A stretch of 64,000 nucleotides of DNA, from positions 4,774,001 to 4,838,000 of the forward strand of contig NZ_CP059165.1 in the NCBI RefSeq assembly GCF_013466425.1. The letters are read 5' to 3'. The notes below the pieces were generated by a model. It was not told where the DNA came from. It saw only the letters and a list, made by a program, of their open reading frames with translations, and made no database searches. Below are positions 1 to 64,000 of this stretch, in pieces. The translations under genes were made by a program, and so were the position numbers. Source of the DNA: Mycobacterium vicinigordonae (lineage in GTDB: Bacteria; Actinomycetota; Actinomycetes; Mycobacteriales; Mycobacteriaceae). Positions within the stretch are counted from its first letter, which is position 1. Each line of letters opens with the position of its first letter.

Positions 1-462
1 CTCGGTCGCGGTGACGGGCGTGGCGGACAGGAACCGCACCGGATCGCGCGGCGGATCCAACGCAAGATCGCCAATATCGCTGGTGCCCAACAGCATCGCG
101 GTGAACGGCGCACCCATCCAGAGCGGCGCCCCGAGGTCGATCAACGCATCGGGCACCAGCACTATCCCTTCCACGGAAGGTGTGGCCGCCACGATCGCCA
201 AGCTGCGCACCAGTCCGGTGACCGGCCCCGGATCACGCAGCCGCAGCACCACTTCGGCACGCGGCCCGGTTTCGTCGGTGACGATCTCGGTCGGGTCGGT
301 CATCGGATGACGCGAGCAGCCCAGCGTCGCGTAGTGCGTCAATCCTGCGGAGCGGAACCGCAGCACCTCGATAGGTTCGGCACCCAGAAACGTCACACTC
401 GCCGAATCGGGCGCCGCCCCGGCGAAGTGATCGCGCAGATGCGCGCGGACGTCGTCCAGCAT
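1..462 (-). CDS. Suppressor-of-fused (SUFU)-like domain protein, C-terminus outside window
   Basis: The frame is open from an ATG at 462 down to base 1, giving 154 residues with no stop, so the gene continues beyond the left edge. Its start overlaps the sugC stop as TGATG, so the two are probably translationally coupled. The sequence begins MLDDVRAHLRDHF and has the alternating hydrophobic character of a compact cytosolic domain. It has no signal peptide or membrane segment. It resembles the bacterial SUFU-like domain proteins, whose function is poorly known. The coding call is strong from the coupling and the long open frame; the family call is from memory and less sure. M. tuberculosis has corA in this flank instead, as far as I recall. 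Confidence 0.68.
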   Translation of the reverse strand, partial: MLDDVRAHLRDHFAGAAPDSASVTFLGAEPIEVLRFRSAGLTHYATLGCSRHPMTDPTEIVTDETGPRAEVVLRLRDPGPVTGLVRSLAIVAATPSVEGIVLVPDALIDLGAPLWMGAPFTAMLLGTSDIGDLALDPPRDPVRFLSATPVTATE

Positions 463-1634
463 CACTCGGCGGACGTAACGGTGAGGTTGGCGCCGGAGTC
501 GGCGTCGAAGACGGCGATCTTGGCGGTCTCGAACGCGAGCTCGACCCGACCACCGACCGCTGCCTTCGACTCGGTGGGAACTCTTGCTACGAACTGGTTT
601 TCGTTCACCTCCGACTCTGCAGCCACTTCGTCCAAGAGCGCCGAGTGCACGTCGGGGCCGGCCGTGGTGAAATACACGTACTTGTCCGAACCCAGCGACT
701 CGACCAAATCGACACCGGCCTCGAAGACCAGTGAACTGATCCGCTGATACCCGTCGATCAGGGCGGCGTCGTGAATTTGCTCGGGCCGCACCCCCACAAT
801 CACATTGCGCGGTTTGGGGTGCGCGCCGATCACCTGCTGAACCTCCGGAGCCAGAGTCACCTCGCCGAACGGCAACCCAAGTCCGACTGCGGTCAGCTCG
901 GCGGGAAAGAAGTTCATCGCCGGCGACCCGATAAATCCGGCGACGAAAAGATTGGCCGGTCGCTCGTAAAGCTCGGCGGGCGTGCCGATCTGCTGCGCGA
1001 TTCCGGCGTGCATCACCACCACGCGGTCGCCCAGTGTCATCGCCTCGGTCTGGTCGTGGGTGACGTAGACGGTGGTGGTGCCCAGCCGCTTCTGCAGCCG
1101 GGCGATCTCCCCTCGCATCTGCACACGCAGTTTGGCGTCCAGGTTCGACAACGGCTCGTCCATGAGAAAAGCTTTGGGGTGACGCACGATTGCACGGCCC
1201 ATCGCCACTCGCTGCCGCTGACCACCCGATAGCTGCGCAGGCCGGCGATCCAGAAGTTCGGTCAGGTCCAGAATCTTGGCGGTCTCCTCGACCTTCGCCG
1301 CGATGTCGGCCTTCTTCATCTTGGCCAACGTCAGCGGGAAGGCGATGTTCTGCCGGACCGTCATGTGCGGATACAGCGCGTAGGACTGGAAGACCATCGC
1401 GATGTCGCGGTCCTTCGGCGCCTTCTCATTGACCCGTTCACCGCCGATACGCAACTCGCCAGACGAGATATCTTCAAGTCCAGCAATCATATTCAGCGTC
1501 GTGGTCTTTCCGCAGCCGGACGGGCCGACCAGGATGAGAAATTCCCCGTCAGCAATGGTGACACTCAGGTCTCGCACCGCGGTGTGACCGTCGGGGTAAC
1601 TCTTGTTGAGGTGTTCGAGCACAATCTCGGCCAT
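462..1634 (-). CDS. sugC: Trehalose ABC importer ATPase SugC
   Basis: SugC is the nucleotide-binding subunit of the LpqY-SugABC importer, which returns trehalose released outside the cell during mycolate transfer. It has 390 residues, close to the usual length. Walker A GPSGCGKT lies at residues 37-44, the Q-loop near 83, the signature LSGGQ at 135-139 and Walker B AFLMDEP at 155-161. A C-terminal regulatory beta domain of the MalK/UgpC type follows from about 240. It is the last transporter gene of the lpqY-sugA-sugB-sugC operon: the sugB stop lies 4 bases upstream, and the next gene overlaps its own stop codon. Confidence 0.95.
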   Translation of the reverse strand: MAEIVLEHLNKSYPDGHTAVRDLSVTIADGEFLILVGPSGCGKTTTLNMIAGLEDISSGELRIGGERVNEKAPKDRDIAMVFQSYALYPHMTVRQNIAFPLTLAKMKKADIAAKVEETAKILDLTELLDRRPAQLSGGQRQRVAMGRAIVRHPKAFLMDEPLSNLDAKLRVQMRGEIARLQKRLGTTTVYVTHDQTEAMTLGDRVVVMHAGIAQQIGTPAELYERPANLFVAGFIGSPAMNFFPAELTAVGLGLPFGEVTLAPEVQQVIGAHPKPRNVIVGVRPEQIHDAALIDGYQRISSLVFEAGVDLVESLGSDKYVYFTTAGPDVHSALLDEVAAESEVNENQFVARVPTESKAAVGGRVELAFETAKIAVFDADSGANLTVTSAE

Positions 1635-1638
1635 CGCG

Positions 1639-2463
1639 CTATCCCTTCACCGCGCCAGAGGTCAACCCGGCGACTATGCGTCGCTGGAAAATCAGGACAA
1701 AGACAATGATCGGGACGGTGATTACGATCGCCCCCGCCGCAATCGACCCGGTCGGCTCCTCGAACTGTGAGCTGCCGGTAAAGTTGGCGATCGCGACCGG
1801 TGCGGTGATCGCCGCTTCGGTCGCGGTCAGTGACAGCGCCAGCAGCAGGTCGTTCCACGCGAAGATGAACACCAGAATGGCGGCCGTCACCAGGCCCGGT
1901 GCCGCCAGCGGCGCGATCACCTTGAGCAGGACTTGACCGGGTGTGGCGCCGTCCATCTTGGCGGCCTTCTCCAAATCCCAAGGGATTTCCCGGAAGAACG
2001 CCGATAGCGTATAGATGGCCAGCGGCAGCGCGAAGGTGATGTAGGGCAGGATCAAGCCCGGCCAGGTGTCAAACAATCCCACCGCGCGTTCGATGTCGAA
2101 CAGCGGCGTCACTAGGGAGATTGCCGGGAACATTGTGATCAGCAACGTCATCCCGATCAGTAGTCGCTTGCCCGGAAAGTCCAGTCGCGCAATCGCATAC
2201 GCCGCCATCGCACCCAACGCCACAGCGATCACCGTGGTGATCAGACCGATGCCGATCGAGTTGATCAGCGCTGAGCTGAAGAAGTTTCCCCGGAAGATAC
2301 CGCGATAGTTTTCCAGCGTCACCGACGACGGGAACAGCTTGCCGTCCTTGACTTTCGACGACGGCTTGAGTGATAGGCTCAAGATCCACAGCACTGGCAG
2401 CATCGCGTATACCACCACCAGGGTGTCCACGACTAGCCAGAACGCGGCGCGCCGGGGCGCCAA
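1639..2463 (-). CDS. sugB: Trehalose ABC importer permease SugB
   Basis: SugB is one of two membrane permeases of the trehalose importer. It has about six hydrophobic helices and the EAA loop typical of carbohydrate permeases ([13 protein letters not shown]). I place the start at a TTG at 2463, which gives 274 residues, the length I remember for M. tuberculosis SugB, with the N-terminus (LAPRRAAFW) aligning. GTG codons at 2478 and 2487 are alternatives that would overlap the end of sugA. The TTG lies 4 bases after the sugA stop, so translation is probably coupled. The gene runs directly into sugC. Confidence 0.92.
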
Positions 2464-2467
2464 CGGT

Positions 2468-5281
<2,814 letters not shown>

Positions 5282-5447
5282 CGATCCTCATTATCTTGTC
5301 GCCCTCCTTCTGCCCTACTGCTCACCCGCCATCGTTCCACGTCCCTAACCGACGCACTATCCTGGGCGACCCGTAAACCACTGCGGTTTGCACATATGGC
5401 CTGGCCAGCCGCCCAACATAGACGTGTCGGCGAACGCGTTCATGGGT

Positions 5448-5453
5448 TAGGTT
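5448..5453 (+). promoter_or_regulatory. Putative -10 box for a leaderless DUF4190 transcript
   Basis: TAGGTT lies 7 nt before the ATG at 5461. A TANNNT hexamer at this distance places the transcription start on the A of ATG, the usual layout of leaderless mycobacterial mRNAs. Confidence 0.45.
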
Positions 5454-5460
5454 GTTCGAT

Positions 5461-6009
5461 ATGACAGATCCCCGCGACGAGGGCTCGGCTTGGCAACCTC
5501 CGTTCGGTGACCAACCGACCTGGGCTGCGCCGGGATCACCCCCGCCACCCCTACCGCCGAACTATCCGCCGCCGTACCAGCCGAGTCCGCAGCCGTATCC
5601 GGCGGACTATTCCGCACCTCCCCCACCTAGCTACCCCCCGCCTGGTCAACAACCTTATGGCGGCGCGCAGTATCCGCCGCCGCCATCCACCCCGGCGTAC
5701 CCAGGCGCCGGCTACCCCTACGGGGGTGCGGCCAGCAGCCCGTACTACGGCAGCCAGACCAGCACCAACAGCTTGGCGGTCGCCTCGCTTGTCACGTCGC
5801 TCGTCGGTATTCCGCTGTGGTTCCTCTGCTACACCGGCACCCTGTTGTCGATCGCGGCCATCGTGTTGGGCATCGTCGCGCTCAATCAAATCAAGCAGTC
5901 CCAGCAGCCGGGACGCGGCATGGCGATCGGCGGCATCGCGGTCGGTGGAGCGACGATAGTGCTGTTCGGCATTTTGTTCGTGGTCGTCTTGGCCGCCTCG
6001 AGCCATTAA
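5461..6009 (+). CDS. Proline/tyrosine-rich DUF4190 membrane protein (Rv1233c type)
   Basis: This 182-residue protein has a disordered Pro/Tyr/Gly-rich N-terminal half (about residues 1-100, with many PPP and YPPP runs). A DUF4190-type pair of membrane helices follows (about 105-138 and 150-178). I chose the ATG at 5461; a TTG three codons upstream is possible but has no better ribosome-binding site. The function is unknown. Proteins of this build are common in actinobacterial membranes, and the proline-rich tail could act as a protein-interaction surface. It is followed in the same direction by the MgtE-like and DUF1003 genes. Confidence 0.85.
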   Translation: MTDPRDEGSAWQPPFGDQPTWAAPGSPPPPLPPNYPPPYQPSPQPYPADYSAPPPPSYPPPGQQPYGGAQYPPPPSTPAYPGAGYPYGGAASSPYYGSQTSTNSLAVASLVTSLVGIPLWFLCYTGTLLSIAAIVLGIVALNQIKQSQQPGRGMAIGGIAVGGATIVLFGILFVVVLAASSH

Positions 6010-6065
6010 CCTGCCTGCGCCCTAGGTTGGGCGGACTCGCCAAAGGCACGTCGCGCCCAGGCTCC

Positions 6066-6071
6066 TACGCT
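6066..6071 (+). promoter_or_regulatory. Putative -10 box for a leaderless MgtE-like transcript
   Basis: TACGCT lies 7 nt before the ATG at 6079, fitting a leaderless transcript that starts at the ATG. No Shine-Dalgarno sequence precedes this start. Confidence 0.42.
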
Positions 6072-6078
6072 TTCCGGT

Positions 6079-7389
6079 ATGGCATCGGTCAACAGGGTGT
6101 ACGTCGCGCGGCTGCCGCGAATGATGGTGCTGGGCCCCATGGGCGAGTCGTTTGGCCGGGTTCGTGACGTCGTGATCAGCATCAGCATCGTGCGCCAACA
6201 GCCCCGCGTGCTGGGTCTGGTCATCGATCTGGCCACCCGGCGCAGCATCTTCATCCCCATCCTGCGGGTGGCGGCCATCGAGCCCGACGCGGTGACGCTG
6301 CGCACCGGAAACGTGTCGTTGCGGCACTTCGAACAGCGACCCGGAGAGGTGCTGGCCATGGGCCAGGTGCTCGACACCCCGGTTCGAATCAACGATCCCG
6401 ACCTGCCCGAACTGGCCGGCGTCGACGTCGTTGTCACCGATTTGGGCATCGAACAGACCCGCACCCGGGATTGGGTGGTGAGCCGGGTCGCCGTCCGTAC
6501 CCACCGGCGGTTGCGCCGCCGTGGCCCGGTGCACGTCGTGGAGTGGCAGAACGTGCACGGCCTGACACCGTCGGCCCTGGCGATGCCAGGCCAGGGCGTA
6601 GCTCAGCTGCTGGATCAGTTCGAGGGCCGAAAGGCCGTCGACGTAGCCGACACCATCCGCGGCCTGCCGTCCAAACGCCGCTACGAGGTCTTCAAGGCCC
6701 TCAGCGACGAACGGCTGGCTGACATCCTGCAAGAGCTGCCCGAGCTTGACCAGGCCGAGGTGCTGTCCCAGCTGGGCACTGACCGCGCCGCCGACGTATT
6801 GGAGGAGATGGATCCCGACGACGCCGCCGACCTGCTGGGTGTGCTGAATCCGACCGACGCCGAAGTTCTGCTGACCCGGATGGATCCTGACGACTCCGAC
6901 CCGGTGCGACGGCTGCTCAAACACTCCCCCGACACCGCGGGCGGGTTGATGACCTCTGATCCGGTGGTGCTCACCCCAGACACCTCGGTGGCCGAGGCGC
7001 TGGCCCGGCTGCGTGACCCTGACCTAACCCCCGCGCTGGGCTCGATGGTGTTCGTGGCGCGTCCGCCCACGGCCACCCCGACCGGGCACTACCTGGGCTG
7101 CGTTCACCTGCAGCGGCTGCTGCGCGACGCACCCGGCGAGCTGGTCGGCGGGATCGTCGATTCCGATCTGCTGACTCTCAGTCCGGAGACTCCGCTGGGT
7201 GCGGTGACCCGGTATTTCGCCGCTTACAACCTGGTGTGCGGCCCGGTTGTGGACGACCAGAATCACCTGTTGGGCGCGGTGACCGTCGACGACCTGCTTG
7301 ACCACCTCCTTCCGCATGACTGGCGGGTGGATGTGCCGCAGCTTGACCCGGCCGGCCGGCCGGCACGACCCGGAGGATCGTCCCTGTGA
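6079..7389 (+). CDS. MgtE-like N-domain/CBS protein without a transport domain (Rv1232c type)
   Basis: This 436-residue soluble protein begins with PRC-barrel-like modules (about residues 1-165). An MgtE N-domain of helical repeats follows (about 195-290, with ELPELDQAEVL and MDPDDAADLL repeats) and then two CBS motifs (about 300-425). In magnesium channels of the MgtE family these cytosolic parts sense Mg2+ and gate the pore. The membrane domain with the pore is absent, so the gene probably encodes a stand-alone sensor or regulator. The stop overlaps the GTG of the following DUF1003 membrane gene, so the two products are likely made together. Confidence 0.88.
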   Translation: MASVNRVYVARLPRMMVLGPMGESFGRVRDVVISISIVRQQPRVLGLVIDLATRRSIFIPILRVAAIEPDAVTLRTGNVSLRHFEQRPGEVLAMGQVLDTPVRINDPDLPELAGVDVVVTDLGIEQTRTRDWVVSRVAVRTHRRLRRRGPVHVVEWQNVHGLTPSALAMPGQGVAQLLDQFEGRKAVDVADTIRGLPSKRRYEVFKALSDERLADILQELPELDQAEVLSQLGTDRAADVLEEMDPDDAADLLGVLNPTDAEVLLTRMDPDDSDPVRRLLKHSPDTAGGLMTSDPVVLTPDTSVAEALARLRDPDLTPALGSMVFVARPPTATPTGHYLGCVHLQRLLRDAPGELVGGIVDSDLLTLSPETPLGAVTRYFAAYNLVCGPVVDDQNHLLGAVTVDDLLDHLLPHDWRVDVPQLDPAGRPARPGGSSL

Positions 7390-7922
7390 GCAAGTCCCCA
7401 ACGTCGCGGCGGCTCTACACCCCGCGGACGTCACGCAATTTCACGCCTCGGTTGGATGCCGAGACCGTCGGGCAGTTCACCGAATCGATCGCGCGGTTCT
7501 TCGGCACTGGCCGCTATCTGCTGATGCAGACGATCGTGGTGTTGGCCTGGATCGCGGCCAACCTATGGGCGGTGCACTGGCGCTGGGACCCCTACCCGTT
7601 CATCCTGCTCAACCTGGCCTTCTCCACGCAGGCGGCCTACGCCGCACCGCTGATCCTGCTGGCCCAGAACCGTCAGGAGAACCGCGACCGGGTCGCCCTG
7701 GAGGACGACCGGCGCCGCGCCGCCCAAACCAAAGCCGACACGGAGTACCTGGCCCGCGAACTGGCCGCACTGCGGCTGGCCATCGGCGAGGTCACCACCC
7801 GCGACTACCTGCGGCACGAATTAGAAGGCCTACTGACGGACCTGCATGCGCTGGCCCAGGGCGGCGGCCCGGTGCGAGGGCCCGACGCGTCCGTTGAGCG
7901 GCGTGCTAAGAAATCGGGCTGA
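7386..7922 (+). CDS. DUF1003 membrane protein (Rv1231c type)
   Basis: This is a 178-residue DUF1003 protein. Two membrane helices lie at about residues 40-62 and 68-90, and a charged alpha-helical, probably coiled-coil tail at about 95-150 (NRQENRDRVALEDDRR). The GTG start overlaps the stop of the MgtE-like gene as GTGA, implying coupled translation and perhaps a physical complex. The C-terminus (residues 150-178) is basic and low in complexity. The molecular function of DUF1003 is unknown. Confidence 0.87.
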   Translation: MSKSPTSRRLYTPRTSRNFTPRLDAETVGQFTESIARFFGTGRYLLMQTIVVLAWIAANLWAVHWRWDPYPFILLNLAFSTQAAYAAPLILLAQNRQENRDRVALEDDRRRAAQTKADTEYLARELAALRLAIGEVTTRDYLRHELEGLLTDLHALAQGGGPVRGPDASVERRAKKSG

Positions 7923-7986
7923 GAACCAAAAGGGCCATTGCGCAACTCGCGTTACAAGAGTTATGTATGGTGATCTAGTTCACGAA

Positions 7987-8004
7987 GCTAACAAGACGCT
8001 AACA
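7987..8004 (+). promoter_or_regulatory. Direct repeat GCTAACA x2, candidate MtrA-type response-regulator site
   Basis: GCTAACA occurs at 7987-7993 and again at 7998-8004, a spacing of exactly 11 bp. Tandem half sites one helical turn apart are typical for OmpR-family regulators, and the half site is close to the GTAACA-like boxes of MtrA, which controls cell-wall hydrolases. It lies about 50 bp before the lytic transglycosylase start. Assignment to MtrA is inference. Confidence 0.4.
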
Positions 8005-8051
8005 AAACGGTCAGTTTCCCGGCGGCTCACATAATTTGAGGACGGTCCGAG

Positions 8052-9482
8052 GTGCATATTCGGGGACGCTGGGGTGTCGGCCCGGCCGTCGCAAAGGTGC
8101 GGCAGGGTGCACTTCGCGTAACACGAGCGCCGGTGTTCGGCGTTGCCATGATCTCCCCGTTGATCTTCGCCGGCGCAGTCAGCGGCGCGGCGCCCACGTT
8201 GCACGGTAAGATGCCAAGCCGCAACGCCATTGCCCCGGTCGCCGCGGTGGGTCCGGCCCCGCGTGTGGACCTGTCCGGGCCCGCCGTGATCTCCGTGCGT
8301 CGGGTGCCCACCAGCTTCCACGTCGCGGCCGCCACCAGCTCCGCGCCGCCCCCACCGACCGTCGTGAATTCGCCCGGTGCCCTTGGCATTCCGATCATGG
8401 CGCTGTCGGCCTACCGTAATGCCGAGCAGAAGATGGCCGCCGCGCAGCCGGGCTGCGGAGTCAGCTGGAACCTGCTCGCCGGCATCGGCCGCATCGAGTC
8501 CGGCCACGCTGGTGGCGGCGCCGTCGATGCCCGCGGCACCGCCGTCAACCCCATCTACGGCCCCGCGCTAGACGGCACGCTGCCCGGCAACGAGGTGATT
8601 GTGCAGGGCAGCCAAGGCAACCGGGTAACCTACGCCCGCGCGATGGGACCGATGCAGTTCCTGCCCGGCACGTGGGCGCGTTACGCCATCGACGGCGACG
8701 GCGACGGCATCCCCGACCCGCAGAACCTGTTCGACTCCACGTTGGCCGCCGCGCGCTATCTGTGCAGCGGCGGGCTCAACCTGCGCGACCCGTCGCAGGT
8801 CATGGCCGCCATCCTGCGCTACAACAACTCGATGTCCTACGCGCAGAACGTGCTCGGGTGGGCCGCGGCGTATGCCACCGGGGTGGTCCCGGTCGACCTG
8901 CCGCCGATCACCGGCCCGCCGCCACCGATCGGCGACGCGCACCTCGAACACACCGAGGGCCTCGGACCGAACCTGCCGCTCAATGTCACCGGGCTTGGCG
9001 TCAACGACCCGCTGGGACAACACATGCCGCTGATCGACTTCGGCCCACCGCAACTGATCGCCCAGTTCCCGGCCTACGGGTCACCCGACGCGCCGCAGTC
9101 GCCTGCGTGGCCGTGGCTGCCGCCTAATCAGCAGCAGACGACGATCCCCTCGAACACCCCGGGTTGCACCCTGATCTGCATCAGCTCGCAAAACCCCGAT
9201 GCGGTTCAGCCCGGAATGCCCCAACCCGCGGCGCCGCCCGCCCCTAATGGCGGCATTGTGATCGCGCCTGCCGCACCGCCACCGGCGGATCCGTTTGCCC
9301 CCGCTGCGCCGCCCGCTCCGGTGCCGGCAGCTCCGGCCAACCCGGCAGCTCCGGCCAACCCGGCAGCTCCGGCAAATGCGGCCCCGAAGCCACCGAACGG
9401 CGCACCGTCGCCCAAACCGGCCGGTCCGGCTCAGCCGAGCCCGCCAGCGCCTGCCGAACCGCTGCTGGCGCCGGTCAGCTGA
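8052..9482 (+). CDS. Secreted lytic transglycosylase with Pro/Ala-rich tail (Rv1230c type)
   Basis: This 476-residue exported murein hydrolase candidate starts at a GTG at 8052. An N-terminal hydrophobic segment (about residues 30-48) could be a signal or anchor. The SLT-type catalytic domain covers about 120-285. The predicted catalytic acid is Glu149 in GRIESGH, followed by the MGPMQFLPGTW motif that shapes the sugar-binding cleft. The last 150 residues are rich in Pro and Ala and carry a short tandem repeat (PAAPAN), probably a cell-wall-spanning stalk. It should cleave the glycan strand of peptidoglycan to 1,6-anhydro products. It is preceded by a candidate two-component response site. 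Confidence 0.87.
   Translation: MHIRGRWGVGPAVAKVRQGALRVTRAPVFGVAMISPLIFAGAVSGAAPTLHGKMPSRNAIAPVAAVGPAPRVDLSGPAVISVRRVPTSFHVAAATSSAPPPPTVVNSPGALGIPIMALSAYRNAEQKMAAAQPGCGVSWNLLAGIGRIESGHAGGGAVDARGTAVNPIYGPALDGTLPGNEVIVQGSQGNRVTYARAMGPMQFLPGTWARYAIDGDGDGIPDPQNLFDSTLAAARYLCSGGLNLRDPSQVMAAILRYNNSMSYAQNVLGWAAAYATGVVPVDLPPITGPPPPIGDAHLEHTEGLGPNLPLNVTGLGVNDPLGQHMPLIDFGPPQLIAQFPAYGSPDAPQSPAWPWLPPNQQQTTIPSNTPGCTLICISSQNPDAVQPGMPQPAAPPAPNGGIVIAPAAPPPADPFAPAAPPAPVPAAPANPAAPANPAAPANAAPKPPNGAPSPKPAGPAQPSPPAPAEPLLAPVS
9324..9377 (+). repeat. 18-bp tandem repeat in the transglycosylase tail
   Basis: A CCGGCAGCTCCGGCCAAC unit is repeated three times with an 18-bp period; the last copy differs at its end. It encodes the PAAPAN repeats of the transglycosylase tail. 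Copy number may vary between strains. Confidence 0.85.
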
Positions 9483-9525
9483 CCGTCCGGTTGCCAATAC
9501 CGCATGCCGCCTAGACTCGGCGGTG

Positions 9526-10677
9526 ATGTCTGCAACCCACAATGACGCCGCCGATCTGACCGCCGCGATCCGCACCGCGCTGGCCAAGGTGATCGACCCT
9601 GAGCTGCGGCGACCGATAACCGAACTCGGGATGGTCAAGAGCATCGACGTCGGCGGGGACGGCGCCGTGCACGTCGGGATCTACCTGACCACCGCAAGCT
9701 GCCCGAAGAAGTCCGAGATCACCGAGCAGGTAACCCAGGCGGTCACCGACGTCCCCGGTACTGGGAAGGTCACAGTCGGCCTGGACGTGATGAGTGACGA
9801 GCAACGCACCGAGTTGCGCAAGCAGCTCCGCGGCGACGCAGCAGAGCCCGTCATTCCGTTCGCCCAGCCCAGTTCCCTCACCCGGGTGTACGCCGTCGCC
9901 TCCGGCAAGGGCGGCGTCGGAAAGTCCACCGTGACAGTGAATCTGGCGGCCGCGATGGCCGCGCGGGGTCTGTCCGTGGGCGTGCTGGACGCCGACATCC
10001 ACGGTCACTCCATTCCGCGGATGATGGGCAGCACCGACCGGCCCACCCAGGTGGAATCGATGATCCTGCCGCCGATCGCCCACGAGGTGAAGGTCATTTC
10101 GATCGCCCAGTTCACCCAGGACAACACCCCGGTGGTTTGGCGCGGCCCGATGCTGCACCGCGCGCTGCAGCAGTTCCTGGCAGACGTGTACTGGGGCGAT
10201 CTGGACGTGCTGCTGCTCGACCTGCCGCCGGGCACCGGCGATGTCGCCATCTCCCTGGCGCAGCTGCTGCCGAACGCCGAGATCTTGGTGGTCACCACTC
10301 CGCAGATGGCCGCTGCCGAGGTGGCCGAACGGGCCGGCAGCATCGCGATTCAGACCCGGCAGCGCATCGTCGGTGTGGTGGAGAACATGTCGGGGCTGAC
10401 GCTGCCGGACGGCTCCACGTTGCAGGTGTTCGGCGAGGGCGGCGGCCGTCAGGTCGCCGAGCGGCTGTCCCGCGCGGTCGGCGCCGACGTGCCGCTGCTG
10501 GGGCAGATCCCGCTGGATCCGGCGCTGGTTGCCGCGGGCGATGCGGGTGTGCCGGTGGTGCTCAGCACACCCGACTCGGCGGTGGGCAAGGAGCTGGGCC
10601 GCATCGCCGACGGCCTGTCGTCGCGGCGGCGCGGCCTGGCTGGCATGTCGCTGGGGTTGGACCCGACCCGGCGGTAA
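9526..10677 (+). CDS. mrp: Mrp/ApbC-type Fe-S cluster carrier ATPase
   Basis: This 383-residue P-loop protein of the Mrp/Nbp35 family carries and transfers iron-sulfur clusters. The N-terminal MIP18-type domain covers about residues 1-100. The deviant Walker A motif GKGGVGKST lies at 127-135, followed by the switch regions (DADIHGHSIPRMMG, LDLPPGTGD). The ATG at 9526 is chosen because a longer frame only reads through the preceding gene. A GTG at 9523 is equally possible, since a -10-like TAGACT at 9512-9517 suits a leaderless start at either codon. I do not see a clear CxxC cluster motif in the C-terminal part. Confidence 0.93.
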   Translation: MSATHNDAADLTAAIRTALAKVIDPELRRPITELGMVKSIDVGGDGAVHVGIYLTTASCPKKSEITEQVTQAVTDVPGTGKVTVGLDVMSDEQRTELRKQLRGDAAEPVIPFAQPSSLTRVYAVASGKGGVGKSTVTVNLAAAMAARGLSVGVLDADIHGHSIPRMMGSTDRPTQVESMILPPIAHEVKVISIAQFTQDNTPVVWRGPMLHRALQQFLADVYWGDLDVLLLDLPPGTGDVAISLAQLLPNAEILVVTTPQMAAAEVAERAGSIAIQTRQRIVGVVENMSGLTLPDGSTLQVFGEGGGRQVAERLSRAVGADVPLLGQIPLDPALVAAGDAGVPVVLSTPDSAVGKELGRIADGLSSRRRGLAGMSLGLDPTRR

Positions 10678-10755
10678 TTGCCGTTTGGCGCGAGTGCCGC
10701 CCGGCGACGATTCCCGCAGGGGGTTGGGCAGCCCGGTTTCGCTCGCGGTGAGTAT

Positions 10756-11169
10756 TTATGTGGCGTCCGTGTCGAACGGGGTGCGCTCGGGCGGCGCGGA
10801 CGCGGCCGCGGGTGGATCGGCCGGCGGGGTGGCCGGCTCAACCGGTGGGCTCGCTGTGGTGCCATTCACCGGCTTGTCGAAGTTCCCGGTGAAGATCGAG
10901 TCGTCGCCGTCGAGCAGGTGCTTGGTCAGCGCCGCCCGCGGCGTCATGCCGCGGAATTTCTGCAGCTCACTGAGGTGTCCGCGGATGTCGTCGAATTCCG
11001 GTCCGATGTCCTCGCGCAGCTGGTTGGTCATCCCGCTGAGGTAGTCGCGGGCCTGCCGCAGCGCACCTGTGGTCCAGCGAATGGCTCCCGGCAGTCGCTC
11101 CGGGCCGAGCACCACCAGCCCGACCACAACCAGTACGAGCATTTCCCCCCAGCCGACGTTGGCGAACAT
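10756..11169 (-). CDS. tatB: Twin-arginine translocase subunit TatB
   Basis: TatB is the receptor subunit of the twin-arginine export system and works with TatC. This 137-residue protein has the expected layout. An N-terminal membrane helix (about residues 6-21) is followed by the GPERLP hinge and an amphipathic helix (about 27-70). A disordered Pro/Ala-rich tail forms the C-terminus. It directly follows htrA with no gap, the same arrangement as Rv1223-Rv1224. The gene converges with mrp across 78 bp in which I see no clear terminator. Confidence 0.94.
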
Positions 11170-12726
<1,557 letters not shown>

Positions 12727-12763
12727 CTAGTATCCACAGACACTCAGGCAGCCGAAGCGCGAG

Positions 12764-13162
12764 CTAGCGGCGCTTCCGCTGATCCGGATCGCGGTCGGCG
12801 AGGGCGTCGGGAAGCTGCGTCGCATCCTCGTGTGGGTAGTGCGGGATTTCCGAGAGCAGCCCAAGCAGTGAACTGGGGATGCGGATTTGGTGCGAGTCGC
12901 GCAGGGCGGCGCGCGCGCGGCTGTGATCGTCGACCTCGGCTGCACATTCCGGGCACAGCGAGAGGTGGTGAGCGGCGCGCAGATGCGCGTTCATCCGCAA
13001 TTCACCGTCCACGAACGCCGCGATGGCTTCGATCGACAGGTGCTCGGTGGACCCGAAGCGGCGCGGCGCCCCCACCGGGGCATCACTCTGCGAGGCGAAT
13101 TGAGAGGGAAGCCAGGAGAACGCGCGCCGAAACACATGTCCCATGTTTCCGGGGGCGACCAT
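12764..13162 (-). CDS. rseA: Anti-sigma-E factor RseA
   Basis: RseA is the zinc-binding anti-sigma factor that holds SigE inactive. The chosen ATG at 13162 has AAAGGA as ribosome-binding site and gives 132 residues. The ZAS zinc motif HxxxCxxC is seen as His66, Cys70 and Cys73. Thr39 in the GSTEH context corresponds to the residue reported as phosphorylated by PknB in M. tuberculosis, a signal for RseA degradation. After residue 105 the protein departs from the M. tuberculosis form and is about 20 residues shorter, with an acidic and basic tail. It follows sigE after 169 bp. Confidence 0.93.
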   Translation of the reverse strand: MVAPGNMGHVFRRAFSWLPSQFASQSDAPVGAPRRFGSTEHLSIEAIAAFVDGELRMNAHLRAAHHLSLCPECAAEVDDHSRARAALRDSHQIRIPSSLLGLLSEIPHYPHEDATQLPDALADRDPDQRKRR

Positions 13163-13331
13163 CACTGGATCCTTTCGCGTCCGCTTTCCTACCCTGTCGA
13201 GCCATCTGTATCTCGAATGTAGCGCGGTGCGGTGCTCGAGAACCATGTTCAGCCTTTTAAACCCGACTCTTTGGGACCAGTTGGCAACCGTGCAGTGGCC
13301 GAAACGATGGTTCGGGCCCCGCGCGGATGAC

Positions 13332-14126
13332 TCAGCTGGCCGCCGCCACCGACGGGCCGTCGGCGTGCAGGCCATGTCCAGGATGGGCGGCCAGATAGTC
13401 CCGCAGCGCTTGGCGACCGCGGTGGATCCGGCTGCGCACAGTGCCCAGCTTGACCCCAAGGGTGGCGCCGATCTCCTCGTAGGAGAGGCCTTCGATGTCG
13501 CACAGCACCACCGCGGCACGAAACTCCGGGGGAAGCGAATCAAGCGCGGCCTGCAGATCGGGCCCCAGCCGGGAATCGTGGTAGATCTGCTCGGGATTCG
13601 GCTCGTCGGCCGGCACCCGGTCGTAGTCCTCGGGCAGTGCTTCCATTCGGATGCGAGCACGCCGGCGGACCATGTCGAGGAACAGGTTGGTGGTGATGCG
13701 GTGCAGCCAGCCCTCGAACGTTCCGGGCTGGTAGTTCTGCACGGACCGGAAAACCCTGATGAAGGTTTCCTGAGTGAGGTCCTCGGCGTCGTGCTGGTTG
13801 CCGGTCAGCCGATAGGCGAGGCGGTAGACGCGGTCGGCGTGCTGACGCACCAGCTCGTCCCAAGACGGCATGGCGGCCTTATCCCCGGTGGCGTCGAAAA
13901 CCGCTGTGCCCGAGAGGGCGTCGGACGGTTCCACCCAGTCCTGGTCACGAACCGGTTGCGGGTGCGACATGCTGGTCGGGCTCAAAGTGGTGATGGTGAC
14001 TTCCTCCGAACTTCCCCTGCCATCCAACGTCGGCAGTTCGTCGTTCACGGCAACGCGAAGTTGCCACTTGCTATTCCTGTCGTCCTCGCCCCAACGTCCT
14101 CCACGTTCCATGGGACTCACCGTCAC
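13332..14126 (-). CDS. sigE: Extracytoplasmic-function sigma factor SigE
   Basis: SigE is an ECF sigma factor for surface stress, starvation and phagosome survival. It has up to 264 residues. Region 2 covers about 88-155 ([17 protein letters not shown]) and region 4 about 190-250 ([26 protein letters not shown]). The GTG at 14126 is the most upstream start. ATG codons at 14111 and 13970 are real alternatives, and M. tuberculosis sigE is reported to use several starts. The N-terminal 50 residues differ from the M. tuberculosis protein, while the rest is nearly identical to what I remember. A CTCAG direct repeat upstream is a candidate MprA box. Confidence 0.94.
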
Positions 14127-14156
14127 CTACCCGAGTGTGGGTGAGGTATGAGCAAT

Positions 14157-14172
14157 CTGAGCTTTGGCTGAG
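14157..14172 (-). promoter_or_regulatory. CTCAG direct repeat, candidate MprA box of sigE
   Basis: On the minus strand CTCAG occurs twice with an 11-bp period (14172-14168 and 14161-14157), 31-46 bp upstream of the sigE GTG. Loosely conserved direct repeats of this kind are bound by the response regulator MprA in front of M. tuberculosis sigE. Assignment is by resemblance. Confidence 0.5.
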
Positions 14173-14301
14173 AAACCATACTGTTACCCACTTTGCCCAG
14201 CTCTTACGCAGTCACGGTGACCTTGATCGCATCGTTGCCCCCGGGCGTGTCAGCTCCACCCGCACCGGGCGCGCCTGAACACCCGGGCTACCGGTTGGGC
14301 A

Positions 14302-14307
14302 TACTCT
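14302..14307 (+). promoter_or_regulatory. Putative -10 box for a leaderless methyltransferase transcript
   Basis: TACTCT lies 6 nt before the ATG at 14314 and no Shine-Dalgarno sequence is seen, so the transcript probably begins at the start codon. Confidence 0.45.
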
Positions 14308-14313
14308 GCGGAC

Positions 14314-14997
14314 ATGTCCAGTTCCGACGATGCCCCCGGCGCTCCCGGCGCGCCCAGCCAGGAGGTGCCCAGCCGAGCCGACGCTCTGCTGACACATGCC
14401 GAGAAGTCGATATCAGAGGATGCGATCCTGGCCAGCGCCCGCGAACGGGCCGTGGACAGCGGGGCCGGCGCTGTCACGCCAGCGGTAGGTGCGCTGCTGA
14501 GCCTGCTGGCCAAGCTCAGTGGTGGCAAGGCAGTCGCCGAAGTCGGTACCGGGGTGGGCGTCAGCGGCTTGTGGTTGTTGTCCGGCATGAGCGACGACGG
14601 CGTGCTGACCACCATCGACATCGAGCCGGAACACGCCCGCCTGGCCAAGCAGGCATTCTCCGAGGCCCAGATCGGGCCATCGCGCACCAGGTTGATCAGC
14701 GGACGCGCCCAGGAAGTGCTGACCCGGCTCGCCGACGAGTCCTACGACCTGGTGTTCATCGACGCCGACCCGGTCGACCAGCCGGAGTATGTGGTCGAAG
14801 GGGTTCGGCTGCTGCGCCCAGGCGGGGTGATCGTGGTGCACCGTGCCGCCCTGGGGGGGCGTGCCGGTGATCCCGCGGCGCGCGACGCCGAAGTGGCCGC
14901 GGTGCGTGAGGCGGCGCGATTGATTGCCGAGGACGAACGGCTGACCCCGGCGTTGATCCCGCTGGGCGACGGCCTGCTGGCCGCCGTCCGGGACTAA
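14314..14997 (+). CDS. O-methyltransferase (Rv1220c type)
   Basis: This 227-residue SAM-dependent methyltransferase resembles the catechol/caffeoyl-CoA O-methyltransferase group. The SAM-binding motif is [16 protein letters not shown] (about residues 73-88). An acidic ribose-binding residue follows in TTIDIEPEH, and FIDADP carries a likely metal-binding Asp. The first 25 residues are low-complexity Ala/Pro/Ser. The natural substrate is unknown. The gene is divergent from sigE, as in M. tuberculosis, and their control regions lie back to back. Confidence 0.9.
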
Positions 14998-15006
14998 TCG
15001 CGCGGG

Positions 15007-16767
15007 CTAAAGCGCGCCCAGCAAGGTCTCCGCGATCGCGAACGGGAAGTGCACGGTAGCGGTGGTTACTTCGCGCGCTCCGTCACGAACCGCGTTGACG
15101 ATCGTCGCGGGATCGCCACTGAACAACGCAGTCGCGACGTCGTAGCCCGCAAACTGCGGTGCGGTGATGAAGTTGCGCACGTCGACGAACAGCTGAGTCG
15201 GCAGGTTCGCCGGCGCGACCGGCGCGCCGTTGAAGCTCACCATCGTCCAGCCGGTTCCGGGACTGCCCTGGACCACCACGACGCCGGTGTTCGGCAGCGC
15301 GCCAGTGACCAGCAGCAGCGGGTTGGGGTTGTCGACCATCATCATGGTGCCGGTCTCGATGGCAAGGGCGCTGGAATAGGCTGCGACCGTGTGACTCGGG
15401 CTCGTCAAGGCGGTGTTGTACATGGTCTGCACCGCGGCGTTGAAGCCGCTACCGAAGGTCAGGCCGGTGGGGTTGACGGCGGAGATGCCCAGCATCGGGA
15501 AGGCAGGCAGGCCCAGCGTCCACATCACGGGTCCGGCTAGGTAAATGAGCCCGGCCGGGATCTGCTGCATACCTTCCAGGAGCCCGGCGTTGATCTCGTT
15601 GAGGCCAGGCAGGACGACGGGCGTCGGCTGGCCGGCATAGGACGCCAGCGCCGCAGCGGTCTGCTGCGTCCGCAGCATTTGCGAGTCGAATATTCCGGCG
15701 AAATGGCCCTGGCCGTTGAGAATGGCGGCGACGTCGGCCGCCTGCTGCTGGCCCAGCGCGGTGAGTGGAGGTCCGGGGATCGCCGTATCGAGGAGGTTGG
15801 AGATGTTGCTGGCCGTCTGCCCATGCCGGATGAACTCGATGGTGACGGTTTCGGTGCTCGGCGGGATGTACGTGGGGCCGCCCTGGCCGATGAACAGGCC
15901 GGGGTAGCCGCGCGCCCCGACTGTCCCGATGGTCGTCCCGGTCCCGCCGATTCCGCCGTACCCGCCGTCGCCGAACAACAGGGCCTGGCCGCCGGCACCG
16001 CCGGCTCCACCAGCCAGCACAGTCACCGCAGCGCCGCCCAGCCCGCCGTGGCCGCCGTTGCCCATCAACCAGCCGCCGACGCCGCCGGTGCCGCCCGTTC
16101 CACCGTCGTATCCGGCACCGCCGATGCCGCCGGTGCCGATCAATCCGGCATTACCGCCGGGGCCGCCGGAAGCCAGTGCGCCGCCGGTTGGGCTGTAGCC
16201 GGCGCCGCCGTCGCCGAACAGGATGCCGCCCGCGCCCCCGGTCGGGGAGGCCAACGTCCCGGCCGCGCCGTTGCCAATCAGATCCCGCCCTAACAGCAGG
16301 TGGGTGGGTGCGTTGATGATCGGGTCGACAACCTGGCCGAGCTCGCTGGAGATCCACGTCTGGCCGATGGTGTGTGCCGGGCCGTAGACCAGTGTCTGGA
16401 AGGCACCGGAGGTGAATGCACTCAGTCCTTCCAGCGGAGCCGCGGCGATGCCGCCGCCCAAAAGGGTGGCCTCCAGCTGCTGCAGGATGGCGGCCTCGGC
16501 TCCTCCGTACGACGCGGCCGAGGCGCCCAGGTTGCGCACAAACTCTTGGTGGTAGGCAGCCGCCTGCGCTGCCGCCGCCTGGTATTCGTTCGCATGTGTG
16601 CCGAACAGCGTCGCGAGAGCGACCGATATTTCGTCGGCGGCCGCGGCGGCTATCTGGGATGTCGGGAGCAGCGCGCTTAGGTTGCCGGTGCTGATTGCCG
16701 AACCGATCTGGGCCGCGTTCGCGGTCGCCGTTTCGAATCCGTCCAGTGCTGCCACCACATATGACAT
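15007..16767 (-). CDS. PE_PGRS protein fused to a histidine-phosphatase (phosphoglycerate-mutase-like) domain
   Basis: Translation begins at the ATG at 16767, with GAGGAG seven bases upstream, giving 586 residues. Residues 1-95 form a PE domain (MSYVVAALDG), the ESX-5 export module. Residues about 170-300 are a short glycine-rich PGRS stretch of GGxGG units. Residues about 308-560 form a histidine-phosphatase domain with the RHG motif at 314-316. M. tuberculosis PE_PGRS11 has this architecture. Where active members have a second catalytic histidine (usually in SHGG), this protein reads AAYSSALAI, so catalysis is doubtful. The gene lies between the Rv1220c- and Rv1219c-type genes, which are neighbours in M. 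tuberculosis, so the block looks inserted. Confidence 0.9.
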   Translation of the reverse strand: MSYVVAALDGFETATANAAQIGSAISTGNLSALLPTSQIAAAAADEISVALATLFGTHANEYQAAAAQAAAYHQEFVRNLGASAASYGGAEAAILQQLEATLLGGGIAAAPLEGLSAFTSGAFQTLVYGPAHTIGQTWISSELGQVVDPIINAPTHLLLGRDLIGNGAAGTLASPTGGAGGILFGDGGAGYSPTGGALASGGPGGNAGLIGTGGIGGAGYDGGTGGTGGVGGWLMGNGGHGGLGGAAVTVLAGGAGGAGGQALLFGDGGYGGIGGTGTTIGTVGARGYPGLFIGQGGPTYIPPSTETVTIEFIRHGQTASNISNLLDTAIPGPPLTALGQQQAADVAAILNGQGHFAGIFDSQMLRTQQTAAALASYAGQPTPVVLPGLNEINAGLLEGMQQIPAGLIYLAGPVMWTLGLPAFPMLGISAVNPTGLTFGSGFNAAVQTMYNTALTSPSHTVAAYSSALAIETGTMMMVDNPNPLLLVTGALPNTGVVVVQGSPGTGWTMVSFNGAPVAPANLPTQLFVDVRNFITAPQFAGYDVATALFSGDPATIVNAVRDGAREVTTATVHFPFAIAETLLGAL

Positions 16768-16870
16768 TTCGCTACTCCTCGATGCGTAATTTGGCTCGAC
16801 GGCCATCTTGGCACCCGGAATCCGAAAAGTTGCGGAAATCGGAAAAATGCGCAGCGAGTTTCCAGGGTTG

Positions 16871-17473
16871 TCAGGTCCCCCGCAACGCGGCGATACCGAC
16901 GTCCAACGCCGTCTCGAGGTAGGACAGATCGCCGGTGGCCAGCATGATGCCCACCCCGCCCTGTATGCCGGCCAGTAGCGCCGCGGCGGCTCTGTCCGCG
17001 TCCACACCCGGCGGGACTTTGCCGCTCTCCTGCATGGCGCGGACTCCGGCGGCGATCGCACAGTGCCACTTCGAGATGAGCTCGGCCGTCACTGCCTGAG
17101 CGCCCGGGGTGACACGACCGATCTCCGACATGAGCACGGCAATCGGACAGTTCTGACCCTGCCGCCGATAGCGGTCGACCACCACGTCACGCCAGCGCTG
17201 CCAGGCCGCCCACGACGTGAGGGCACTTAGATGCGGCTGCTGGTCGGCGATCACCATCTGCGATTCGAAGGCGGCCACTGCAAGCAGCAATTGATCTTTG
17301 CCGTCGGGAAAGTAGTGGAAAAGTTGGCTTTTCGAGGTACGGGTACGAGCCATCACGTCCTCGAGCGTGGTCAGGGCGACGCCGCGAGAGCGGATCTCAG
17401 CGGCCGCGCCCTCGATGATGCGTTGCCGAGTAGCCCTTCCCTTGGCGGTTAGTTTTTGGACTTGCGAGTCCAT
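16871..17473 (-). CDS. TetR-family repressor divergent from an SDR
   Basis: This is a TetR/AcrR regulator of about 200 residues from the ATG at 17473; an ATG at 17500 would add nine residues. The helix-turn-helix is at about residues 28-60 (TTLEDVMARTRTSKSQLFHYF). The C-terminal ligand domain contains NCPIAVLMSEIG, a motif of the YxaF/LmrA-like TetR group. The gene is divergent from the SDR gene, with start codons at most 26 bp apart. Two near-identical 16-bp inverted repeats lie at its start and at the SDR start, so it very probably represses both genes. The inducer is unknown. Confidence 0.88.
   Translation of the reverse strand: MDSQVQKLTAKGRATRQRIIEGAAAEIRSRGVALTTLEDVMARTRTSKSQLFHYFPDGKDQLLLAVAAFESQMVIADQQPHLSALTSWAAWQRWRDVVVDRYRRQGQNCPIAVLMSEIGRVTPGAQAVTAELISKWHCAIAAGVRAMQESGKVPPGVDADRAAAALLAGIQGGVGIMLATGDLSYLETALDVGIAALRGT
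17457..17472. promoter_or_regulatory. TetR operator copy 1 (inverted repeat)
   Basis: TGGACTTGCGAGTCCA is an inverted repeat with 6-bp arms. It lies within the first codons of the TetR gene, and its half site is shared with the copy 35 bp away. Confidence 0.65.
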
Positions 17474-17491
17474 TTTTAATGGTGAAGCCTT

Positions 17492-17507
17492 TGGACCCAT
17501 GAGTCCA
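17492..17507. promoter_or_regulatory. TetR operator copy 2 (inverted repeat over the SDR start)
   Basis: TGGACCCATGAGTCCA repeats the same TGGAC/GTCCA arms and spans the ATG of the SDR gene at 17499. Flanking bases extend the arms to TTTGGAC/GTCCAAA. Binding here would block transcription in both directions. Confidence 0.65.
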
Positions 17508-18263
17508 AATAGTACCCAGCTCTCGAAACACACAGCATTGATCACCGGCTCCACCGCAGGCCTCGGCGCGGCAATCGCCAGGACACTGGCCGCGCGGGGT
17601 GCGTTGGTGGTCGTCAACGGGCGCAACGCTGCTCGTGGTGCGGCGGTGGTCGACCAGGTCCTGTCGACGGGCGGCCGGGCAACCTTCGTCGACAGTGACC
17701 TGGGATCCGGCGCCGACGGAATCCGTCGGCTGGCCGAACGCGCCCGCACCGCTGCCGGCGGCCATATCGACATCCTGGTCAACAATGCCGCCACCATAGC
17801 GATGCCCACCCCCACCGCGGATATCACTGAAGCCGAACTCCGAGAATCCTTCGCGGTCAACGTCTTTGCGCCGCTTCTGCTCACCGGCGTGATCGCTCCT
17901 CGGATGGTCGCGGCCGGCAAAGGCTCGATCGTCAACGTCGGATCGATCACCGGCCTGCGCGGGTCCGCCGGCTCGGCCATCTACTCAAGCACCAAGGCCG
18001 TCATTCATTCCTTCACCAAGTCGTGGGCCGACGAATACGGGCCGTTCGGCGTCCGGGTAAACGCCGTGGCGCCCGGGCCCATCGCCACCGAACGGCAGCA
18101 AGAATTCGCCGATCACGTCGGTCCGATGCTGGCCCGCATCCCCTCCCGGCGGATGAGCACCCCCGAGGAGGTCGCCGCAGCGGTGGCATTCCTGGCCAGC
18201 GACGAGGCCGCCAATATCCACGGCGCAGTACTGGGCGTCGACGGCGGCTGGGCGGCGGTCTGA
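17499..18263 (+). CDS. Short-chain dehydrogenase/reductase
   Basis: This 254-residue classical SDR oxidoreductase has the nucleotide-binding motif TGSTAGLG at about residues 15-22, the NNAAT motif near 93 and the catalytic Ser in GSITG near 148. YSSTK near 161-165 supplies Tyr and Lys, and the C-terminus ends GVDGGWAAV as in the 3-oxoacyl-ACP-reductase-like group. The ATG at 17499 is chosen because the longer upstream frame reads back through the divergent TetR gene. No ribosome-binding site is evident, so the mRNA may be leaderless. The substrate is probably the same compound, or class, that induces the neighbouring TetR. Confidence 0.9.
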   Translation: MSPNSTQLSKHTALITGSTAGLGAAIARTLAARGALVVVNGRNAARGAAVVDQVLSTGGRATFVDSDLGSGADGIRRLAERARTAAGGHIDILVNNAATIAMPTPTADITEAELRESFAVNVFAPLLLTGVIAPRMVAAGKGSIVNVGSITGLRGSAGSAIYSSTKAVIHSFTKSWADEYGPFGVRVNAVAPGPIATERQQEFADHVGPMLARIPSRRMSTPEEVAAAVAFLASDEAANIHGAVLGVDGGWAAV

Positions 18264-18270
18264 TCGATAC

Positions 18271-18316
18271 TTGACACTGCGCTGAACACATGTTTAGTGT
18301 CTTAAACATGCGTTCA
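18271..18316 (+). promoter_or_regulatory. Promoter and palindromic operator of the Rv1219c-type regulator
   Basis: TTGACA at 18271-18276 and TTTAGT at 18293-18298 (16-bp spacing) form a promoter. A near-perfect inverted repeat covers 18283-18316: TGAACACATGTTTA and TAAACATGCGTTCA, one mismatch between 14-bp arms. It covers the -10 box and the ATG at 18308. The regulator encoded here most likely represses itself and the efflux genes downstream. Confidence 0.7.
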
Positions 18317-18946
18317 GCCGACTTGACCGCGACCGCCCGAATACGTGACGCAGCCATTGCGCAGTTCGGCGAGCACGGATTCGGCGTCGGGTTGCGCACC
18401 ATCGCCGAGGCAGCCGGAGTGAGCGCGGGCCTGGTCATCCATCACTTCGGCTCCAAAGAAGGCCTGCGTAAGGCCTGCGACGAATTTGTCGCTGAAGAGA
18501 TCCGCAGCAGCAAGTCCGAGGCGATGAGGTCCAACGACCCCGCCACGTGGCTGGGACAGATGGCCGAGATCGAGTCCTACGCACCGTTGATGGCCTACCT
18601 GGTACGCACCATGCAATCCGGTGGCGAACTGGCAAAGATGCTGTGGCAAAACATGGCCGACAACGTAGAGAAGTACCTCGCCGAAGGTGTGCAGGCTGGC
18701 ACCCTAAAGCCAAGTCGCGATCCACATGCCCGGGCCAAGTATCTGGCCATCACCGGCGGCGGCGGATTCCTGCTTTATCTGCAAATGCACGATACGCCAA
18801 CCGATCTGCGCACAGTACTGCGTGACTATGCCCGTGACATGGTGTTGCCCGCCCTCGAGCTTTATTCCGATGGCCTGATGACCGACCACACCATGTACGA
18901 GGCATTTCTGGCCGAACACAACCGAGGAGATACCCATGCCAGTTGA
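18308..18946 (+). CDS. TetR-family repressor of the efflux operon (Rv1219c type)
   Basis: This 212-residue TetR regulator has the same length as M. tuberculosis Rv1219c and very similar sequence throughout as I remember it ([13 protein letters not shown]). The helix-turn-helix is at about residues 27-50 ([21 protein letters not shown]). An ATG six codons upstream (18290) is rejected because the shorter start matches the family and sits at the predicted transcription start. It overlaps the following ABC ATPase gene by 11 bp, so regulator and transporter are co-transcribed. Rv1219c controls a multidrug efflux pump; the same role is inferred here. Confidence 0.93.
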
Positions 18947-19871
18947 CAGCCAGACACCCATCGAAGTTCGTGGCCTCATCAAGAGCTTTGGCGCCACCCA
19001 AGCACTCGACGGCCTCGACCTGCAGGTACGCCAGGGCGAAGTGCACGGCTTTCTGGGCCCCAACGGCGCCGGCAAGTCGACAACCATCCGCATTCTGCTG
19101 GGCCTGGTCAAAGCCGACGGCGGCACCGTTCGGTTACTGGGCGGCGACCCGTGGACCGATGCCGTGCCACTGCATCGTCAAATTGCCTATGTACCAGGCG
19201 ATGTCACTCTATGGCCAACATTGACCGGCGGCGAGACCATCGATCTGCTGGCGCGGATGCGCGGCGGCATCGACCCGGCCCTGCGCGCGGAGTTGATCGA
19301 GCGTTTCGAGTTCGACCCGAGCAAGAAGGTGCGGGCCTACTCCAAGGGTAATCGGCAGAAGGTGTCACTGATCTCAGCGTTCTCCTCCCGTGCCCGCCTG
19401 TTGCTGCTCGACGAACCCACCAGCGGATTGGATCCGTTGATGGAGAACGTGTTCCAGCAATGTGTCACCGAAGCCAAAAACCGGGGCGTGACGGTGTTGC
19501 TGTCCAGCCACATCCTGGCCGAGACGGAGGCGCTGTGCGAGCGAGTGACCATCATCCAGGCCGGTAGGACCGTGGAAAGCGGATCACTGCAATCCATGCG
19601 GCACCTCAGCCGTACCTCGATCAAGGCCGAAGTGATCGGTGATCCAGGTGATCTGGCCCGCATCAAGGGGGTCGAGGATGTCAGCGTCGAAGGCAACACG
19701 GTGCGCGCGCAGGTCGATGGCGAAAGCCTCGGTGAATTGATCCGGGTGCTCGGCGCCGCTGGGGTCCGTAGCCTGGTCAGCCAGCCGCCATCGTTGGAGG
19801 ACCTGTTCCTGCGGCACTACAGCGTCAACGGTGCCGGCAAGCACGAACGCGCGGAGGTGCCGTCGCGATGA
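18936..19871 (+). CDS. Multidrug ABC transporter ATPase (Rv1218c type)
   Basis: This 311-residue ATPase of the DrrA type energises drug export together with the next gene. Walker A GPNGAGKS lies at about residues 42-49. The signature is the variant YSKGNRQK instead of LSGGQ, as usual for this subgroup. Walker B with the catalytic Glu is [13 protein letters not shown], and the H-loop is SSHILAE. The C-terminal 90 residues match the DrrA-type extension. It overlaps its regulator upstream and its permease downstream (ATGA). In M. tuberculosis Rv1218c is linked to efflux of several inhibitor classes. Confidence 0.93.
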
Positions 19872-21502
19872 CCACCACTGTTCTAGATCGTCCGAAAACA
19901 ACTGCGCGGCAAGTACGTTCGAAGTTTACCGGCACTTTCGGGCTGCTGCGGCTTTACCTGCGCCGAGACCGGGTAGTGCTGCCGCTCTGGGTGCTGCTGC
20001 TGTCGGTGCCGTTGGCCAACGTCTACATCGGCAGCATCGACAAGGTCTACCCCACCGCGGCCGATCGGGCCGCTTTCGCGGCATCCATCGTGGCCAGCCC
20101 CGCCCAGCGGGCACTCTACGGCCCGATTTACAACGACGGCCTCGGCGCGGTAGGCATCTGGAAGGCCGGGATGTTCCACGTGCTGATCGCGGTCGCCGTC
20201 ATCCTCACCGTGATCCGGCACACCCGCGCCGACGAGGAGACCGGCCGGGCCGAGTTGATCGACTCGACCGCGGTCGGCCGCTACGCCGGTTTGACCGCCG
20301 CACTGATGCTGTCCTTTGGCGCATCATTGGCCACCGGCGTAGTCGGTGCGGCCGGACTGCTCACCACCGACGTCGCACCGAGTGGATCACTTGCATTTGG
20401 AGCTGCCCTGGCGGGCTCCGGATTAGTGTTCACGGCACTGGCAGCGGTGGCGGCCCAGCTGTCACCGAGCGCGCGGGTGTGCCGCGGCTACGCGTTCGCC
20501 GCGTTGGGCACTGCGTTCACCCTGCGCGCGGTCGGCGACGCGGGATCTGGTGCGCTGTCCTGGCTTTCGCCGCTGGGATGGTCGCTGCAGGTGCGGCCCT
20601 ACGCGGGCGAGCGCTGGTGGGTTCTGCTGCTGCACCTGGCTACCACGGTGATACTGACCGCCGTCGCCTACTGGCTGCTAGCCGGCCGCGACGTCGGCGC
20701 CGGACTGATCGCCGAACGCCCCGGTCGCAGCATCGCGGCCGCCTCACTGAGTGGCACCCTGGGCCTGGCGTGGCGCCTTGATCGGGGGACTGTGCTGGTG
20801 TGGACCATCGGTCTGAGCCTGTATGGCTTGCTGATCGGCAGCGTCACCCATGGCATCGGGGACGAACTGGGCAGTGGGTCGGCGCGCGACATCGTCGCGC
20901 GACTCGGCGGCACTGCCGCTCTCGAGCAAGGATTCATCACAGTCGGATTCGTGATGCTGGGCATGGTCGCGGCGGCGTTCGCCATCTCACTGTCACTGCG
21001 GCTGCACCAGGAAGAAGCCAGCGAGCGCGCCGAGACGTTATTGGCCGGCTCCGTCTCGCGTACCCGCTTGTTCACCAGTCATCTGGTGATGGCACTGGCC
21101 GGGTCGGCATCGGCCATACTGCTCGCTGGCCTGACCGCCGGACTGGCCTACGGTGCGGCGGCCGGGGATGTTGCCGGCCAGCTGCCCACCGTCCTGGGAA
21201 CCGCGGCAGTTCAGGTGCCCGCGGTCTGGCTGCTGTCGGCGGTCGCTGTCGGATTGTTCGCTGTCGCACCTCGATTCACCCCCGCGGCCTGGGGAGTGTT
21301 GGTGGCGTTCGTCGCCCTGTACCTGCTGGGTTCGCTGTCGCGATTCCCGCAGTGGCTACTCGACCTGGAACCCTTCGCGCATACGCCGCGGGTGGGCACC
21401 GGCGACTTCACCGCCGTACCGCTACTGTGGCTGCTGGCCATCGACACGGTGCTGATCACGCTGGGCGCCTTGGCTTTCCGTCGCAGGGACCTGCGGTCAT
21501 GA
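19868..21502 (+). CDS. Multidrug ABC transporter permease (Rv1217c type)
   Basis: This is a 544-residue membrane protein with about twelve predicted helices in two similar halves, each beginning with a conserved loop before the first helix (residues about 20-40 and 290-320). It is the permease partner of the preceding ATPase, and its ATG overlaps the ATPase stop. Its stop in turn overlaps the next gene as ATGA. The membrane segments, length and position all match Rv1217c. Confidence 0.92.
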
Positions 21503-22173
21503 AAACGGCTCTGCGGGTGAGCGCCTCGATGTTGTACGGGCTAGCGCTGTACGGCGCGCTGGTGTTCATCCCCGCCGGCACGCTGCACTACTGGCAAGGC
21601 TGGGTATTTGTCGCCATCGCGATGGGCATGACCATTGCATCCACTGTGTTACTGGCCGTGGCCAATCCGGCGGCACTGCAGCGGCGTATGCGGGGCGGCC
21701 CGCGTGCCGAAAAGCGGGCCGTGCAGAAAATCCTCGTCACGGGCGTGTTCCTGTCCGCCATCGCGGTGATGGCGTTCAGCGCCTTCGACCACCGGATGCG
21801 CTGGTCGACGGTGCCCGCATGGGTCTGCGTGATCGGCGATGTGCTGGTGGCGCTCGGACTGGGTTTCGCCTCACTGGTGGTCATCCAGAACGCTTATGCC
21901 GCAGCCACAATCACCGTAGAGGAAGGGCAAACTTTGGCGACCGACGGCGTCTACAAGGTGGTCCGGCACCCGATGTACGCCGGAGCGATCGTGATGATGC
22001 TCGGCACAGCGTTAGCGCTCGGCTCCTATTGGGGGCTGCTGATCGTCGCCTTCGGCGTCCTGGTGTTCGTGTTGCGCATTCGCGACGAGGAGAACCTGCT
22101 CAACCAGGAACTGCGCGGATACCGCGACTACACGCAGCAGGTGCCATACCGCTTGGTGCCGCACATCTGGTAG
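21499..22173 (+). CDS. Isoprenylcysteine-methyltransferase-like membrane protein (Rv1216c type)
   Basis: This 224-residue integral membrane protein has about five helices. Its C-terminal part carries the ICMT/PEMT-like SAM-binding pattern (GVYKVVRHPMYAG at about residues 152-164, then RIRDEENLL and YRDYTQQVPYRL). Such enzymes methylate small lipophilic molecules or prenyl groups; the substrate here is unknown. The ATG at 21499 overlaps the permease stop, making it the last gene of the efflux operon. A role in modifying the exported compound is only a guess. Confidence 0.88.
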   Translation: MKTALRVSASMLYGLALYGALVFIPAGTLHYWQGWVFVAIAMGMTIASTVLLAVANPAALQRRMRGGPRAEKRAVQKILVTGVFLSAIAVMAFSAFDHRMRWSTVPAWVCVIGDVLVALGLGFASLVVIQNAYAAATITVEEGQTLATDGVYKVVRHPMYAGAIVMMLGTALALGSYWGLLIVAFGVLVFVLRIRDEENLLNQELRGYRDYTQQVPYRLVPHIW

Positions 22174-22182
22174 CGACGCGCT

Positions 22183-22188
22183 TAAGGT
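22183..22188 (+). promoter_or_regulatory. Putative -10 box for a leaderless CocE-type hydrolase transcript
   Basis: TAAGGT lies 7 nt before the GTG at 22196. The start has no Shine-Dalgarno sequence, which fits leaderless translation from GTG. Confidence 0.45.
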
Positions 22189-22195
22189 ATCTGGC

Positions 22196-23878
22196 GTGGC
22201 GCGCAATCTGGCACCTGCCCTAGACCGGCCCTGGATCCGTCCCGGCGCCCTGCGCTACGCGCGCGACCGGATCAGCGGCGTCGTCCGGCCTCGCATCTCA
22301 ATCACCGAAGCCCCCGCGAGTATCGTCGTCGAGCGCGACGTCGAAGTTCCTACTCGCGATGGAACTCTACTGCGCATCAACGCTTTTCGGATGTCCGGCG
22401 ATATCGCCCGGCCAGTGGTCCTTTGCATCCACCCCTACGGCAAGGACGAGCTTCCGCGTCGCAAACGCAAGCGGTGGACCTTCTCCCGGCAGTACCGCAT
22501 GATCCGCCAGCCCCGCCAAGTGCAATTCTCGGCGTTGACCGGATGGGAAGCCCCGGACCCGGCGTACTGGACGGCGCAGGGCTTCGTGGTGGTCAACGCC
22601 GACGCCCGCGGTTGCGGCCGGTCCGACGGCACCGGCAATCTGCTGTCCCACCAGGAAGCCGAGGACACCTACGACCTGGTGCAATGGCTGGCCGATCAGC
22701 CCTGGAGTGATGGCAACGTCGTCATGCTGGGGGTGTCTTACCTGGCCATCTCCCAGTTCGCTGTCGCCGCGTTGCGGCCGCCAGCGCTGCGGGCCATCTG
22801 TCCGTGGGAAGGCTTCACCGATGCCTACCGCGACCTCACCTTTCCAGGCGGAATTCGGGAGACCGGCTTTACCACGCTATGGTCCCGCAACTTAGCCCGC
22901 AGCACCCGACAGAGCTACGTCCTGACCGAGGTACAGGCCAAACACCCACTGCGCGACGACTTCTGGCGTGCGCTGACGCCCGACCTTTCCGCGATCGAGG
23001 TCCCGATGCTGGTCTGCGGCAGCTTCTCGGACAACAACCTGCACAGTCGCGGATCTGTCCGAGCATTCACCCACACCGGCTCTACCCATGCCCGCCTCTA
23101 CACACACCGCGGCGGCAAGTGGGCGGTGTTCTACTCCGCCGAAGCGCGAGCCGAACAGCTGAAGTTCTTCCGCGACGTGCTCGACGGCGCACCGGTGTCC
23201 CGCAGCGTCCGCTTGGAAGTGCGCGAGGACCGCGACACCATCGTCAGCGTGCGGGAGGAGCGGGAATGGCCGTTAGCGCGCACACTGTGGCGCCCGATGT
23301 ACCTCGCCGGAGCCGGAGTGCTGGCCGCCGAGCCGCCCCAACACGCGGGTAGCATCACGTTCGAAACACATTCCCGCGCCGCGGTATTCAGTTGGACCGT
23401 ACCGGAGGATGTCGAGCTCAGCGGCCCCATGGCGGCGAAGTTGTGGGTCCAGCTGGACGGCTGTGACGACGCCAATCTCTTTGTCGGCGTAGAGAAGTGG
23501 AGCGACGGACGCCACGTCGATTTCGAAGGGTCCTACGGCTACGGCCGCGACCGGGTGACCGCTGGATGGCAGCGGGTCTCGCTGCGCACCCTGGATCCCA
23601 AGCTGTCCCAGCCGTGGGAACCAGTCCCGGCCTGCGACCGGCCGGCACCGGTGCCACCTGGCGAGGTGACGGAAGTGGAAGTGGCGCTGGGTCCGTCGGC
23701 AACGCTGTTCCGGGCCGGCGAGCAATTGCGCCTCGTGGTTGCCGGGCGCTGGCTATCCCCGCGCAACCCGCTGACCGGTCAATTCCCGGCGTCCTACGCC
23801 GATCCGCCGCGCGGTTTAGTGACGCTGCGCTGGGGCCCGCGCTACAACGCGCACCTACTGATCCCGGTGATCCCCTAG
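22196..23878 (+). CDS. CocE/NonD-family alpha/beta hydrolase (Rv1215c type)
   Basis: This 560-residue hydrolase has an alpha/beta core and a C-terminal jelly-roll (PepX_C) domain, as in cocaine esterase and X-Pro dipeptidyl peptidases. The nucleophile is the Ser of MLGVSYLAIS (about residue 182). An Asp and a His (near DNNLHSRG) complete the likely triad. The jelly-roll covers about 360-555. The start is a GTG at 22196. No export signal is seen. The substrate is unknown; esters or amides of small acyl groups are expected from the family. Confidence 0.9.
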   Translation: MARNLAPALDRPWIRPGALRYARDRISGVVRPRISITEAPASIVVERDVEVPTRDGTLLRINAFRMSGDIARPVVLCIHPYGKDELPRRKRKRWTFSRQYRMIRQPRQVQFSALTGWEAPDPAYWTAQGFVVVNADARGCGRSDGTGNLLSHQEAEDTYDLVQWLADQPWSDGNVVMLGVSYLAISQFAVAALRPPALRAICPWEGFTDAYRDLTFPGGIRETGFTTLWSRNLARSTRQSYVLTEVQAKHPLRDDFWRALTPDLSAIEVPMLVCGSFSDNNLHSRGSVRAFTHTGSTHARLYTHRGGKWAVFYSAEARAEQLKFFRDVLDGAPVSRSVRLEVREDRDTIVSVREEREWPLARTLWRPMYLAGAGVLAAEPPQHAGSITFETHSRAAVFSWTVPEDVELSGPMAAKLWVQLDGCDDANLFVGVEKWSDGRHVDFEGSYGYGRDRVTAGWQRVSLRTLDPKLSQPWEPVPACDRPAPVPPGEVTEVEVALGPSATLFRAGEQLRLVVAGRWLSPRNPLTGQFPASYADPPRGLVTLRWGPRYNAHLLIPVIP

Positions 23879-23891
23879 GCGGCGGGCAGCC

Positions 23892-25106
23892 TCAGACCCA
23901 GACGCCCTTACCCACCGCGACCACCCCGCCGGCGCTGATCGCGAAGCGTTCCCGGTCCTTTTCCAAATCCACGCCGACCATCTCCCCCGGGCCGACGACG
24001 ACGTTCTTGTCCAGAATCGCGTGCCGCACCACCGCGCCGCGGCCCACCCGTGCGCCCGGCATGACCACACTGCCTTCCACGATCGCACCGTCGTCCACCA
24101 CGACGTTGGACGACAGCACCGAATTACGCACCGATGCCGCCGAGATGATGCTGCCGGCACCGACGACCGATTCCTGGGCCGAGCCGCCGTTGACGAACTT
24201 GGCTGGCGCCAGGTTTTCGGTGGCGCCCAGGATCGGCCAGCGCCGGTTGTACAAGTTGAACACTGGGTGTACCGAGACCAGGTCCATATGGGCGTCGTAG
24301 AACGCGTCGAGCGTCCCGACGTCACGCCAATACGCGCGGTCCCGCTCGGTGGCGCCCGGTACCTCATTGTCGCCGAAGTCGTACACCGCGGCTCTGCCAT
24401 CCTCCACCAGCTGCGGGATGATGTCGCCGCCCATGTCGTGGTCGGAGTGATCGTTGTCGGCGTCGGCGCGGATGGCGTCGATCAGCACCTTGGTGGTGAA
24501 GATGTAGTTGCCCATTGACACGAAGGTGGTGTCGGGGTCGTCGGGGGTGCCGGGCGGGTTCATCGGCTTTTCGACGAAGTTGCGGATCCGCCCCGACTCG
24601 TCGGCGTCGATGCAGCCGAACGCGCTCGCTTCGCTGCGGGGTACCCGGATGCCGGCCACTGTCGCGCCGGCGCCGCTGTCAATGTGAAAGCGCACCATCT
24701 GCTCGGGGTCCATCCGATAGACGTGGTCGGCGCCGAAAACAACGATGTAGTCCGGATCTTCGTCGTAGATGAGGTTAAGCGACTGGTAGATCGCGTCCGC
24801 TGAGCCCGTATACCAGCGCGGGCCGAGGCGCTGCTGGGCCGGGACGGGAGTGATGTACTCGCCGGCCAAGCCGGACAACCGCCAGTTCTGCGAGATATGC
24901 CGGTCCAGTGAGTGCGACTTGTACTGGGTGAGAACGCAAATCCTCAGGTAGCGGGCATTGACGAGGTTTGAGAGCACAAAGTCGATCAGCCGATATCCGC
25001 CGCCGAAGGGAACCGCGGGCTTGGCACGGTCGGCGGTCAAGGGATACAGCCGTTTGCCCTCACCGCCGGCCAGCACGATGCCCAGCACGTGGTGCGCGTC
25101 CCTCAT
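23892..25106 (-). CDS. glgC: Glucose-1-phosphate adenylyltransferase GlgC
   Basis: GlgC makes ADP-glucose from ATP and glucose 1-phosphate, the donor used by GlgM next door and by glycogen synthase. It has 404 residues, the family length. The nucleotidyltransferase motif [17 protein letters not shown] lies near residues 13-29. Active-site motifs such as [12 protein letters not shown] and the GSADAIYQ region are intact, and a left-handed beta-helix occupies about 300-400. It is divergent from glgM and both start codons have -10-like boxes at leaderless distance. Confidence 0.96.
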
Positions 25107-25113
25107 GTGCTCA

Positions 25114-25119
25114 AACCTA
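25114..25119 (-). promoter_or_regulatory. Putative -10 box for leaderless glgC
   Basis: On the minus strand TAGGTT lies 7 nt before the glgC ATG at 25106, the spacing of a leaderless transcript. Confidence 0.5.
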
Positions 25120-25251
25120 TCGGCAGCCGCACGCGGTTGCCACCGCTAGGCCTCTGATTGGCGGTAACGCGGACGGGCTGTCGGTCAAGGTATTTGGCCC
25201 AACGGTCCGGCTCCTCACCAGCCCGACATGCGGGCTGCCTCGTCGCCGAAC

Positions 25252-25257
25252 TACGGT
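25252..25257 (+). promoter_or_regulatory. Putative -10 box for leaderless glgM
   Basis: TACGGT lies 6 nt before the glgM ATG at 25264. Together with the box at 25114 it makes glgC and glgM a divergent pair of likely leaderless genes. Confidence 0.48.
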
Positions 25258-25263
25258 GCGGGT

Positions 25264-26427
25264 ATGCGGGTGGCGATGATGACTCGGGAATACCCTCCCG
25301 AGGTTTACGGCGGAGCCGGTGTCCACGTCACCGAACTGGTATCCCAGCTGCGCAAGCTGTGCGCGGTCGACGTCCACTGCATGGGCGTACCCCGTCCCGG
25401 TGCAATCACCCATCAGCCCGACCCACGGCTGCGCAGCGCCAACACGGCGCTCTCGACACTGTCCACGGACCTGGTGATGGCCGACGCCGCCAGCGCGGCC
25501 ACCGTCGTGCACTCACACACCTGGTACACCGGCATGGCCGGGCATCTGGCCAAGCTGCTCTACGGTGTCCCGCACGTGCTGACCGCGCATTCGCTCGAGC
25601 CGATGCGGCCGTGGAAGGCAGAGCAGCTCGGCGGCGGCTACCAGGTGTCCTCGTGGGTCGAGCACACCGCGGTACTCGCCGCCGACGCGGTGATCGCGGT
25701 CAGCTCCGGCATGCGCGACGACATCCTGCGGGTATACCCCACCCTGGACCCCAATCTGGTTCATGTGATCCGCAACGGCATCGACACCAACACCTGGCAC
25801 CCCGCTGGCGCCGTGCGCACCGGGTCCGTACTGCAAGCGCTTGGCGTTGACCCCACCCGGCCCATCGTCGCATTCGTCGGGCGCATCACCCGGCAAAAGG
25901 GCGTCTCTCACCTGGTCGCGGCCGCACACCAGTTCAACCCGGACATTCAGCTGGTGTTGTGCGCCGGCGCGCCCGACACCCTGGAGATCGCCGAGGAAGT
26001 GCGCTCCGCGGTGGCCAAGCTCGAACGCGCCCGCACCGGGGTGTTCTGGGTCCGCGACATGCTCCACAAGACACAACTACGCGAAATACTCTCCGCAGCA
26101 ACGGTGTTCATCTGCCCATCGATTTACGAGCCGTTGGGCATCGTCAACCTCGAGGCGATGGCCTGCAGTACCGCCGTTGTGGCCTCCGATGTCGGCGGCA
26201 TCCCCGAAGTGGTCGTCGACGGGGTCACCGGCTCGCTGGTGCACTACGACGCCGAGTTCCCGGACGCGTTCGAGGCGAGACTGGCCGAGGCGGTCAATGC
26301 GCTCGTCGCCGACCCCGTTAAAGCGCACCAGTACGGCCGCGCAGGACGTCAACGCTGTATCGATGAATTTTCTTGGGCACACATCGCCGAGCAGACGCTG
26401 GACATCTACCGGAAAGTGTGTGAATAG
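25264..26427 (+). CDS. glgM: ADP-glucose-dependent alpha-maltose-1-phosphate synthase GlgM
   Basis: GlgM is a GT4-family glycosyltransferase that joins ADP-glucose and glucose 1-phosphate to maltose 1-phosphate, the building block used by GlgE for alpha-glucan. It has 387 residues, matching M. tuberculosis Rv1212c. The N-terminal domain carries the YPPEVYGGAGVHVTEL loop. The C-terminal domain carries GRITRQKG and the nucleotide-sugar motif YEPLGIVNLEAMA. The ATG at 25264 is chosen over an upstream frame extension because it matches the family start (MRVAM) and has a -10 box just before it. Confidence 0.95.
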   Translation: MRVAMMTREYPPEVYGGAGVHVTELVSQLRKLCAVDVHCMGVPRPGAITHQPDPRLRSANTALSTLSTDLVMADAASAATVVHSHTWYTGMAGHLAKLLYGVPHVLTAHSLEPMRPWKAEQLGGGYQVSSWVEHTAVLAADAVIAVSSGMRDDILRVYPTLDPNLVHVIRNGIDTNTWHPAGAVRTGSVLQALGVDPTRPIVAFVGRITRQKGVSHLVAAAHQFNPDIQLVLCAGAPDTLEIAEEVRSAVAKLERARTGVFWVRDMLHKTQLREILSAATVFICPSIYEPLGIVNLEAMACSTAVVASDVGGIPEVVVDGVTGSLVHYDAEFPDAFEARLAEAVNALVADPVKAHQYGRAGRQRCIDEFSWAHIAEQTLDIYRKVCE

Positions 26428-26451
26428 CAGCTCCGTGACCCAGGGTCCGGT

Positions 26452-26619
26452 TTAGCTGGTTACGCCTTTGAGCTCGTCGCCCAGCGCGGCGGCTTCGTCA
26501 GGAGTCAACTCGACCACCAGACGACCACCACCTTCGAGTGGTACTCGCATCACGATGCCGCGCCCCTCCTTAGTTGCTTCGAGTGGACCGTCGCCGGTCC
26601 GGGGCTTCATCGCCGCCAT
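26452..26619 (-). CDS. DUF3117 small protein (Rv1211 type)
   Basis: This 55-residue conserved actinobacterial protein starts MAAMKPRTGDGPLEATKEGR and ends ELTPDEAAALGDEL, which is the whole DUF3117 domain. The ATG at 26619 has a strong GGAGGG ribosome-binding site seven to eight bases upstream. Longer frames upstream lack this support. It has no membrane segment and its function is unknown. The gene sits at the end of the minus-strand block that begins with fadD6. Confidence 0.88.
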   Translation of the reverse strand: MAAMKPRTGDGPLEATKEGRGIVMRVPLEGGGRLVVELTPDEAAALGDELKGVTS

Positions 26620-26796
26620 CGAGTGCTCCCTCCAGATTCGATCTGGCCCGCGTCCGCGGACCTGGTCGGCGCCGAGCATGCCCCGCCAGTGAATTTCCAG
26701 CCATACCCGACTTTGAACTGCCAAATCACCCCCCCATTGTTCCCTATCCCAGGCACTAGGTGCACAAAGACCCGCATCTAGTGCCAACTGAGGTTG

Positions 26797-27378
26797 TCAA
26801 TTCTCGGTAGGTCGCACCCAACAGGCGCGGATGTGGTCGTCGACCATGCCCGTCGCCTGCATCAGCGCGTACGCCGTGGTGGGTCCGACGAAGCGGAACC
26901 CGCGGCGTTTGAGCTCACGCGCCATCGCCTTTGATTCCGCGCTCGCCGAGGGGATTTCGGTCAGGTCGACGAACCGGGGCCGCGGCTCCGGCGCGAACGA
27001 CCACAGCAAGTCGGACAGGTCGTGCGGCGACCCCAGTTCGACGGCGGCACGCGCATTGGCAATCGTGGCCTCGATCTTGGCCCGGTTGCGCACGATCGAC
27101 GCATCGGCCATGAGGCGCTGCACATCGACATCTGTGAATCGGGCGAGCCGCTCGACGTCGAACCCGTTGAAGGCGCGCCGGAAGTCAGGCCGTTTGCGCA
27201 GGATAATCAGCCAGGACAGACCGCTCTGAAATGCTTCCAGGCTCATCCGTTCGAACAGCGCCACCCCGTCGGTTACCGGGCGGCCCCACTCGTAATCGTG
27301 ATAGTCGCGGTAGAGCTCGGCATCGGGCCCGGGCCGCACTTCGGCCCAGCCGCAGCGAACTCGTCCGTTCTCGGTCAC
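26797..27378 (-). CDS. tagA: 3-methyladenine DNA glycosylase I
   Basis: This 193-residue base-excision enzyme of the Tag family removes 3-methyladenine from DNA. Family features include RCGWAE at the N-terminus, YHDYEWGRP near residues 26-34, the helix-hairpin region FQSGLSWLIIL and the C-terminal GFRFVGPTTAYALMQATGMVDDH, whose Cys and His contacts bind zinc. The GTG start at 27378 overlaps the preceding stop as GTGA. Confidence 0.95.
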   Translation of the reverse strand: MTENGRVRCGWAEVRPGPDAELYRDYHDYEWGRPVTDGVALFERMSLEAFQSGLSWLIILRKRPDFRRAFNGFDVERLARFTDVDVQRLMADASIVRNRAKIEATIANARAAVELGSPHDLSDLLWSFAPEPRPRFVDLTEIPSASAESKAMARELKRRGFRFVGPTTAYALMQATGMVDDHIRACWVRPTEN

Positions 27379-27740
27379 GTCGGGCCCGCGCGCTCGGCGT
27401 CAACGGGATCGACCCCAGGTTCGGCCACCGGCACTTCGGCCGGCGTCTCGCTTCCGGATGCTTGCAGAGCGGCGATCTGCCCGCGCAGTATCTCGACTTC
27501 GCGTGCCAGCCGGTCCAGCACCCAGTCCACCTCGCTGGTCTTATAACCACGCATGACCTGGGTGAACTTGACGGCGTCGATGTCGGCGCCGGTGACACCG
27601 AACGCCGGCAGCACGGTCGCCGTCGTCGCGCGCGGCAGCGGCGGCAATGGTTCACCACGCCCGAACAGCAGGCTCGCCGCGCCGAACAACACGATCGCCA
27701 CCAGGACCAGCACCACCAGGTATAGCAACACCAACGCCAC
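27375..27740 (-). CDS. Small DivIVA-like membrane protein (Rv1209 type)
   Basis: This 121-residue protein has one N-terminal membrane helix (about residues 3-24). A short linker follows, then a DivIVA-like segment of about 35 residues (TQVMRGYKTSEVDWVLDRLAREVE), and an acidic tail. DivIVA domains of this kind bind or sense membrane curvature, and in mycobacteria relatives such as Wag31 organise polar growth. This is a minimal single-pass version whose partner is unknown. It overlaps the tagA start and follows gpgS by 43 bp. Confidence 0.88.
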   Translation of the reverse strand: MALVLLYLVVLVLVAIVLFGAASLLFGRGEPLPPLPRATTATVLPAFGVTGADIDAVKFTQVMRGYKTSEVDWVLDRLAREVEILRGQIAALQASGSETPAEVPVAEPGVDPVDAERAGPT

Positions 27741-27783
27741 GAGAGCGATCTTGCCCTACCGCACCGACAAGCCAGTTGCGGGC

Positions 27784-28758
27784 TTAACGCGGCCGCAAGG
27801 CGTTCATCGGAGGCCGGTCGGCCAGCGACACCGGCCAGGTGTGCTGGGTGTATTCCTCCGAGTCGGGGCCGACGGGAAAGAACTGGGTCAGTCCCATCCC
27901 GGAGTCGGGAATCCCACACCGCGACAGCAGGGTGGCAATCACCTGGCGGCTCATCGCGCCCAGCTCCTCGATCGGGCGGTTGCGGTGTTGCCGCACACCT
28001 AGGTTGACCTGCGCGATCGCGTCCAGACCCAGGCGGTCGAAGGTGTCCACCAGCAGGCCAATCTCCACGCCGTAGCCCGGCGCGAATGGCAGCGATGTCA
28101 GCAACTCCCGGCTGGCCGCGTACTCCCCGCCCAGCGGCTGCAGCACACAGCCCAGCTCCGGGCGTAACGCCGCCAACAGCGGCCGCGCCACGAGTTCGGT
28201 GACCCGTCCCCCGCCGGTGGCGTTGCCGTTGGTGTCACCGGAATTCAATGGCCGCCGGTAAAAGCCCTTGACCAGGTGAATACCTGTGCCGGTGAGCATC
28301 GGACCAACCAAATACGGCACAAACATGGGGTGCGGGTTGACCAGGTCGGAGTCGACGAACACCACGATGTCGCCGCTGGTGGCCGCCAGCGAACGCCAAA
28401 GCGCCTCGCCCTTGCCGGGCCGGGTGGGCAGTTCGGGCAGCGCCTGCTCGCGGCTGACCACCCGGGCACCCGCGGCGATAGCACGGATCTCGGTGTCGTC
28501 GGTGGACCCCGAATCCAGCACGATCAGCTCGTCGACCAGCCCGCCTTGGCCCCCAACCAGCGGCGAGATGCTGTCGATGACCGATTCGATCGTCTCTTCC
28601 TCGTCGAGGGCCGGCAACACCACCGAGATGGTCCGCCCACCCTTGGCGGCGACGAGTTCGCTGATCGTCCAGCGTGGGCGGTTCCAGCTGCGGTCCGCTA
28701 GCCAGGTGTCCCCGGGCCGCGCCGCGAGCCTGGCGAGATCCAGCTCCGAAGCCGTCAT
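27784..28758 (-). CDS. gpgS: Glucosyl-3-phosphoglycerate synthase GpgS
   Basis: GpgS is a GT81 retaining glycosyltransferase that makes glucosyl-3-phosphoglycerate, the first step of the methylglucose lipopolysaccharides. The ATG at 28758 gives 324 residues, the same as M. tuberculosis. The UDP-sugar site shows VVLPALDEEETI near residues 50-61 and the metal-binding DSD of VVFVDSDLVNPHP. The acceptor region includes RPGKGEALWRSL. The ATG overlaps the folP2 stop as ATGA. The longer frame upstream is a read-through of folP2 and is not used. Confidence 0.96.
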   Translation of the reverse strand: MTASELDLARLAARPGDTWLADRSWNRPRWTISELVAAKGGRTISVVLPALDEEETIESVIDSISPLVGGQGGLVDELIVLDSGSTDDTEIRAIAAGARVVSREQALPELPTRPGKGEALWRSLAATSGDIVVFVDSDLVNPHPMFVPYLVGPMLTGTGIHLVKGFYRRPLNSGDTNGNATGGGRVTELVARPLLAALRPELGCVLQPLGGEYAASRELLTSLPFAPGYGVEIGLLVDTFDRLGLDAIAQVNLGVRQHRNRPIEELGAMSRQVIATLLSRCGIPDSGMGLTQFFPVGPDSEEYTQHTWPVSLADRPPMNALRPR

Positions 28759-29630
28759 GCCAGTCCTCTCACCGTCCGCGCCGGGGCGCGGGCGCCCTGG
28801 ATCGAAGCCACCATCTCCAGCACCCGCCTGGTGGCCGCGACCTGGTGGACCCGGAACATACGTGCTCCGGCGGCCGCTGCCAGCGCGGTGGCCGCCAGAG
28901 TGCCCTCCAGCCGTTCGCTCACGTCCACACCCAGAGTCTCCCCGACGAAGTCCTTGTTGCTCAACGCCATGAGCACCGGCCACCCGGTGTCGACAAGCTC
29001 GGACACGTGCCGCAACAGGATGAGGCCGTGAAACGTGTTCTTGCCGAAGTCGTGGGTGGGGTCGATCAGTATCCGGTCGCGGGCCACTCCGACCGCGACG
29101 GCCCGCTCGGCGGCGGCTGTGACCTGGCGAATCACGTCGTCCACCACGCCGCGGGTAGTCGTACCGTAACTCACCCGGAAGGGTCGCGTCCTGGGCGCGG
29201 CGCCGCCGGTGTGCGAACAGACCAAACCGGCGCCGAATTCCGCCGCCACCTCAGGTAGCTGGGTGTCGACACCGGCCCAGGTGTCGTTGACAATGTCGGC
29301 GCCCGCGGTACAAGCCAGGCGGGCCACCTCCGAGCGCCAGGTGTCGACGCTGATCAGCTGGTCTGGATAGGCGTCGCGGAGCCATTCGATGAATGGCACC
29401 AGCCGCGCGATTTCGGTGTCCGCGTCTACGGACTCCCCGGGGCCAGCCTTGACCCCGCCCACGTCGATGACATCGGCGCCCTCGGTGACGGCGCGATGCA
29501 CCGCCGCCTGGGCGGCATCGTCGCTGAACGTCGCACCCTTGTCGTAGAAGGAGTCCGGGGTGCGGTTGATAATCGCCATGATCAGGGCGCGGTCGGCCGC
29601 TACTGGGCGCCCGCACAGGGTCGATTGCAC
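28755..29630 (-). CDS. folP2: Dihydropteroate synthase homologue FolP2
   Basis: This TIM-barrel protein of the DHPS family is 291 residues from a GTG at 29630, with GGGA five to eight bases upstream. Pterin-site motifs are clear: MAIINRTPDSFYDKG, DVGGVKAGPGE, SVDTWRSEVA and LIDPTHDFGKN. FolP2 proteins in mycobacteria have been reported to lack dihydropteroate synthase activity, and this copy has the FolP2-type SHTGGAAPRTRPFRV segment. Its coupling to gpgS suggests a role outside folate synthesis, perhaps with a different acceptor, which remains unknown. Confidence 0.92.
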   Translation of the reverse strand: MQSTLCGRPVAADRALIMAIINRTPDSFYDKGATFSDDAAQAAVHRAVTEGADVIDVGGVKAGPGESVDADTEIARLVPFIEWLRDAYPDQLISVDTWRSEVARLACTAGADIVNDTWAGVDTQLPEVAAEFGAGLVCSHTGGAAPRTRPFRVSYGTTTRGVVDDVIRQVTAAAERAVAVGVARDRILIDPTHDFGKNTFHGLILLRHVSELVDTGWPVLMALSNKDFVGETLGVDVSERLEGTLAATALAAAAGARMFRVHQVAATRRVLEMVASIQGARAPARTVRGLA

Positions 29631-29748
29631 GTTCCCATAGTGCCCGTTGCGCCAATTTCGCCGCACGGGACTACACGGGCCTCGACGGGCTGGCCCGCGG
29701 CGCAGCGACCGCAGCGCGCCTTTGGGGCCGCACTTACGAAATGGCAAT

Positions 29749-31542
29749 TCAGCCCTGCGGCCGCTTCCCCGCCGCTACCTCGCCGGGATATTCGTCGTAG
29801 AACGGCACATAACCGTCTTTGCGCCCAGCCAGCACGTAGATCGGGTCGTCAATCTGCGGACCGTAGCCCTGCTTGCGCAACTCCACTTTGCGGCTCTTGA
29901 ACGTAGACGTGTGCTCCAGCGACTTCACTACCCGCACGAACAGCGGCAGCGCATAGGAAGGCAGCTGGTCGTAGACGGCACGTGCCAGGGCGCTGCCGTC
30001 GAACTCCGCGCCTTCTCGTAGCTTGATCGCCGCCATACCGGCTCGGCCGCCTGTGTCGGGTACCTCCACCCCGAAGACGGTGCATTCCTCGACTTGCGGG
30101 TCGGACGACACCGCGCCCTCGACCTGCGTCGTGGCCACGTTCTCACCCTTCCAGCGGAACGTGTCGCCAAGCCGGTCGACGAACGCGGCGTGGAACAGGC
30201 CCTGCGGGTTCATCACATCACCCGTGTTGAACCAGGTGTCACCCTCCTTGAAGGCGTTGCGCACCAGTTTCTTCTCGGTCGCCGATTTGTCGGTGTAGCC
30301 GTCGAACGGCTGCAGCCGGTTCACCGGGCTCAGCAGCAGGCCCGGTTCCCCGGCGGGCACGCGTCGCACCCGGCCGGCGTGGTCGCGCACCGGTTCGCCG
30401 GTGTCGGGGTCGTATTCGACGTAGGCCAGCGGCATCGGCGAGATACCGGTGCTGCGCGGCACATTGAACACGTTGATGAATGCGGTGGTGCCCTCGCTGG
30501 CGGCGTAAAACTCGCAGACCCGCGGGATCCCGAAGCGGTCGGTGAATTCGTCCCAGATCTCCGGACGCAGCCCGTTGCCCGCGATCACGCGCACGTCGTG
30601 CGCCCGGTCTGTCGGCTTGGCCGGCTGGTTGAGCAGATAGCGGCAGAGCTCACCGATGTAGATGAAGGCGGTGGCCTCGGCGGCGATCACCTCGTCCCAG
30701 AACCGCGACGCCGAGAACGACTTGCCCAGCGCCAGCGTCGCCCCGCTGTTGATCACCGATGACACCGCAACCGTCAGCGCGTTGTTGTGATAAAGCGGCA
30801 GGCAGCTGTACAGGGTGTCGGAGGACTTCAGTCGCAGTCCCAGCCCACCGAACGCACCCAGCGCCTTCAGCCACCTGTAGTGCGTCATTACGCTGGCCTT
30901 CGGGTAGCCGGTGGTGCCCGAGGTGAAGATGTAGAACGCGGTGTCCTTGGCGCGCACCGCCGACGCCGACGCCGGGTTAGTGGCGGGTGCGGTGGTGGCG
31001 AACCGCTCCAGATCCTCGATGGTCAGCACTTCGCCGGCCTGCGAACCTGCCGCGGCGCCGGAGTCGCTGATGGCACTGACCAGATCGGACTCGGCAATGA
31101 GCACCTTGCAGTTCAGCAGGCCCAAACTGTGCGCGAGCACGTCGCCGCGCTGGTGGTAGTTGATCATCCCGGCGATCGCACCGCACTTGACCACCGCCAG
31201 CATCGTGAGCACGGCGTTGGGCGAGTTGCGCAGCATGACGCCGACGACGTCGCCGGGTCCTACCCCGCGGGCGGCCAAGACGGCGGCGTACCGGTTGGCG
31301 GTCGCGTTGGCTTCCCGGTAGGTCAGCTGCCGGTCCGCGAACTTCAGGAAGACCCGGTCGGCGTAGCGCGCAGCGCGGTCTTGAAATACCGAACCGATCG
31401 ACGTCTTGGAACTCGGCCGGGCCAGCAGACCGGTCTGCAGGCCGCGCACGATCGACGGCGCATCGGCGACCAGGCCGGGCACGCGGACGGCGAGGTCGGT
31501 GAGTTTGATCCGTGCGCGAGCGCCGCCGTCGTGGTCAGCCAC
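29749..31542 (-). CDS. fadD6: Fatty-acyl-CoA synthetase/transporter FadD6
   Basis: FadD6 is an ATP-dependent acyl-activating enzyme of the very-long-chain/FATP type. The GTG at 31542 gives 597 residues, exactly the M. tuberculosis length, while the longer frame reads into the upstream gene. The AMP-binding motif FYIFTSGTTGYPKASVMTH lies near residues 210-228, with the YAASEGTTAF and FNTGDVM motifs further on. FATP-type C-terminal motifs (GDTFRWKGENVATTQVE) are intact. It is followed by folP2 after 118 bp and preceded by the LOG gene after 38 bp. Confidence 0.95.
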   Translation of the reverse strand: MADHDGGARARIKLTDLAVRVPGLVADAPSIVRGLQTGLLARPSSKTSIGSVFQDRAARYADRVFLKFADRQLTYREANATANRYAAVLAARGVGPGDVVGVMLRNSPNAVLTMLAVVKCGAIAGMINYHQRGDVLAHSLGLLNCKVLIAESDLVSAISDSGAAAGSQAGEVLTIEDLERFATTAPATNPASASAVRAKDTAFYIFTSGTTGYPKASVMTHYRWLKALGAFGGLGLRLKSSDTLYSCLPLYHNNALTVAVSSVINSGATLALGKSFSASRFWDEVIAAEATAFIYIGELCRYLLNQPAKPTDRAHDVRVIAGNGLRPEIWDEFTDRFGIPRVCEFYAASEGTTAFINVFNVPRSTGISPMPLAYVEYDPDTGEPVRDHAGRVRRVPAGEPGLLLSPVNRLQPFDGYTDKSATEKKLVRNAFKEGDTWFNTGDVMNPQGLFHAAFVDRLGDTFRWKGENVATTQVEGAVSSDPQVEECTVFGVEVPDTGGRAGMAAIKLREGAEFDGSALARAVYDQLPSYALPLFVRVVKSLEHTSTFKSRKVELRKQGYGPQIDDPIYVLAGRKDGYVPFYDEYPGEVAAGKRPQG

Positions 31543-31580
31543 GTAGTCCCTCGATTCCGTTGCACGGCGCGCTGCACCGC

Positions 31581-32132
31581 TTAGCCGGGGGCGCACGCCT
31601 GTAGCGCCTCGCTGACCTTATCGACCACCACCAGACGATCGACCGCGGCCTGGGAGATGTAGCCGCTATCGAGCAACTGGTAGATCCAGGCCCGCACAGG
31701 TTCGTAGTGCCCCCACGGATCCAGTATCACGATGGGTTTGTCGTGCACGCCGAGATATCCCTCGGTCCAGGCGCTCAGCAGCTCGTCCAGGGTGCCGATG
31801 CCGCCCGGCAGCGCGATGAAGGCGTCGGCGCGGTGCTCCATGACCTGCTTGCGCTCGCGCAAGGTGTCGGTGACGATCAGCTCGTCGGCCTGCCGATCGG
31901 CGAGTTCGCGGTCCAGCAGCATCGTCGGGATCACTCCCACGGTCCAGCCACCGGCTTCGCGCGCCGCCTCGGCGATGGCACCCATCGCCGACACGTTGCC
32001 GCCGCCCCACACCAGGGTCCAGCCGCGTTCGGCTATCGCCCTTCCGACCGCGGCGGCGAGTTCGAGCAGTTCGGGGTCTGTCGGCGTGGCGGCGCAGTAC
32101 ACGGCCACCGCCCGCTGGTCCGTCGGGGGCAT
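31581..32132 (-). CDS. LOG-family phosphoribohydrolase (Rv1205 type)
   Basis: This 183-residue cytokinin riboside 5'-monophosphate phosphoribohydrolase (LOG family) releases the free N6-modified adenine base from its nucleotide. The nucleotide-binding signature GGGNVSAMG lies near residues 44-52. The catalytic LPGGIGTLDELL is near 108-119, with the preceding RKQVMEHRADAF segment. M. tuberculosis Rv1205 has this activity and its build-up sensitises the bacterium to nitric oxide. The ATG at 32132 has a -10-like box six bases upstream. Confidence 0.94.
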   Translation of the reverse strand: MPPTDQRAVAVYCAATPTDPELLELAAAVGRAIAERGWTLVWGGGNVSAMGAIAEAAREAGGWTVGVIPTMLLDRELADRQADELIVTDTLRERKQVMEHRADAFIALPGGIGTLDELLSAWTEGYLGVHDKPIVILDPWGHYEPVRAWIYQLLDSGYISQAAVDRLVVVDKVSEALQACAPG

Positions 32133-32138
32133 ACCCGA

Positions 32139-32144
32139 AACCTA
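32139..32144 (-). promoter_or_regulatory. Putative -10 box for leaderless LOG gene
   Basis: Minus-strand TAGGTT lies 6 nt before the ATG at 32132, the spacing of a leaderless transcript. Confidence 0.48.
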
Positions 32145-32182
32145 AACCACACCTGAGCATCCCGCGCAGCCACCGCTGGCCA

Positions 32183-32188
32183 TAGAGT
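32183..32188 (+). promoter_or_regulatory. Putative -10 box for the leaderless STAND ATPase gene
   Basis: TAGAGT lies 6 nt before the GTG at 32195. It is divergent from the LOG promoter, with the two -10 boxes about 40 bp apart. Confidence 0.48.
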
Positions 32189-32194
32189 CAATCC

Positions 32195-34315
32195 GTGCCG
32201 ATTCGCTGGAACGTCCCCCAACACACGGCGGCGTTGGAGCGGTTGGATGTCGCGCTGAATCAGTCGGGTGGCGCGGTGGTGCTCGGGCCTGATGGAGTTG
32301 GCAAGTCGACGCTGGCCCGGTTGGCGGCCGAACAGTATGTCCGCGAGCACCCCGGCACGCTGACTCGGTGGGTAGTCGGTACTCCGACGGAGCAGGTGGT
32401 GCCGTTCGGAGCGTTCGGGCACCTGATCGAGGTCGCCGAGATTGGCAAGCCCGCAGCACTGTTGCGAACCGCGCGAATGTCGTTGACCCGCGTCGCCCAA
32501 CAGGGCGACCTGTTGCTCATCGTCGACGAGGCTCACGACCTGGACATCCTGTCAGCCACGCTGGTCTACCAGATGGCCCGCACCGGAGCCGCCCACATGC
32601 TGGTCACCGCGCGCGCCGATGCGGCCGGGCAGGCTATCGCGGCCTTATGGACCGACGGCCTGCTGGACCGCATCGAGATCGAGCCGCCGGCCGGGGCGAC
32701 CACGGCGGCGCAGGTCGACGAGTTCCTGGCCGAGTTGCCGCCGCCCGCGCGGGCGGTGCTGGACTATCTGGCGCTCGCCGAGCCGCTTACGGTGGCTGAC
32801 CTCACCGAGCTGGCCGGCGAAGGCGCGGTCGATCAGGCCGAGGAGCTGGGAGCGGCCGAGACCCGGGTGCGCAACGACGACGAGCCGGTGGTGTACACCG
32901 CGCACCCGCTGTTCGCCGAACGCGCGCGGGCGGCCCTCGGGGACGACGGCGCCCGACGCCGACGCACCGAGTTGGTCGAGCTGCTTTCCCGGCATCCCGG
33001 TGAACATCCCAGTGATCGGCTGCGACTGGCGTCGCTGGCGCTGGACAGCGACGCGTTGCAACCGGCCGATGAGGTCGCTGCCGCGGCGCAGCAGGCGCTG
33101 CGGCTCGGTGACTTGTCGCTTGCGCAGCGGCTGGCGCGCGCAGCGCTGGACCGTTCCGGTGCTCTGGAGCCCCGTCTGGTGCTGGGTCAAGCACTCGGTT
33201 GGCAGGGACGCGGCCGCGAGGCGGGGCAGATATTCGCGGCGGTGGATCCGAGGGGTTTGTCGGAGGCTGAGCTGATCGGCTGGGCGGTGCCACGGGCTGC
33301 CAACCAGTTCTGGATGCTGGGCGAGCCGGAGAAGGCGACAGCGTTTTTGCAGACCACTCGCTCCCGGGTTGAAGAACCGGTGGCGCAGACCGTGCTCGAC
33401 GGCCTCACCGCCACGTTCGCGATGAACTCCGGCAACCTGCAGCGGGCCATCGCGTTGTCCACCGAGGTGTTGTCGGCGTCATCGGCCAGCGACACAGCGG
33501 TGGCGTGGGCAGCCAGCGCAGCCGCGTTGTCGTCGGCGCGAATGGGCCGCTTCGACGATGTGGAGCGACTGGCCGAAAAGGCCTCAGCTGCAGAGCATCC
33601 CGGGCTGTTGCGATTTACGGTCGGGTTGGGTCAGATTACGTCGCTGGTGATGGCGGGCCGGATCCAGCAGGCTGCGGTGCTGGCCCAGGAGTTCACCGAT
33701 TTCGCCGAGTTGCAGCAGCCCGGGCGGGCCATCGGCGAGGTGCTGCTTGCCTATGTCTTAAATGTTAAGGGCGAATTCGCAACTGCGGCAGCATTGTTGG
33801 AACCCGCAGCTGCCGAGCTGGAACGCACCGGCTATTCGTGGGGTCCGCTGTCGTTGATGTTGTTGGCGACGGCCATCGCGCGGCAGGGGGACATTCCCGG
33901 CTCGGCAAAAGCGTTGCGGCGAGCGGAGACTCGGCATGGGACCAAGTCGGCGTTGTTCGCGCCGGAGCTTGGCATGGCGCGGGCCTGGACAAGGCTGACT
34001 GCGCGGGATGCGGCTGGCGCCGTGGCGGCGGCGCGGGATGCGGCGCGAATGGCCGAGCGCGCCGGGCAATCGGCGGTGGCGGTGCTGGCCTGGCACGACG
34101 CCGTGCGACTCGGCGAAGTGCGAGCGGTGGATCCGTTGAGTCGCCTGACCGCCGAAATCGATTGCCCGGTAGGGCATCTTGCACTTCGGCATGCTCGGGC
34201 GCTGGCCGCTCGCGATGCGGCGGGGTTGACGGCGGTGGCCGAAGAGCTGGCAGCGGCCGGCATGGGCGCGGCAGCTGCCGACGCCACCGCGCAAAGCCGC
34301 GGCCGCGGGGTCTGA
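32195..34315 (+). CDS. STAND/LuxR-like ATPase lacking a DNA-binding domain (Rv1204c type)
   Basis: This 706-residue protein starts with an AAA/STAND-type ATPase: Walker A GPDGVGKS at residues 31-38 and Walker B LLLIVDEAHD near 107-116. Helical, TPR-like repeats run from about 260 to 690. The arrangement is that of large LuxR (LAL) regulators, but the protein ends at RGRGV without the C-terminal LuxR helix-turn-helix. It may act as a signalling ATPase or as a partner of a separate DNA-binding protein. It stops 13 bp before the convergent dapE stop, leaving no room for a missing domain. Confidence 0.85.
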   Translation: MPIRWNVPQHTAALERLDVALNQSGGAVVLGPDGVGKSTLARLAAEQYVREHPGTLTRWVVGTPTEQVVPFGAFGHLIEVAEIGKPAALLRTARMSLTRVAQQGDLLLIVDEAHDLDILSATLVYQMARTGAAHMLVTARADAAGQAIAALWTDGLLDRIEIEPPAGATTAAQVDEFLAELPPPARAVLDYLALAEPLTVADLTELAGEGAVDQAEELGAAETRVRNDDEPVVYTAHPLFAERARAALGDDGARRRRTELVELLSRHPGEHPSDRLRLASLALDSDALQPADEVAAAAQQALRLGDLSLAQRLARAALDRSGALEPRLVLGQALGWQGRGREAGQIFAAVDPRGLSEAELIGWAVPRAANQFWMLGEPEKATAFLQTTRSRVEEPVAQTVLDGLTATFAMNSGNLQRAIALSTEVLSASSASDTAVAWAASAAALSSARMGRFDDVERLAEKASAAEHPGLLRFTVGLGQITSLVMAGRIQQAAVLAQEFTDFAELQQPGRAIGEVLLAYVLNVKGEFATAAALLEPAAAELERTGYSWGPLSLMLLATAIARQGDIPGSAKALRRAETRHGTKSALFAPELGMARAWTRLTARDAAGAVAAARDAARMAERAGQSAVAVLAWHDAVRLGEVRAVDPLSRLTAEIDCPVGHLALRHARALAARDAAGLTAVAEELAAAGMGAAAADATAQSRGRGV

Positions 34316-34328
34316 CAACCCTGCCGCG

Positions 34329-35393
34329 CTACCGGCTCAAATAACCGCGCAGCAGCTCCGCCGCTGCGCTAATGCGCTCGACCGAGACCCGCTCGTCGCT
34401 GGTATGCGCCAAATTTGGATCACCCGGTCCGTAGTTCAGCGCGGGGATGCCGCGGGCAGCGAACCGCGACACGTCGGTCCAGCCGTACTTGGCCCGTACT
34501 TGTCCCCCGGCCGCCGCCACCAGCTTCGCGGCCGCCGGCGCTGTCAAACCGGGCAACGCGCCCGCGGCGGAGTCGGTCAACGCGATGCCGACGTCGAGCC
34601 CGTCGAGCACCTCGTGAACGTGCGCGAGGGCGGCGTCCACCGAGCGGTCGGGGGCGAAGCGGAAGTTGACCGTCACCGAAGCCGCGTCGGGGATCACGTT
34701 GCCGGCGATCCCGCCGTCGATCCGCACCGCGGACAATCCTTCCCGGTACACACATCCGTCGATGTCTACGCTGCGCGCCCGATAGCCGGCGAGTCGGTCC
34801 AACACCGCGCCGAGTTTGTGGATTGCATTGTCGCCCAACCACGACCGTGCCGAGTGAGCGCGGGTTCCCTTGGCGCTGACCACGACTCGCAAGGTGCCCT
34901 GGCAACCCGCCTCGACGAAGCCGCCGGTGGGCTCGCCCAAGATAGCCACATCCGCCGTCAGCCAGTCCGGCAGCTCCCGCTCCAGGCGGCCCAAACCGTT
35001 TGCTGCCGAATCGATTTCCTCGCAGTCGTACATCACCAGAGTGAGGTCGTGGACCGGATCAGCGACGGTCGCGGCCAGGTGCAAGAAGACCGCGTCACCG
35101 GACTTCATGTCGGAAGTTCCGCAACCGTACAATTCACCGCCGACACGACGGCTGGGCAGGTTGTCTGCCGCCGGGACCGTGTCCAAGTGGCCGGCCAGCA
35201 GCACCCGCGACGGCCGGCCCAGCGTCGTGCGGGCTAGCACCGCGTTGCCGTTGCGGACGATATCGAAGCCCGACGTCTGGGCGCGCAGGGCCGCCTCGAC
35301 CTCTTCGACGATGCGCGCCTCATGCCGCGACTCGCTGGGGATGTCGACCAGCGCCGCGGTCAGCGCAACGGGATCGCCACGAAGGTCCAACAC
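34329..35393 (-). CDS. dapE: Succinyl-diaminopimelate desuccinylase DapE
   Basis: DapE releases succinate and LL-diaminopimelate in the lysine/peptidoglycan pathway. It has 354 residues, the M. tuberculosis length. The M20 metallopeptidase fold has zinc ligands in [10 protein letters not shown] and [10 protein letters not shown], the catalytic CEEIDS and a further ligand in ILGEPTGG. The dimerisation domain covers about 170-280. The start is a GTG at 35393. It is divergent from dapD, two steps earlier in the pathway, and a large inverted repeat fills the space between them. Confidence 0.95.
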
Positions 35394-35404
35394 GCCCCCA
35401 GTAT

Positions 35405-35466
35405 GCCGAGCAGACGCAAACGCACCTTAGCGGGCGGCGCGTCGGGTGCTTTTGTGTCTGCTCGGC
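35405..35466. repeat. Long imperfect palindrome between dapE and dapD
   Basis: A 22-base arm at 35405-35426 (GCCGAGCAGACGCAAACG and four more bases) is the inverted complement, with two mismatches, of 35445-35466. The loop is 18 bases. The arms could form a strong hairpin on either strand. They fill most of the 85-bp divergent promoter space. The core GAGCAGACGCAAA resembles intergenic palindromes I remember as recurrent in mycobacterial genomes, so this may be a REP-like element. Confidence 0.8.
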
Positions 35467-35478
35467 GGGGAAAGTAAA

Positions 35479-36441
35479 TTGACCGCCGTGACTGGAGCTG
35501 CAGGCATTGGCCTGGCGACGCTGGCTTCCGACGGAGCTGTCTTGGACACCTGGTTTCCGGCGCCGGAACTCACCGAATCGGGCGAGTCCCGCACGTCTGC
35601 CACGTCGCGACTGGCGCTCTCGGACGTGCCTGCCGAGCTGGCCGCTTTGGTCGGCCGCGACGACGATCGCCGCACCGAGACCATCGCCGTACGCACCGTG
35701 ATCGGGTCGCTGGACGACCAGGCCGCCGACGCGTACGACGCCTACCTGCGGTTGCATCTGCTCTCGCACCGCCTGGTCGCGCCGCACGGGCTGAACGCCG
35801 GCGGCTTGTTCGGAGTATTGACCAACGTGGTCTGGACCAATCGGGGCCCCTGCGCGGTCGACGGCTTCGAAGCAGTGCGGGCGCGGCTGCGCCGGCACGG
35901 GGCGGTGGCGGTGTACGGCGTTGACAAATTCCCCCGGATGGTCGACTACGTGCTGCCCACGGGCGTGCGCATCGCCGACGCCGACCGGGTGCGCCTGGGC
36001 GCCCACTTAGCGCCGGGTACCACGGTGATGCACGAAGGCTTCGTCAACTTCAACGCCGGCACCCTGGGCGCATCCATGGTCGAGGGCCGCATTTCGGCGG
36101 GTGTGGTGGTGGGCGACGGCTCCGACGTCGGCGGTGGCGCCTCGATCATGGGCACCCTGTCCGGCGGCGGCGAGCAAGTGATCTCGATCGGCAAACGCTG
36201 CCTACTGGGCGCCAACGCGGGACTGGGCATCTCGCTGGGCGACGACTGCGTCGTGGAGGCCGGGCTGTATGTCACCGCGGGCACCAAGGTGAGCACGCCC
36301 GACGGCAAGACGCTCAAAGCCGCCGAGCTGTCCGGCGGCAACAACCTGCTGTTCCGCCGCAATTCGCTGAGCGGCGCGGTCGAGGTGGTGCCGCGAGGCG
36401 GTCAGGGCATCGCGCTCAACGAGGACCTGCACGCCAACTGA
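35479..36441 (+). CDS. dapD: Tetrahydrodipicolinate N-succinyltransferase DapD
   Basis: DapD transfers succinyl from succinyl-CoA to tetrahydrodipicolinate in the lysine/diaminopimelate pathway. I place the start at a TTG at 35479, preceded by GGGGAAAG, giving 320 residues; the first residues ([11 protein letters not shown]) align with the M. tuberculosis start ([11 protein letters not shown]). A GTG at 35488 is the alternative. The C-terminal half is a left-handed beta-helix ([36 protein letters not shown]) that forms the trimer. Its last 26 bp overlap the end of the convergent transporter gene. Confidence 0.95.
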
Positions 36442-37762
36442 TCATCGTTCCGTTCGTTTCGGGCAGCAGATAGGTGCATACCAGGCTGGTAGCAACCAAT
36501 CCCGCCAGCAACACTCCCACCGACCAACTGCCGTAGCTGCCGATCAGCGTGCCGGCAATCAACGGCGGCACCGCGCCTCCGGCGATACCACCGAGGTTCA
36601 CCGCCAGCGCCGACCCCGTGTAGCGGTACCGGGTGTCGAACAATTCCGGGATGAACGATGCGGTGGGCCCCGAGCCGATTCCGACCAGGGCGTAAATGCC
36701 GATGATTGCAACGGCATAGCCAACCGGACTGCCGGTGCCGATCAGCGGCATCACCAATACCGACCACGGTAAACAGGCGCTAAAGCCGATGAGCATCAGG
36801 CGGCGCCGACCGAACCGGTCGCACAACGTGGCCGAGGTCGCGACGGACGCGATGCTGACCAGCCCGCCGAGCACTCCAACGGACAGGATGAAGACCCGAG
36901 AAAACCCCAGGTGGTTGTGCGTATATCCGGGCAGGAAAGTGCTGGCCATGTACACCAGTGCGAACGGCGTCAGCACGCTGCCGGCCGCCAGTAACACCTC
37001 GCGGCGCTGCAGGCGCAGCACCTCCGAGACCGGCGCGTCGGGCACCAGGTTGCGGGCCTTCTCCGCGGCGAAGACCGGTGTTTCCTCAATATTGAGCCGC
37101 ACGTAGAGCGCGATCACGATCAGCACGGCGCTGATCAGGAACGGAACCCGCCATCCCCAATCCAAAAATTCCCGACTGTTCTCGCCGATCGTAAAGCTGA
37201 CGCCGAGGAAAGTGATACCGGCGATGACGGTCGCCGTACCCCCGCCGATCAGGGTGAACATGCCGTATCGGCCGCGCTTTGCCGGTGGCGCGGACTCCAC
37301 GCTGAGTAGAGCCGATCCGGCCCATTCGCCGCCTACCGCGAAACCCTGTAGCAGGCGCAGACCGGTCAGCATCAGCGGCGCCAACATGCCGACATCGGCC
37401 GGAGTGGGCACCAGCCCCACCGACACCGTCGAGAAGGCCATGATCAGCAAGGTGGCGATCAAGGTTTTCTTGCGGCCCAACCGGTCGCCGTAGTACCCGA
37501 ACACGGCCGCTCCCAGCGGTCGCGACAGGAACGCCGCGGCGAACGTGCCCATTGAGGCGATGGTGGCCACGGTCGGATTCAGGTGCGGAAAGAACACCAC
37601 CGGGAACACCAGTGCGGCCGCCGTGCCGTAAATGAGGAAGTCGTAGAACTCAATCGCCGAGCCGACGTAGCAGGCCAGCGCTACCCGCGCCATCGAAGTG
37701 GTGCGGGCCGCGTCCGCCACGGTGACCACGGCGGCGCCGCGTCCATCGTTGCGTCGATTCAC
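36416..37762 (-). CDS. MFS transporter of the metabolite:H+ symporter type (Rv1200 type)
   Basis: This major-facilitator protein has twelve predicted helices and the MHS-family hallmarks IEFYDF at the first helix, [11 protein letters not shown] after helix 2 and [15 protein letters not shown] in helix 4. It probably imports an organic acid or osmolyte by proton symport. The GTG at 37762 gives 448 residues; an ATG at 37693 would give 425 and also fits. Neither has a convincing ribosome-binding site. The C-terminus is short ([14 protein letters not shown]) because the gene runs into the end of dapD on the other strand. Confidence 0.9.
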
Positions 37763-37955
37763 GCTGACGACGGTAGGGCAACCTTTCCGATAACGCCCGT
37801 CGCTACGGCTGGCAAAATGCTGCGAGTCGCGTCACGATTCGGGCACGGCCCTCTCAAGCCGGCCAGCCCTGGCCCACCACTCCCGCGCACCGACCGTAAG
37901 AATGCTGCCAAGTTGCTGAGCATTTATTGTCTGCCGCACGCACCGCAATCGGACG

Positions 37956-38936
37956 TCAGCGTCGTCCGAATCGTTCCCGCAGCTGGGGGTCGTGCTCCCA
38001 CCACAGCGTGGACGGCGCGGTTTCGTCGGCGCGGCACGCGTCCGTTCGATCTGACGTCGCATCGTTCTCGCTCAAGTCTGTGAACTGCACGTCCAGCCGG
38101 TTGTCCAGCTGCGCGTCGATGTCAACCGCGTGCGCCTGTTCATCGCGGGACAACGCGCGCATCAGCAGCAGCAAAAACGGCCAGGCGACTAGATCGCCGA
38201 CGATCCACAGCACACCGGCCCCGATCGTCTGATCCAGACGCTGATCAGGGCCCCAGGTGCGCGCCTCGTAGTAGCTTGCCGCGATCAGGGATCCCTGCCA
38301 GATGACTAGGCCCAGCACACCGTCGGCCAACGCCTCGACGACCGTGATCACCAGCGATATCAACTGGGAGTATCTGCGCGGCACTGGGTCCGCTTGCAGG
38401 CGAGCGTAGAAATAGCCAAAGCCTATTGCTACCAGCAGGATTCGTGTCGGTGCGCCAACCCAGTCGCTGCGCAGCGCCGCCTCGTACCAGGGAGTCATAT
38501 AGAGCAGCCACGGCGCAGCCAGCATTGCCAGCGACGTGGTCAGCGGGTGGGCGAGTAGGCGTGCGATCGGGCGGGCCAACAGGCGCTCGACGCGGTCGCG
38601 CCCCACCGGACCCAGTGCCTCGCACACGACGGAGACCGGTCTGCCCAACGCCAGAAACAGTGGCACCACGTAGAGCAGCAGCAAAACCTGCAGCGCACGC
38701 ATCCAGAACAGGGAGTAGGCGTATGCGCCGACGCCGCTCAGTGTCGCCACCGCCCACAACGCCAGGCCCAGACCGAAGCACACGGCAGGTCCCGACCCCG
38801 CCGAATGCGGTCTTGCCCGCTGATAGCAACGGAAATAGCAGCCAGCCGCGGCCGCCATAACCATGACGGAGGGCACGTCCAGCTGCCCGCTCGTGACGGC
38901 TGAACTCCACGTCAGTGGACCAGGATCGATACGCAC
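37956..38936 (-). CDS. CtaG-like copper/cytochrome-oxidase assembly membrane protein
   Basis: This 326-residue membrane protein has seven predicted helices and matches the caa3-type CtaG family of cytochrome c oxidase assembly factors, which handle copper for subunit II. The N-terminus after a GTG at 38936 (IDPGPLTWSSAVTSGQ) is typical. Longer starts up to 39083 are possible but add a basic, unlikely segment. The last 60 residues are charged and variable. It is divergent from the two VWA genes. M. tuberculosis has one larger CtaG/CopD-like gene elsewhere (Rv0102), so this is an extra copy. Confidence 0.8.
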   Translation of the reverse strand: MRIDPGPLTWSSAVTSGQLDVPSVMVMAAAAGCYFRCYQRARPHSAGSGPAVCFGLGLALWAVATLSGVGAYAYSLFWMRALQVLLLLYVVPLFLALGRPVSVVCEALGPVGRDRVERLLARPIARLLAHPLTTSLAMLAAPWLLYMTPWYEAALRSDWVGAPTRILLVAIGFGYFYARLQADPVPRRYSQLISLVITVVEALADGVLGLVIWQGSLIAASYYEARTWGPDQRLDQTIGAGVLWIVGDLVAWPFLLLLMRALSRDEQAHAVDIDAQLDNRLDVQFTDLSENDATSDRTDACRADETAPSTLWWEHDPQLRERFGRR

Positions 38937-38999
38937 AATCCACGACGGTATTGCGGTTGGCAGTGCTCGACCACCCGCATGAGCGGCCCCGGCACTCAG

Positions 39000-39029
39000 T
39001 TGACGCTTGTACGATCGATTTCCTCGATA
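39000..39029 (+). promoter_or_regulatory. Possible promoter for the VWA gene pair
   Basis: TTGACG at 39000-39005 and TCGATA at 39024-39029 are separated by 18 bp. They lie about 95 bp upstream of the first VWA gene, in the gap that separates it from the divergent CtaG-like gene. The match is modest. Confidence 0.3.
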
Positions 39030-39125
39030 CCGGGGGGATACCGGGGCGGGAAAACCGTCCGGCGCTGCCGCGGCAATCGACATGGTGGAGGTTAGCCGGA
39101 TGGCCCGACAAGGCACGGACTGGTG

Positions 39126-40142
39126 ATGGACTTTCCGGGATTGGGCCTGGTCTCCGTGTCGGGGTTCGAGCGGCCTTGGCTGTTCGTTCTGTTGCTGGTT
39201 CCCCTGGGTTTGGCGGTCCTATATGTGTGGGCCTCGATTCGGCGCCGGCGCCGCCTGCAGCGGTTTGCCACTACCGAGATGCTGCCGTCGGTGGCGCCGC
39301 GTCGCGCGTCTGGGTGGCGTCACGTGCCGATGGCGGTAATGCTGGTCGCGTTGGCCCTGTTGACGGTGGCACTGACCGGCCCGTCCCGCGACGTCAAGGT
39401 GCCCCGGAATCGGGCGGTGATCATGCTCGCCATCGACGTCTCTCAATCGATGCGGGCGACGGATGAGCCGCCCAGCCGTCTGGAGGCGGCCAAGGCCGCG
39501 GCGAAGCGGTTCGCCCAGCAATTGACCCCGGGGGTCAACCTCGGTCTGATCGGCTTCTCCGGGACGGTCAACGTGCTGGTGTCGCCGACGCCCGATCATG
39601 CGGCCACCATCGCTGCGCTGGACAACCTGCGTCCCGGCGACTCCACGGCGATCGGCGAGGCGCTTTCCTCGGCTCTTCAATCAGTCGCCACCGTAGCCGC
39701 CGTGCTCAGCAGCGGTGATGCGCCGCCGCCCGCCCGTATCGTGCTGCTTTCCGACGGCAAAGAGAACAAACCGGAGCATCCGGACAACTCCGGCACCCCA
39801 CGCGGCGCGTACGTCGCGGCGCGATCCGCGAAGGACCAAGGGGTTCCGATCTCCACCATCGCCTTCGGTACCAAGGAGGGCACGGTAGAGCTGGCAGATC
39901 AGCTGGTGCCAGTGCCGGTCGACGATTCGATGCTCAAACGCATCGCCGAGCTCTCCGGCGGGCAGTCGTATCGGGCGTCGAACGTCGACGATCTCAACCG
40001 CAGCTACGACGCGGTGCAACAACAGGTCGGGTACCAGACCATCCAGGGCCCGGCCAGCGCGGGATGGCTGCGGCTTGGAGTGCTGGTGGCCACCATCGGA
40101 ATGGTGCTGGCCCTCCGCCTCAATCGTCGGTTACCCGCGTAA
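39126..40142 (+). CDS. Membrane-anchored von Willebrand A protein, copy 1 (BatA/Rv1481-like)
   Basis: This 338-residue protein has two N-terminal membrane helices (about residues 15-37 and 62-82), a VWA domain (about 95-290) and a C-terminal helix (about 310-330). The MIDAS metal site is intact: DVSQS at the start of the domain, a Thr near GDSTAIGEA and LLSDGKE. It resembles Rv1481, whose gene belongs to the moxR1 operon with a MoxR ATPase. No MoxR or DUF58 gene is present here. Such proteins act with MoxR chaperones in maturation of envelope or metal enzymes. The next gene is a diverged duplicate. Confidence 0.88.
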
Positions 40143-40173
40143 TGCTGGGCCTGCCAAGGGAAGTCGGTTCTCG

Positions 40174-41187
40174 ATGAATTTGCCACTGCTGGGGCCACTA
40201 ACCTTTTCCGGTTTCTCCGACGCCTGGCTGTTCCTCTATTTGTTGATCGTCGCCCTGCTGATCGCGGCCTACGTAGTTGCGACATTGGCTCGGCGCCGAC
40301 GCATGATGCGCTTCGCCAACATGGCGCTGCTCGAACAAGTCGCGCCAGCGCGACAACCCGGCCGGTGGCGGCATCTGCCGGTCGCGTTGCTGGTGGTGGC
40401 GCTCGCGCTGCTGACCACCGCGATGGCTGGTCCCACCCACGACATCCGGATCCCACGCAACCGCGCGGTTGTCATGCTCGTCATCGACGTCTCCGAGTCG
40501 ATGGTTGCCACCGACGTCGCACCCAGTCGCATCGAGGCAGCCAAGGCCGCGGGCAAGGCTTTCACCGATGAACTCACCCCCGGTATCAACCTGGGACTGG
40601 TTGCGTTCGGCGGTACCGCCACGCTGCTGGTGCCACCGACCACCAACCGCACCGCGATGAAGGCCGCAATCGACCATCTGCAGCCCGAGGAACGCACCGC
40701 GACTGGCGAAGCGATATTCACCGCGCTGCAAGCCATCGCCACCGTCGTCGGAATCATCGGCGGCGGCGACGGCAAGCCACCGCCCGCGCGGATCGTGCTC
40801 GAATCCGACGGCAAGGAGACCGTCCCGGTGGATTTGAACGCGCCCCGTGGCGCTTTCACCGCCGCACGCGCCGCCAAAGATCAGGGTGTCCAGATCTCCA
40901 CCATTTCCTTCGGCACCCTAGAGGGAACCGTCAACCTCAATGGGACCGACGTCCCGGTACCCGTTGACGACGAGTCGCTGGGGCAGATCGCCGAATTATC
41001 TGGTGGACAAGCCTTTCAAGCCCGCAGCTTGGACCAACTTCGACAAACCTACGCCGCTCTCCAACAGCAGATCGGGTACGAAACGATCAAGGGCGACGCC
41101 AGTGCCGCCTGGATCGGTTTGGGCGTGGTCCTGTTGGCCGCCTCGCTAGCCGCGGCCGCGTTGCTCAACCGGCGGCTGCCAGACTGA
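40174..41187 (+). CDS. Membrane-anchored von Willebrand A protein, copy 2 (BatA/Rv1481-like)
   Basis: This 337-residue paralogue of the preceding gene has the same layout: N-terminal helices, VWA domain with MIDAS motif DVSES near residue 108, and a C-terminal helix before NRRLPD. Its N-terminus ([14 protein letters not shown]) is closer to Rv1481 than that of copy 1. One visible change is at the later MIDAS region, which reads LESDGKE where copy 1 has LLSDGKE. The ATG at 40174 follows the first gene by 31 bp, so the two are co-transcribed, and the products may form a hetero-oligomer. Confidence 0.88.
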
Positions 41188-41195
41188 CTCAGGCG

Positions 41196-42599
41196 TCATC
41201 CCTCGTCGATCAGCTGCTTCTTCAGCACTTTGCCCAGCGCGTTGCGGGGAAGCTGGTCCACGATGCGCACCTCGCGGGGCCGCTTGTGCACCGAAAGTTG
41301 TTCAGCGACAAAGCTAATCAGCTCATTCGGGGCGGCGGAACCGACGACGTAGGCGACAATCCGCTGGCCCAGGTCCTCATCGGGCAGCCCCACCACGGCG
41401 GCTTCGTCAACGCCGGAATGACCCAGCAGCACGGTTTCGATTTCACCGGCGCCGATGCGGTAGCCACCGGACTTGATCAAATCGACGGACTCGCGGCCCA
41501 CGATGCGGTGCATGCCGCCGTCGTCGACGACGGCGACGTCGCCGGTGCGGTACCAGCCGTCAGCCGTGAATGCCTCGGCGGTGGCCTCGGGCCGGTTCAG
41601 GTATCCGGCGAATAGGGTGGCACCGCGGACCTGCAGCTTGCCGACAGTCTCGCCGTCGTGCGCCACCGGCTCACCGTGGTCATCGACCATCCGGGTCTGC
41701 ACGCCGGTCAGCGGGAGCCCCACCCAGCCCGGACGGCGTTCGCCGTCGGCGCGGGTGGACACGGTGATCAGCGATTCCGACGCGCCGTAGCGTTCGATGG
41801 GTCGGTGTCCAGTCAATGCCTCGAGCCGCTCGAAGACAGGCACCGGCAGCGCCGCGCTGCCGGACACCAATAATCTTGCTGATCTTAGTGATTCGGCTGC
41901 GACAGCGTCGGCCACCACCCGCGACCACACGGTCGGCACCCCGAAGTAGAGCGTGCCCCCCGCTTGGGCATATCCGGCCGGAGTGGGTTTTCCGGTGTGC
42001 ACGAAGCGATTTCCAACCCGCAGTGACCCGAGCAGACCGAGCACCAGGCCGTGGATGTGATACAGCGGCAGGCCGTGCACCAGCACGTCGTCGGCGGACC
42101 AGTGCCAGGCCTCGGCGAGCGCGTCCAGGTCGGCGGCGATCGCGCGGCGGCTCACCTGCACACCTTTGGGTAATCCCGTCGTGCCCGAGGTATACACCAC
42201 CATCGCCAGCGAATCGGGTGAGGGCTCAGCGTACCGATGCCAGGACCGCGCGTGCAGTCGCACCGGAATGTGTTGCAGCCCATCAGGATCGTCGGGCTGT
42301 GGCCCCAGCCACGCCTGGGCGCCGGAATCGGTGAGCATGTGCCGCCGTTCGGCCACACCGACGTCGGCGGGCACCGGAACCACCGGGACGCCGGCGATCA
42401 GGCAGCCGACGATGGCCAGCACCGTCGACGCGGTGGGGGTGGCCAGCACCGCGACCATCCGAGCGCCCGCGACCCGCTCGGCGACCGATGTGGCGGCGCC
42501 TACCAGATCGCCGCGGCTAAGCCGGAATCCGTCGATACTGACCGCGTCGGGGATGTCGTTGGCGGTCGCGGCCGCGGGATTCAGCGAGGTCAGCAGCAC
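41196..42599 (-). CDS. fadD36: Acyl-CoA synthetase FadD36
   Basis: This 467-residue ANL-family acyl-CoA synthetase has the compact form of malonyl/short-chain synthetases. The ATP-binding motif VVYTSGTTGLPKGVQ lies near residues 134-148 and the YGASES motif near 268. WYRTGDVAV and the C-terminal lysine in PRNALGKVLKKQL complete the catalytic set. The start is a GTG at 42599, 10 bp after the hydrolase stop. It is the last gene of the minus-strand arm of the catabolic cluster, where it could activate a released acid; the substrate is unknown. Confidence 0.93.
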   Translation of the reverse strand: MLLTSLNPAAATANDIPDAVSIDGFRLSRGDLVGAATSVAERVAGARMVAVLATPTASTVLAIVGCLIAGVPVVPVPADVGVAERRHMLTDSGAQAWLGPQPDDPDGLQHIPVRLHARSWHRYAEPSPDSLAMVVYTSGTTGLPKGVQVSRRAIAADLDALAEAWHWSADDVLVHGLPLYHIHGLVLGLLGSLRVGNRFVHTGKPTPAGYAQAGGTLYFGVPTVWSRVVADAVAAESLRSARLLVSGSAALPVPVFERLEALTGHRPIERYGASESLITVSTRADGERRPGWVGLPLTGVQTRMVDDHGEPVAHDGETVGKLQVRGATLFAGYLNRPEATAEAFTADGWYRTGDVAVVDDGGMHRIVGRESVDLIKSGGYRIGAGEIETVLLGHSGVDEAAVVGLPDEDLGQRIVAYVVGSAAPNELISFVAEQLSVHKRPREVRIVDQLPRNALGKVLKKQLIDEG

Positions 42600-42609
42600 G
42601 TCAGTGAGG

Positions 42610-43518
42610 CTACCGACCCTCGTCCCAGATCTTCATCAGGGTGGCCAAGATCTCCTCGCCGCGGCCCAGCCCGGCCAGATGACTCTCCTCGGGCAGATGG
42701 AACAGCTCGGCGTCGGGCAGCCGCGCGACCACGTGCTCGCCGTGGGAGAACGGGATGATGTGGTCGTGGTCGCCGTGCCACCAGCGAACCGGGACCTTTA
42801 CTTCGTCGAGCCGGAACCCCCAGTCCCGGGCGAACAGGATGACGTCGTTGAACGGCGCGGCGAGTTGTTTGCGGCTGCCGTTGAGTAGGTCGTCGAGAAA
42901 CATCGCCTTGAACTCGGGCCGGGTTAGCAGGTGCCGGTCGGCCTCGGGTGAGAGCAGGGCGTACACCTCCAGCGCACTGGACGCGACCGGCCTGATCGAC
43001 TGGATCAGCATGCTGGCGCCGATGCGCAGCGGGTTGCCGCCGAACCTCAGCAACGGCGCAACCCGCAGACCCAGCGTCATCGCCCCGCCGCTGATGGCCT
43101 CGGGTCCCTGGGTGGGGGCCACCCCGCCAAGCACGCCAAGGGCCACCACCCGATCCCCCAGCCGCGCGCCGCAGGCCAGCGCGTAGGGTCCGCCACCGGA
43201 CAGGCCGACGACGGCCATCCTCTCGATGCCGAAGGTGTCGGCGATGGTGCGCAGGTCTTCGGCGAATTCCGAGATGGCCTCGTAGCGGTGTGGTGTCGAG
43301 GAACCGATGCCGGGCCGGTCAATGCCGATCAGCCGGATGTCGTGGTGTTCGGCGTAGACCCGGGCCTCGGTCGGGATCTGCCGTCGGGCGCCCGGCGTGC
43401 CGTGCAGCCAGAACACGGCGCGCCCCTGCGGAGCTCCGAATTCGGCAAAGCCGATCTGACGGTTCTCGCCGACGGCGATATTTCCTTCGATCTTGGGACG
43501 ATCGATCGCGACGGCCAT
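42610..43518 (-). CDS. Alpha/beta hydrolase (Rv1191 type)
   Basis: This 302-residue alpha/beta hydrolase has the oxyanion-hole motif FWLHGTPGARRQ near residues 36-47 and the nucleophile Ser in VVGLSGGGPYA (about residue 106). An Asp in GDHDHIIP and a His in PEESHLAG complete the triad. The ATG at 43518 has AAAGG upstream. It could hydrolyse an ester, a lactone or a ring-cleavage product. It lies between the CoA-transferase and fadD36 in one direction, which supports a shared catabolic role. Confidence 0.9.
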   Translation of the reverse strand: MAVAIDRPKIEGNIAVGENRQIGFAEFGAPQGRAVFWLHGTPGARRQIPTEARVYAEHHDIRLIGIDRPGIGSSTPHRYEAISEFAEDLRTIADTFGIERMAVVGLSGGGPYALACGARLGDRVVALGVLGGVAPTQGPEAISGGAMTLGLRVAPLLRFGGNPLRIGASMLIQSIRPVASSALEVYALLSPEADRHLLTRPEFKAMFLDDLLNGSRKQLAAPFNDVILFARDWGFRLDEVKVPVRWWHGDHDHIIPFSHGEHVVARLPDAELFHLPEESHLAGLGRGEEILATLMKIWDEGR

Positions 43519-43587
43519 GCCGGAGGCCTTTCTCTGAGAGGGCGTGAGCGCGTTCGAATCTTACTGGTGCGCTGCGAACACGCTTCA

Positions 43588-45813
43588 CTAGGCGTTGAGC
43601 ACCCGTTCACCGATGATCCGCTGCCCGCGCAGATCAGCCAGTTCGTCGCGGGAAAGCCCCAGCGCGCAAAGGATCTCGTCGTTGTGCTGGCCCAGGGTAG
43701 GCGGTGCGCTGCGGTGGTGGCTAGCGGGGCCGGGCGTAATCCGAAACGGCCAGCCAGGATAGCGGCGCGGTCCCGTGACGGGGTGCTCGAACTCTTCGTA
43801 GAACCGCCGGGCGTCGAGCTGCGCGAAATCGTACATCCGGTCGCCGGTGGTCACTTGTTCAGCCGGGATGCCTTGTGCCCGAAGCATTTCGACGACGACA
43901 TTCGGTGTCAGGGTGCGGGTCCAGGCGGTCACCAGTTCGTCGAACAAGTCGTGGTCGATGCCGCCCTCGTCGGGCACAGACAGGGCCACCCAGGCCTGGT
44001 CTTCGCTGGTCGGATACACACCCTGCAGCCACCCCCGCCGACGGTTACCCTCGCGCGGGCGCACTACGCCGTTCATCGAATACTCGATTACGGGTTCGGC
44101 GGTGACGCAGGCGGCGACCTCAATCTGGGCGATCTCGATCAACCCGCCCTCGCCGGTACGTCGCCGGTGATCCAGCGCGGCCAAGAGCGCAACCCCGGCG
44201 TGCACCCCGACGATCGGATCGGCGGGCCCCTGCACATTGCACGGCGGGCCGTCGGCGTATCCGGTCGCGGCCGTCATGCCGGAGGTCTGCTCGATGTTCA
44301 GCGCCCAGCCGACGTAGTCGCGCCACGGCCCTTCCAGACCGAAGCCGGGCATCCGGACCGCGATCACGTCAGGGTTCAGTTTCACCAGCGACTCATAATC
44401 CAGCCCGAACTGCTCCACCACGCGCGGGGAGAAGTTCTCCACTACGACGTCGGCCTGCGCGGCCAGCCGGTGGACGATATCGCGGCCGCGCTGGGAGCTC
44501 AGGTCGAGGGTGAGGTCGCGCTTGTTCAGGTTGGTGGCCTGCCACAGAGCGCTGCGCTCGTACCAGTCGTCGCCCTCGAAAGGGTAAGCGCCCGAGTACC
44601 TGTGCCCGTCGGGCCGCTGGATGGATTCGACCTTGACGATGTCTGCACCGAGCGCTCCCAGGTAGCAGGTGAGGTAGGCACCGGCCCAGAAGGTGGTCAG
44701 GTCCAGCACCCGCAACCCGCCGAACGCATGGTCCGGCGAGTGGTGCGGGTCCGCCATTTCTGGCCCGGAATTTCGCGCCGCGGTTGCCCGCGCGGGACCA
44801 GAAAAGCGGAACGGCGAGCCCGGCCGCCGGAATCCTGGACCCTGCACGAAAAATCCGCGCTTGGCGTACTGCGGGGAGTCCAACACGGTGGCGCCGTCGT
44901 TCACCGGCGCAGCCGGGATCCGCATCGCCTGGCTCAGCTCGATGAGTTCGGCGACCGTCTGCGCGGCCAGCAACGGTTCCGCCTTGGCGAAGAACTCGGC
45001 GCGCTGCGGGCCCCCCATCATGATGGCGATCTGGTGCTCACCGAACTCGGACAGTCCGAGCATCGCGCACACGTCGAGCCAGTGCTGGCCGGTAAGACAG
45101 TTGATACCCACCCAGCCGTCGGCGGCGCGCACCACGCCCAGCATCGGCGCGGCCCGCATATTCGGTGGCAGCCCAAGGCTTTTCATCCGCTCGGCCATCA
45201 GCATTGGGTAGGGCAGTGTCGACAGCAGCGACTCGAATTCCGAGACGTCGACCTGCCTCAAGCCGGCATCGGGCAGTCGCAGTGCGGTCAACGCACCCAG
45301 CGCGCCGTAGGCACCCGCCACGTACTCCGAAATCCGAGCGCCGGCCTGTACCGGCGGGCGATCGGGATCCCGGGTGCTGACCCAGCCCGACACCGCCTGC
45401 AGGGTCAACGGCGAGGACACGCGGTCACGCCACGGCCCGGTCTGGCCGAACGGAGAAATGCTCAGCTGCACTAGGTTCGGATTGAGCTTGGTCAGCTCGG
45501 CGCTGCCGAGCCCGAACGAATCCAGCGTGCCCGGCGGTAGGTTCTCGACCAGGACGTGCGCCCAGGCTACGAGTTCGGGCGCCTCTTGCAGGCTGGCAAT
45601 TCGCTTGCCCGCGTTGAGGTATTCGAACATTCCGGATCGCTCCGGATCGATCACACCATCCCGGAAGGGTCCCCAGTACCGCAGCTTGTCCCCGCCGGGC
45701 GGTTCGATCTTAACGACGTCCGCCCCAAGATCCACGAAAAGCTTTGTGGCATAAGGGCCGGATATCTCGGTGGCGATTTCGACGATATGCAGGCCCGCGA
45801 GGGGTCCGCTCAC
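43588..45813 (-). CDS. Fused double CaiB/BaiF-type CoA-transferase
   Basis: This 741-residue protein consists of two family III CoA-transferase domains: residues about 4-345 and 364-730. Such enzymes move CoA between carboxylic acids through an aspartyl-CoA anhydride. In the second domain the catalytic Asp is placed at 532 (ADPIVGVHAGV). The matching position in the first domain is Glu163 (SEYVAGAYGA), so only the second half may form the covalent intermediate. The GTG start overlaps the aldehyde dehydrogenase stop as GTGA. It would attach CoA to the acid made by that dehydrogenase. Confidence 0.92.
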   Translation of the reverse strand: MSGPLAGLHIVEIATEISGPYATKLFVDLGADVVKIEPPGGDKLRYWGPFRDGVIDPERSGMFEYLNAGKRIASLQEAPELVAWAHVLVENLPPGTLDSFGLGSAELTKLNPNLVQLSISPFGQTGPWRDRVSSPLTLQAVSGWVSTRDPDRPPVQAGARISEYVAGAYGALGALTALRLPDAGLRQVDVSEFESLLSTLPYPMLMAERMKSLGLPPNMRAAPMLGVVRAADGWVGINCLTGQHWLDVCAMLGLSEFGEHQIAIMMGGPQRAEFFAKAEPLLAAQTVAELIELSQAMRIPAAPVNDGATVLDSPQYAKRGFFVQGPGFRRPGSPFRFSGPARATAARNSGPEMADPHHSPDHAFGGLRVLDLTTFWAGAYLTCYLGALGADIVKVESIQRPDGHRYSGAYPFEGDDWYERSALWQATNLNKRDLTLDLSSQRGRDIVHRLAAQADVVVENFSPRVVEQFGLDYESLVKLNPDVIAVRMPGFGLEGPWRDYVGWALNIEQTSGMTAATGYADGPPCNVQGPADPIVGVHAGVALLAALDHRRRTGEGGLIEIAQIEVAACVTAEPVIEYSMNGVVRPREGNRRRGWLQGVYPTSEDQAWVALSVPDEGGIDHDLFDELVTAWTRTLTPNVVVEMLRAQGIPAEQVTTGDRMYDFAQLDARRFYEEFEHPVTGPRRYPGWPFRITPGPASHHRSAPPTLGQHNDEILCALGLSRDELADLRGQRIIGERVLNA

Positions 45814-47264
45814 GCGGGGACGCCGATCGCCATCGGCTCCATGTACTGGTGCACGCCGGTGATGCCGCCGCCCTCACGGCCAAGACCGCTCAGCTTGAAG
45901 CCGCCGAACGGCGCGCCGCCCGCACCGCATCCGTTGACCGCGACCTGCCCGGTCCGAATCCGTCGGGCGACACCGACGGCCCGGTCCACGTCGCCGCCCC
46001 ACACCGCACCGGAAAGACCGTATGCCGAGTTGTTCGCGATCGCGACCGCGTCTCGATCGTCGCGGTACCGGATCACGCTGAGCACCGGTCCGAACACTTC
46101 CTCCTGCGCGATAACCGAATTCGGCTGCACCCCGGTGAGGATTGTCGGCTCGAAATAGAAGCCGACGTCTAGGCCGGCCGGCCGGTGGCCGCCGGTGGCC
46201 AGCTGGGCTCCCTCATCGAGCGCCCCGGCGACATGCGCCTCGACTCGGCCCCGTTGAGCGTCGCTGATCAGCGGGCCCATCTGCACCTCGGGGTCGGCTG
46301 GGTCGCCTACCTTGACGGCGCGGGCCAACGTCACCAGGCGTTCGACGACGTCGTCGTGCAGCGAATCGGGCAGCAGCAGCCGGCTTTGCAGGATGCAGGC
46401 CTGCCCGGAATGCAGCGAACAGCAGTCGAACAACAACTGCTGCAGCATCTCGTCGGTGACCTCGGTGTCGTCGAGGATGATGCAAGCCGACTTTCCGCCT
46501 AGCTCCAGCAGGATCCGCTTGAGCGTGTCACCGGCGGCCGACATGACCTGCCGCCCAACGACGCTGCTGCCGGTAAAGCTGACCATGTCGACCCGCGGGT
46601 CGGTGGTGAGCAGCCTGGCCGCCTCGACACTCGAGGGCGTGACGACGTTGACCACGCCCGGCGGGATGTCGGTGTGCTCGTCGATCAGTCGCGCCAGCGC
46701 CAGCCCCGCCGCCGGGGTGAGTGGCGAAGGCTTGAGAACCACGGTGTCGCCCGCAGCCAGCGCATGGTTGAGCTTCATGACGTTGAGGCAATGCGGGAAG
46801 TTCCACGGCGTCAGGATGGACACCACGCCCAGCGGCTCGTGCCGCAGCAGGGTCTTCCCGGCTCCGATCCCGGTTACCTCTTGGTCCGCAAGCTGGGTGG
46901 CCAGCTGTGCGGCGTGCATGGACATGAACGCAGCGCCGTCGATCTGCATCAGCCGCTCGTTTTCGGTGCATCCCCACTCGACGCGCGACAGCGCGAAGAA
47001 GTCGTCGGCGTACTTCAACAGTGCCTGGCCGAGTTGGTTGAGGCACTCGGCGCGGTCCTCGGCGCTCGTGGTTGCCCAGGGCCCGTCGTCGAATGCGCGG
47101 CGCGCCGCACCGATCGCGGCACCGACCTGGTCGACGCTGGCGTCTGGTGCGGTAGCGATGACCTGTTCGGTGACGGGCGAGATGTCTTCGTAGCGGCCGC
47201 CTTCGGGTTCGACCCACTGGCCGTCGATGTAGAGCTGGTAGGTGTCAACAAGCGTTGGTAACAT
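45810..47264 (-). CDS. Aldehyde dehydrogenase of the catabolic cluster
   Basis: This 484-residue NAD(P)-dependent aldehyde dehydrogenase has the active site fully present: Asn155 in PWNF, Glu254 in ELGGKS and nucleophile Cys290 in HSGQACILQ. The ATG at 47264 has a GAGGAC ribosome-binding site; a longer frame upstream is not supported. It is divergent from the P450 gene and coupled to the fused CoA-transferase. A sensible role is oxidation of the side-chain aldehyde produced by the P450 to the acid that is then linked to CoA. Confidence 0.93.
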   Translation of the reverse strand: MLPTLVDTYQLYIDGQWVEPEGGRYEDISPVTEQVIATAPDASVDQVGAAIGAARRAFDDGPWATTSAEDRAECLNQLGQALLKYADDFFALSRVEWGCTENERLMQIDGAAFMSMHAAQLATQLADQEVTGIGAGKTLLRHEPLGVVSILTPWNFPHCLNVMKLNHALAAGDTVVLKPSPLTPAAGLALARLIDEHTDIPPGVVNVVTPSSVEAARLLTTDPRVDMVSFTGSSVVGRQVMSAAGDTLKRILLELGGKSACIILDDTEVTDEMLQQLLFDCCSLHSGQACILQSRLLLPDSLHDDVVERLVTLARAVKVGDPADPEVQMGPLISDAQRGRVEAHVAGALDEGAQLATGGHRPAGLDVGFYFEPTILTGVQPNSVIAQEEVFGPVLSVIRYRDDRDAVAIANNSAYGLSGAVWGGDVDRAVGVARRIRTGQVAVNGCGAGGAPFGGFKLSGLGREGGGITGVHQYMEPMAIGVPA

Positions 47265-47300
47265 CTGCGTCCTCACCGAATGTCGGTCATCTATCCCCTT

Positions 47301-47391
47301 GGTGTACACCCGCGGACACCCTGCGTCAATCGTCAGCTGCCTGAATTTCGATGTATTCCAATATGTTGAGGTTGTATTGACAGGCTCTGTC
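47301..47391. promoter_or_regulatory. Divergent control region with two palindromes
   Basis: Between the dehydrogenase and P450 genes lie a perfect 10-bp palindrome GGTGTACACC (47301-47310) and GACAGGCTCTGTC (47379-47391, 5-bp arms). Either could be the operator of the TetR regulator at the end of the P450 operon. I do not see the KstR-type motif TAGAAC-GTTCTA known from cholesterol genes. Confidence 0.38.
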
Positions 47392-47453
47392 GCGGGGTAG
47401 TAAACACGATGCTCAGGACACTTTGCCCAAATGTGTCGGATCGGAGAGTCCTC

Positions 47454-48653
47454 ATGGTGCAGGCCGACGCTGAGCTGCACTCATCAGAGTTCCCGCTGCA
47501 CTCCCCCGACTTCTACGCCGGCGATCCTTATCCGGCTTACCGGCAACTGCGCGCGACATCCCCGGTGGTATGGAACGGCGTCACCAACTTCTGGGCGCTA
47601 CTCAAGTACGAGGACATCCGCTTCGTATCCACCAACCCGGCGCTATTCACGTCCACCAAGGGCATCAGCATTCCGGACCCGGAAATGCCGAACCCGGTGC
47701 AGGAGGGCAACCTCATCTTCACCGATCCGCCCCGGCACCGGCAGATGCGCAAGCTGATCAACGCCGGTTTCACCCGGCGCCGGGTTGCAGTGCTCGAACC
47801 GAAGATTCGCGAGATCGTGGGCGGCATCCTCGATCGGGTCGAGCCGGGGTCGGTGCACGAGTTCGCCGAAGAGGTCGCCGCACCGCTGCCCACCCGGATG
47901 ATCGCCGAACTGATCGGCGCTCCGCCGGATGACTGGGAGCAGTTCCGCATCTGGTCAGACGCCGCCACCGGGACGGCCGATCCGGAGATCGAGCTCGACC
48001 CGTTCGTCGCGATCGGCCAGCTGTTCGAGTACTTCCAGAAACTGATCGCCGCGCGGCGCGCCGACCCCCGCGACGACCTGCTGTCGGTGTTGGCCGAGGC
48101 CGACATCGACGACCACCGCCTCAGCGACGAGGACCTGCTCAACTTCACCTTCCTGCTGCTGGTGGCCGGCAACGAGACCACTCGCAATCTGATCGCGCTG
48201 GGTACGTTGGCACTGATCGGCCACCCCGACCAGTGCCGGCTGCTGGTAGCGGACCCCACGCTGATCCCGATGGCGGTCGAGGAGATGCTGCGCTGGACCA
48301 GCCCGGTGGTGAGCATGTCGCGGGTAGCCACCCGCGACGTAGAGCTACGCGGCCAGTTGATCCGCGAGGGTCAGGTGGTATCGATGCTGTACGGCTCGGC
48401 CAACCGCGACGAGGACGTATTCGGCAGTGACGCCGAGGAATTCAAGGTGACTCGACACCCCAATCCGCACATTGCGTTCGGGTGTGGCGAACACTCCTGC
48501 ATCGGATCGCAATTAGCGCGGCTGGAGGCCACCGTGCTGTTCGAGGAGTTGCTGCGCCGCTTCCCCCGGCTGGAACTCGTCGGAGAGGTCGACCGGATGA
48601 AGGCCACCATGGTTCCCGGGGTGAAGCGGATGCCGGTACGGCTGGGGGCCTGA
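47454..48653 (+). CDS. Cytochrome P450, first gene of an igr-like operon
   Basis: This 399-residue P450 has the I-helix oxygen-activation motif AGNETT at 238-243, ExxR at 277-280 and the haem-binding loop FGCGEHSCIG with the ligand Cys349. The ATG at 47454 with GGAGAG six bases upstream is preferred to an ATG at 47409. In the igr operon of M. tuberculosis CYP125 occupies this place and hydroxylates the terminal carbon of the sterol side chain. This protein belongs to another CYP family, so its substrate may differ. The next gene begins 3 bp after its stop. Confidence 0.94.
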   Translation: MVQADAELHSSEFPLHSPDFYAGDPYPAYRQLRATSPVVWNGVTNFWALLKYEDIRFVSTNPALFTSTKGISIPDPEMPNPVQEGNLIFTDPPRHRQMRKLINAGFTRRRVAVLEPKIREIVGGILDRVEPGSVHEFAEEVAAPLPTRMIAELIGAPPDDWEQFRIWSDAATGTADPEIELDPFVAIGQLFEYFQKLIAARRADPRDDLLSVLAEADIDDHRLSDEDLLNFTFLLLVAGNETTRNLIALGTLALIGHPDQCRLLVADPTLIPMAVEEMLRWTSPVVSMSRVATRDVELRGQLIREGQVVSMLYGSANRDEDVFGSDAEEFKVTRHPNPHIAFGCGEHSCIGSQLARLEATVLFEELLRRFPRLELVGEVDRMKATMVPGVKRMPVRLGA

Positions 48654-48656
48654 GGT

Positions 48657-49859
48657 ATGGATCTCGAATACACGCCCGAGCAGCAACGGCTGCGTGCGCA
48701 GATGCGCGCCACCCTGGAACAGGTGATGACACCCGAGCGTGTCGCGGCGATCGGCCGGAACATCGAGGGCGGACCCGCGGTGCGAGAGTGCGTGCGCGCT
48801 CTTGCCGCGGCCAATTTGCTTGGCGTCGGCTGGCCTAAAGAGTATGGCGGGCAAGGATTCTCGGCGATCGAGCAATATATCTTCGGCGAGGAGGCGCGCC
48901 GCGCGGGAGCGCCGATCCCGCTGGTGACGCTCAATACCGTCGGGCCGACGCTGATGCAACGCGGCACCGAGGAGCAGAAGCGCAAGTTCCTGCCGGCGAT
49001 TCTGGACGGCAGCGTCGAGTTCGCGATCGGCTACTCCGAACCAGGCGCGGGTAGTGACCTGGCCTCGGTGCGCACTACCGCTGTCCGTGACGGGGACGAA
49101 TACGTGATCAACGGCCAGAAGATGTTCACCAGCGGCGCCGCTTACGCAGACTATATTTGGCTGGCAGTCCGCACCGATCCAAATGCGAAGAAGCACAAAG
49201 GCATTTCCATTTTGATCGTGCCGACCTCGTCGCCGGGATTCTCCTGGCAGCCGCTGCACACCATGCCGGGCATCTCAACCTTCTACACGTTCTACGACAA
49301 TGTGCGGGTTCCGGTCAGCGCGCTGGTGGGCGAGGAGAACCAGGGGTGGCAGCTGATCACCACCCAGCTGAATTTTGAACGCGCCGCGTTGGGAAATCTG
49401 GGCGCCCTCGAGCCGCTGTTCGAGAAGACGCTGCACTGGGCCGCCACAACCGAACTCGACGGCGCCCGGGTGATCGACCAGCCCTGGGTTCAGCTCGCTC
49501 TGGCCCGGGTCGAAGCTCAGGTCGCCGCATACAAACTTGTCAATCTGCGGGTCAACGCCGCGATGACCAAGGGCGTACTCAATATGGGGGAGGCATCGGC
49601 GGCCAAGGTGTTCGGCACCGAGCTGACCCAACAGGTCGCCCGCCAGCTACTGGAGGTGCTGAACGGCAACGGGGTGCGCCGCGGCGCCGACGCCCCGCTG
49701 CGCGGCGCTTTGGAGACGGCGTACCGTCAAGCCGTCATCAACACCTTCGGCGGCGGTGCCAACGAGATTCAGCGTGACATCATCGCCATGGCAGGCTTGG
49801 GCATGCCGCGCGCACCGCGTGACCTGCGCGCCACCGAAAAGGAGGTTCCAGCTAAGTGA
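48657..49859 (+). CDS. Acyl-CoA dehydrogenase, FadE29/ChsE2-like
   Basis: This 400-residue acyl-CoA dehydrogenase matches FadE29 (ChsE2) of the igr operon over its whole length, for example GVGWPKEYGG, AIGYSEPGAGSDLA, KHKGISILIV and TFGGGANEIQRDII. Glu241 in TQLNFERAAL sits where IVD-type enzymes have the catalytic base. ChsE2 works as an alpha2beta2 heterotetramer with ChsE1 and desaturates a three-carbon side-chain CoA ester; the partner here should be the gene at 50799. The stop overlaps the start of the MaoC gene as GTGA. Confidence 0.93.
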   Translation: MDLEYTPEQQRLRAQMRATLEQVMTPERVAAIGRNIEGGPAVRECVRALAAANLLGVGWPKEYGGQGFSAIEQYIFGEEARRAGAPIPLVTLNTVGPTLMQRGTEEQKRKFLPAILDGSVEFAIGYSEPGAGSDLASVRTTAVRDGDEYVINGQKMFTSGAAYADYIWLAVRTDPNAKKHKGISILIVPTSSPGFSWQPLHTMPGISTFYTFYDNVRVPVSALVGEENQGWQLITTQLNFERAALGNLGALEPLFEKTLHWAATTELDGARVIDQPWVQLALARVEAQVAAYKLVNLRVNAAMTKGVLNMGEASAAKVFGTELTQQVARQLLEVLNGNGVRRGADAPLRGALETAYRQAVINTFGGGANEIQRDIIAMAGLGMPRAPRDLRATEKEVPAK

Positions 49860-50398
49860 CCGACCCAGAGCTTCAGACCGAGCTGCAGGCATTGGTAAAC
49901 AAGCCCACTGGCGGCACCGGAAAGCCCTCGGTGGCACCGGATCCGGTGAACCAGCCGATGATCCGGCATTGGGCGTATGCGATGGACGACCTGAACCCGG
50001 TATACATCGACCCGGATTTCGCGGCGGCCTCGCGCTACGGCGGCATCGTGTCGCCGCCGGTGATGCTGCAGACCTGGACGATGCCCTCGCCCAAGCTGGA
50101 AGGGATCGGCGACCGCGGTGGCGCACCAATCGAGATCAAGAGCAACCCGACCGCATTTCTCGACGAGGCCGGCTACACCAGCACGGTGGCCACCAACTCC
50201 GAGTTCGAGATCGAACGATACCCGCGACTGGGTGACCTGATCAGCGCGACGACGGTCTACGAGTCAGTGTCGGACGAGAAGAAGACGGCATTGGGCACCG
50301 GCTTCTTCCTGACCTGGCTGACCACCTACACCAACCAGCACGGCGAAGTGCTGGGCCGGCAACGCTTCCGCGTGCTGCGATTCAGGCCGGCCCGCTAA
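49856..50398 (+). CDS. MaoC-like hydratase subunit equal to the N-terminal half of ChsH2
   Basis: This 180-residue hot-dog-fold protein resembles the N-terminal domain of igr ChsH2 (Rv3542c), with DPVNQPMIRHWAYAMDDLNP and IVSPPVMLQTWTM as clear matches. ChsH2 is normally one chain of about 311 residues that ends in a DUF35 domain. Here the chain stops at PAR and the DUF35 domain is the next gene, overlapping as TAATG. The two lengths (180 and 132) add up to the fused protein. The expected reaction is hydration of the steroid 17(20)-enoyl-CoA together with the ChsH1-like subunit. Confidence 0.92.
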   Translation: MTDPELQTELQALVNKPTGGTGKPSVAPDPVNQPMIRHWAYAMDDLNPVYIDPDFAAASRYGGIVSPPVMLQTWTMPSPKLEGIGDRGGAPIEIKSNPTAFLDEAGYTSTVATNSEFEIERYPRLGDLISATTVYESVSDEKKTALGTGFFLTWLTTYTNQHGEVLGRQRFRVLRFRPAR

Positions 50399-50796
50399 TG
50401 GCGACCCGGATGGCGCCGGCCATCAGCCCGGACACCGAGTTTTACTGGAATGGCCTGCGGGACAACAAGTTGTTGATCCAACGCTGCCGCGGGTGCGGGG
50501 TGCTGCGTCATCCGCCCCGGCCGATGTGCCCGCACTGCCGGTCCCTGGAGTGGGAGACGGTGCAGGCGTCCGGCCGCGGCAATGTGTACAGCTACGTGAT
50601 GCCGCATCAGCCGCGAGTCCCGTTCTTCGACTACCCCTACATCGTGGTGCTGGTCGAGCTCGAGGAGGGTGTCCGGCTAGTGTCGAACCTGACCGATATC
50701 GACCCGGCAGAGGTGAAAGTCGGTATGCCAGTGGAGCTTTACTTCCAGACCTTCGACAACGACCTGACACTGCACCAGTTCCGGCCGAGCCAATAG
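50398..50796 (+). CDS. DUF35 OB-fold protein with intact zinc ribbon, equal to the C-terminal half of ChsH2
   Basis: This 132-residue DUF35 protein has a rubredoxin-like zinc ribbon with Cys30, Cys33, Cys44 and Cys47 (CRGC and CPHC). An OB-fold follows at about 55-130 (GRGNVYSYVM, VLVELEEGVRLVSNL). In M. tuberculosis ChsH2 the fused DUF35 domain has lost these cysteines, as I remember its sequence. DUF35 domains bind and stabilise the Ltp2-type aldolase, so this protein likely bridges hydratase and aldolase. It starts at the ATG within the stop of the preceding gene and ends 2 bp before the next. Confidence 0.92.
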   Translation: MATRMAPAISPDTEFYWNGLRDNKLLIQRCRGCGVLRHPPRPMCPHCRSLEWETVQASGRGNVYSYVMPHQPRVPFFDYPYIVVLVELEEGVRLVSNLTDIDPAEVKVGMPVELYFQTFDNDLTLHQFRPSQ

Positions 50797-50798
50797 CC

Positions 50799-51914
50799 AT
50801 GGACTTCACCTTCACCGAAGAGCAGGAGACCATCGCCAAGCTGGCCCGCGATGTCTTCGAGCACCGCGCCACCCCAGAGCGACTCAGCGAACTGGAGGCC
50901 GGTGACGCCCGCTACGACGCCGAGCTGTGGCAGGAGCTAGCCGCCGTGGATCTGCTCGGGGTCGCGCTGCCGGAAACGGTCGGCGGCTCGTGCGGCGGTC
51001 CAGGCGCCGACTTTGTGAAACTCGGCGTGCTGCTGGCCGAAGTCGGCTGGAGCGTGGCCCCGGTGCCGGCATATCCGACGCTGGTACTGGGGGCTGACCC
51101 GATCGCCCGGGGCGGCACCCCGCACCAGCAGCAGCGCCTGTTGCCCGACGTCATTGCCGGAAAGCGAATCCTGAGCGCTGGTCTGGCCGAGCCCGGTAGG
51201 TCCAACCCCGCGCGGCCGGCCACCACCGCCCGTCGCGACGGCAGCAGCTGGCGGCTCGACGGCGCCAAAGAGCTGGTGCCGGCCGGTCAACTGGCCGACA
51301 CGATCGTCATCCCGGCGACGCTGGACGACGGAACTGTCGGCTTGTTCCTGGTCGCGACGGACGCTCCCGGTGTCGACGTCCGGCCGGTGACCACCACGAA
51401 CCGCGAACCACACGCCGACGTATTCCTGGACGGCGCCACTGTTCTTGACGACGACCGCCTGGCCGGAGACGTCGAGTCGCTGTACACCCGGGCGCTGGTC
51501 GCGTTGTGCGCCATCCAACTGGGCGTCGCCGACCGAGCGCTGCACATTGCCGCGGAGTACACCACCGGGCGGGAGCAATTCGGCCGGCCTATCGGCAGCT
51601 TCCAGGCCGTACAGCAACGAATGGCCGACGGCTACATCGACGTCGAGGCGATGCGCTGGACCACATGGCACGCGGCGTGGCTCGTCGCCCACGGCAGGCC
51701 CGCAGACCGGGCGGCCCGCATCGCGAAATTCTGGGCCGCCGAGGCCGGCGCGCGGGTGACCGCGACCGCGCAGCAGGTGCACGGCGGCATCGGAATCGAC
51801 ACCACCTATCCGCTGCACCGCTACTTCCTGTGGGCCAAGCACAACGAGCTCAGCCTCGGTCCCGCCTCCCAGCAGTTGGCCAGCCTCGGCGCGACCTATC
51901 CGGAAGGACTGTAG
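50799..51914 (+). CDS. Acyl-CoA dehydrogenase, FadE28/ChsE1-like
   Basis: This 371-residue acyl-CoA dehydrogenase starts MDFTFTEEQETIAKLARDVF and is the likely second subunit of the ChsE-type heterotetramer. At the position where its partner has the putative catalytic Glu, this chain reads SLYTRALVAL, so it probably lacks that base. FAD-contact segments such as GREQFGRPIGSFQAVQ and QVHGGIGID are kept. The ATG at 50799 is chosen because the longer frame reads through the DUF35 gene. The stop is followed directly by the next start codon. Confidence 0.92.
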   Translation: MDFTFTEEQETIAKLARDVFEHRATPERLSELEAGDARYDAELWQELAAVDLLGVALPETVGGSCGGPGADFVKLGVLLAEVGWSVAPVPAYPTLVLGADPIARGGTPHQQQRLLPDVIAGKRILSAGLAEPGRSNPARPATTARRDGSSWRLDGAKELVPAGQLADTIVIPATLDDGTVGLFLVATDAPGVDVRPVTTTNREPHADVFLDGATVLDDDRLAGDVESLYTRALVALCAIQLGVADRALHIAAEYTTGREQFGRPIGSFQAVQQRMADGYIDVEAMRWTTWHAAWLVAHGRPADRAARIAKFWAAEAGARVTATAQQVHGGIGIDTTYPLHRYFLWAKHNELSLGPASQQLASLGATYPEGL

Positions 51915-52370
51915 ATGACGACCACCACCAGCCGCACCAGCACTCTGAAATGGGCCGACATCGAGGTCGGCGACGAACTCACTGCGCTCGAAATCCCCAT
52001 CGACACAACGAAGATCGTCGCCGGTGCGATCGCCTCCCGCGACTTCATGCCGGTGCACCACGATCGCGACTACGCCAACAAGCAGGGCTCACCGGACCTG
52101 TTCATGAACATCCTGACGACCAACGGGTATTGCATCCGCTTCCTCACCGATTGGGCCGGTCCAGAGGCGATGGTCAAGAACTTGTCGATTCGTCTCGGTG
52201 TGCCTTGCTTTCCGGGCTCCACGCTGAGTTTCACCGGCAGCGTGACCGGCAAGACTCCCGGCGATGACGGGGAGAACTTCGTCGAGGTGACCTTCCGCGG
52301 CTCCAACAACCTCGGCGACCACGTTTCCGGTACCGCGGTGCTCAGCCTGCTCGACGGGACCCCCGCATGA
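51915..52370 (+). CDS. MaoC-like hydratase subunit, ChsH1-like
   Basis: This 151-residue hot-dog protein resembles igr ChsH1 (Rv3541c). The shared catalytic segment is SRDFMPVHHDRDYA, with Asp43 and the His-His-Asp at 48-50, followed by NILTTNGYCIRFLTDWAGPEA. In ChsH1-ChsH2 this subunit supplies the active hydratase residues while ChsH2 helps bind the bulky steroid. The N-terminus is about 20 residues longer than M. tuberculosis ChsH1. The start abuts the preceding stop and the end overlaps the aldolase gene as ATGA. Confidence 0.93.
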   Translation: MTTTTSRTSTLKWADIEVGDELTALEIPIDTTKIVAGAIASRDFMPVHHDRDYANKQGSPDLFMNILTTNGYCIRFLTDWAGPEAMVKNLSIRLGVPCFPGSTLSFTGSVTGKTPGDDGENFVEVTFRGSNNLGDHVSGTAVLSLLDGTPA

Positions 52371-53530
52371 CTTCTAGCCTCCCCGGAGCTGCCGCCATCG
52401 TCGGGATCGGGCAGACGGAGTTCTCCAAGGAATCCGGCCGCAGCGAACTCCAATTGGCTTGTGAGGCAGTCAGTGCCGCACTCGACGACGCCGGTCTGGC
52501 ACCCAGTGATGTCGACGGCATGGTCACCTTCACCATGGACTCCAGCGACGAGATCGAAATCGCCCGCAACGTCGGGATCGGCGACCTGAGCTTCTTCTCC
52601 CGCGTCCATCACGGCGGCGGCGCTGCGGCCGGCACCGTCGTACACGCGGCGATGGCGGTGGCGACCGGGGTTGCCGACGTGGTGGTCTGCTGGCGGGCAT
52701 TCAACGAACGCTCCGGCTTCCGGTTTGGCGGCAGCGGGCGTAAGAGCGCCGAAACTCCGTTGTTCATGGCGCATTACGCACCATACGGGTTAATTACCCC
52801 GGCGGCGTGGGTCGCTCTGCACGCGCAGCGCTACATGTCCGCCTACGGAGTCACCAATGAAGACTTCGGCCGCATCGCCGTCGTCGACCGCGCGCACGCG
52901 GCGCGCAATCCCGACGCGTGGTTCTACGAGCGCCCGATCACGCTGGAGGATCACCAGAATTCACGCTGGATCGTCGAACCGGTGCTGCGACTGCTGGACT
53001 GCTGCCAGGAGAGCGACGGCGGTGTCGCCCTGGTGGTCACCGGCGCCGATCGGGCGCGGGACTTGCGCCAGCCGCCAGCGATCATCACCGCCGCCGCCCA
53101 GGGTGCGGCCGCCAACGGCGAGATGATGACCAGCTACTACCGCAACGACATCACCGGGCTGCCGGAGATGGGTGTGGTCGCCGACCGGTTGTGGCACGAC
53201 TCGGGCCTGAAGCCGCAGGACATCCAAACCGCCTTCATCTACGACCATTTCACACCGTTCGTGTTCACCCAACTCGAAGAACTCGGGTTCTGCGGGCGCG
53301 GTGAGGCCAAGGACTTCGCCACCGTGGAGCGGTTGTCACTGGGCGGGGAGTTCCCGATCAACACCAACGGCGGACTGCTTGGCGAGGCATATATCCACGG
53401 CATGAACGGCATCACCGAGGGGGTCCGGCAGATCCGCGGGACGTCCTACAACCAGGTCGAGAACGTCGAGCATGTCCTGGTCACCTCGGGTACCGGAGTG
53501 CCGACCAGCGGGCTGATCCTGGAGCGCTGA
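52367..53530 (+). CDS. Ltp2-type retro-aldolase (thiolase fold)
   Basis: This 387-residue thiolase-superfamily protein is nearly co-linear with Ltp2 (Rv3540c, 386 residues). Shared segments include SGRSELQLACEAV, AMAVATGVADVVV, EDHQNSRWI, LLDCCQE, YDHFTPF and GEAYIHGMNG. The usual nucleophilic Cys of thiolases is absent (HHGGGAAAG), as in Ltp2, which cleaves the beta-hydroxy side-chain CoA ester to propionyl-CoA and a C17 ketosteroid. Ltp2 needs a DUF35 partner, provided here by the gene at 50398. It is the last enzyme gene of the operon, and a TetR gene follows. Confidence 0.94.
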   Translation: MTSSLPGAAAIVGIGQTEFSKESGRSELQLACEAVSAALDDAGLAPSDVDGMVTFTMDSSDEIEIARNVGIGDLSFFSRVHHGGGAAAGTVVHAAMAVATGVADVVVCWRAFNERSGFRFGGSGRKSAETPLFMAHYAPYGLITPAAWVALHAQRYMSAYGVTNEDFGRIAVVDRAHAARNPDAWFYERPITLEDHQNSRWIVEPVLRLLDCCQESDGGVALVVTGADRARDLRQPPAIITAAAQGAAANGEMMTSYYRNDITGLPEMGVVADRLWHDSGLKPQDIQTAFIYDHFTPFVFTQLEELGFCGRGEAKDFATVERLSLGGEFPINTNGGLLGEAYIHGMNGITEGVRQIRGTSYNQVENVEHVLVTSGTGVPTSGLILER

Positions 53531-53535
53531 GCGCG

Positions 53536-54162
53536 GTGACCACCCAGGCTACCGACCTGACCCAGGCGAGCGACACCCGCGAACTCATCATCGAGTCCGC
53601 GTACGCGTGCTTCGCGCGACACGGGCTGCAAAAGACGACGATCGTCGACATCGCCAGAGCGGCCAACGTGTCCCGCAGCACCATCTACGAGTATTTCAGC
53701 GACAAACGGGCCATCCTCGAGGCCTGCGCCGAGAACGCCTCCGAGCAGTTCTACCGCGAAATGTCCAAAGCCATGGCCAAGGGTGACTCGCTGGAGGACA
53801 AGCTCTGCCAGGCAGCCGTATTCGTGACGCAAGCTAGCCGGGCGATCGCCTCGGAGAAGTACTTCGACGAGGAGGCGGTCAGCCTGCTGCTGACCAAGGA
53901 CGCCGCGGTCCTGCTCCGTGAATGCGCTGAGTTCTTCGCGCCGCATCTCTCGGCCGCCAAGCTCACCGGCGAGGTCCGTAAGGACCTGAATGTGGCGGCC
54001 GCCGGGGAGTGGTTCGCGCGAATCCTGTTCTCGCTGTTCAGCACCCCCTCATCGATTCTGGACATGAACGAGCCGGCCGTGGTCGCCGATTTTGTGCGTG
54101 CGCACGTGGTGCGAGGCTTCGCCGACGATCGAACTCGAAGGGGTGCACCCAAGGCGCGTTGA
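53536..54162 (+). CDS. TetR-family regulator of the igr-like operon
   Basis: This 208-residue TetR regulator starts at a GTG at 53536, 5 bp after the aldolase stop, so it belongs to the same transcription unit. The helix-turn-helix is at about residues 28-65 (TTIVDIARAANVSRSTIYEYFSDK). The C-terminal domain is helical and unremarkable. Its position suggests feedback control of the cluster by a CoA thioester or steroid intermediate. It is not an obvious KstR or KstR2. It converges with pruB across 8 bp. Confidence 0.9.
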   Translation: MTTQATDLTQASDTRELIIESAYACFARHGLQKTTIVDIARAANVSRSTIYEYFSDKRAILEACAENASEQFYREMSKAMAKGDSLEDKLCQAAVFVTQASRAIASEKYFDEEAVSLLLTKDAAVLLRECAEFFAPHLSAAKLTGEVRKDLNVAAAGEWFARILFSLFSTPSSILDMNEPAVVADFVRAHVVRGFADDRTRRGAPKAR

Positions 54163-54170
54163 GGGCGAGA

Positions 54171-55130
54171 TCATGCTCGATGTCGCAGTGCCCGCAGGAA
54201 GAAGCCCAGATTCGCAGGCCGCTCGGCGAGTCGCCGCATGAAATACCCGTACCACTGGGTGCCGAACGGTACATACACGCGCACTCGGCTACCTGCGCCG
54301 GCCAGCCGCCGCTGCTCGTCGTCGCGGATCCCATAGAGCATCTGGTACTCGAAATCATCTACACCGCGGCCTGATTCGTCTGCATAACGTGGGGCCGCGG
54401 CGATGATCGCCGGGTCGTGCGAGGCCACCATTGGATAGCCCCGACCGTCCATCAACACCCGCAGGCAGCGCAGGTACGAATCGGTGATCGCATGGGCACC
54501 CCGGTGGGCGACCGATGCAGGCTCGTCGTAGGCGCCCTTGCACAACCGCACACGAGCGTCGGCCAGGTCGCGACAATCGCCGACAGTACGAACTAGGTAG
54601 GCCTGCAAAGCCGTGCCAAGCCAAGGAAAGTCGACCCGCAGGTCACCCGAGATCGACAATGTCGAGTCGGTGGTGGTGTGGTCCTCGGCGTCGACGGTGA
54701 CCCAGACGCCCACCGCGGCGGCGCGCTCACAGATGGCACGGGCGTTATCCAGTGCAATCTTCTCACCGTCGCGCTTCAGCGCCTGCCCCAGCGCCGACAG
54801 CTTGACCGACACCTCCAGCGGCCGCACACCCTGGCGTGCGACGTCGACCCGACTGCCAAGCGCATCAACTAGATCCAGGTACGCGCGCACGGTGGCCGCG
54901 GCGTCGTCGGCGTCGGTGACGTTTTCACCCAGGTAGTCGATGCTGATGTGCCGTCCGGAATCACACAACGCGGCAACGATATCCATCGCACTGGCCAGGC
55001 TCTCGCCGGGCACGAACCTGCGCACCACCCGGCGTGTCACCGCCGAGTGCTCAACGAAGCGGCGCAACCCGTCGGCCCGGCCGGCCGCGAGCAGTGCCGG
55101 GCGGGCGGTGTGCGCGAACACCCCGGACAT
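54171..55130 (-). CDS. pruB: Proline dehydrogenase PruB
   Basis: This FAD-dependent proline dehydrogenase oxidises proline to pyrroline-5-carboxylate and passes electrons to the respiratory chain. It has 319 residues. The TIM-barrel motifs include SIDYLGENV, VSVKLSALG, VTVDAEDHT, RLCKGAY and the C-terminal YVPFGTQWYGYFMRRLAERPAN that contacts substrate and flavin. The ATG overlaps the pruA stop as TGATG, so the two enzymes are made together, which suits channelling of the unstable intermediate. Confidence 0.95.
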   Translation of the reverse strand: MSGVFAHTARPALLAAGRADGLRRFVEHSAVTRRVVRRFVPGESLASAMDIVAALCDSGRHISIDYLGENVTDADDAAATVRAYLDLVDALGSRVDVARQGVRPLEVSVKLSALGQALKRDGEKIALDNARAICERAAAVGVWVTVDAEDHTTTDSTLSISGDLRVDFPWLGTALQAYLVRTVGDCRDLADARVRLCKGAYDEPASVAHRGAHAITDSYLRCLRVLMDGRGYPMVASHDPAIIAAAPRYADESGRGVDDFEYQMLYGIRDDEQRRLAGAGSRVRVYVPFGTQWYGYFMRRLAERPANLGFFLRALRHRA

Positions 55131-56773
55131 CAGGCCTGACCCGCTTCACGGGCCATATGGGGATAGGAGTGCTCAGTGGCCGGCACGAATGTCTCTTTGA
55201 TGGTGCGCGCTGACGTCCAGCGCAGCAGGTTCAGCGGCGACCCGGCCTTGTCGTTGGTGCCGGACCCGCGAGAGCCGCCGAACGGCTGGCGTCCGACTAC
55301 GGCGCCGGTCGGCTTGTCATTGACGTAGAAGTTGCCCGCCGCGAACCGCAGCCGCTGCAAAGCAGTCAACACCGCGGCGCGGTCATCGGCGATCACCGCG
55401 CCGGTCAACGCATAACGAGACCCGGTGTCTACGACGTCGAGGATTCGCTCGTACTGGTCGTCGGGGTAGACGTGTACCGACAGCAGCGGCCCGAAGTATT
55501 CGGTGGCGAACGCCTCGTCGGTGGGGTCGTCGGACAGCAGCACGGTGGGCCGCACGAAATACCCTTCGCTGTCGTCGTATTCGCCGCCGACGGCGATGGT
55601 GATCCGCGCAGCGCCCTTGGCCCGCTCGATCGCGTCGACGTTCTTGACGAACGCCCGCCGGTCGATCAACGCGCCACCGAAGTTGGTCAGGTCAGTGACG
55701 TCTCCGTAGGGCAAAGTCGACGCGCTGTGCAGGAATTCGTCTCCCATTCGCTGCCACACCGAATGCGCGATGTAAGCCCGCGACGCCGCCGAGCATTTTT
55801 GGCCCTGATAGTCGAACGCGCCCCGGATCAGTGCGGTCGCCACCACCTCGGGGCGGGCCGAGGTGTGCGCGACCACGAAGTCCTTGCCGCCGGTCTCACC
55901 GACTAGCCGCGGATAGCTCTGGTAGGCAGAGATATTGGCGCCCACTTGCTGCCACAGGTGCTGGAAGGTGGCCGTCGATCCGGTGAAGTGGATGCCGGCT
56001 AGCCGCGGATCGGCCAGCGCCACATCGGATACCGCGTAACCGTCGCCGGTGACCAGGTTGATTACCCCGGGCGGCAGACCCGCTTCCTCCAGCAGCTGCA
56101 TGGTCAGGTATGCCGCCAACGTCTGGGTGACCGAAGGCTTCCACACCACGGTGTTGCCCATAAGTGCGGGCGCAGTCGGCAGGTTGGCCGCGATCGAGGT
56201 GAAGTTGAACGGGGTGATCGCGTAGACGAAGCCGTCCAGCGGACGGTAGTCGCTGCGGTTCCACTCCCCGGCGCCGCTGATCGGTTGCTGCGCCAGGATC
56301 TGGCGGGCGAACGCGACGTTGAATCGCCAGAAGTCGATCTGTTCGCACGGCGCGTCGATCTCGGCCTGATACACCGATTTCGACTGGCCCAGCATGGTGG
56401 CCGCCGCGATCCGCTCCCGCCATGGCCCAGCCAGCAGCTCGGCCGCCCGCAGCAGCACCGCGGCGCGTTCATCGAAAGGTGTTGCAGCCCAAGATGCCTT
56501 GGCAGCCATGGCCGCCTCGACGGCGGCGGCGGCATCGGCGTGGGTAGCGTTGGTCAGCGTGCCCAGCGTCGCGGCGTGCCGGTGCGGCTGGACGATGTCG
56601 ATCCGTTCGCCGTCGCCCATCCGGTGCTGCCCGGCAATGACGTGCGGCAGGTCGATCGGGTTGGCGGCAAGTGCCTGCAATTCACCGCGCAGGCGGCGGC
56701 GCTCGGGTGATGTCGGTGCGTAGTCGTGGGCTGGCTCGTTGGCCGGCATCGGTACTTCAGTGATGGCGTCCAT
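55130..56773 (-). CDS. pruA: Pyrroline-5-carboxylate dehydrogenase PruA/RocA
   Basis: This 547-residue NAD-dependent aldehyde dehydrogenase converts glutamate semialdehyde to glutamate, the second step of proline breakdown. The active-site Cys is in GQKCSAASRAYIA, the Glu in VGETGGKDF and the Asn in TPFNFTS. The ATG at 56773 matches the family N-terminus (MDAITEVP); an upstream frame of 18 codons is not used. It is divergent from the PucR-type regulator, and a palindrome lies in the promoter gap. Confidence 0.95.
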   Translation of the reverse strand: MDAITEVPMPANEPAHDYAPTSPERRRLRGELQALAANPIDLPHVIAGQHRMGDGERIDIVQPHRHAATLGTLTNATHADAAAAVEAAMAAKASWAATPFDERAAVLLRAAELLAGPWRERIAAATMLGQSKSVYQAEIDAPCEQIDFWRFNVAFARQILAQQPISGAGEWNRSDYRPLDGFVYAITPFNFTSIAANLPTAPALMGNTVVWKPSVTQTLAAYLTMQLLEEAGLPPGVINLVTGDGYAVSDVALADPRLAGIHFTGSTATFQHLWQQVGANISAYQSYPRLVGETGGKDFVVAHTSARPEVVATALIRGAFDYQGQKCSAASRAYIAHSVWQRMGDEFLHSASTLPYGDVTDLTNFGGALIDRRAFVKNVDAIERAKGAARITIAVGGEYDDSEGYFVRPTVLLSDDPTDEAFATEYFGPLLSVHVYPDDQYERILDVVDTGSRYALTGAVIADDRAAVLTALQRLRFAAGNFYVNDKPTGAVVGRQPFGGSRGSGTNDKAGSPLNLLRWTSARTIKETFVPATEHSYPHMAREAGQA

Positions 56774-56800
56774 GGTGGTCAGGATCCCCTGAGCCGGCGC

Positions 56801-56820
56801 CCGATCAGTTAGCTGATCGG
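56801..56820. promoter_or_regulatory. Palindromic operator between pruA and the PucR gene
   Basis: CCGATCAGTTAGCTGATCGG has perfect 8-bp arms around a 4-bp centre. It is midway in the 82-bp divergent gap, placed to act on pruA and the regulator. The regulator next door is the obvious candidate binder. Confidence 0.6.
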
Positions 56821-56843
56821 ACAACATTAGGACACCTATCTAG

Positions 56844-56849
56844 TAGAAT
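56844..56849 (+). promoter_or_regulatory. -10 box of a leaderless PucR-type regulator
   Basis: TAGAAT lies 6 nt before the ATG at 56856. This is a good -10 match and no ribosome-binding site is present. Confidence 0.55.
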
Positions 56850-56855
56850 CAGACA

Positions 56856-58427
56856 ATGCACGGTGCGGGCGTGGGCCTCGGCCAACTCTTGCTGGCGCTG
56901 GACGCGACCATGGTCAGCCTGGTTCAGGCGCCCCGCGGCCTGGATCTTCCGGTGACCTCGGCCGCGCTGATCGACTCCGACGACGTACGGCTGGGTTTGG
57001 CCGCAGCAGCAGGATCGGCCGACGTGTTCTTTCTGCTCGGTATTGCTATAGATGAGGCGGTGCGTTGGATCGCCGGTCAGCACAGCAAGCCGATCGCGCT
57101 GTTCGTCAAGGATCCGGCGGAGCCATTGGTGACCGCCGCGGCGCGGGCCGGGTCGGCGGTGGTGGCCGTGGAGCCGCAGGCTCGCTGGGAACGGTTGTAT
57201 CAGCTGGTGAACCGAGTGCTGGCGCATCACGGCGATCCCGCGGACGACGACCCGGGCACCGACTTGTTCGGCCTGGCGCAATCCCTGGCAGACCGTATCC
57301 ACGGCATGGTCAGCATCGAGGACGCGCAGTCACACGTGCTGGCGTATTCGGCGTCCAACGACGAAGCCGACGAACTGCGCCGGCTGTCCATCCTGGGTCG
57401 CGCGGGCCCGCCGGAGCATCTGAAGTGGATAGGCCAGTGGGGGATCTTCGACGCGCTGCGCTCAGGCAGCGAGGTGGTACGCGTCTCCGAACGGCCGGAA
57501 CTGGGACTACGTCCGCGGCTGGCAATCGGCATGCATCAATTGAGCGACCCGCGGGTGTTCGCCGGCACCATCTGGGTGCAGCAGGGTTCCCGTCCGCTGG
57601 CCGAGGACGCCGACGAGATGTTGCGCGGCGCCGCGGTGCTGGCCGCCCGAATCATGTTCCGGTTGGCCGCCCGGCCGTCTCACCAGACGCGACGGGTCCA
57701 GCAGTTGCTCGGTCTGGATGACGGCGAACCCGCCGACGTGGCGGGCATTGCCCGCGAACTCGGTCTGCCCACTGACAGCGACGTCGCGGTGATCGCCTGG
57801 GACGCCGTCGTGCCCGCCGAGCGGACGGCCAGGCTGGCCGACATACTGGCGTTGAGCGCCAGTGCCTTTCGCCGCGACGCCCGGGTCGCCGCCGACGGGT
57901 CGCGGATCTACACGCTGCTCCCGGCGATCTCGACGCCGCGCGCGATCGGCTCCTGGGTGCGCGGCACTGTCGGCGCACTGCGCGCGGAACTGGGGACCGA
58001 ACTGCGCGCTGTCATCGCCGCACCGGTCGCCGGTTTAGGCGCAGTCGCGGCTGCCCGTGTCGAGCTGGACCGGGCGCTGGACAGCGCCGAACGCCACCCC
58101 GGCACCCTCGGCCAGGTCACCAGCCTGGCCGAAGCCCGCACCACCGTGCTACTCGACGAGATCATCAACCGGATCGGAGCCGACCAGCGCCTGGTCGATC
58201 CGCGGGTGCGCGAATTACGCGCCCGAGATCCGGTACTGGCCGAAACCCTGAGCGCCTACCTGGACTGCTTCGGCGACATCGCCGCCGCCGCCACCCGGCT
58301 GCAGGTGCATCCCAACACGGTGCGCTACCGGGTGCGCCGGATCGAGAAGCTGCTTTCCACCTCGCTGGCCGATCCCGATGTGCGGCTGCTCTTTTCGTTG
58401 GGGTTGCGGGTTGCCGATCGAGGCTAG
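56856..58427 (+). CDS. PucR-family regulator of proline catabolism (Rv1186c, PruC type)
   Basis: This 523-residue regulator has the PucR layout. An N-terminal sensory region covers about 1-250, a central GGDEF-like degenerate domain about 290-420 and a C-terminal helix-turn-helix about 455-515 (AYLDCFGDIAAAATRLQVHPNTVRYRVRRIEKLL). The Rv1186c product is thought to activate proline-degradation genes in response to proline, and the divergent position to pruA-pruB supports the same job here. Codon use is like that of its neighbours. Confidence 0.92.
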   Translation: MHGAGVGLGQLLLALDATMVSLVQAPRGLDLPVTSAALIDSDDVRLGLAAAAGSADVFFLLGIAIDEAVRWIAGQHSKPIALFVKDPAEPLVTAAARAGSAVVAVEPQARWERLYQLVNRVLAHHGDPADDDPGTDLFGLAQSLADRIHGMVSIEDAQSHVLAYSASNDEADELRRLSILGRAGPPEHLKWIGQWGIFDALRSGSEVVRVSERPELGLRPRLAIGMHQLSDPRVFAGTIWVQQGSRPLAEDADEMLRGAAVLAARIMFRLAARPSHQTRRVQQLLGLDDGEPADVAGIARELGLPTDSDVAVIAWDAVVPAERTARLADILALSASAFRRDARVAADGSRIYTLLPAISTPRAIGSWVRGTVGALRAELGTELRAVIAAPVAGLGAVAAARVELDRALDSAERHPGTLGQVTSLAEARTTVLLDEIINRIGADQRLVDPRVRELRARDPVLAETLSAYLDCFGDIAAAATRLQVHPNTVRYRVRRIEKLLSTSLADPDVRLLFSLGLRVADRG

Positions 58428-58434
58428 CCAGGCA

Positions 58435-59322
58435 TCAACCCGCAGCAATCGACACGAGGACGAAGGTTCGCACCCGCCCCGGCACCGACGCGTGGCACAT
58501 CGACAGCAGCGGCTCGGACATTTCCTCGGCGAGCACCACCTCCACCGGACCCGAGTCGCTGGCAAGCAGAACGCGAATCTGATGCTCGCCGCGCTGCACC
58601 TTGAGCGGTGACAATGCTGCGATACGCTGCTCCCCGGACGCTTGACGAGCGAAATATTGCGCGGCTTGAACTGGATGCGGGAGACAGGTGCGTCCACGCA
58701 GGAACGCGTTGTCCAGCCGCCCGTCGAGATAGAGGTCGACGAGTCTGGCCGAATCCGTCGCGTCGACTCTCCCATAACACAGGCCTTCCGGCAGGATCAG
58801 CATCGTCGCCGCAAACCTGTCACCACCCAGATGTGAGCATTCCCAGGTGAATTCGGGATATCGCTCCGCGATGGTCGCGGTCGCGGCCCGACCACGCACC
58901 GCGCAACACTGGTCATGCTTGCCGTGTGCGCAGACCGCGACAAGCGGATCGGTCAGCAGTTGACCGTCGGAACCGTCTAACGCGATGTCGAGATACTGTT
59001 CGGGCGCGTCGACCTCGCCCTGCCAGAGTTCCTCTTCGCCTTCATCTGACCGCGCGAGGAACCACCGCCATCGCGGATCGCGAGATCGCCGCCCCGGTCG
59101 GCGTATCGCGGCGACCCGCATGCCTGCCGTCTCTGCCCGACGGGCAATTGCTCGCCCCAGCGCGGGAGGAAGGATCGTCTCGGAGTTGAGGAACGCCGAA
59201 TGTCCCCAGGCGCCAGGGATTTCGAACATGGCCCACGCGTGTCCCGCCGACGCTGTGCCGTACATCGGATCGTTGCGGGCACGCGATTGATCGCTGCACG
59301 GCGTCCGTTTGACACCGCTCAT
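58435..59322 (-). CDS. Sucrase/ferredoxin-like Fe-S protein
   Basis: This 295-residue member of the sucrase/ferredoxin-like family has a thioredoxin-like fold that normally carries a [2Fe-2S] cluster. Its signature is clear: VCAHGKHDQCCAVRG with Cys131, Cys139 and Cys140, then WECSHLGGDRFAATMLILPEG with Cys162 and His164. The family often has GGHRF where this protein has GGDRF. The start lies 7 bp after the cupin stop, so it is the last gene of the peptide-cupin unit. As the only redox protein there, an electron-donor role is plausible but not shown. Confidence 0.88.
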   Translation of the reverse strand: MSGVKRTPCSDQSRARNDPMYGTASAGHAWAMFEIPGAWGHSAFLNSETILPPALGRAIARRAETAGMRVAAIRRPGRRSRDPRWRWFLARSDEGEEELWQGEVDAPEQYLDIALDGSDGQLLTDPLVAVCAHGKHDQCCAVRGRAATATIAERYPEFTWECSHLGGDRFAATMLILPEGLCYGRVDATDSARLVDLYLDGRLDNAFLRGRTCLPHPVQAAQYFARQASGEQRIAALSPLKVQRGEHQIRVLLASDSGPVEVVLAEEMSEPLLSMCHASVPGRVRTFVLVSIAAG

Positions 59323-59329
59323 CGGCGGG

Positions 59330-60544
59330 TCATTCCCAGGCCGCCGCGGGCACCACGACGGCTTCGCGCAGCAATCGCCGAATCAGCACCGCCGCGTCAG
59401 CCTGATCCAGGCCTGGGGTGGCGGCCGCATCGACAATTAGTCCGTCGTGCAGCGCCCGGAGGGCAAGCGCACACGAATCCGGGAAGGTCATGGTGCGATC
59501 CGGTAGACGCAAAACCACCTGGCCACCGCCGCTTTCGATCGCCCCGATCAGGCCGCGGCGCCACTGCACCGGCGTGCGGCTGGCCGATTCGGCGGCCCGC
59601 AACGAGGCAAGCGGACGAACGGGCGCCGGCCGGGTGCGTTGCGCATGCCGTCGCGTCAGCCGCTCGGCCGCCTGCTCTCCGATTGCCGTCGCTTCGTGAC
59701 GCAGCGCGTCGACGACCTCGGCCATGACCTTGGTCGCTGTCGCCGTCATCTCATCGCGGTCGGTGAGGTCGGCGCCCACTGCCAAGGACTTGCGGAACGC
59801 GGGGTATTCGGCCAGCACATCGACGACCGCCTGCACCACGTCCAGCTGGGTCACCGCACCAACTCCGATGGTCAGGTGGATCGAGGTGGATTGCGTCGAG
59901 TGCGCCGAATGCACCCAGCCGCGCGGCAGATAAAGCGCGTCGCCGGGCGACAACACCGTGTCGATAACCGGCTCGCCGGTGACCCGTTCGGCGATGGCCA
60001 CTCGGTGATTGGTCCACGGTTGCGACGGCACCGGGTCCTCGTGCACAGGTGCGTGCACACTCCACCGCTTATGGCCCCCCACTTGCAGCACGAACACGTC
60101 ATGGACGTCGTAGTGCGCATCGAAGCCACGGCTGTCCGGCGGGGTGATGTAGGCGTTGGCCTGCACCGGATGCCCGAGCTCGTCGACCATGCCACGAACA
60201 AACTCGATGATCGGCGGCCACAACCGGTGCAGGCCCTGCAGCACAATTGTTGCGCCGGAAGCGAACTGGGCCAAGACCTTGGCGGGATCCAGTTGGTCGG
60301 GCATCTCGGCGCCGAAGCCGCCGGACCCCAGATAGCAATCCCGCGCCAACAGGTCTCCGTGCTTGACCATCCGGATGAACGGCGCGCGGACCCCACGTTC
60401 GGCGATCAGTTCGTCGACAGCTGCCGGTGAGAGCAGATCGGTGAAATCGCGGGGCAACTCGTCTGTCCGGCTGAGCAACGGCAAGCGTCCCCAGTGGTCG
60501 GCCGCGAACGCCGCCGGATTGGTGGCGACGCACCGACTCAGCAT
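59330..60544 (-). CDS. JmjC-type cupin oxygenase next to a repeat peptide
   Basis: This 404-residue cupin is related to ribosomal oxygenases (ROXA/YcfD), Fe(II)/2-oxoglutarate enzymes that hydroxylate amino-acid side chains in proteins. The iron ligands are visible as His144 and Asp146 (AHYD) and His212 (LPRGWVH). A C-terminal winged-helix-like region runs to the end. I prefer the ATG at 60544, 10 bp after the peptide stop. An ATG at 60583 inside the last peptide repeat would add 13 residues (MTEEPTEPHKRAA). Its natural substrate is probably the peptide encoded just upstream. Confidence 0.88.
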   Translation of the reverse strand: MLSRCVATNPAAFAADHWGRLPLLSRTDELPRDFTDLLSPAAVDELIAERGVRAPFIRMVKHGDLLARDCYLGSGGFGAEMPDQLDPAKVLAQFASGATIVLQGLHRLWPPIIEFVRGMVDELGHPVQANAYITPPDSRGFDAHYDVHDVFVLQVGGHKRWSVHAPVHEDPVPSQPWTNHRVAIAERVTGEPVIDTVLSPGDALYLPRGWVHSAHSTQSTSIHLTIGVGAVTQLDVVQAVVDVLAEYPAFRKSLAVGADLTDRDEMTATATKVMAEVVDALRHEATAIGEQAAERLTRRHAQRTRPAPVRPLASLRAAESASRTPVQWRRGLIGAIESGGGQVVLRLPDRTMTFPDSCALALRALHDGLIVDAAATPGLDQADAAVLIRRLLREAVVVPAAAWE

Positions 60545-60554
60545 CGCGGCTCGC

Positions 60555-60797
60555 TTATGCGGTTCCGTCGGCTCCTCCGTCATGTCCCTCGGGGTTGGAG
60601 CCACCGTCAGCGGGGCCTTCGCCGGCCGTCCCGTCGGCGCCTCCGTCGTGACCCTCGGGGTTGGAGCCACCGTCAGCGGGGCCTTCGCCGGCCGTCCCGT
60701 CGGCGCCTCCGTCATGTCCCTCGGGGTTGGAGCCACCGTCAGCGGGACCCTCGCCGCCGTTGCCGGTGGTGGTGATGTCTTCGTCGTCGAGTGCCAT
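60555..60797 (-). CDS. Small repeat peptide: 14-residue leader and three identical 22-residue repeats
   Basis: The 80-residue product begins MALDDEDITTTGNG. It continues with three perfect copies of a 22-residue unit rich in Gly, Asp, Ala and Pro that contains one Asn, one His and one Pro-Glu. The ATG has GAGAGGA seven bases upstream. The three DNA copies differ at eight positions, all third positions, and none changes an amino acid, so selection acts on this frame. The composition is acidic, soluble and unstructured. The cupin gene follows after 10 bp. The arrangement suits a ribosomally made, modified peptide. I have an unverified memory of similar mycobacterial peptides being labelled BatC. 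Confidence 0.85.
   Translation of the reverse strand: MALDDEDITTTGNGGEGPADGGSNPEGHDGGADGTAGEGPADGGSNPEGHDGGADGTAGEGPADGGSNPEGHDGGADGTA
60558..60755 (-). repeat. 66-bp tandem repeat, three copies, coding
   Basis: Three 66-bp units make up most of the peptide gene. Because 66 is a multiple of three, all frames stay open through the array. That is why the cupin frame can be extended upstream and why an extended N-terminus should not be trusted. Copy number is likely to vary between strains. Confidence 0.92.
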
Positions 60798-60958
60798 GGT
60801 GATCCTCTCGTCGGTTCTGTCCTAGGGTTGTTTCCCCCGCAAGCCGATGCCAAACGAGCAGTTCGCCGCCAGTTCGCGAATTCCCCAGCGCCGCACCGGC
60901 CGCGGGGCGGGCACCAGGTCGGCAAGGGTTATCTTCAGCGTGAAGGTAAATGGCTGTG

Positions 60959-60986
60959 TTGCAGCGGTTTTGCGTGCCGCTAGGCT
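60959..60986 (+). promoter_or_regulatory. Promoter of leaderless stf0
   Basis: TTGCAG at 60959-60964 and TAGGCT at 60981-60986 are separated by 16 bp. The GTG start at 60993 follows the -10 box by 6 nt. This predicts a leaderless stf0-cysD-cysN transcript that begins on the GTG. Confidence 0.58.
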
Positions 60987-60992
60987 GCGTGG

Positions 60993-61796
60993 GTGGCCGA
61001 TCATCCGTCGTCATATCTGGTGCTGGCATCCCAGCGCAGTGGCAGCACCCTGCTGGTCGAGTCCCTGCGTGCCACCGGTGTAGCCGGCGAACCGCAGGAG
61101 TTCTTTCAGTACCTGCCCAGCACCAGCCAGTCCCCGCAGCCGCGTCAGTGGTTCGCAGATGTCGACGACGAGTCGATCCTGAGCCTGCTCGATCCGTTGG
61201 ACGAAGGCAAGCCCGACCTCGCCCCCCCGGAGATCTGGCGCGACTACATCCGCACGGTCGGCCGCACCCCCAACGGGGTATGGGGCGGCAAACTGATGTG
61301 GAACCAGACGCCCTTGCTGCTGGACCGGGTAGCCGGCCTCAATGAAAGGTCGGGCGACGGCCTGCTGGCCGCGATCCGCGACGTCGTCGGCGAGGACCCT
61401 CTGCTCATCCACATCCACCGACCTGACGTCGTCTCCCAGGCCGTCTCGTTCTGGCGTGCCGTGCAAACCCGCGTGTGGCGGGGGCGGCCCGACCCGGTCC
61501 GCGACGCACGCGCCACCTATCACGCCGGTGCGATCGCGCATGTCGTGAAGATGTTGCGGGCTCAGGAAGAGGGCTGGAAGAACTGGTTCGAAGAGGAGAA
61601 GGTGGAGCCGATCGAGATCTCCTACCCGGTGTTGTGGCGCAACCTGACTCAGGTGGTGGGCGACATCCTCGAACGGCTGGGAATGGATCCGAGGCTGGCG
61701 CCGGAGCCGGTTCTGCAGCGGCAGGCCGATCAGCGGTCGGACGAATGGGTGGACCGCTACCGGGCGGACGCCGAAAGTGAGGGATTACCAACATGA
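60993..61796 (+). CDS. stf0: Trehalose 2-sulfotransferase Stf0
   Basis: Stf0 transfers sulfate from PAPS to trehalose, giving trehalose 2-sulfate, the first step to sulfolipids and related sulfated trehaloses. It has 267 residues, the family length, and matches the M. smegmatis and M. tuberculosis enzymes along the whole chain. The 5'-phosphosulfate loop is SQRSGSTLL at residues 13-21. The 3'-phosphate site and the substrate segment ([29 protein letters not shown]) are intact. The GTG start is at 60993. The stop overlaps cysD as ATGA, so it is coupled to the enzymes that make its donor. Confidence 0.94.
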
Positions 61797-62722
61797 CCAC
61801 CCATACCGAATCTCGGACCGACACCCGGCGGGTAGACGAGTTGCGGCTGCTGGAAGCCGAAGCGGTACACATCATCCGCGAGGTCGTCGCCGAACTGGAG
61901 CGACCGGTGCTGCTGTTCTCGGCCGGCAAGGACTCGATCGTGTTACTTCGCCTAGCGGAGAAGGCTTTTCGGCCGCTACCGCTGCCGTTTCCGGTGATGC
62001 ATGTCGATACCGGACACAATTTTCCCGAAGTGATCGAATTCCGCGACCGCCGCGTCACCGGGGCCGGACACAAACTGATCGTGGCCTCAGTGCAGGAGTC
62101 CATCGACAAGGGCCGGGTGCCCGACCCGGGACCGAGTGCCTCACGCAACCGCGCCCAGACCCGCACCCTGCTGGACGCGCTAGAGGCCGGGGGCTTCGAT
62201 GCCGCTTTCGGCGGCGCGCGCCGCGACGAGGAACGTGCCCGCGCCAAAGAGCGAATCTTGAGTTTCCGCGACGAGTTCGGCCAGTGGGACCCGCGCGCCC
62301 AGCGGCCCGAGCCGTGGACGCTCTACAACGGCCGGATCAAGAAGGGTGAACAAGTACGGGTGTTCCCACTGAGCAACTGGACCGAGCTGGACGTCTGGCG
62401 CTACATCGAGCTGGAAGACCTGGAAATACCTTCGATCTATTACGCCCACGAGCGCGAGGTTTTCGAACGTGACGGGATTCTGTTGGCGGTGTCGGAATAC
62501 GCCCGCCCGCGCAACGGAGAAAGCGCGGCCGTGGAGTGGGTGCGCTACCGCACCGTCGGCGACCTCACCATCACCGGGGCGGTGCGCTCCACCGCCACCG
62601 ACATCAGCCGGGTAATCGTCGAGATCTCGGCCGCCACGGTCTCCGAGCGCGGTGAGACCCGCGCCGACGACCGCACCTCGGCCGCCGCGATGGAAGACCG
62701 CAAGCGAGAGGGTTATTTCTGA
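61793..62722 (+). CDS. cysD: Sulfate adenylyltransferase subunit CysD
   Basis: CysD is the catalytic subunit of ATP sulfurylase and makes APS from ATP and sulfate when driven by the GTPase CysN. It has 309 residues. The PP-loop motif is [13 protein letters not shown] near residues 41-53. Other family segments are [33 protein letters not shown] and the C-terminal RKREGYF. It overlaps both neighbours (ATGA with stf0, TGATG with cysN), so the three proteins are translated in a coupled series. Confidence 0.96.
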
Positions 62723-64000
62723 TGACCGTTGCCGACGAAGAAGTACTGCCCCCCAAGGGGATAACGCGCCAACTCCTGCGCATCGCGACCGCTGGCTCGG
62801 TGGACGACGGCAAGAGCACCCTCATCGGACGGTTACTGCACGACACCGACAGCCTGCCGCTGGACCACCTGGAGGCGGTTACCGACGAGGAGGGCATTGC
62901 CGACCTGGCCGCCTTGTCCGACGGTCTGCGCGCCGAACGCGAGCAAGGCATTACCATCGACGTCGCCTACCGGTTCTTCTCCACGCAGACCCGTAGCTAC
63001 ATCCTGGCCGACACGCCCGGCCACGAGCGATACACCCGCAACATGTTCACCGGAGCCTCCAACGCGCACGTTGCGATCCTGCTGGTCGACGCGCGCGCCG
63101 GCGTGCTGCGCCAGACCCGCAGGCATGCCCGGATTGCAAAACTGTTGGGCATCAAGCACTTTGTCGCTACCGTGAACAAGATCGACCTGATCGATTTCGA
63201 CCAGTCGGGCTTCGACAAGGTGGCCGAGGAACTCGCTCAGGTGGCGGCGCGTCTGGGCGAGGTGGACATCACGGTCATCCCGATCGCGGCCAAGCACGGC
63301 GACAACGTCGTGCATCGCTCCGAGCGCACGCCGTGGTACAGCGGTCCCACCCTGCTCGACTACCTCGAGAACGTGGAACTCGCTGCGCCGCAGGCCGAAG
63401 CGTCGCGACTACGGCTGCCGGTGCAATGGGTGTCGCGGCCAACCGCCGAACAGCGCCGCCGCTACACCGGGCGGCTGGCCGCCGGGACGCTGCGCGTCGG
63501 TGACCCGGTGGTAACGCTGCCTGCAGGCACCCGGTCGACGGTGACCTCACTGGACACCCTAGATGATGAACGCACCACGGGCGTTGCGCCCCTTTCGGTT
63601 TCGATCGAGCTGGCCGACGACATCGACGTGGGCCGCGGAGACGTGTTCATCAGCGGCAGCGAGGACGCGGTTCCACCGGTGCTGGCCCGCGAGCTCGACG
63701 CGACGGTGTGCTGGTTCGTCGACAGCCCGTTGCGGGCCGGTGATCGGCTGGCACTCAAGCAGACCACCAAAACAGTGCGCGCCACCGTCCAGGAACTGCA
63801 CGCCCGGCTGGATCCGGAGACTCTCGACGAACTGGACAGGCCAGTGGAGTTGGTGCTCAACGACATCGGCACGGTGACACTGCGCACCAGCTCCGTCGTG
63901 ATCGCCGACCCCTATGAGGACAATCGGGACAGCGGTGCATTCATCCTGATCGACGAGACCACCAACGACACCGTCGGCGCCGGCACCATCATCGAGGCAC
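62722..64000 (+). CDS. cysN: Sulfate adenylyltransferase GTPase subunit CysN (CysNC), 3' end outside window
   Basis: The frame opens at the ATG at 62722, within the cysD stop, and stays open to the window edge (426 residues seen). It encodes the GTPase that drives APS synthesis. Walker A/G1 GSVDDGKS lies at about residues 25-32, G3 is DTPGH and G4 is NKID. EF-Tu-like beta-barrel domains follow from about 230. In mycobacteria CysN is usually fused to APS kinase CysC, which converts APS to PAPS. The C-terminal kinase part would lie beyond the edge, so the fusion is expected but not seen. Confidence 0.95.
   Translation, partial: MTVADEEVLPPKGITRQLLRIATAGSVDDGKSTLIGRLLHDTDSLPLDHLEAVTDEEGIADLAALSDGLRAEREQGITIDVAYRFFSTQTRSYILADTPGHERYTRNMFTGASNAHVAILLVDARAGVLRQTRRHARIAKLLGIKHFVATVNKIDLIDFDQSGFDKVAEELAQVAARLGEVDITVIPIAAKHGDNVVHRSERTPWYSGPTLLDYLENVELAAPQAEASRLRLPVQWVSRPTAEQRRRYTGRLAAGTLRVGDPVVTLPAGTRSTVTSLDTLDDERTTGVAPLSVSIELADDIDVGRGDVFISGSEDAVPPVLARELDATVCWFVDSPLRAGDRLALKQTTKTVRATVQELHARLDPETLDELDRPVELVLNDIGTVTLRTSSVVIADPYEDNRDSGAFILIDETTNDTVGAGTIIEA

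Follow-up and report, generated by a model that had tools for sequence, protein, structure and literature searches.

The window analysed here is a stretch of 64,000 nucleotides from Mycobacterium vicinigordonae (contig NZ_CP059165.1, positions 4,774,001 to 4,838,000). On its minus strand three tightly packed ORFs encode a small repeat peptide, a cupin and an Fe-S protein, with the following features:

60555..60797, minus strand: precursor-like peptide, 80 residues, leader MALDDEDITTTGNG followed by three copies of GEGPADGGSNPEGHDGGADGTA (sequence; kept beside the cupin in relatives)
60756..60797, minus strand: leader region with the acidic DDEDI motif, recurrent in many relatives (sequence; leader counts)
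60690..60755, minus strand: repeat 1, 22 residues (sequence)
60624..60689, minus strand: repeat 2, 22 residues (sequence)
60558..60623, minus strand: repeat 3, 22 residues, running up to the stop codon (sequence)
59330..60544, minus strand: predicted JmjC_2 Fe(II)/2OG oxygenase of NO66/YcfD architecture, 404 residues, H144-x-D146...H212 (Pfam, alignment, structure match)
58435..59322, minus strand: Suc_Fer-like protein (predicted thioredoxin-like [2Fe-2S] ferredoxin), 295 residues, C131-X8-C140...H164-X3-D168 (Pfam, alignment, structure model)

An earlier reading made from the letters alone (the sequence-only reading) had described this three-ORF arrangement, and we recovered it at the same coordinates: the cupin start (MLSR) lies 10 bp past the peptide stop and the Fe-S gene begins 7 bp past the cupin stop. 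A start at 60583, where there is another in-frame ATG, would make the cupin ORF overlap that of the peptide. By eye, a purine-rich stretch resembling a ribosome-binding site precedes the peptide ATG.

The 14-residue leader of the peptide is acidic, and the three 22-residue repeats that follow are identical as protein, their DNA showing silent differences only. Nearly all of the peptide is glycine, alanine and aspartate; each repeat holds three Asp, one of them following His, making nine in total. No model of Pfam (at E ≤ 0.001) or of NCBIfam (at E ≤ 0.1) matches the peptide. The name BatC, mentioned in the earlier reading, is indeed applied by NCBI to a related peptide in Leifsonia poae. Its namesake, the BatC aerotolerance protein, was discarded as a relative, the name alone linking the two.

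The cupin matches PF08007 (JmjC_2, E = 3.7e-28) and, by structure, NO66 and YcfD over its full length. Its iron site, reported as intact from the letters, is present as H144-x-D146 and H212, and this HxD...H triad is invariant, together with Lys159, which we take to be the 2OG-binding residue, in 53/53 aligned family cupins. With the triad and the Lys placed in a double-stranded beta-helix, the protein is a predicted JmjC Fe(II)/2OG oxygenase of the NO66/YcfD type. Cupin starts are approximate in these alignments, in which R53, P55 and Q128 (53/53) and Q103 (52/53) are also kept in the family and are each found in at most one of five paralogues. Nine C-terminal pieces of the oxygenase gave no match to the RRE model PF05402 (PqqD) at Pfam E ≤ 10.

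No exporter or protease was found among the window neighbours that we scanned, as the sequence-only reading had said of the adjacent genes, and these neighbours appear unrelated to the peptide operon. Divergent from it, at 60993-63999, lie a Stf0 trehalose 2-sulfotransferase (NF047724, 449.6 bits), CysD and, beside CysD, an ORF that looks by eye like CysN, suggesting a sulfation gene set. On the other side, at 54171-58427, an L-glutamate gamma-semialdehyde dehydrogenase and a proline dehydrogenase-like gene (the latter below the NCBIfam cut-off) point to proline catabolism; a PucR-type regulator is divergent from them and ends 7 bp from the Fe-S gene. A larger gene cluster was considered and rejected. 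In 40 loci from the class (5.4-20 kb, ORFs of at least 110 aa compared all against all) no transporter or protease occupies a constant position, and besides the peptide only the cupin (40/40) and the Fe-S protein (31/40) are fixed in position; the remaining ORF clusters are opposite-strand ORFs overlapping the operon genes, or families at scattered positions. Leader removal and release of a product could still be carried out by housekeeping proteins.

Co-occurrence of the peptide and the oxygenase

In a search of 301 Mycobacteriaceae genomes, the cupin matched in 97 at E ≤ 0.001, 87 of them at 275 bits or more. The peptide search of the same genomes gave 81 matches, one per genome, all of them within these 87 genomes with an orthologous cupin, and the 214 genomes lacking one yielded zero peptide matches. 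The six orthologous-cupin genomes without a peptide match belong to a single genus (g28), where a diverged repeat peptide is found in five and a contig end in one. Of the 29 genomes searched from the window's genus, 13 carry the complete set and 16 have neither a peptide match nor an Fe-S match. Absence of the peptide from beside the cupin in other species had been set beforehand as grounds for abandoning the idea of a peptide-cupin system; the outcome is clearly the opposite, with one-to-one co-occurrence in the Mycobacteriaceae genomes searched.

We also scored loci by a motif-free rule. To pass, a locus needs a small ORF that ends no more than 700 bp upstream of the cupin and contains 30 consecutive residues enriched in Asp and in small or polar amino acids. 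The rule was applied to 130 hand-picked, non-random loci: 86 from the family (out of 87 strong cupin loci; in the remaining one, G234, peptide and cupin adjoin by coordinates), 40 from the class (37 of the 47 non-Mycobacteriaceae genomes at 300 bits or more, plus three weaker ones at 189-205 bits) and four weak paralogues chosen as contrasts. It was satisfied at 124 of the 130. Among the strong family loci it failed only once in 86, at a contig end; among the class loci it held in 39 of 40, two of the 39 (L091 and L095) being doubtful and the failure being a 204-bit relative. None of the four distant paralogues (about 130 bits; L158-L161) has such a peptide, which therefore belongs to this cupin clade. 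As a control, the rule was satisfied at 33 of 554 (6%) other mechanically called ORFs of at least 300 aa in 40 longer loci. An Asp-rich ORF beside the cupin is thus more than chance (124/130 loci vs 33/554 control ORFs).

Some of these loci deserve separate description. In L091 and L095 the cupin relatives lack an adjacent Fe-S gene and have an acidic upstream peptide of another type, not clearly repetitive, with the common ending DDPEL-x-GADL...GPT-x-EPGA. In L151 (genome G206) the cupin is split into two overlapping matches, by sequencing error or decay, and the peptide and Fe-S gene are present.

Outside Mycobacteriaceae the pair recurs in further families, and in further classes, of the phylum. 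Among 394 genomes searched from the class, the cupin matches in 125 at E ≤ 1e-20 and, as counted among the matches listed, exceeds 300 bits in 63 of these; in the phylum-wide search of 296 genomes it matches in 42 at E ≤ 1e-30. From outside the class we took 19 loci, from 19 of the 29 genomes with a match (L252-L271 minus L261, a second copy of L101). An Asp-rich peptide lies directly upstream of the cupin in 18 of the 19, the last being at a contig end, and 16 have a same-strand Fe-S match. The cores of these peptides are quite different, e.g. DADGTDGDATDGTDGDATD-like stretches, yet Asp-rich. At L259 the ORF preceding the cupin is long and its repeat is of another type, resembling ADGTDQGVxGGTYGPRDA.

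A scan of named genomes confirmed at least 582 relatives of the oxygenase. The 80 loci that we kept from these come from Mycobacterium, Mycolicibacterium, Gordonia, Williamsia, Dietzia, Rhodococcus, Rhodococcoides, Antrihabitans, Herbiconiux, Cellulomonas, Curtobacterium and Subtercola, and from a few isolates classified to a higher rank only. The peptide rule is passed by 75 of them, and in the five that fail the repeat letters are visible, broken by frame breaks, N gaps or the contig end; an Fe-S gene lies downstream in 77 of the 80. In Cellulomonas xylanilytica (L224), for example, peptide, cupin and Fe-S genes are consecutive. The peptide-oxygenase pair is conserved far outside mycobacteria, across actinobacteria. 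In this system a gene-encoded precursor-like peptide is conserved beside its putative tailoring enzyme, one of the features expected of a RiPP. We infer that the peptide is the substrate of the oxygenase, that Asp is the target and that the Fe-S protein has a supporting role.

Selection on the repeats and the candidate target residue

Counts of cores, repeat blocks and leaders exclude peptides containing N. Family peptides have one to four repeat blocks, three in 69 of 79, and the number of DGGADG units per peptide ranges from 0 to 11, with three in 72 of 116 distinct peptides. When blocks were compared pairwise within the genes of the 79 family peptides, we counted 911 silent and 58 non-silent differences, corresponding to pS 0.346, pN 0.0077 and pN/pS 0.022; agreement with the consensus at 9 of 15 positions was required of each block, so pN is somewhat underestimated. 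A ratio of about 0.02 means that the family repeats are under strong purifying selection. The protein sequence of the peptide is therefore selected, while the number of repeats varies.

This pattern bears on a reading in which the oxygenase modifies another protein, with the acidic peptide left unmodified and serving the enzyme as an inhibitor, a pseudo-substrate, a chaperone or a buffer for metal. Ribosome-modifying relatives of the oxygenase do act on other proteins. However, a varying number of DGGADG units combined with strict conservation of the repeat fits a substrate with multiple sites better than a one-to-one inhibitor, and the lack of such a peptide beside the distant paralogues ties it to this clade of cupins. 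We consider the unmodified-partner reading rather unlikely.

The leader is less uniform. An acidic motif of the DxDI type occurs in 82 of 109 class peptides, against 209 of 2180 shuffled sequences, and was not found in the other 27, which include most of L077-L090 and genus g28. Since the motif is missing from these 27 peptides, leader recognition would not be universal. With a looser pattern, all 18 peptides from outside the class match (shuffled, 154 of 2800 across both sets), including L264, where the pattern falls on a different stretch. The outside-class leaders have an acidic segment with Ile or Val after it, e.g. LTDEDITTV and LSDDDIETV.

Which residue might be modified can be approached through the cores of the 116 distinct peptides. 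Asp, Gly and Ala occur in all 116, His in 105, Asn in 80, Arg in 17, Lys in 16 and Cys in none. Asp is preceded by Ala 861 times and followed by Gly 1139 times, ADG being its commonest context (756 counts). In the family, of the three Asp positions in the block two are unchanged in all 230 blocks and one in 229. Hydroxylation at C3 requires a side chain, and on these chemical grounds Asp is favoured.

The sequence-only reading had named Asp, Asn or His as the target. NO66 and MINA53 are histidyl hydroxylases (PMC4543633), and within the family His is found in 219 and Asn in 228 of the 230 blocks. Across the wider set, on the other hand, His is missing from 11 of the 116 cores and Asn from 36, and Asp from none; the C-terminal 40-residue segments from outside the class contain His in only 4 of 18 cases and Asn in 2; the core of L096 has neither; and 43 of the 58 non-silent differences between family repeats strike the His position. 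Both the missing residues and the changes at His narrow the candidate target to Asp, the reactive residue never missing from the cores. The earlier proposal is thus partly supported, Asp being the favoured target and hydroxylation of the His or Asn of each repeat very improbable.

The Fe-S protein

The third protein matches PF06999 (Suc_Fer-like, E = 1.2e-15), in agreement with its description in the sequence-only reading as sucrase/ferredoxin-like. Its structure model (pLDDT 95.5) has a thioredoxin-like ferredoxin domain and resembles the Aquifex structure 1m2b (TM 0.69 by target, probability 1.00, E only 5.9e-3); a profile match to 1f37 has E = 0.0013. C131-X8-C140 and H164 are present in 41/41 aligned Fe-S proteins, and at position 168 there are 40 Asp and one Cys. 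The protein shares with Apd1/Aim32 the thioredoxin-like ferredoxin domain, the CX8C spacing and the first His of the ligand pattern CX8CXnHX3H described for these proteins (PMC8482512). It departs from their bis-histidinyl set, the second His being replaced by the residue at position 168. Cys139 and Cys276 are also invariant in the alignment and, with Asp168, may form an unusual [2Fe-2S] ligand set.

The Fe-S gene lies directly 3' of the cupin in 98 of the 130 loci, by a rule that misses G206, whose cupin is split. In Mycobacteriaceae the protein reaches 190 bits in 64 of 301 genomes, 63 of which also have a strong cupin. An Fe-S orthologue at G200:C47:10636-11379 (282 bits) lies in a genome with no cupin detected; the assembly is 88% complete in about 340 contigs, so this may be a gap. 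Conversely, 24 of the 87 cupin genomes have no 190-bit Fe-S match; six of these are the g28 genomes, with a diverged adjacent copy, and the other 18 keep the peptide and the oxygenase without an orthologous Fe-S protein. Because of these 18 genomes we regard the Fe-S protein as auxiliary: it is linked to the pair and not obligatory.

The frequent presence of this gene beside the cupin is compatible with the peptide being a substrate for other chemistry, namely oxidation of Gly or Ala, desaturation or decarboxylation of Asp, or a two-step reaction with the Fe-S protein. JmjC-class oxygenases, though, are not known to need a dedicated external reductant. Such chemistry would also suit cores in which Gly is as universal as Asp and Ala nearly so. 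Yet the 18 genomes that do without the Fe-S orthologue speak against it, as does the activity of NO66, MINA53 and YcfD, all of which hydroxylate C3 of side chains in proteins (PMC4543633), and we regard it as quite unlikely.

Proposed system and comparison with known enzymes

Taken together, we think it probable that the locus is a small operon for a ribosomal peptide whose Asp residues are hydroxylated at C3 by the neighbouring oxygenase, with the Fe-S protein as an accessory. The JmjC oxygenase would recognise the short acidic leader, the repeats or both, and would hydroxylate Asp of the repeats once each at C3 (the beta carbon), chiefly in Ala-Asp-Gly, to give a peptide rich in beta-hydroxyaspartate. 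The Fe-S protein may serve as a redox partner, e.g. by keeping the oxygenase iron ferrous, or may act on the product.

A broader and more speculative extension concerns the use of the product. Beta-hydroxyaspartate in siderophores chelates metal. Since it does so, and since iron proteins accompany the peptide, the products could constitute a phylum-wide ribosomal poly-(beta-hydroxyaspartate), that is, acidic disordered polymers chelating a hard metal ion, Fe3+ or Ca2+. The Fe-S protein would then reduce the bound iron or set it free. Such polymers would be the ribosomal equivalent of siderophores that contain hydroxyaspartate, or would store metal. We hold this extension to be unlikely as it stands. 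In 58 upstream regions, the best matches to an IdeR iron-box consensus were mostly no better than in shuffled sequences; six regions, possibly from related species, reached 13-14 of 19 positions against a shuffled maximum of 12. No k-mer was clearly prominent in the same regions, a few 8- and 10-mers lying slightly above shuffles.

The peptide is a dedicated, defined candidate substrate, and the oxygenases that it would serve form a large bacterial JmjC clade (the relatives counted above). Since the system consists of two or three short genes it is simple to test by co-expression. If the proposal is true, an Asp-hydroxylating, multi-repeat peptide class exists throughout a phylum, which would raise the question of what use the cell makes of a hydroxyaspartate polymer. 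We found no description of the peptide family in the open-access literature that we searched, and it is apparently undescribed; JmjC enzymes in RiPP pathways are already known.

Among characterised enzymes, NO66, MINA53 and YcfD share the JmjC_2/Cupin_4 fold assignment, at about 22% identity, but the present oxygenase gene, unlike theirs, adjoins a gene for an Asp-rich peptide. The nearest solved enzymes with known activity are His or Arg hydroxylases, not Asp hydroxylases. That JmjC enzymes can act on Asp is shown by FIH (PMC4543633; PMC9814778). FIH, an asparaginyl hydroxylase on ankyrin repeats, resembles the proposed system in being a JmjC enzyme that acts on repeats, with some Asp substrates (PMC4543633). 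According to Bregman et al. (2025), the bacterial JmjC proteins most similar to eukaryotic RRE-JmjC fusions (about 30% identity) occur in RiPP-like genomic contexts (PMC12710340), and these PF08007 proteins with RRE-like domains could include the present oxygenase family. The section of their paper that treats these homologues gives no peptide, motif or operon (PMC12710340), and Pfam showed no RRE/PqqD match in the present oxygenase. BipG of biphenomycin is a JmjC ornithine hydroxylase encoded with the precursor peptide that it modifies (PMC12707348). As in the present pair, the JmjC gene accompanies that of a precursor peptide, but the cluster of BipG is larger and also encodes MNIO and radical SAM enzymes, whereas the system described here has two or three conserved genes and multi-Asp cores.
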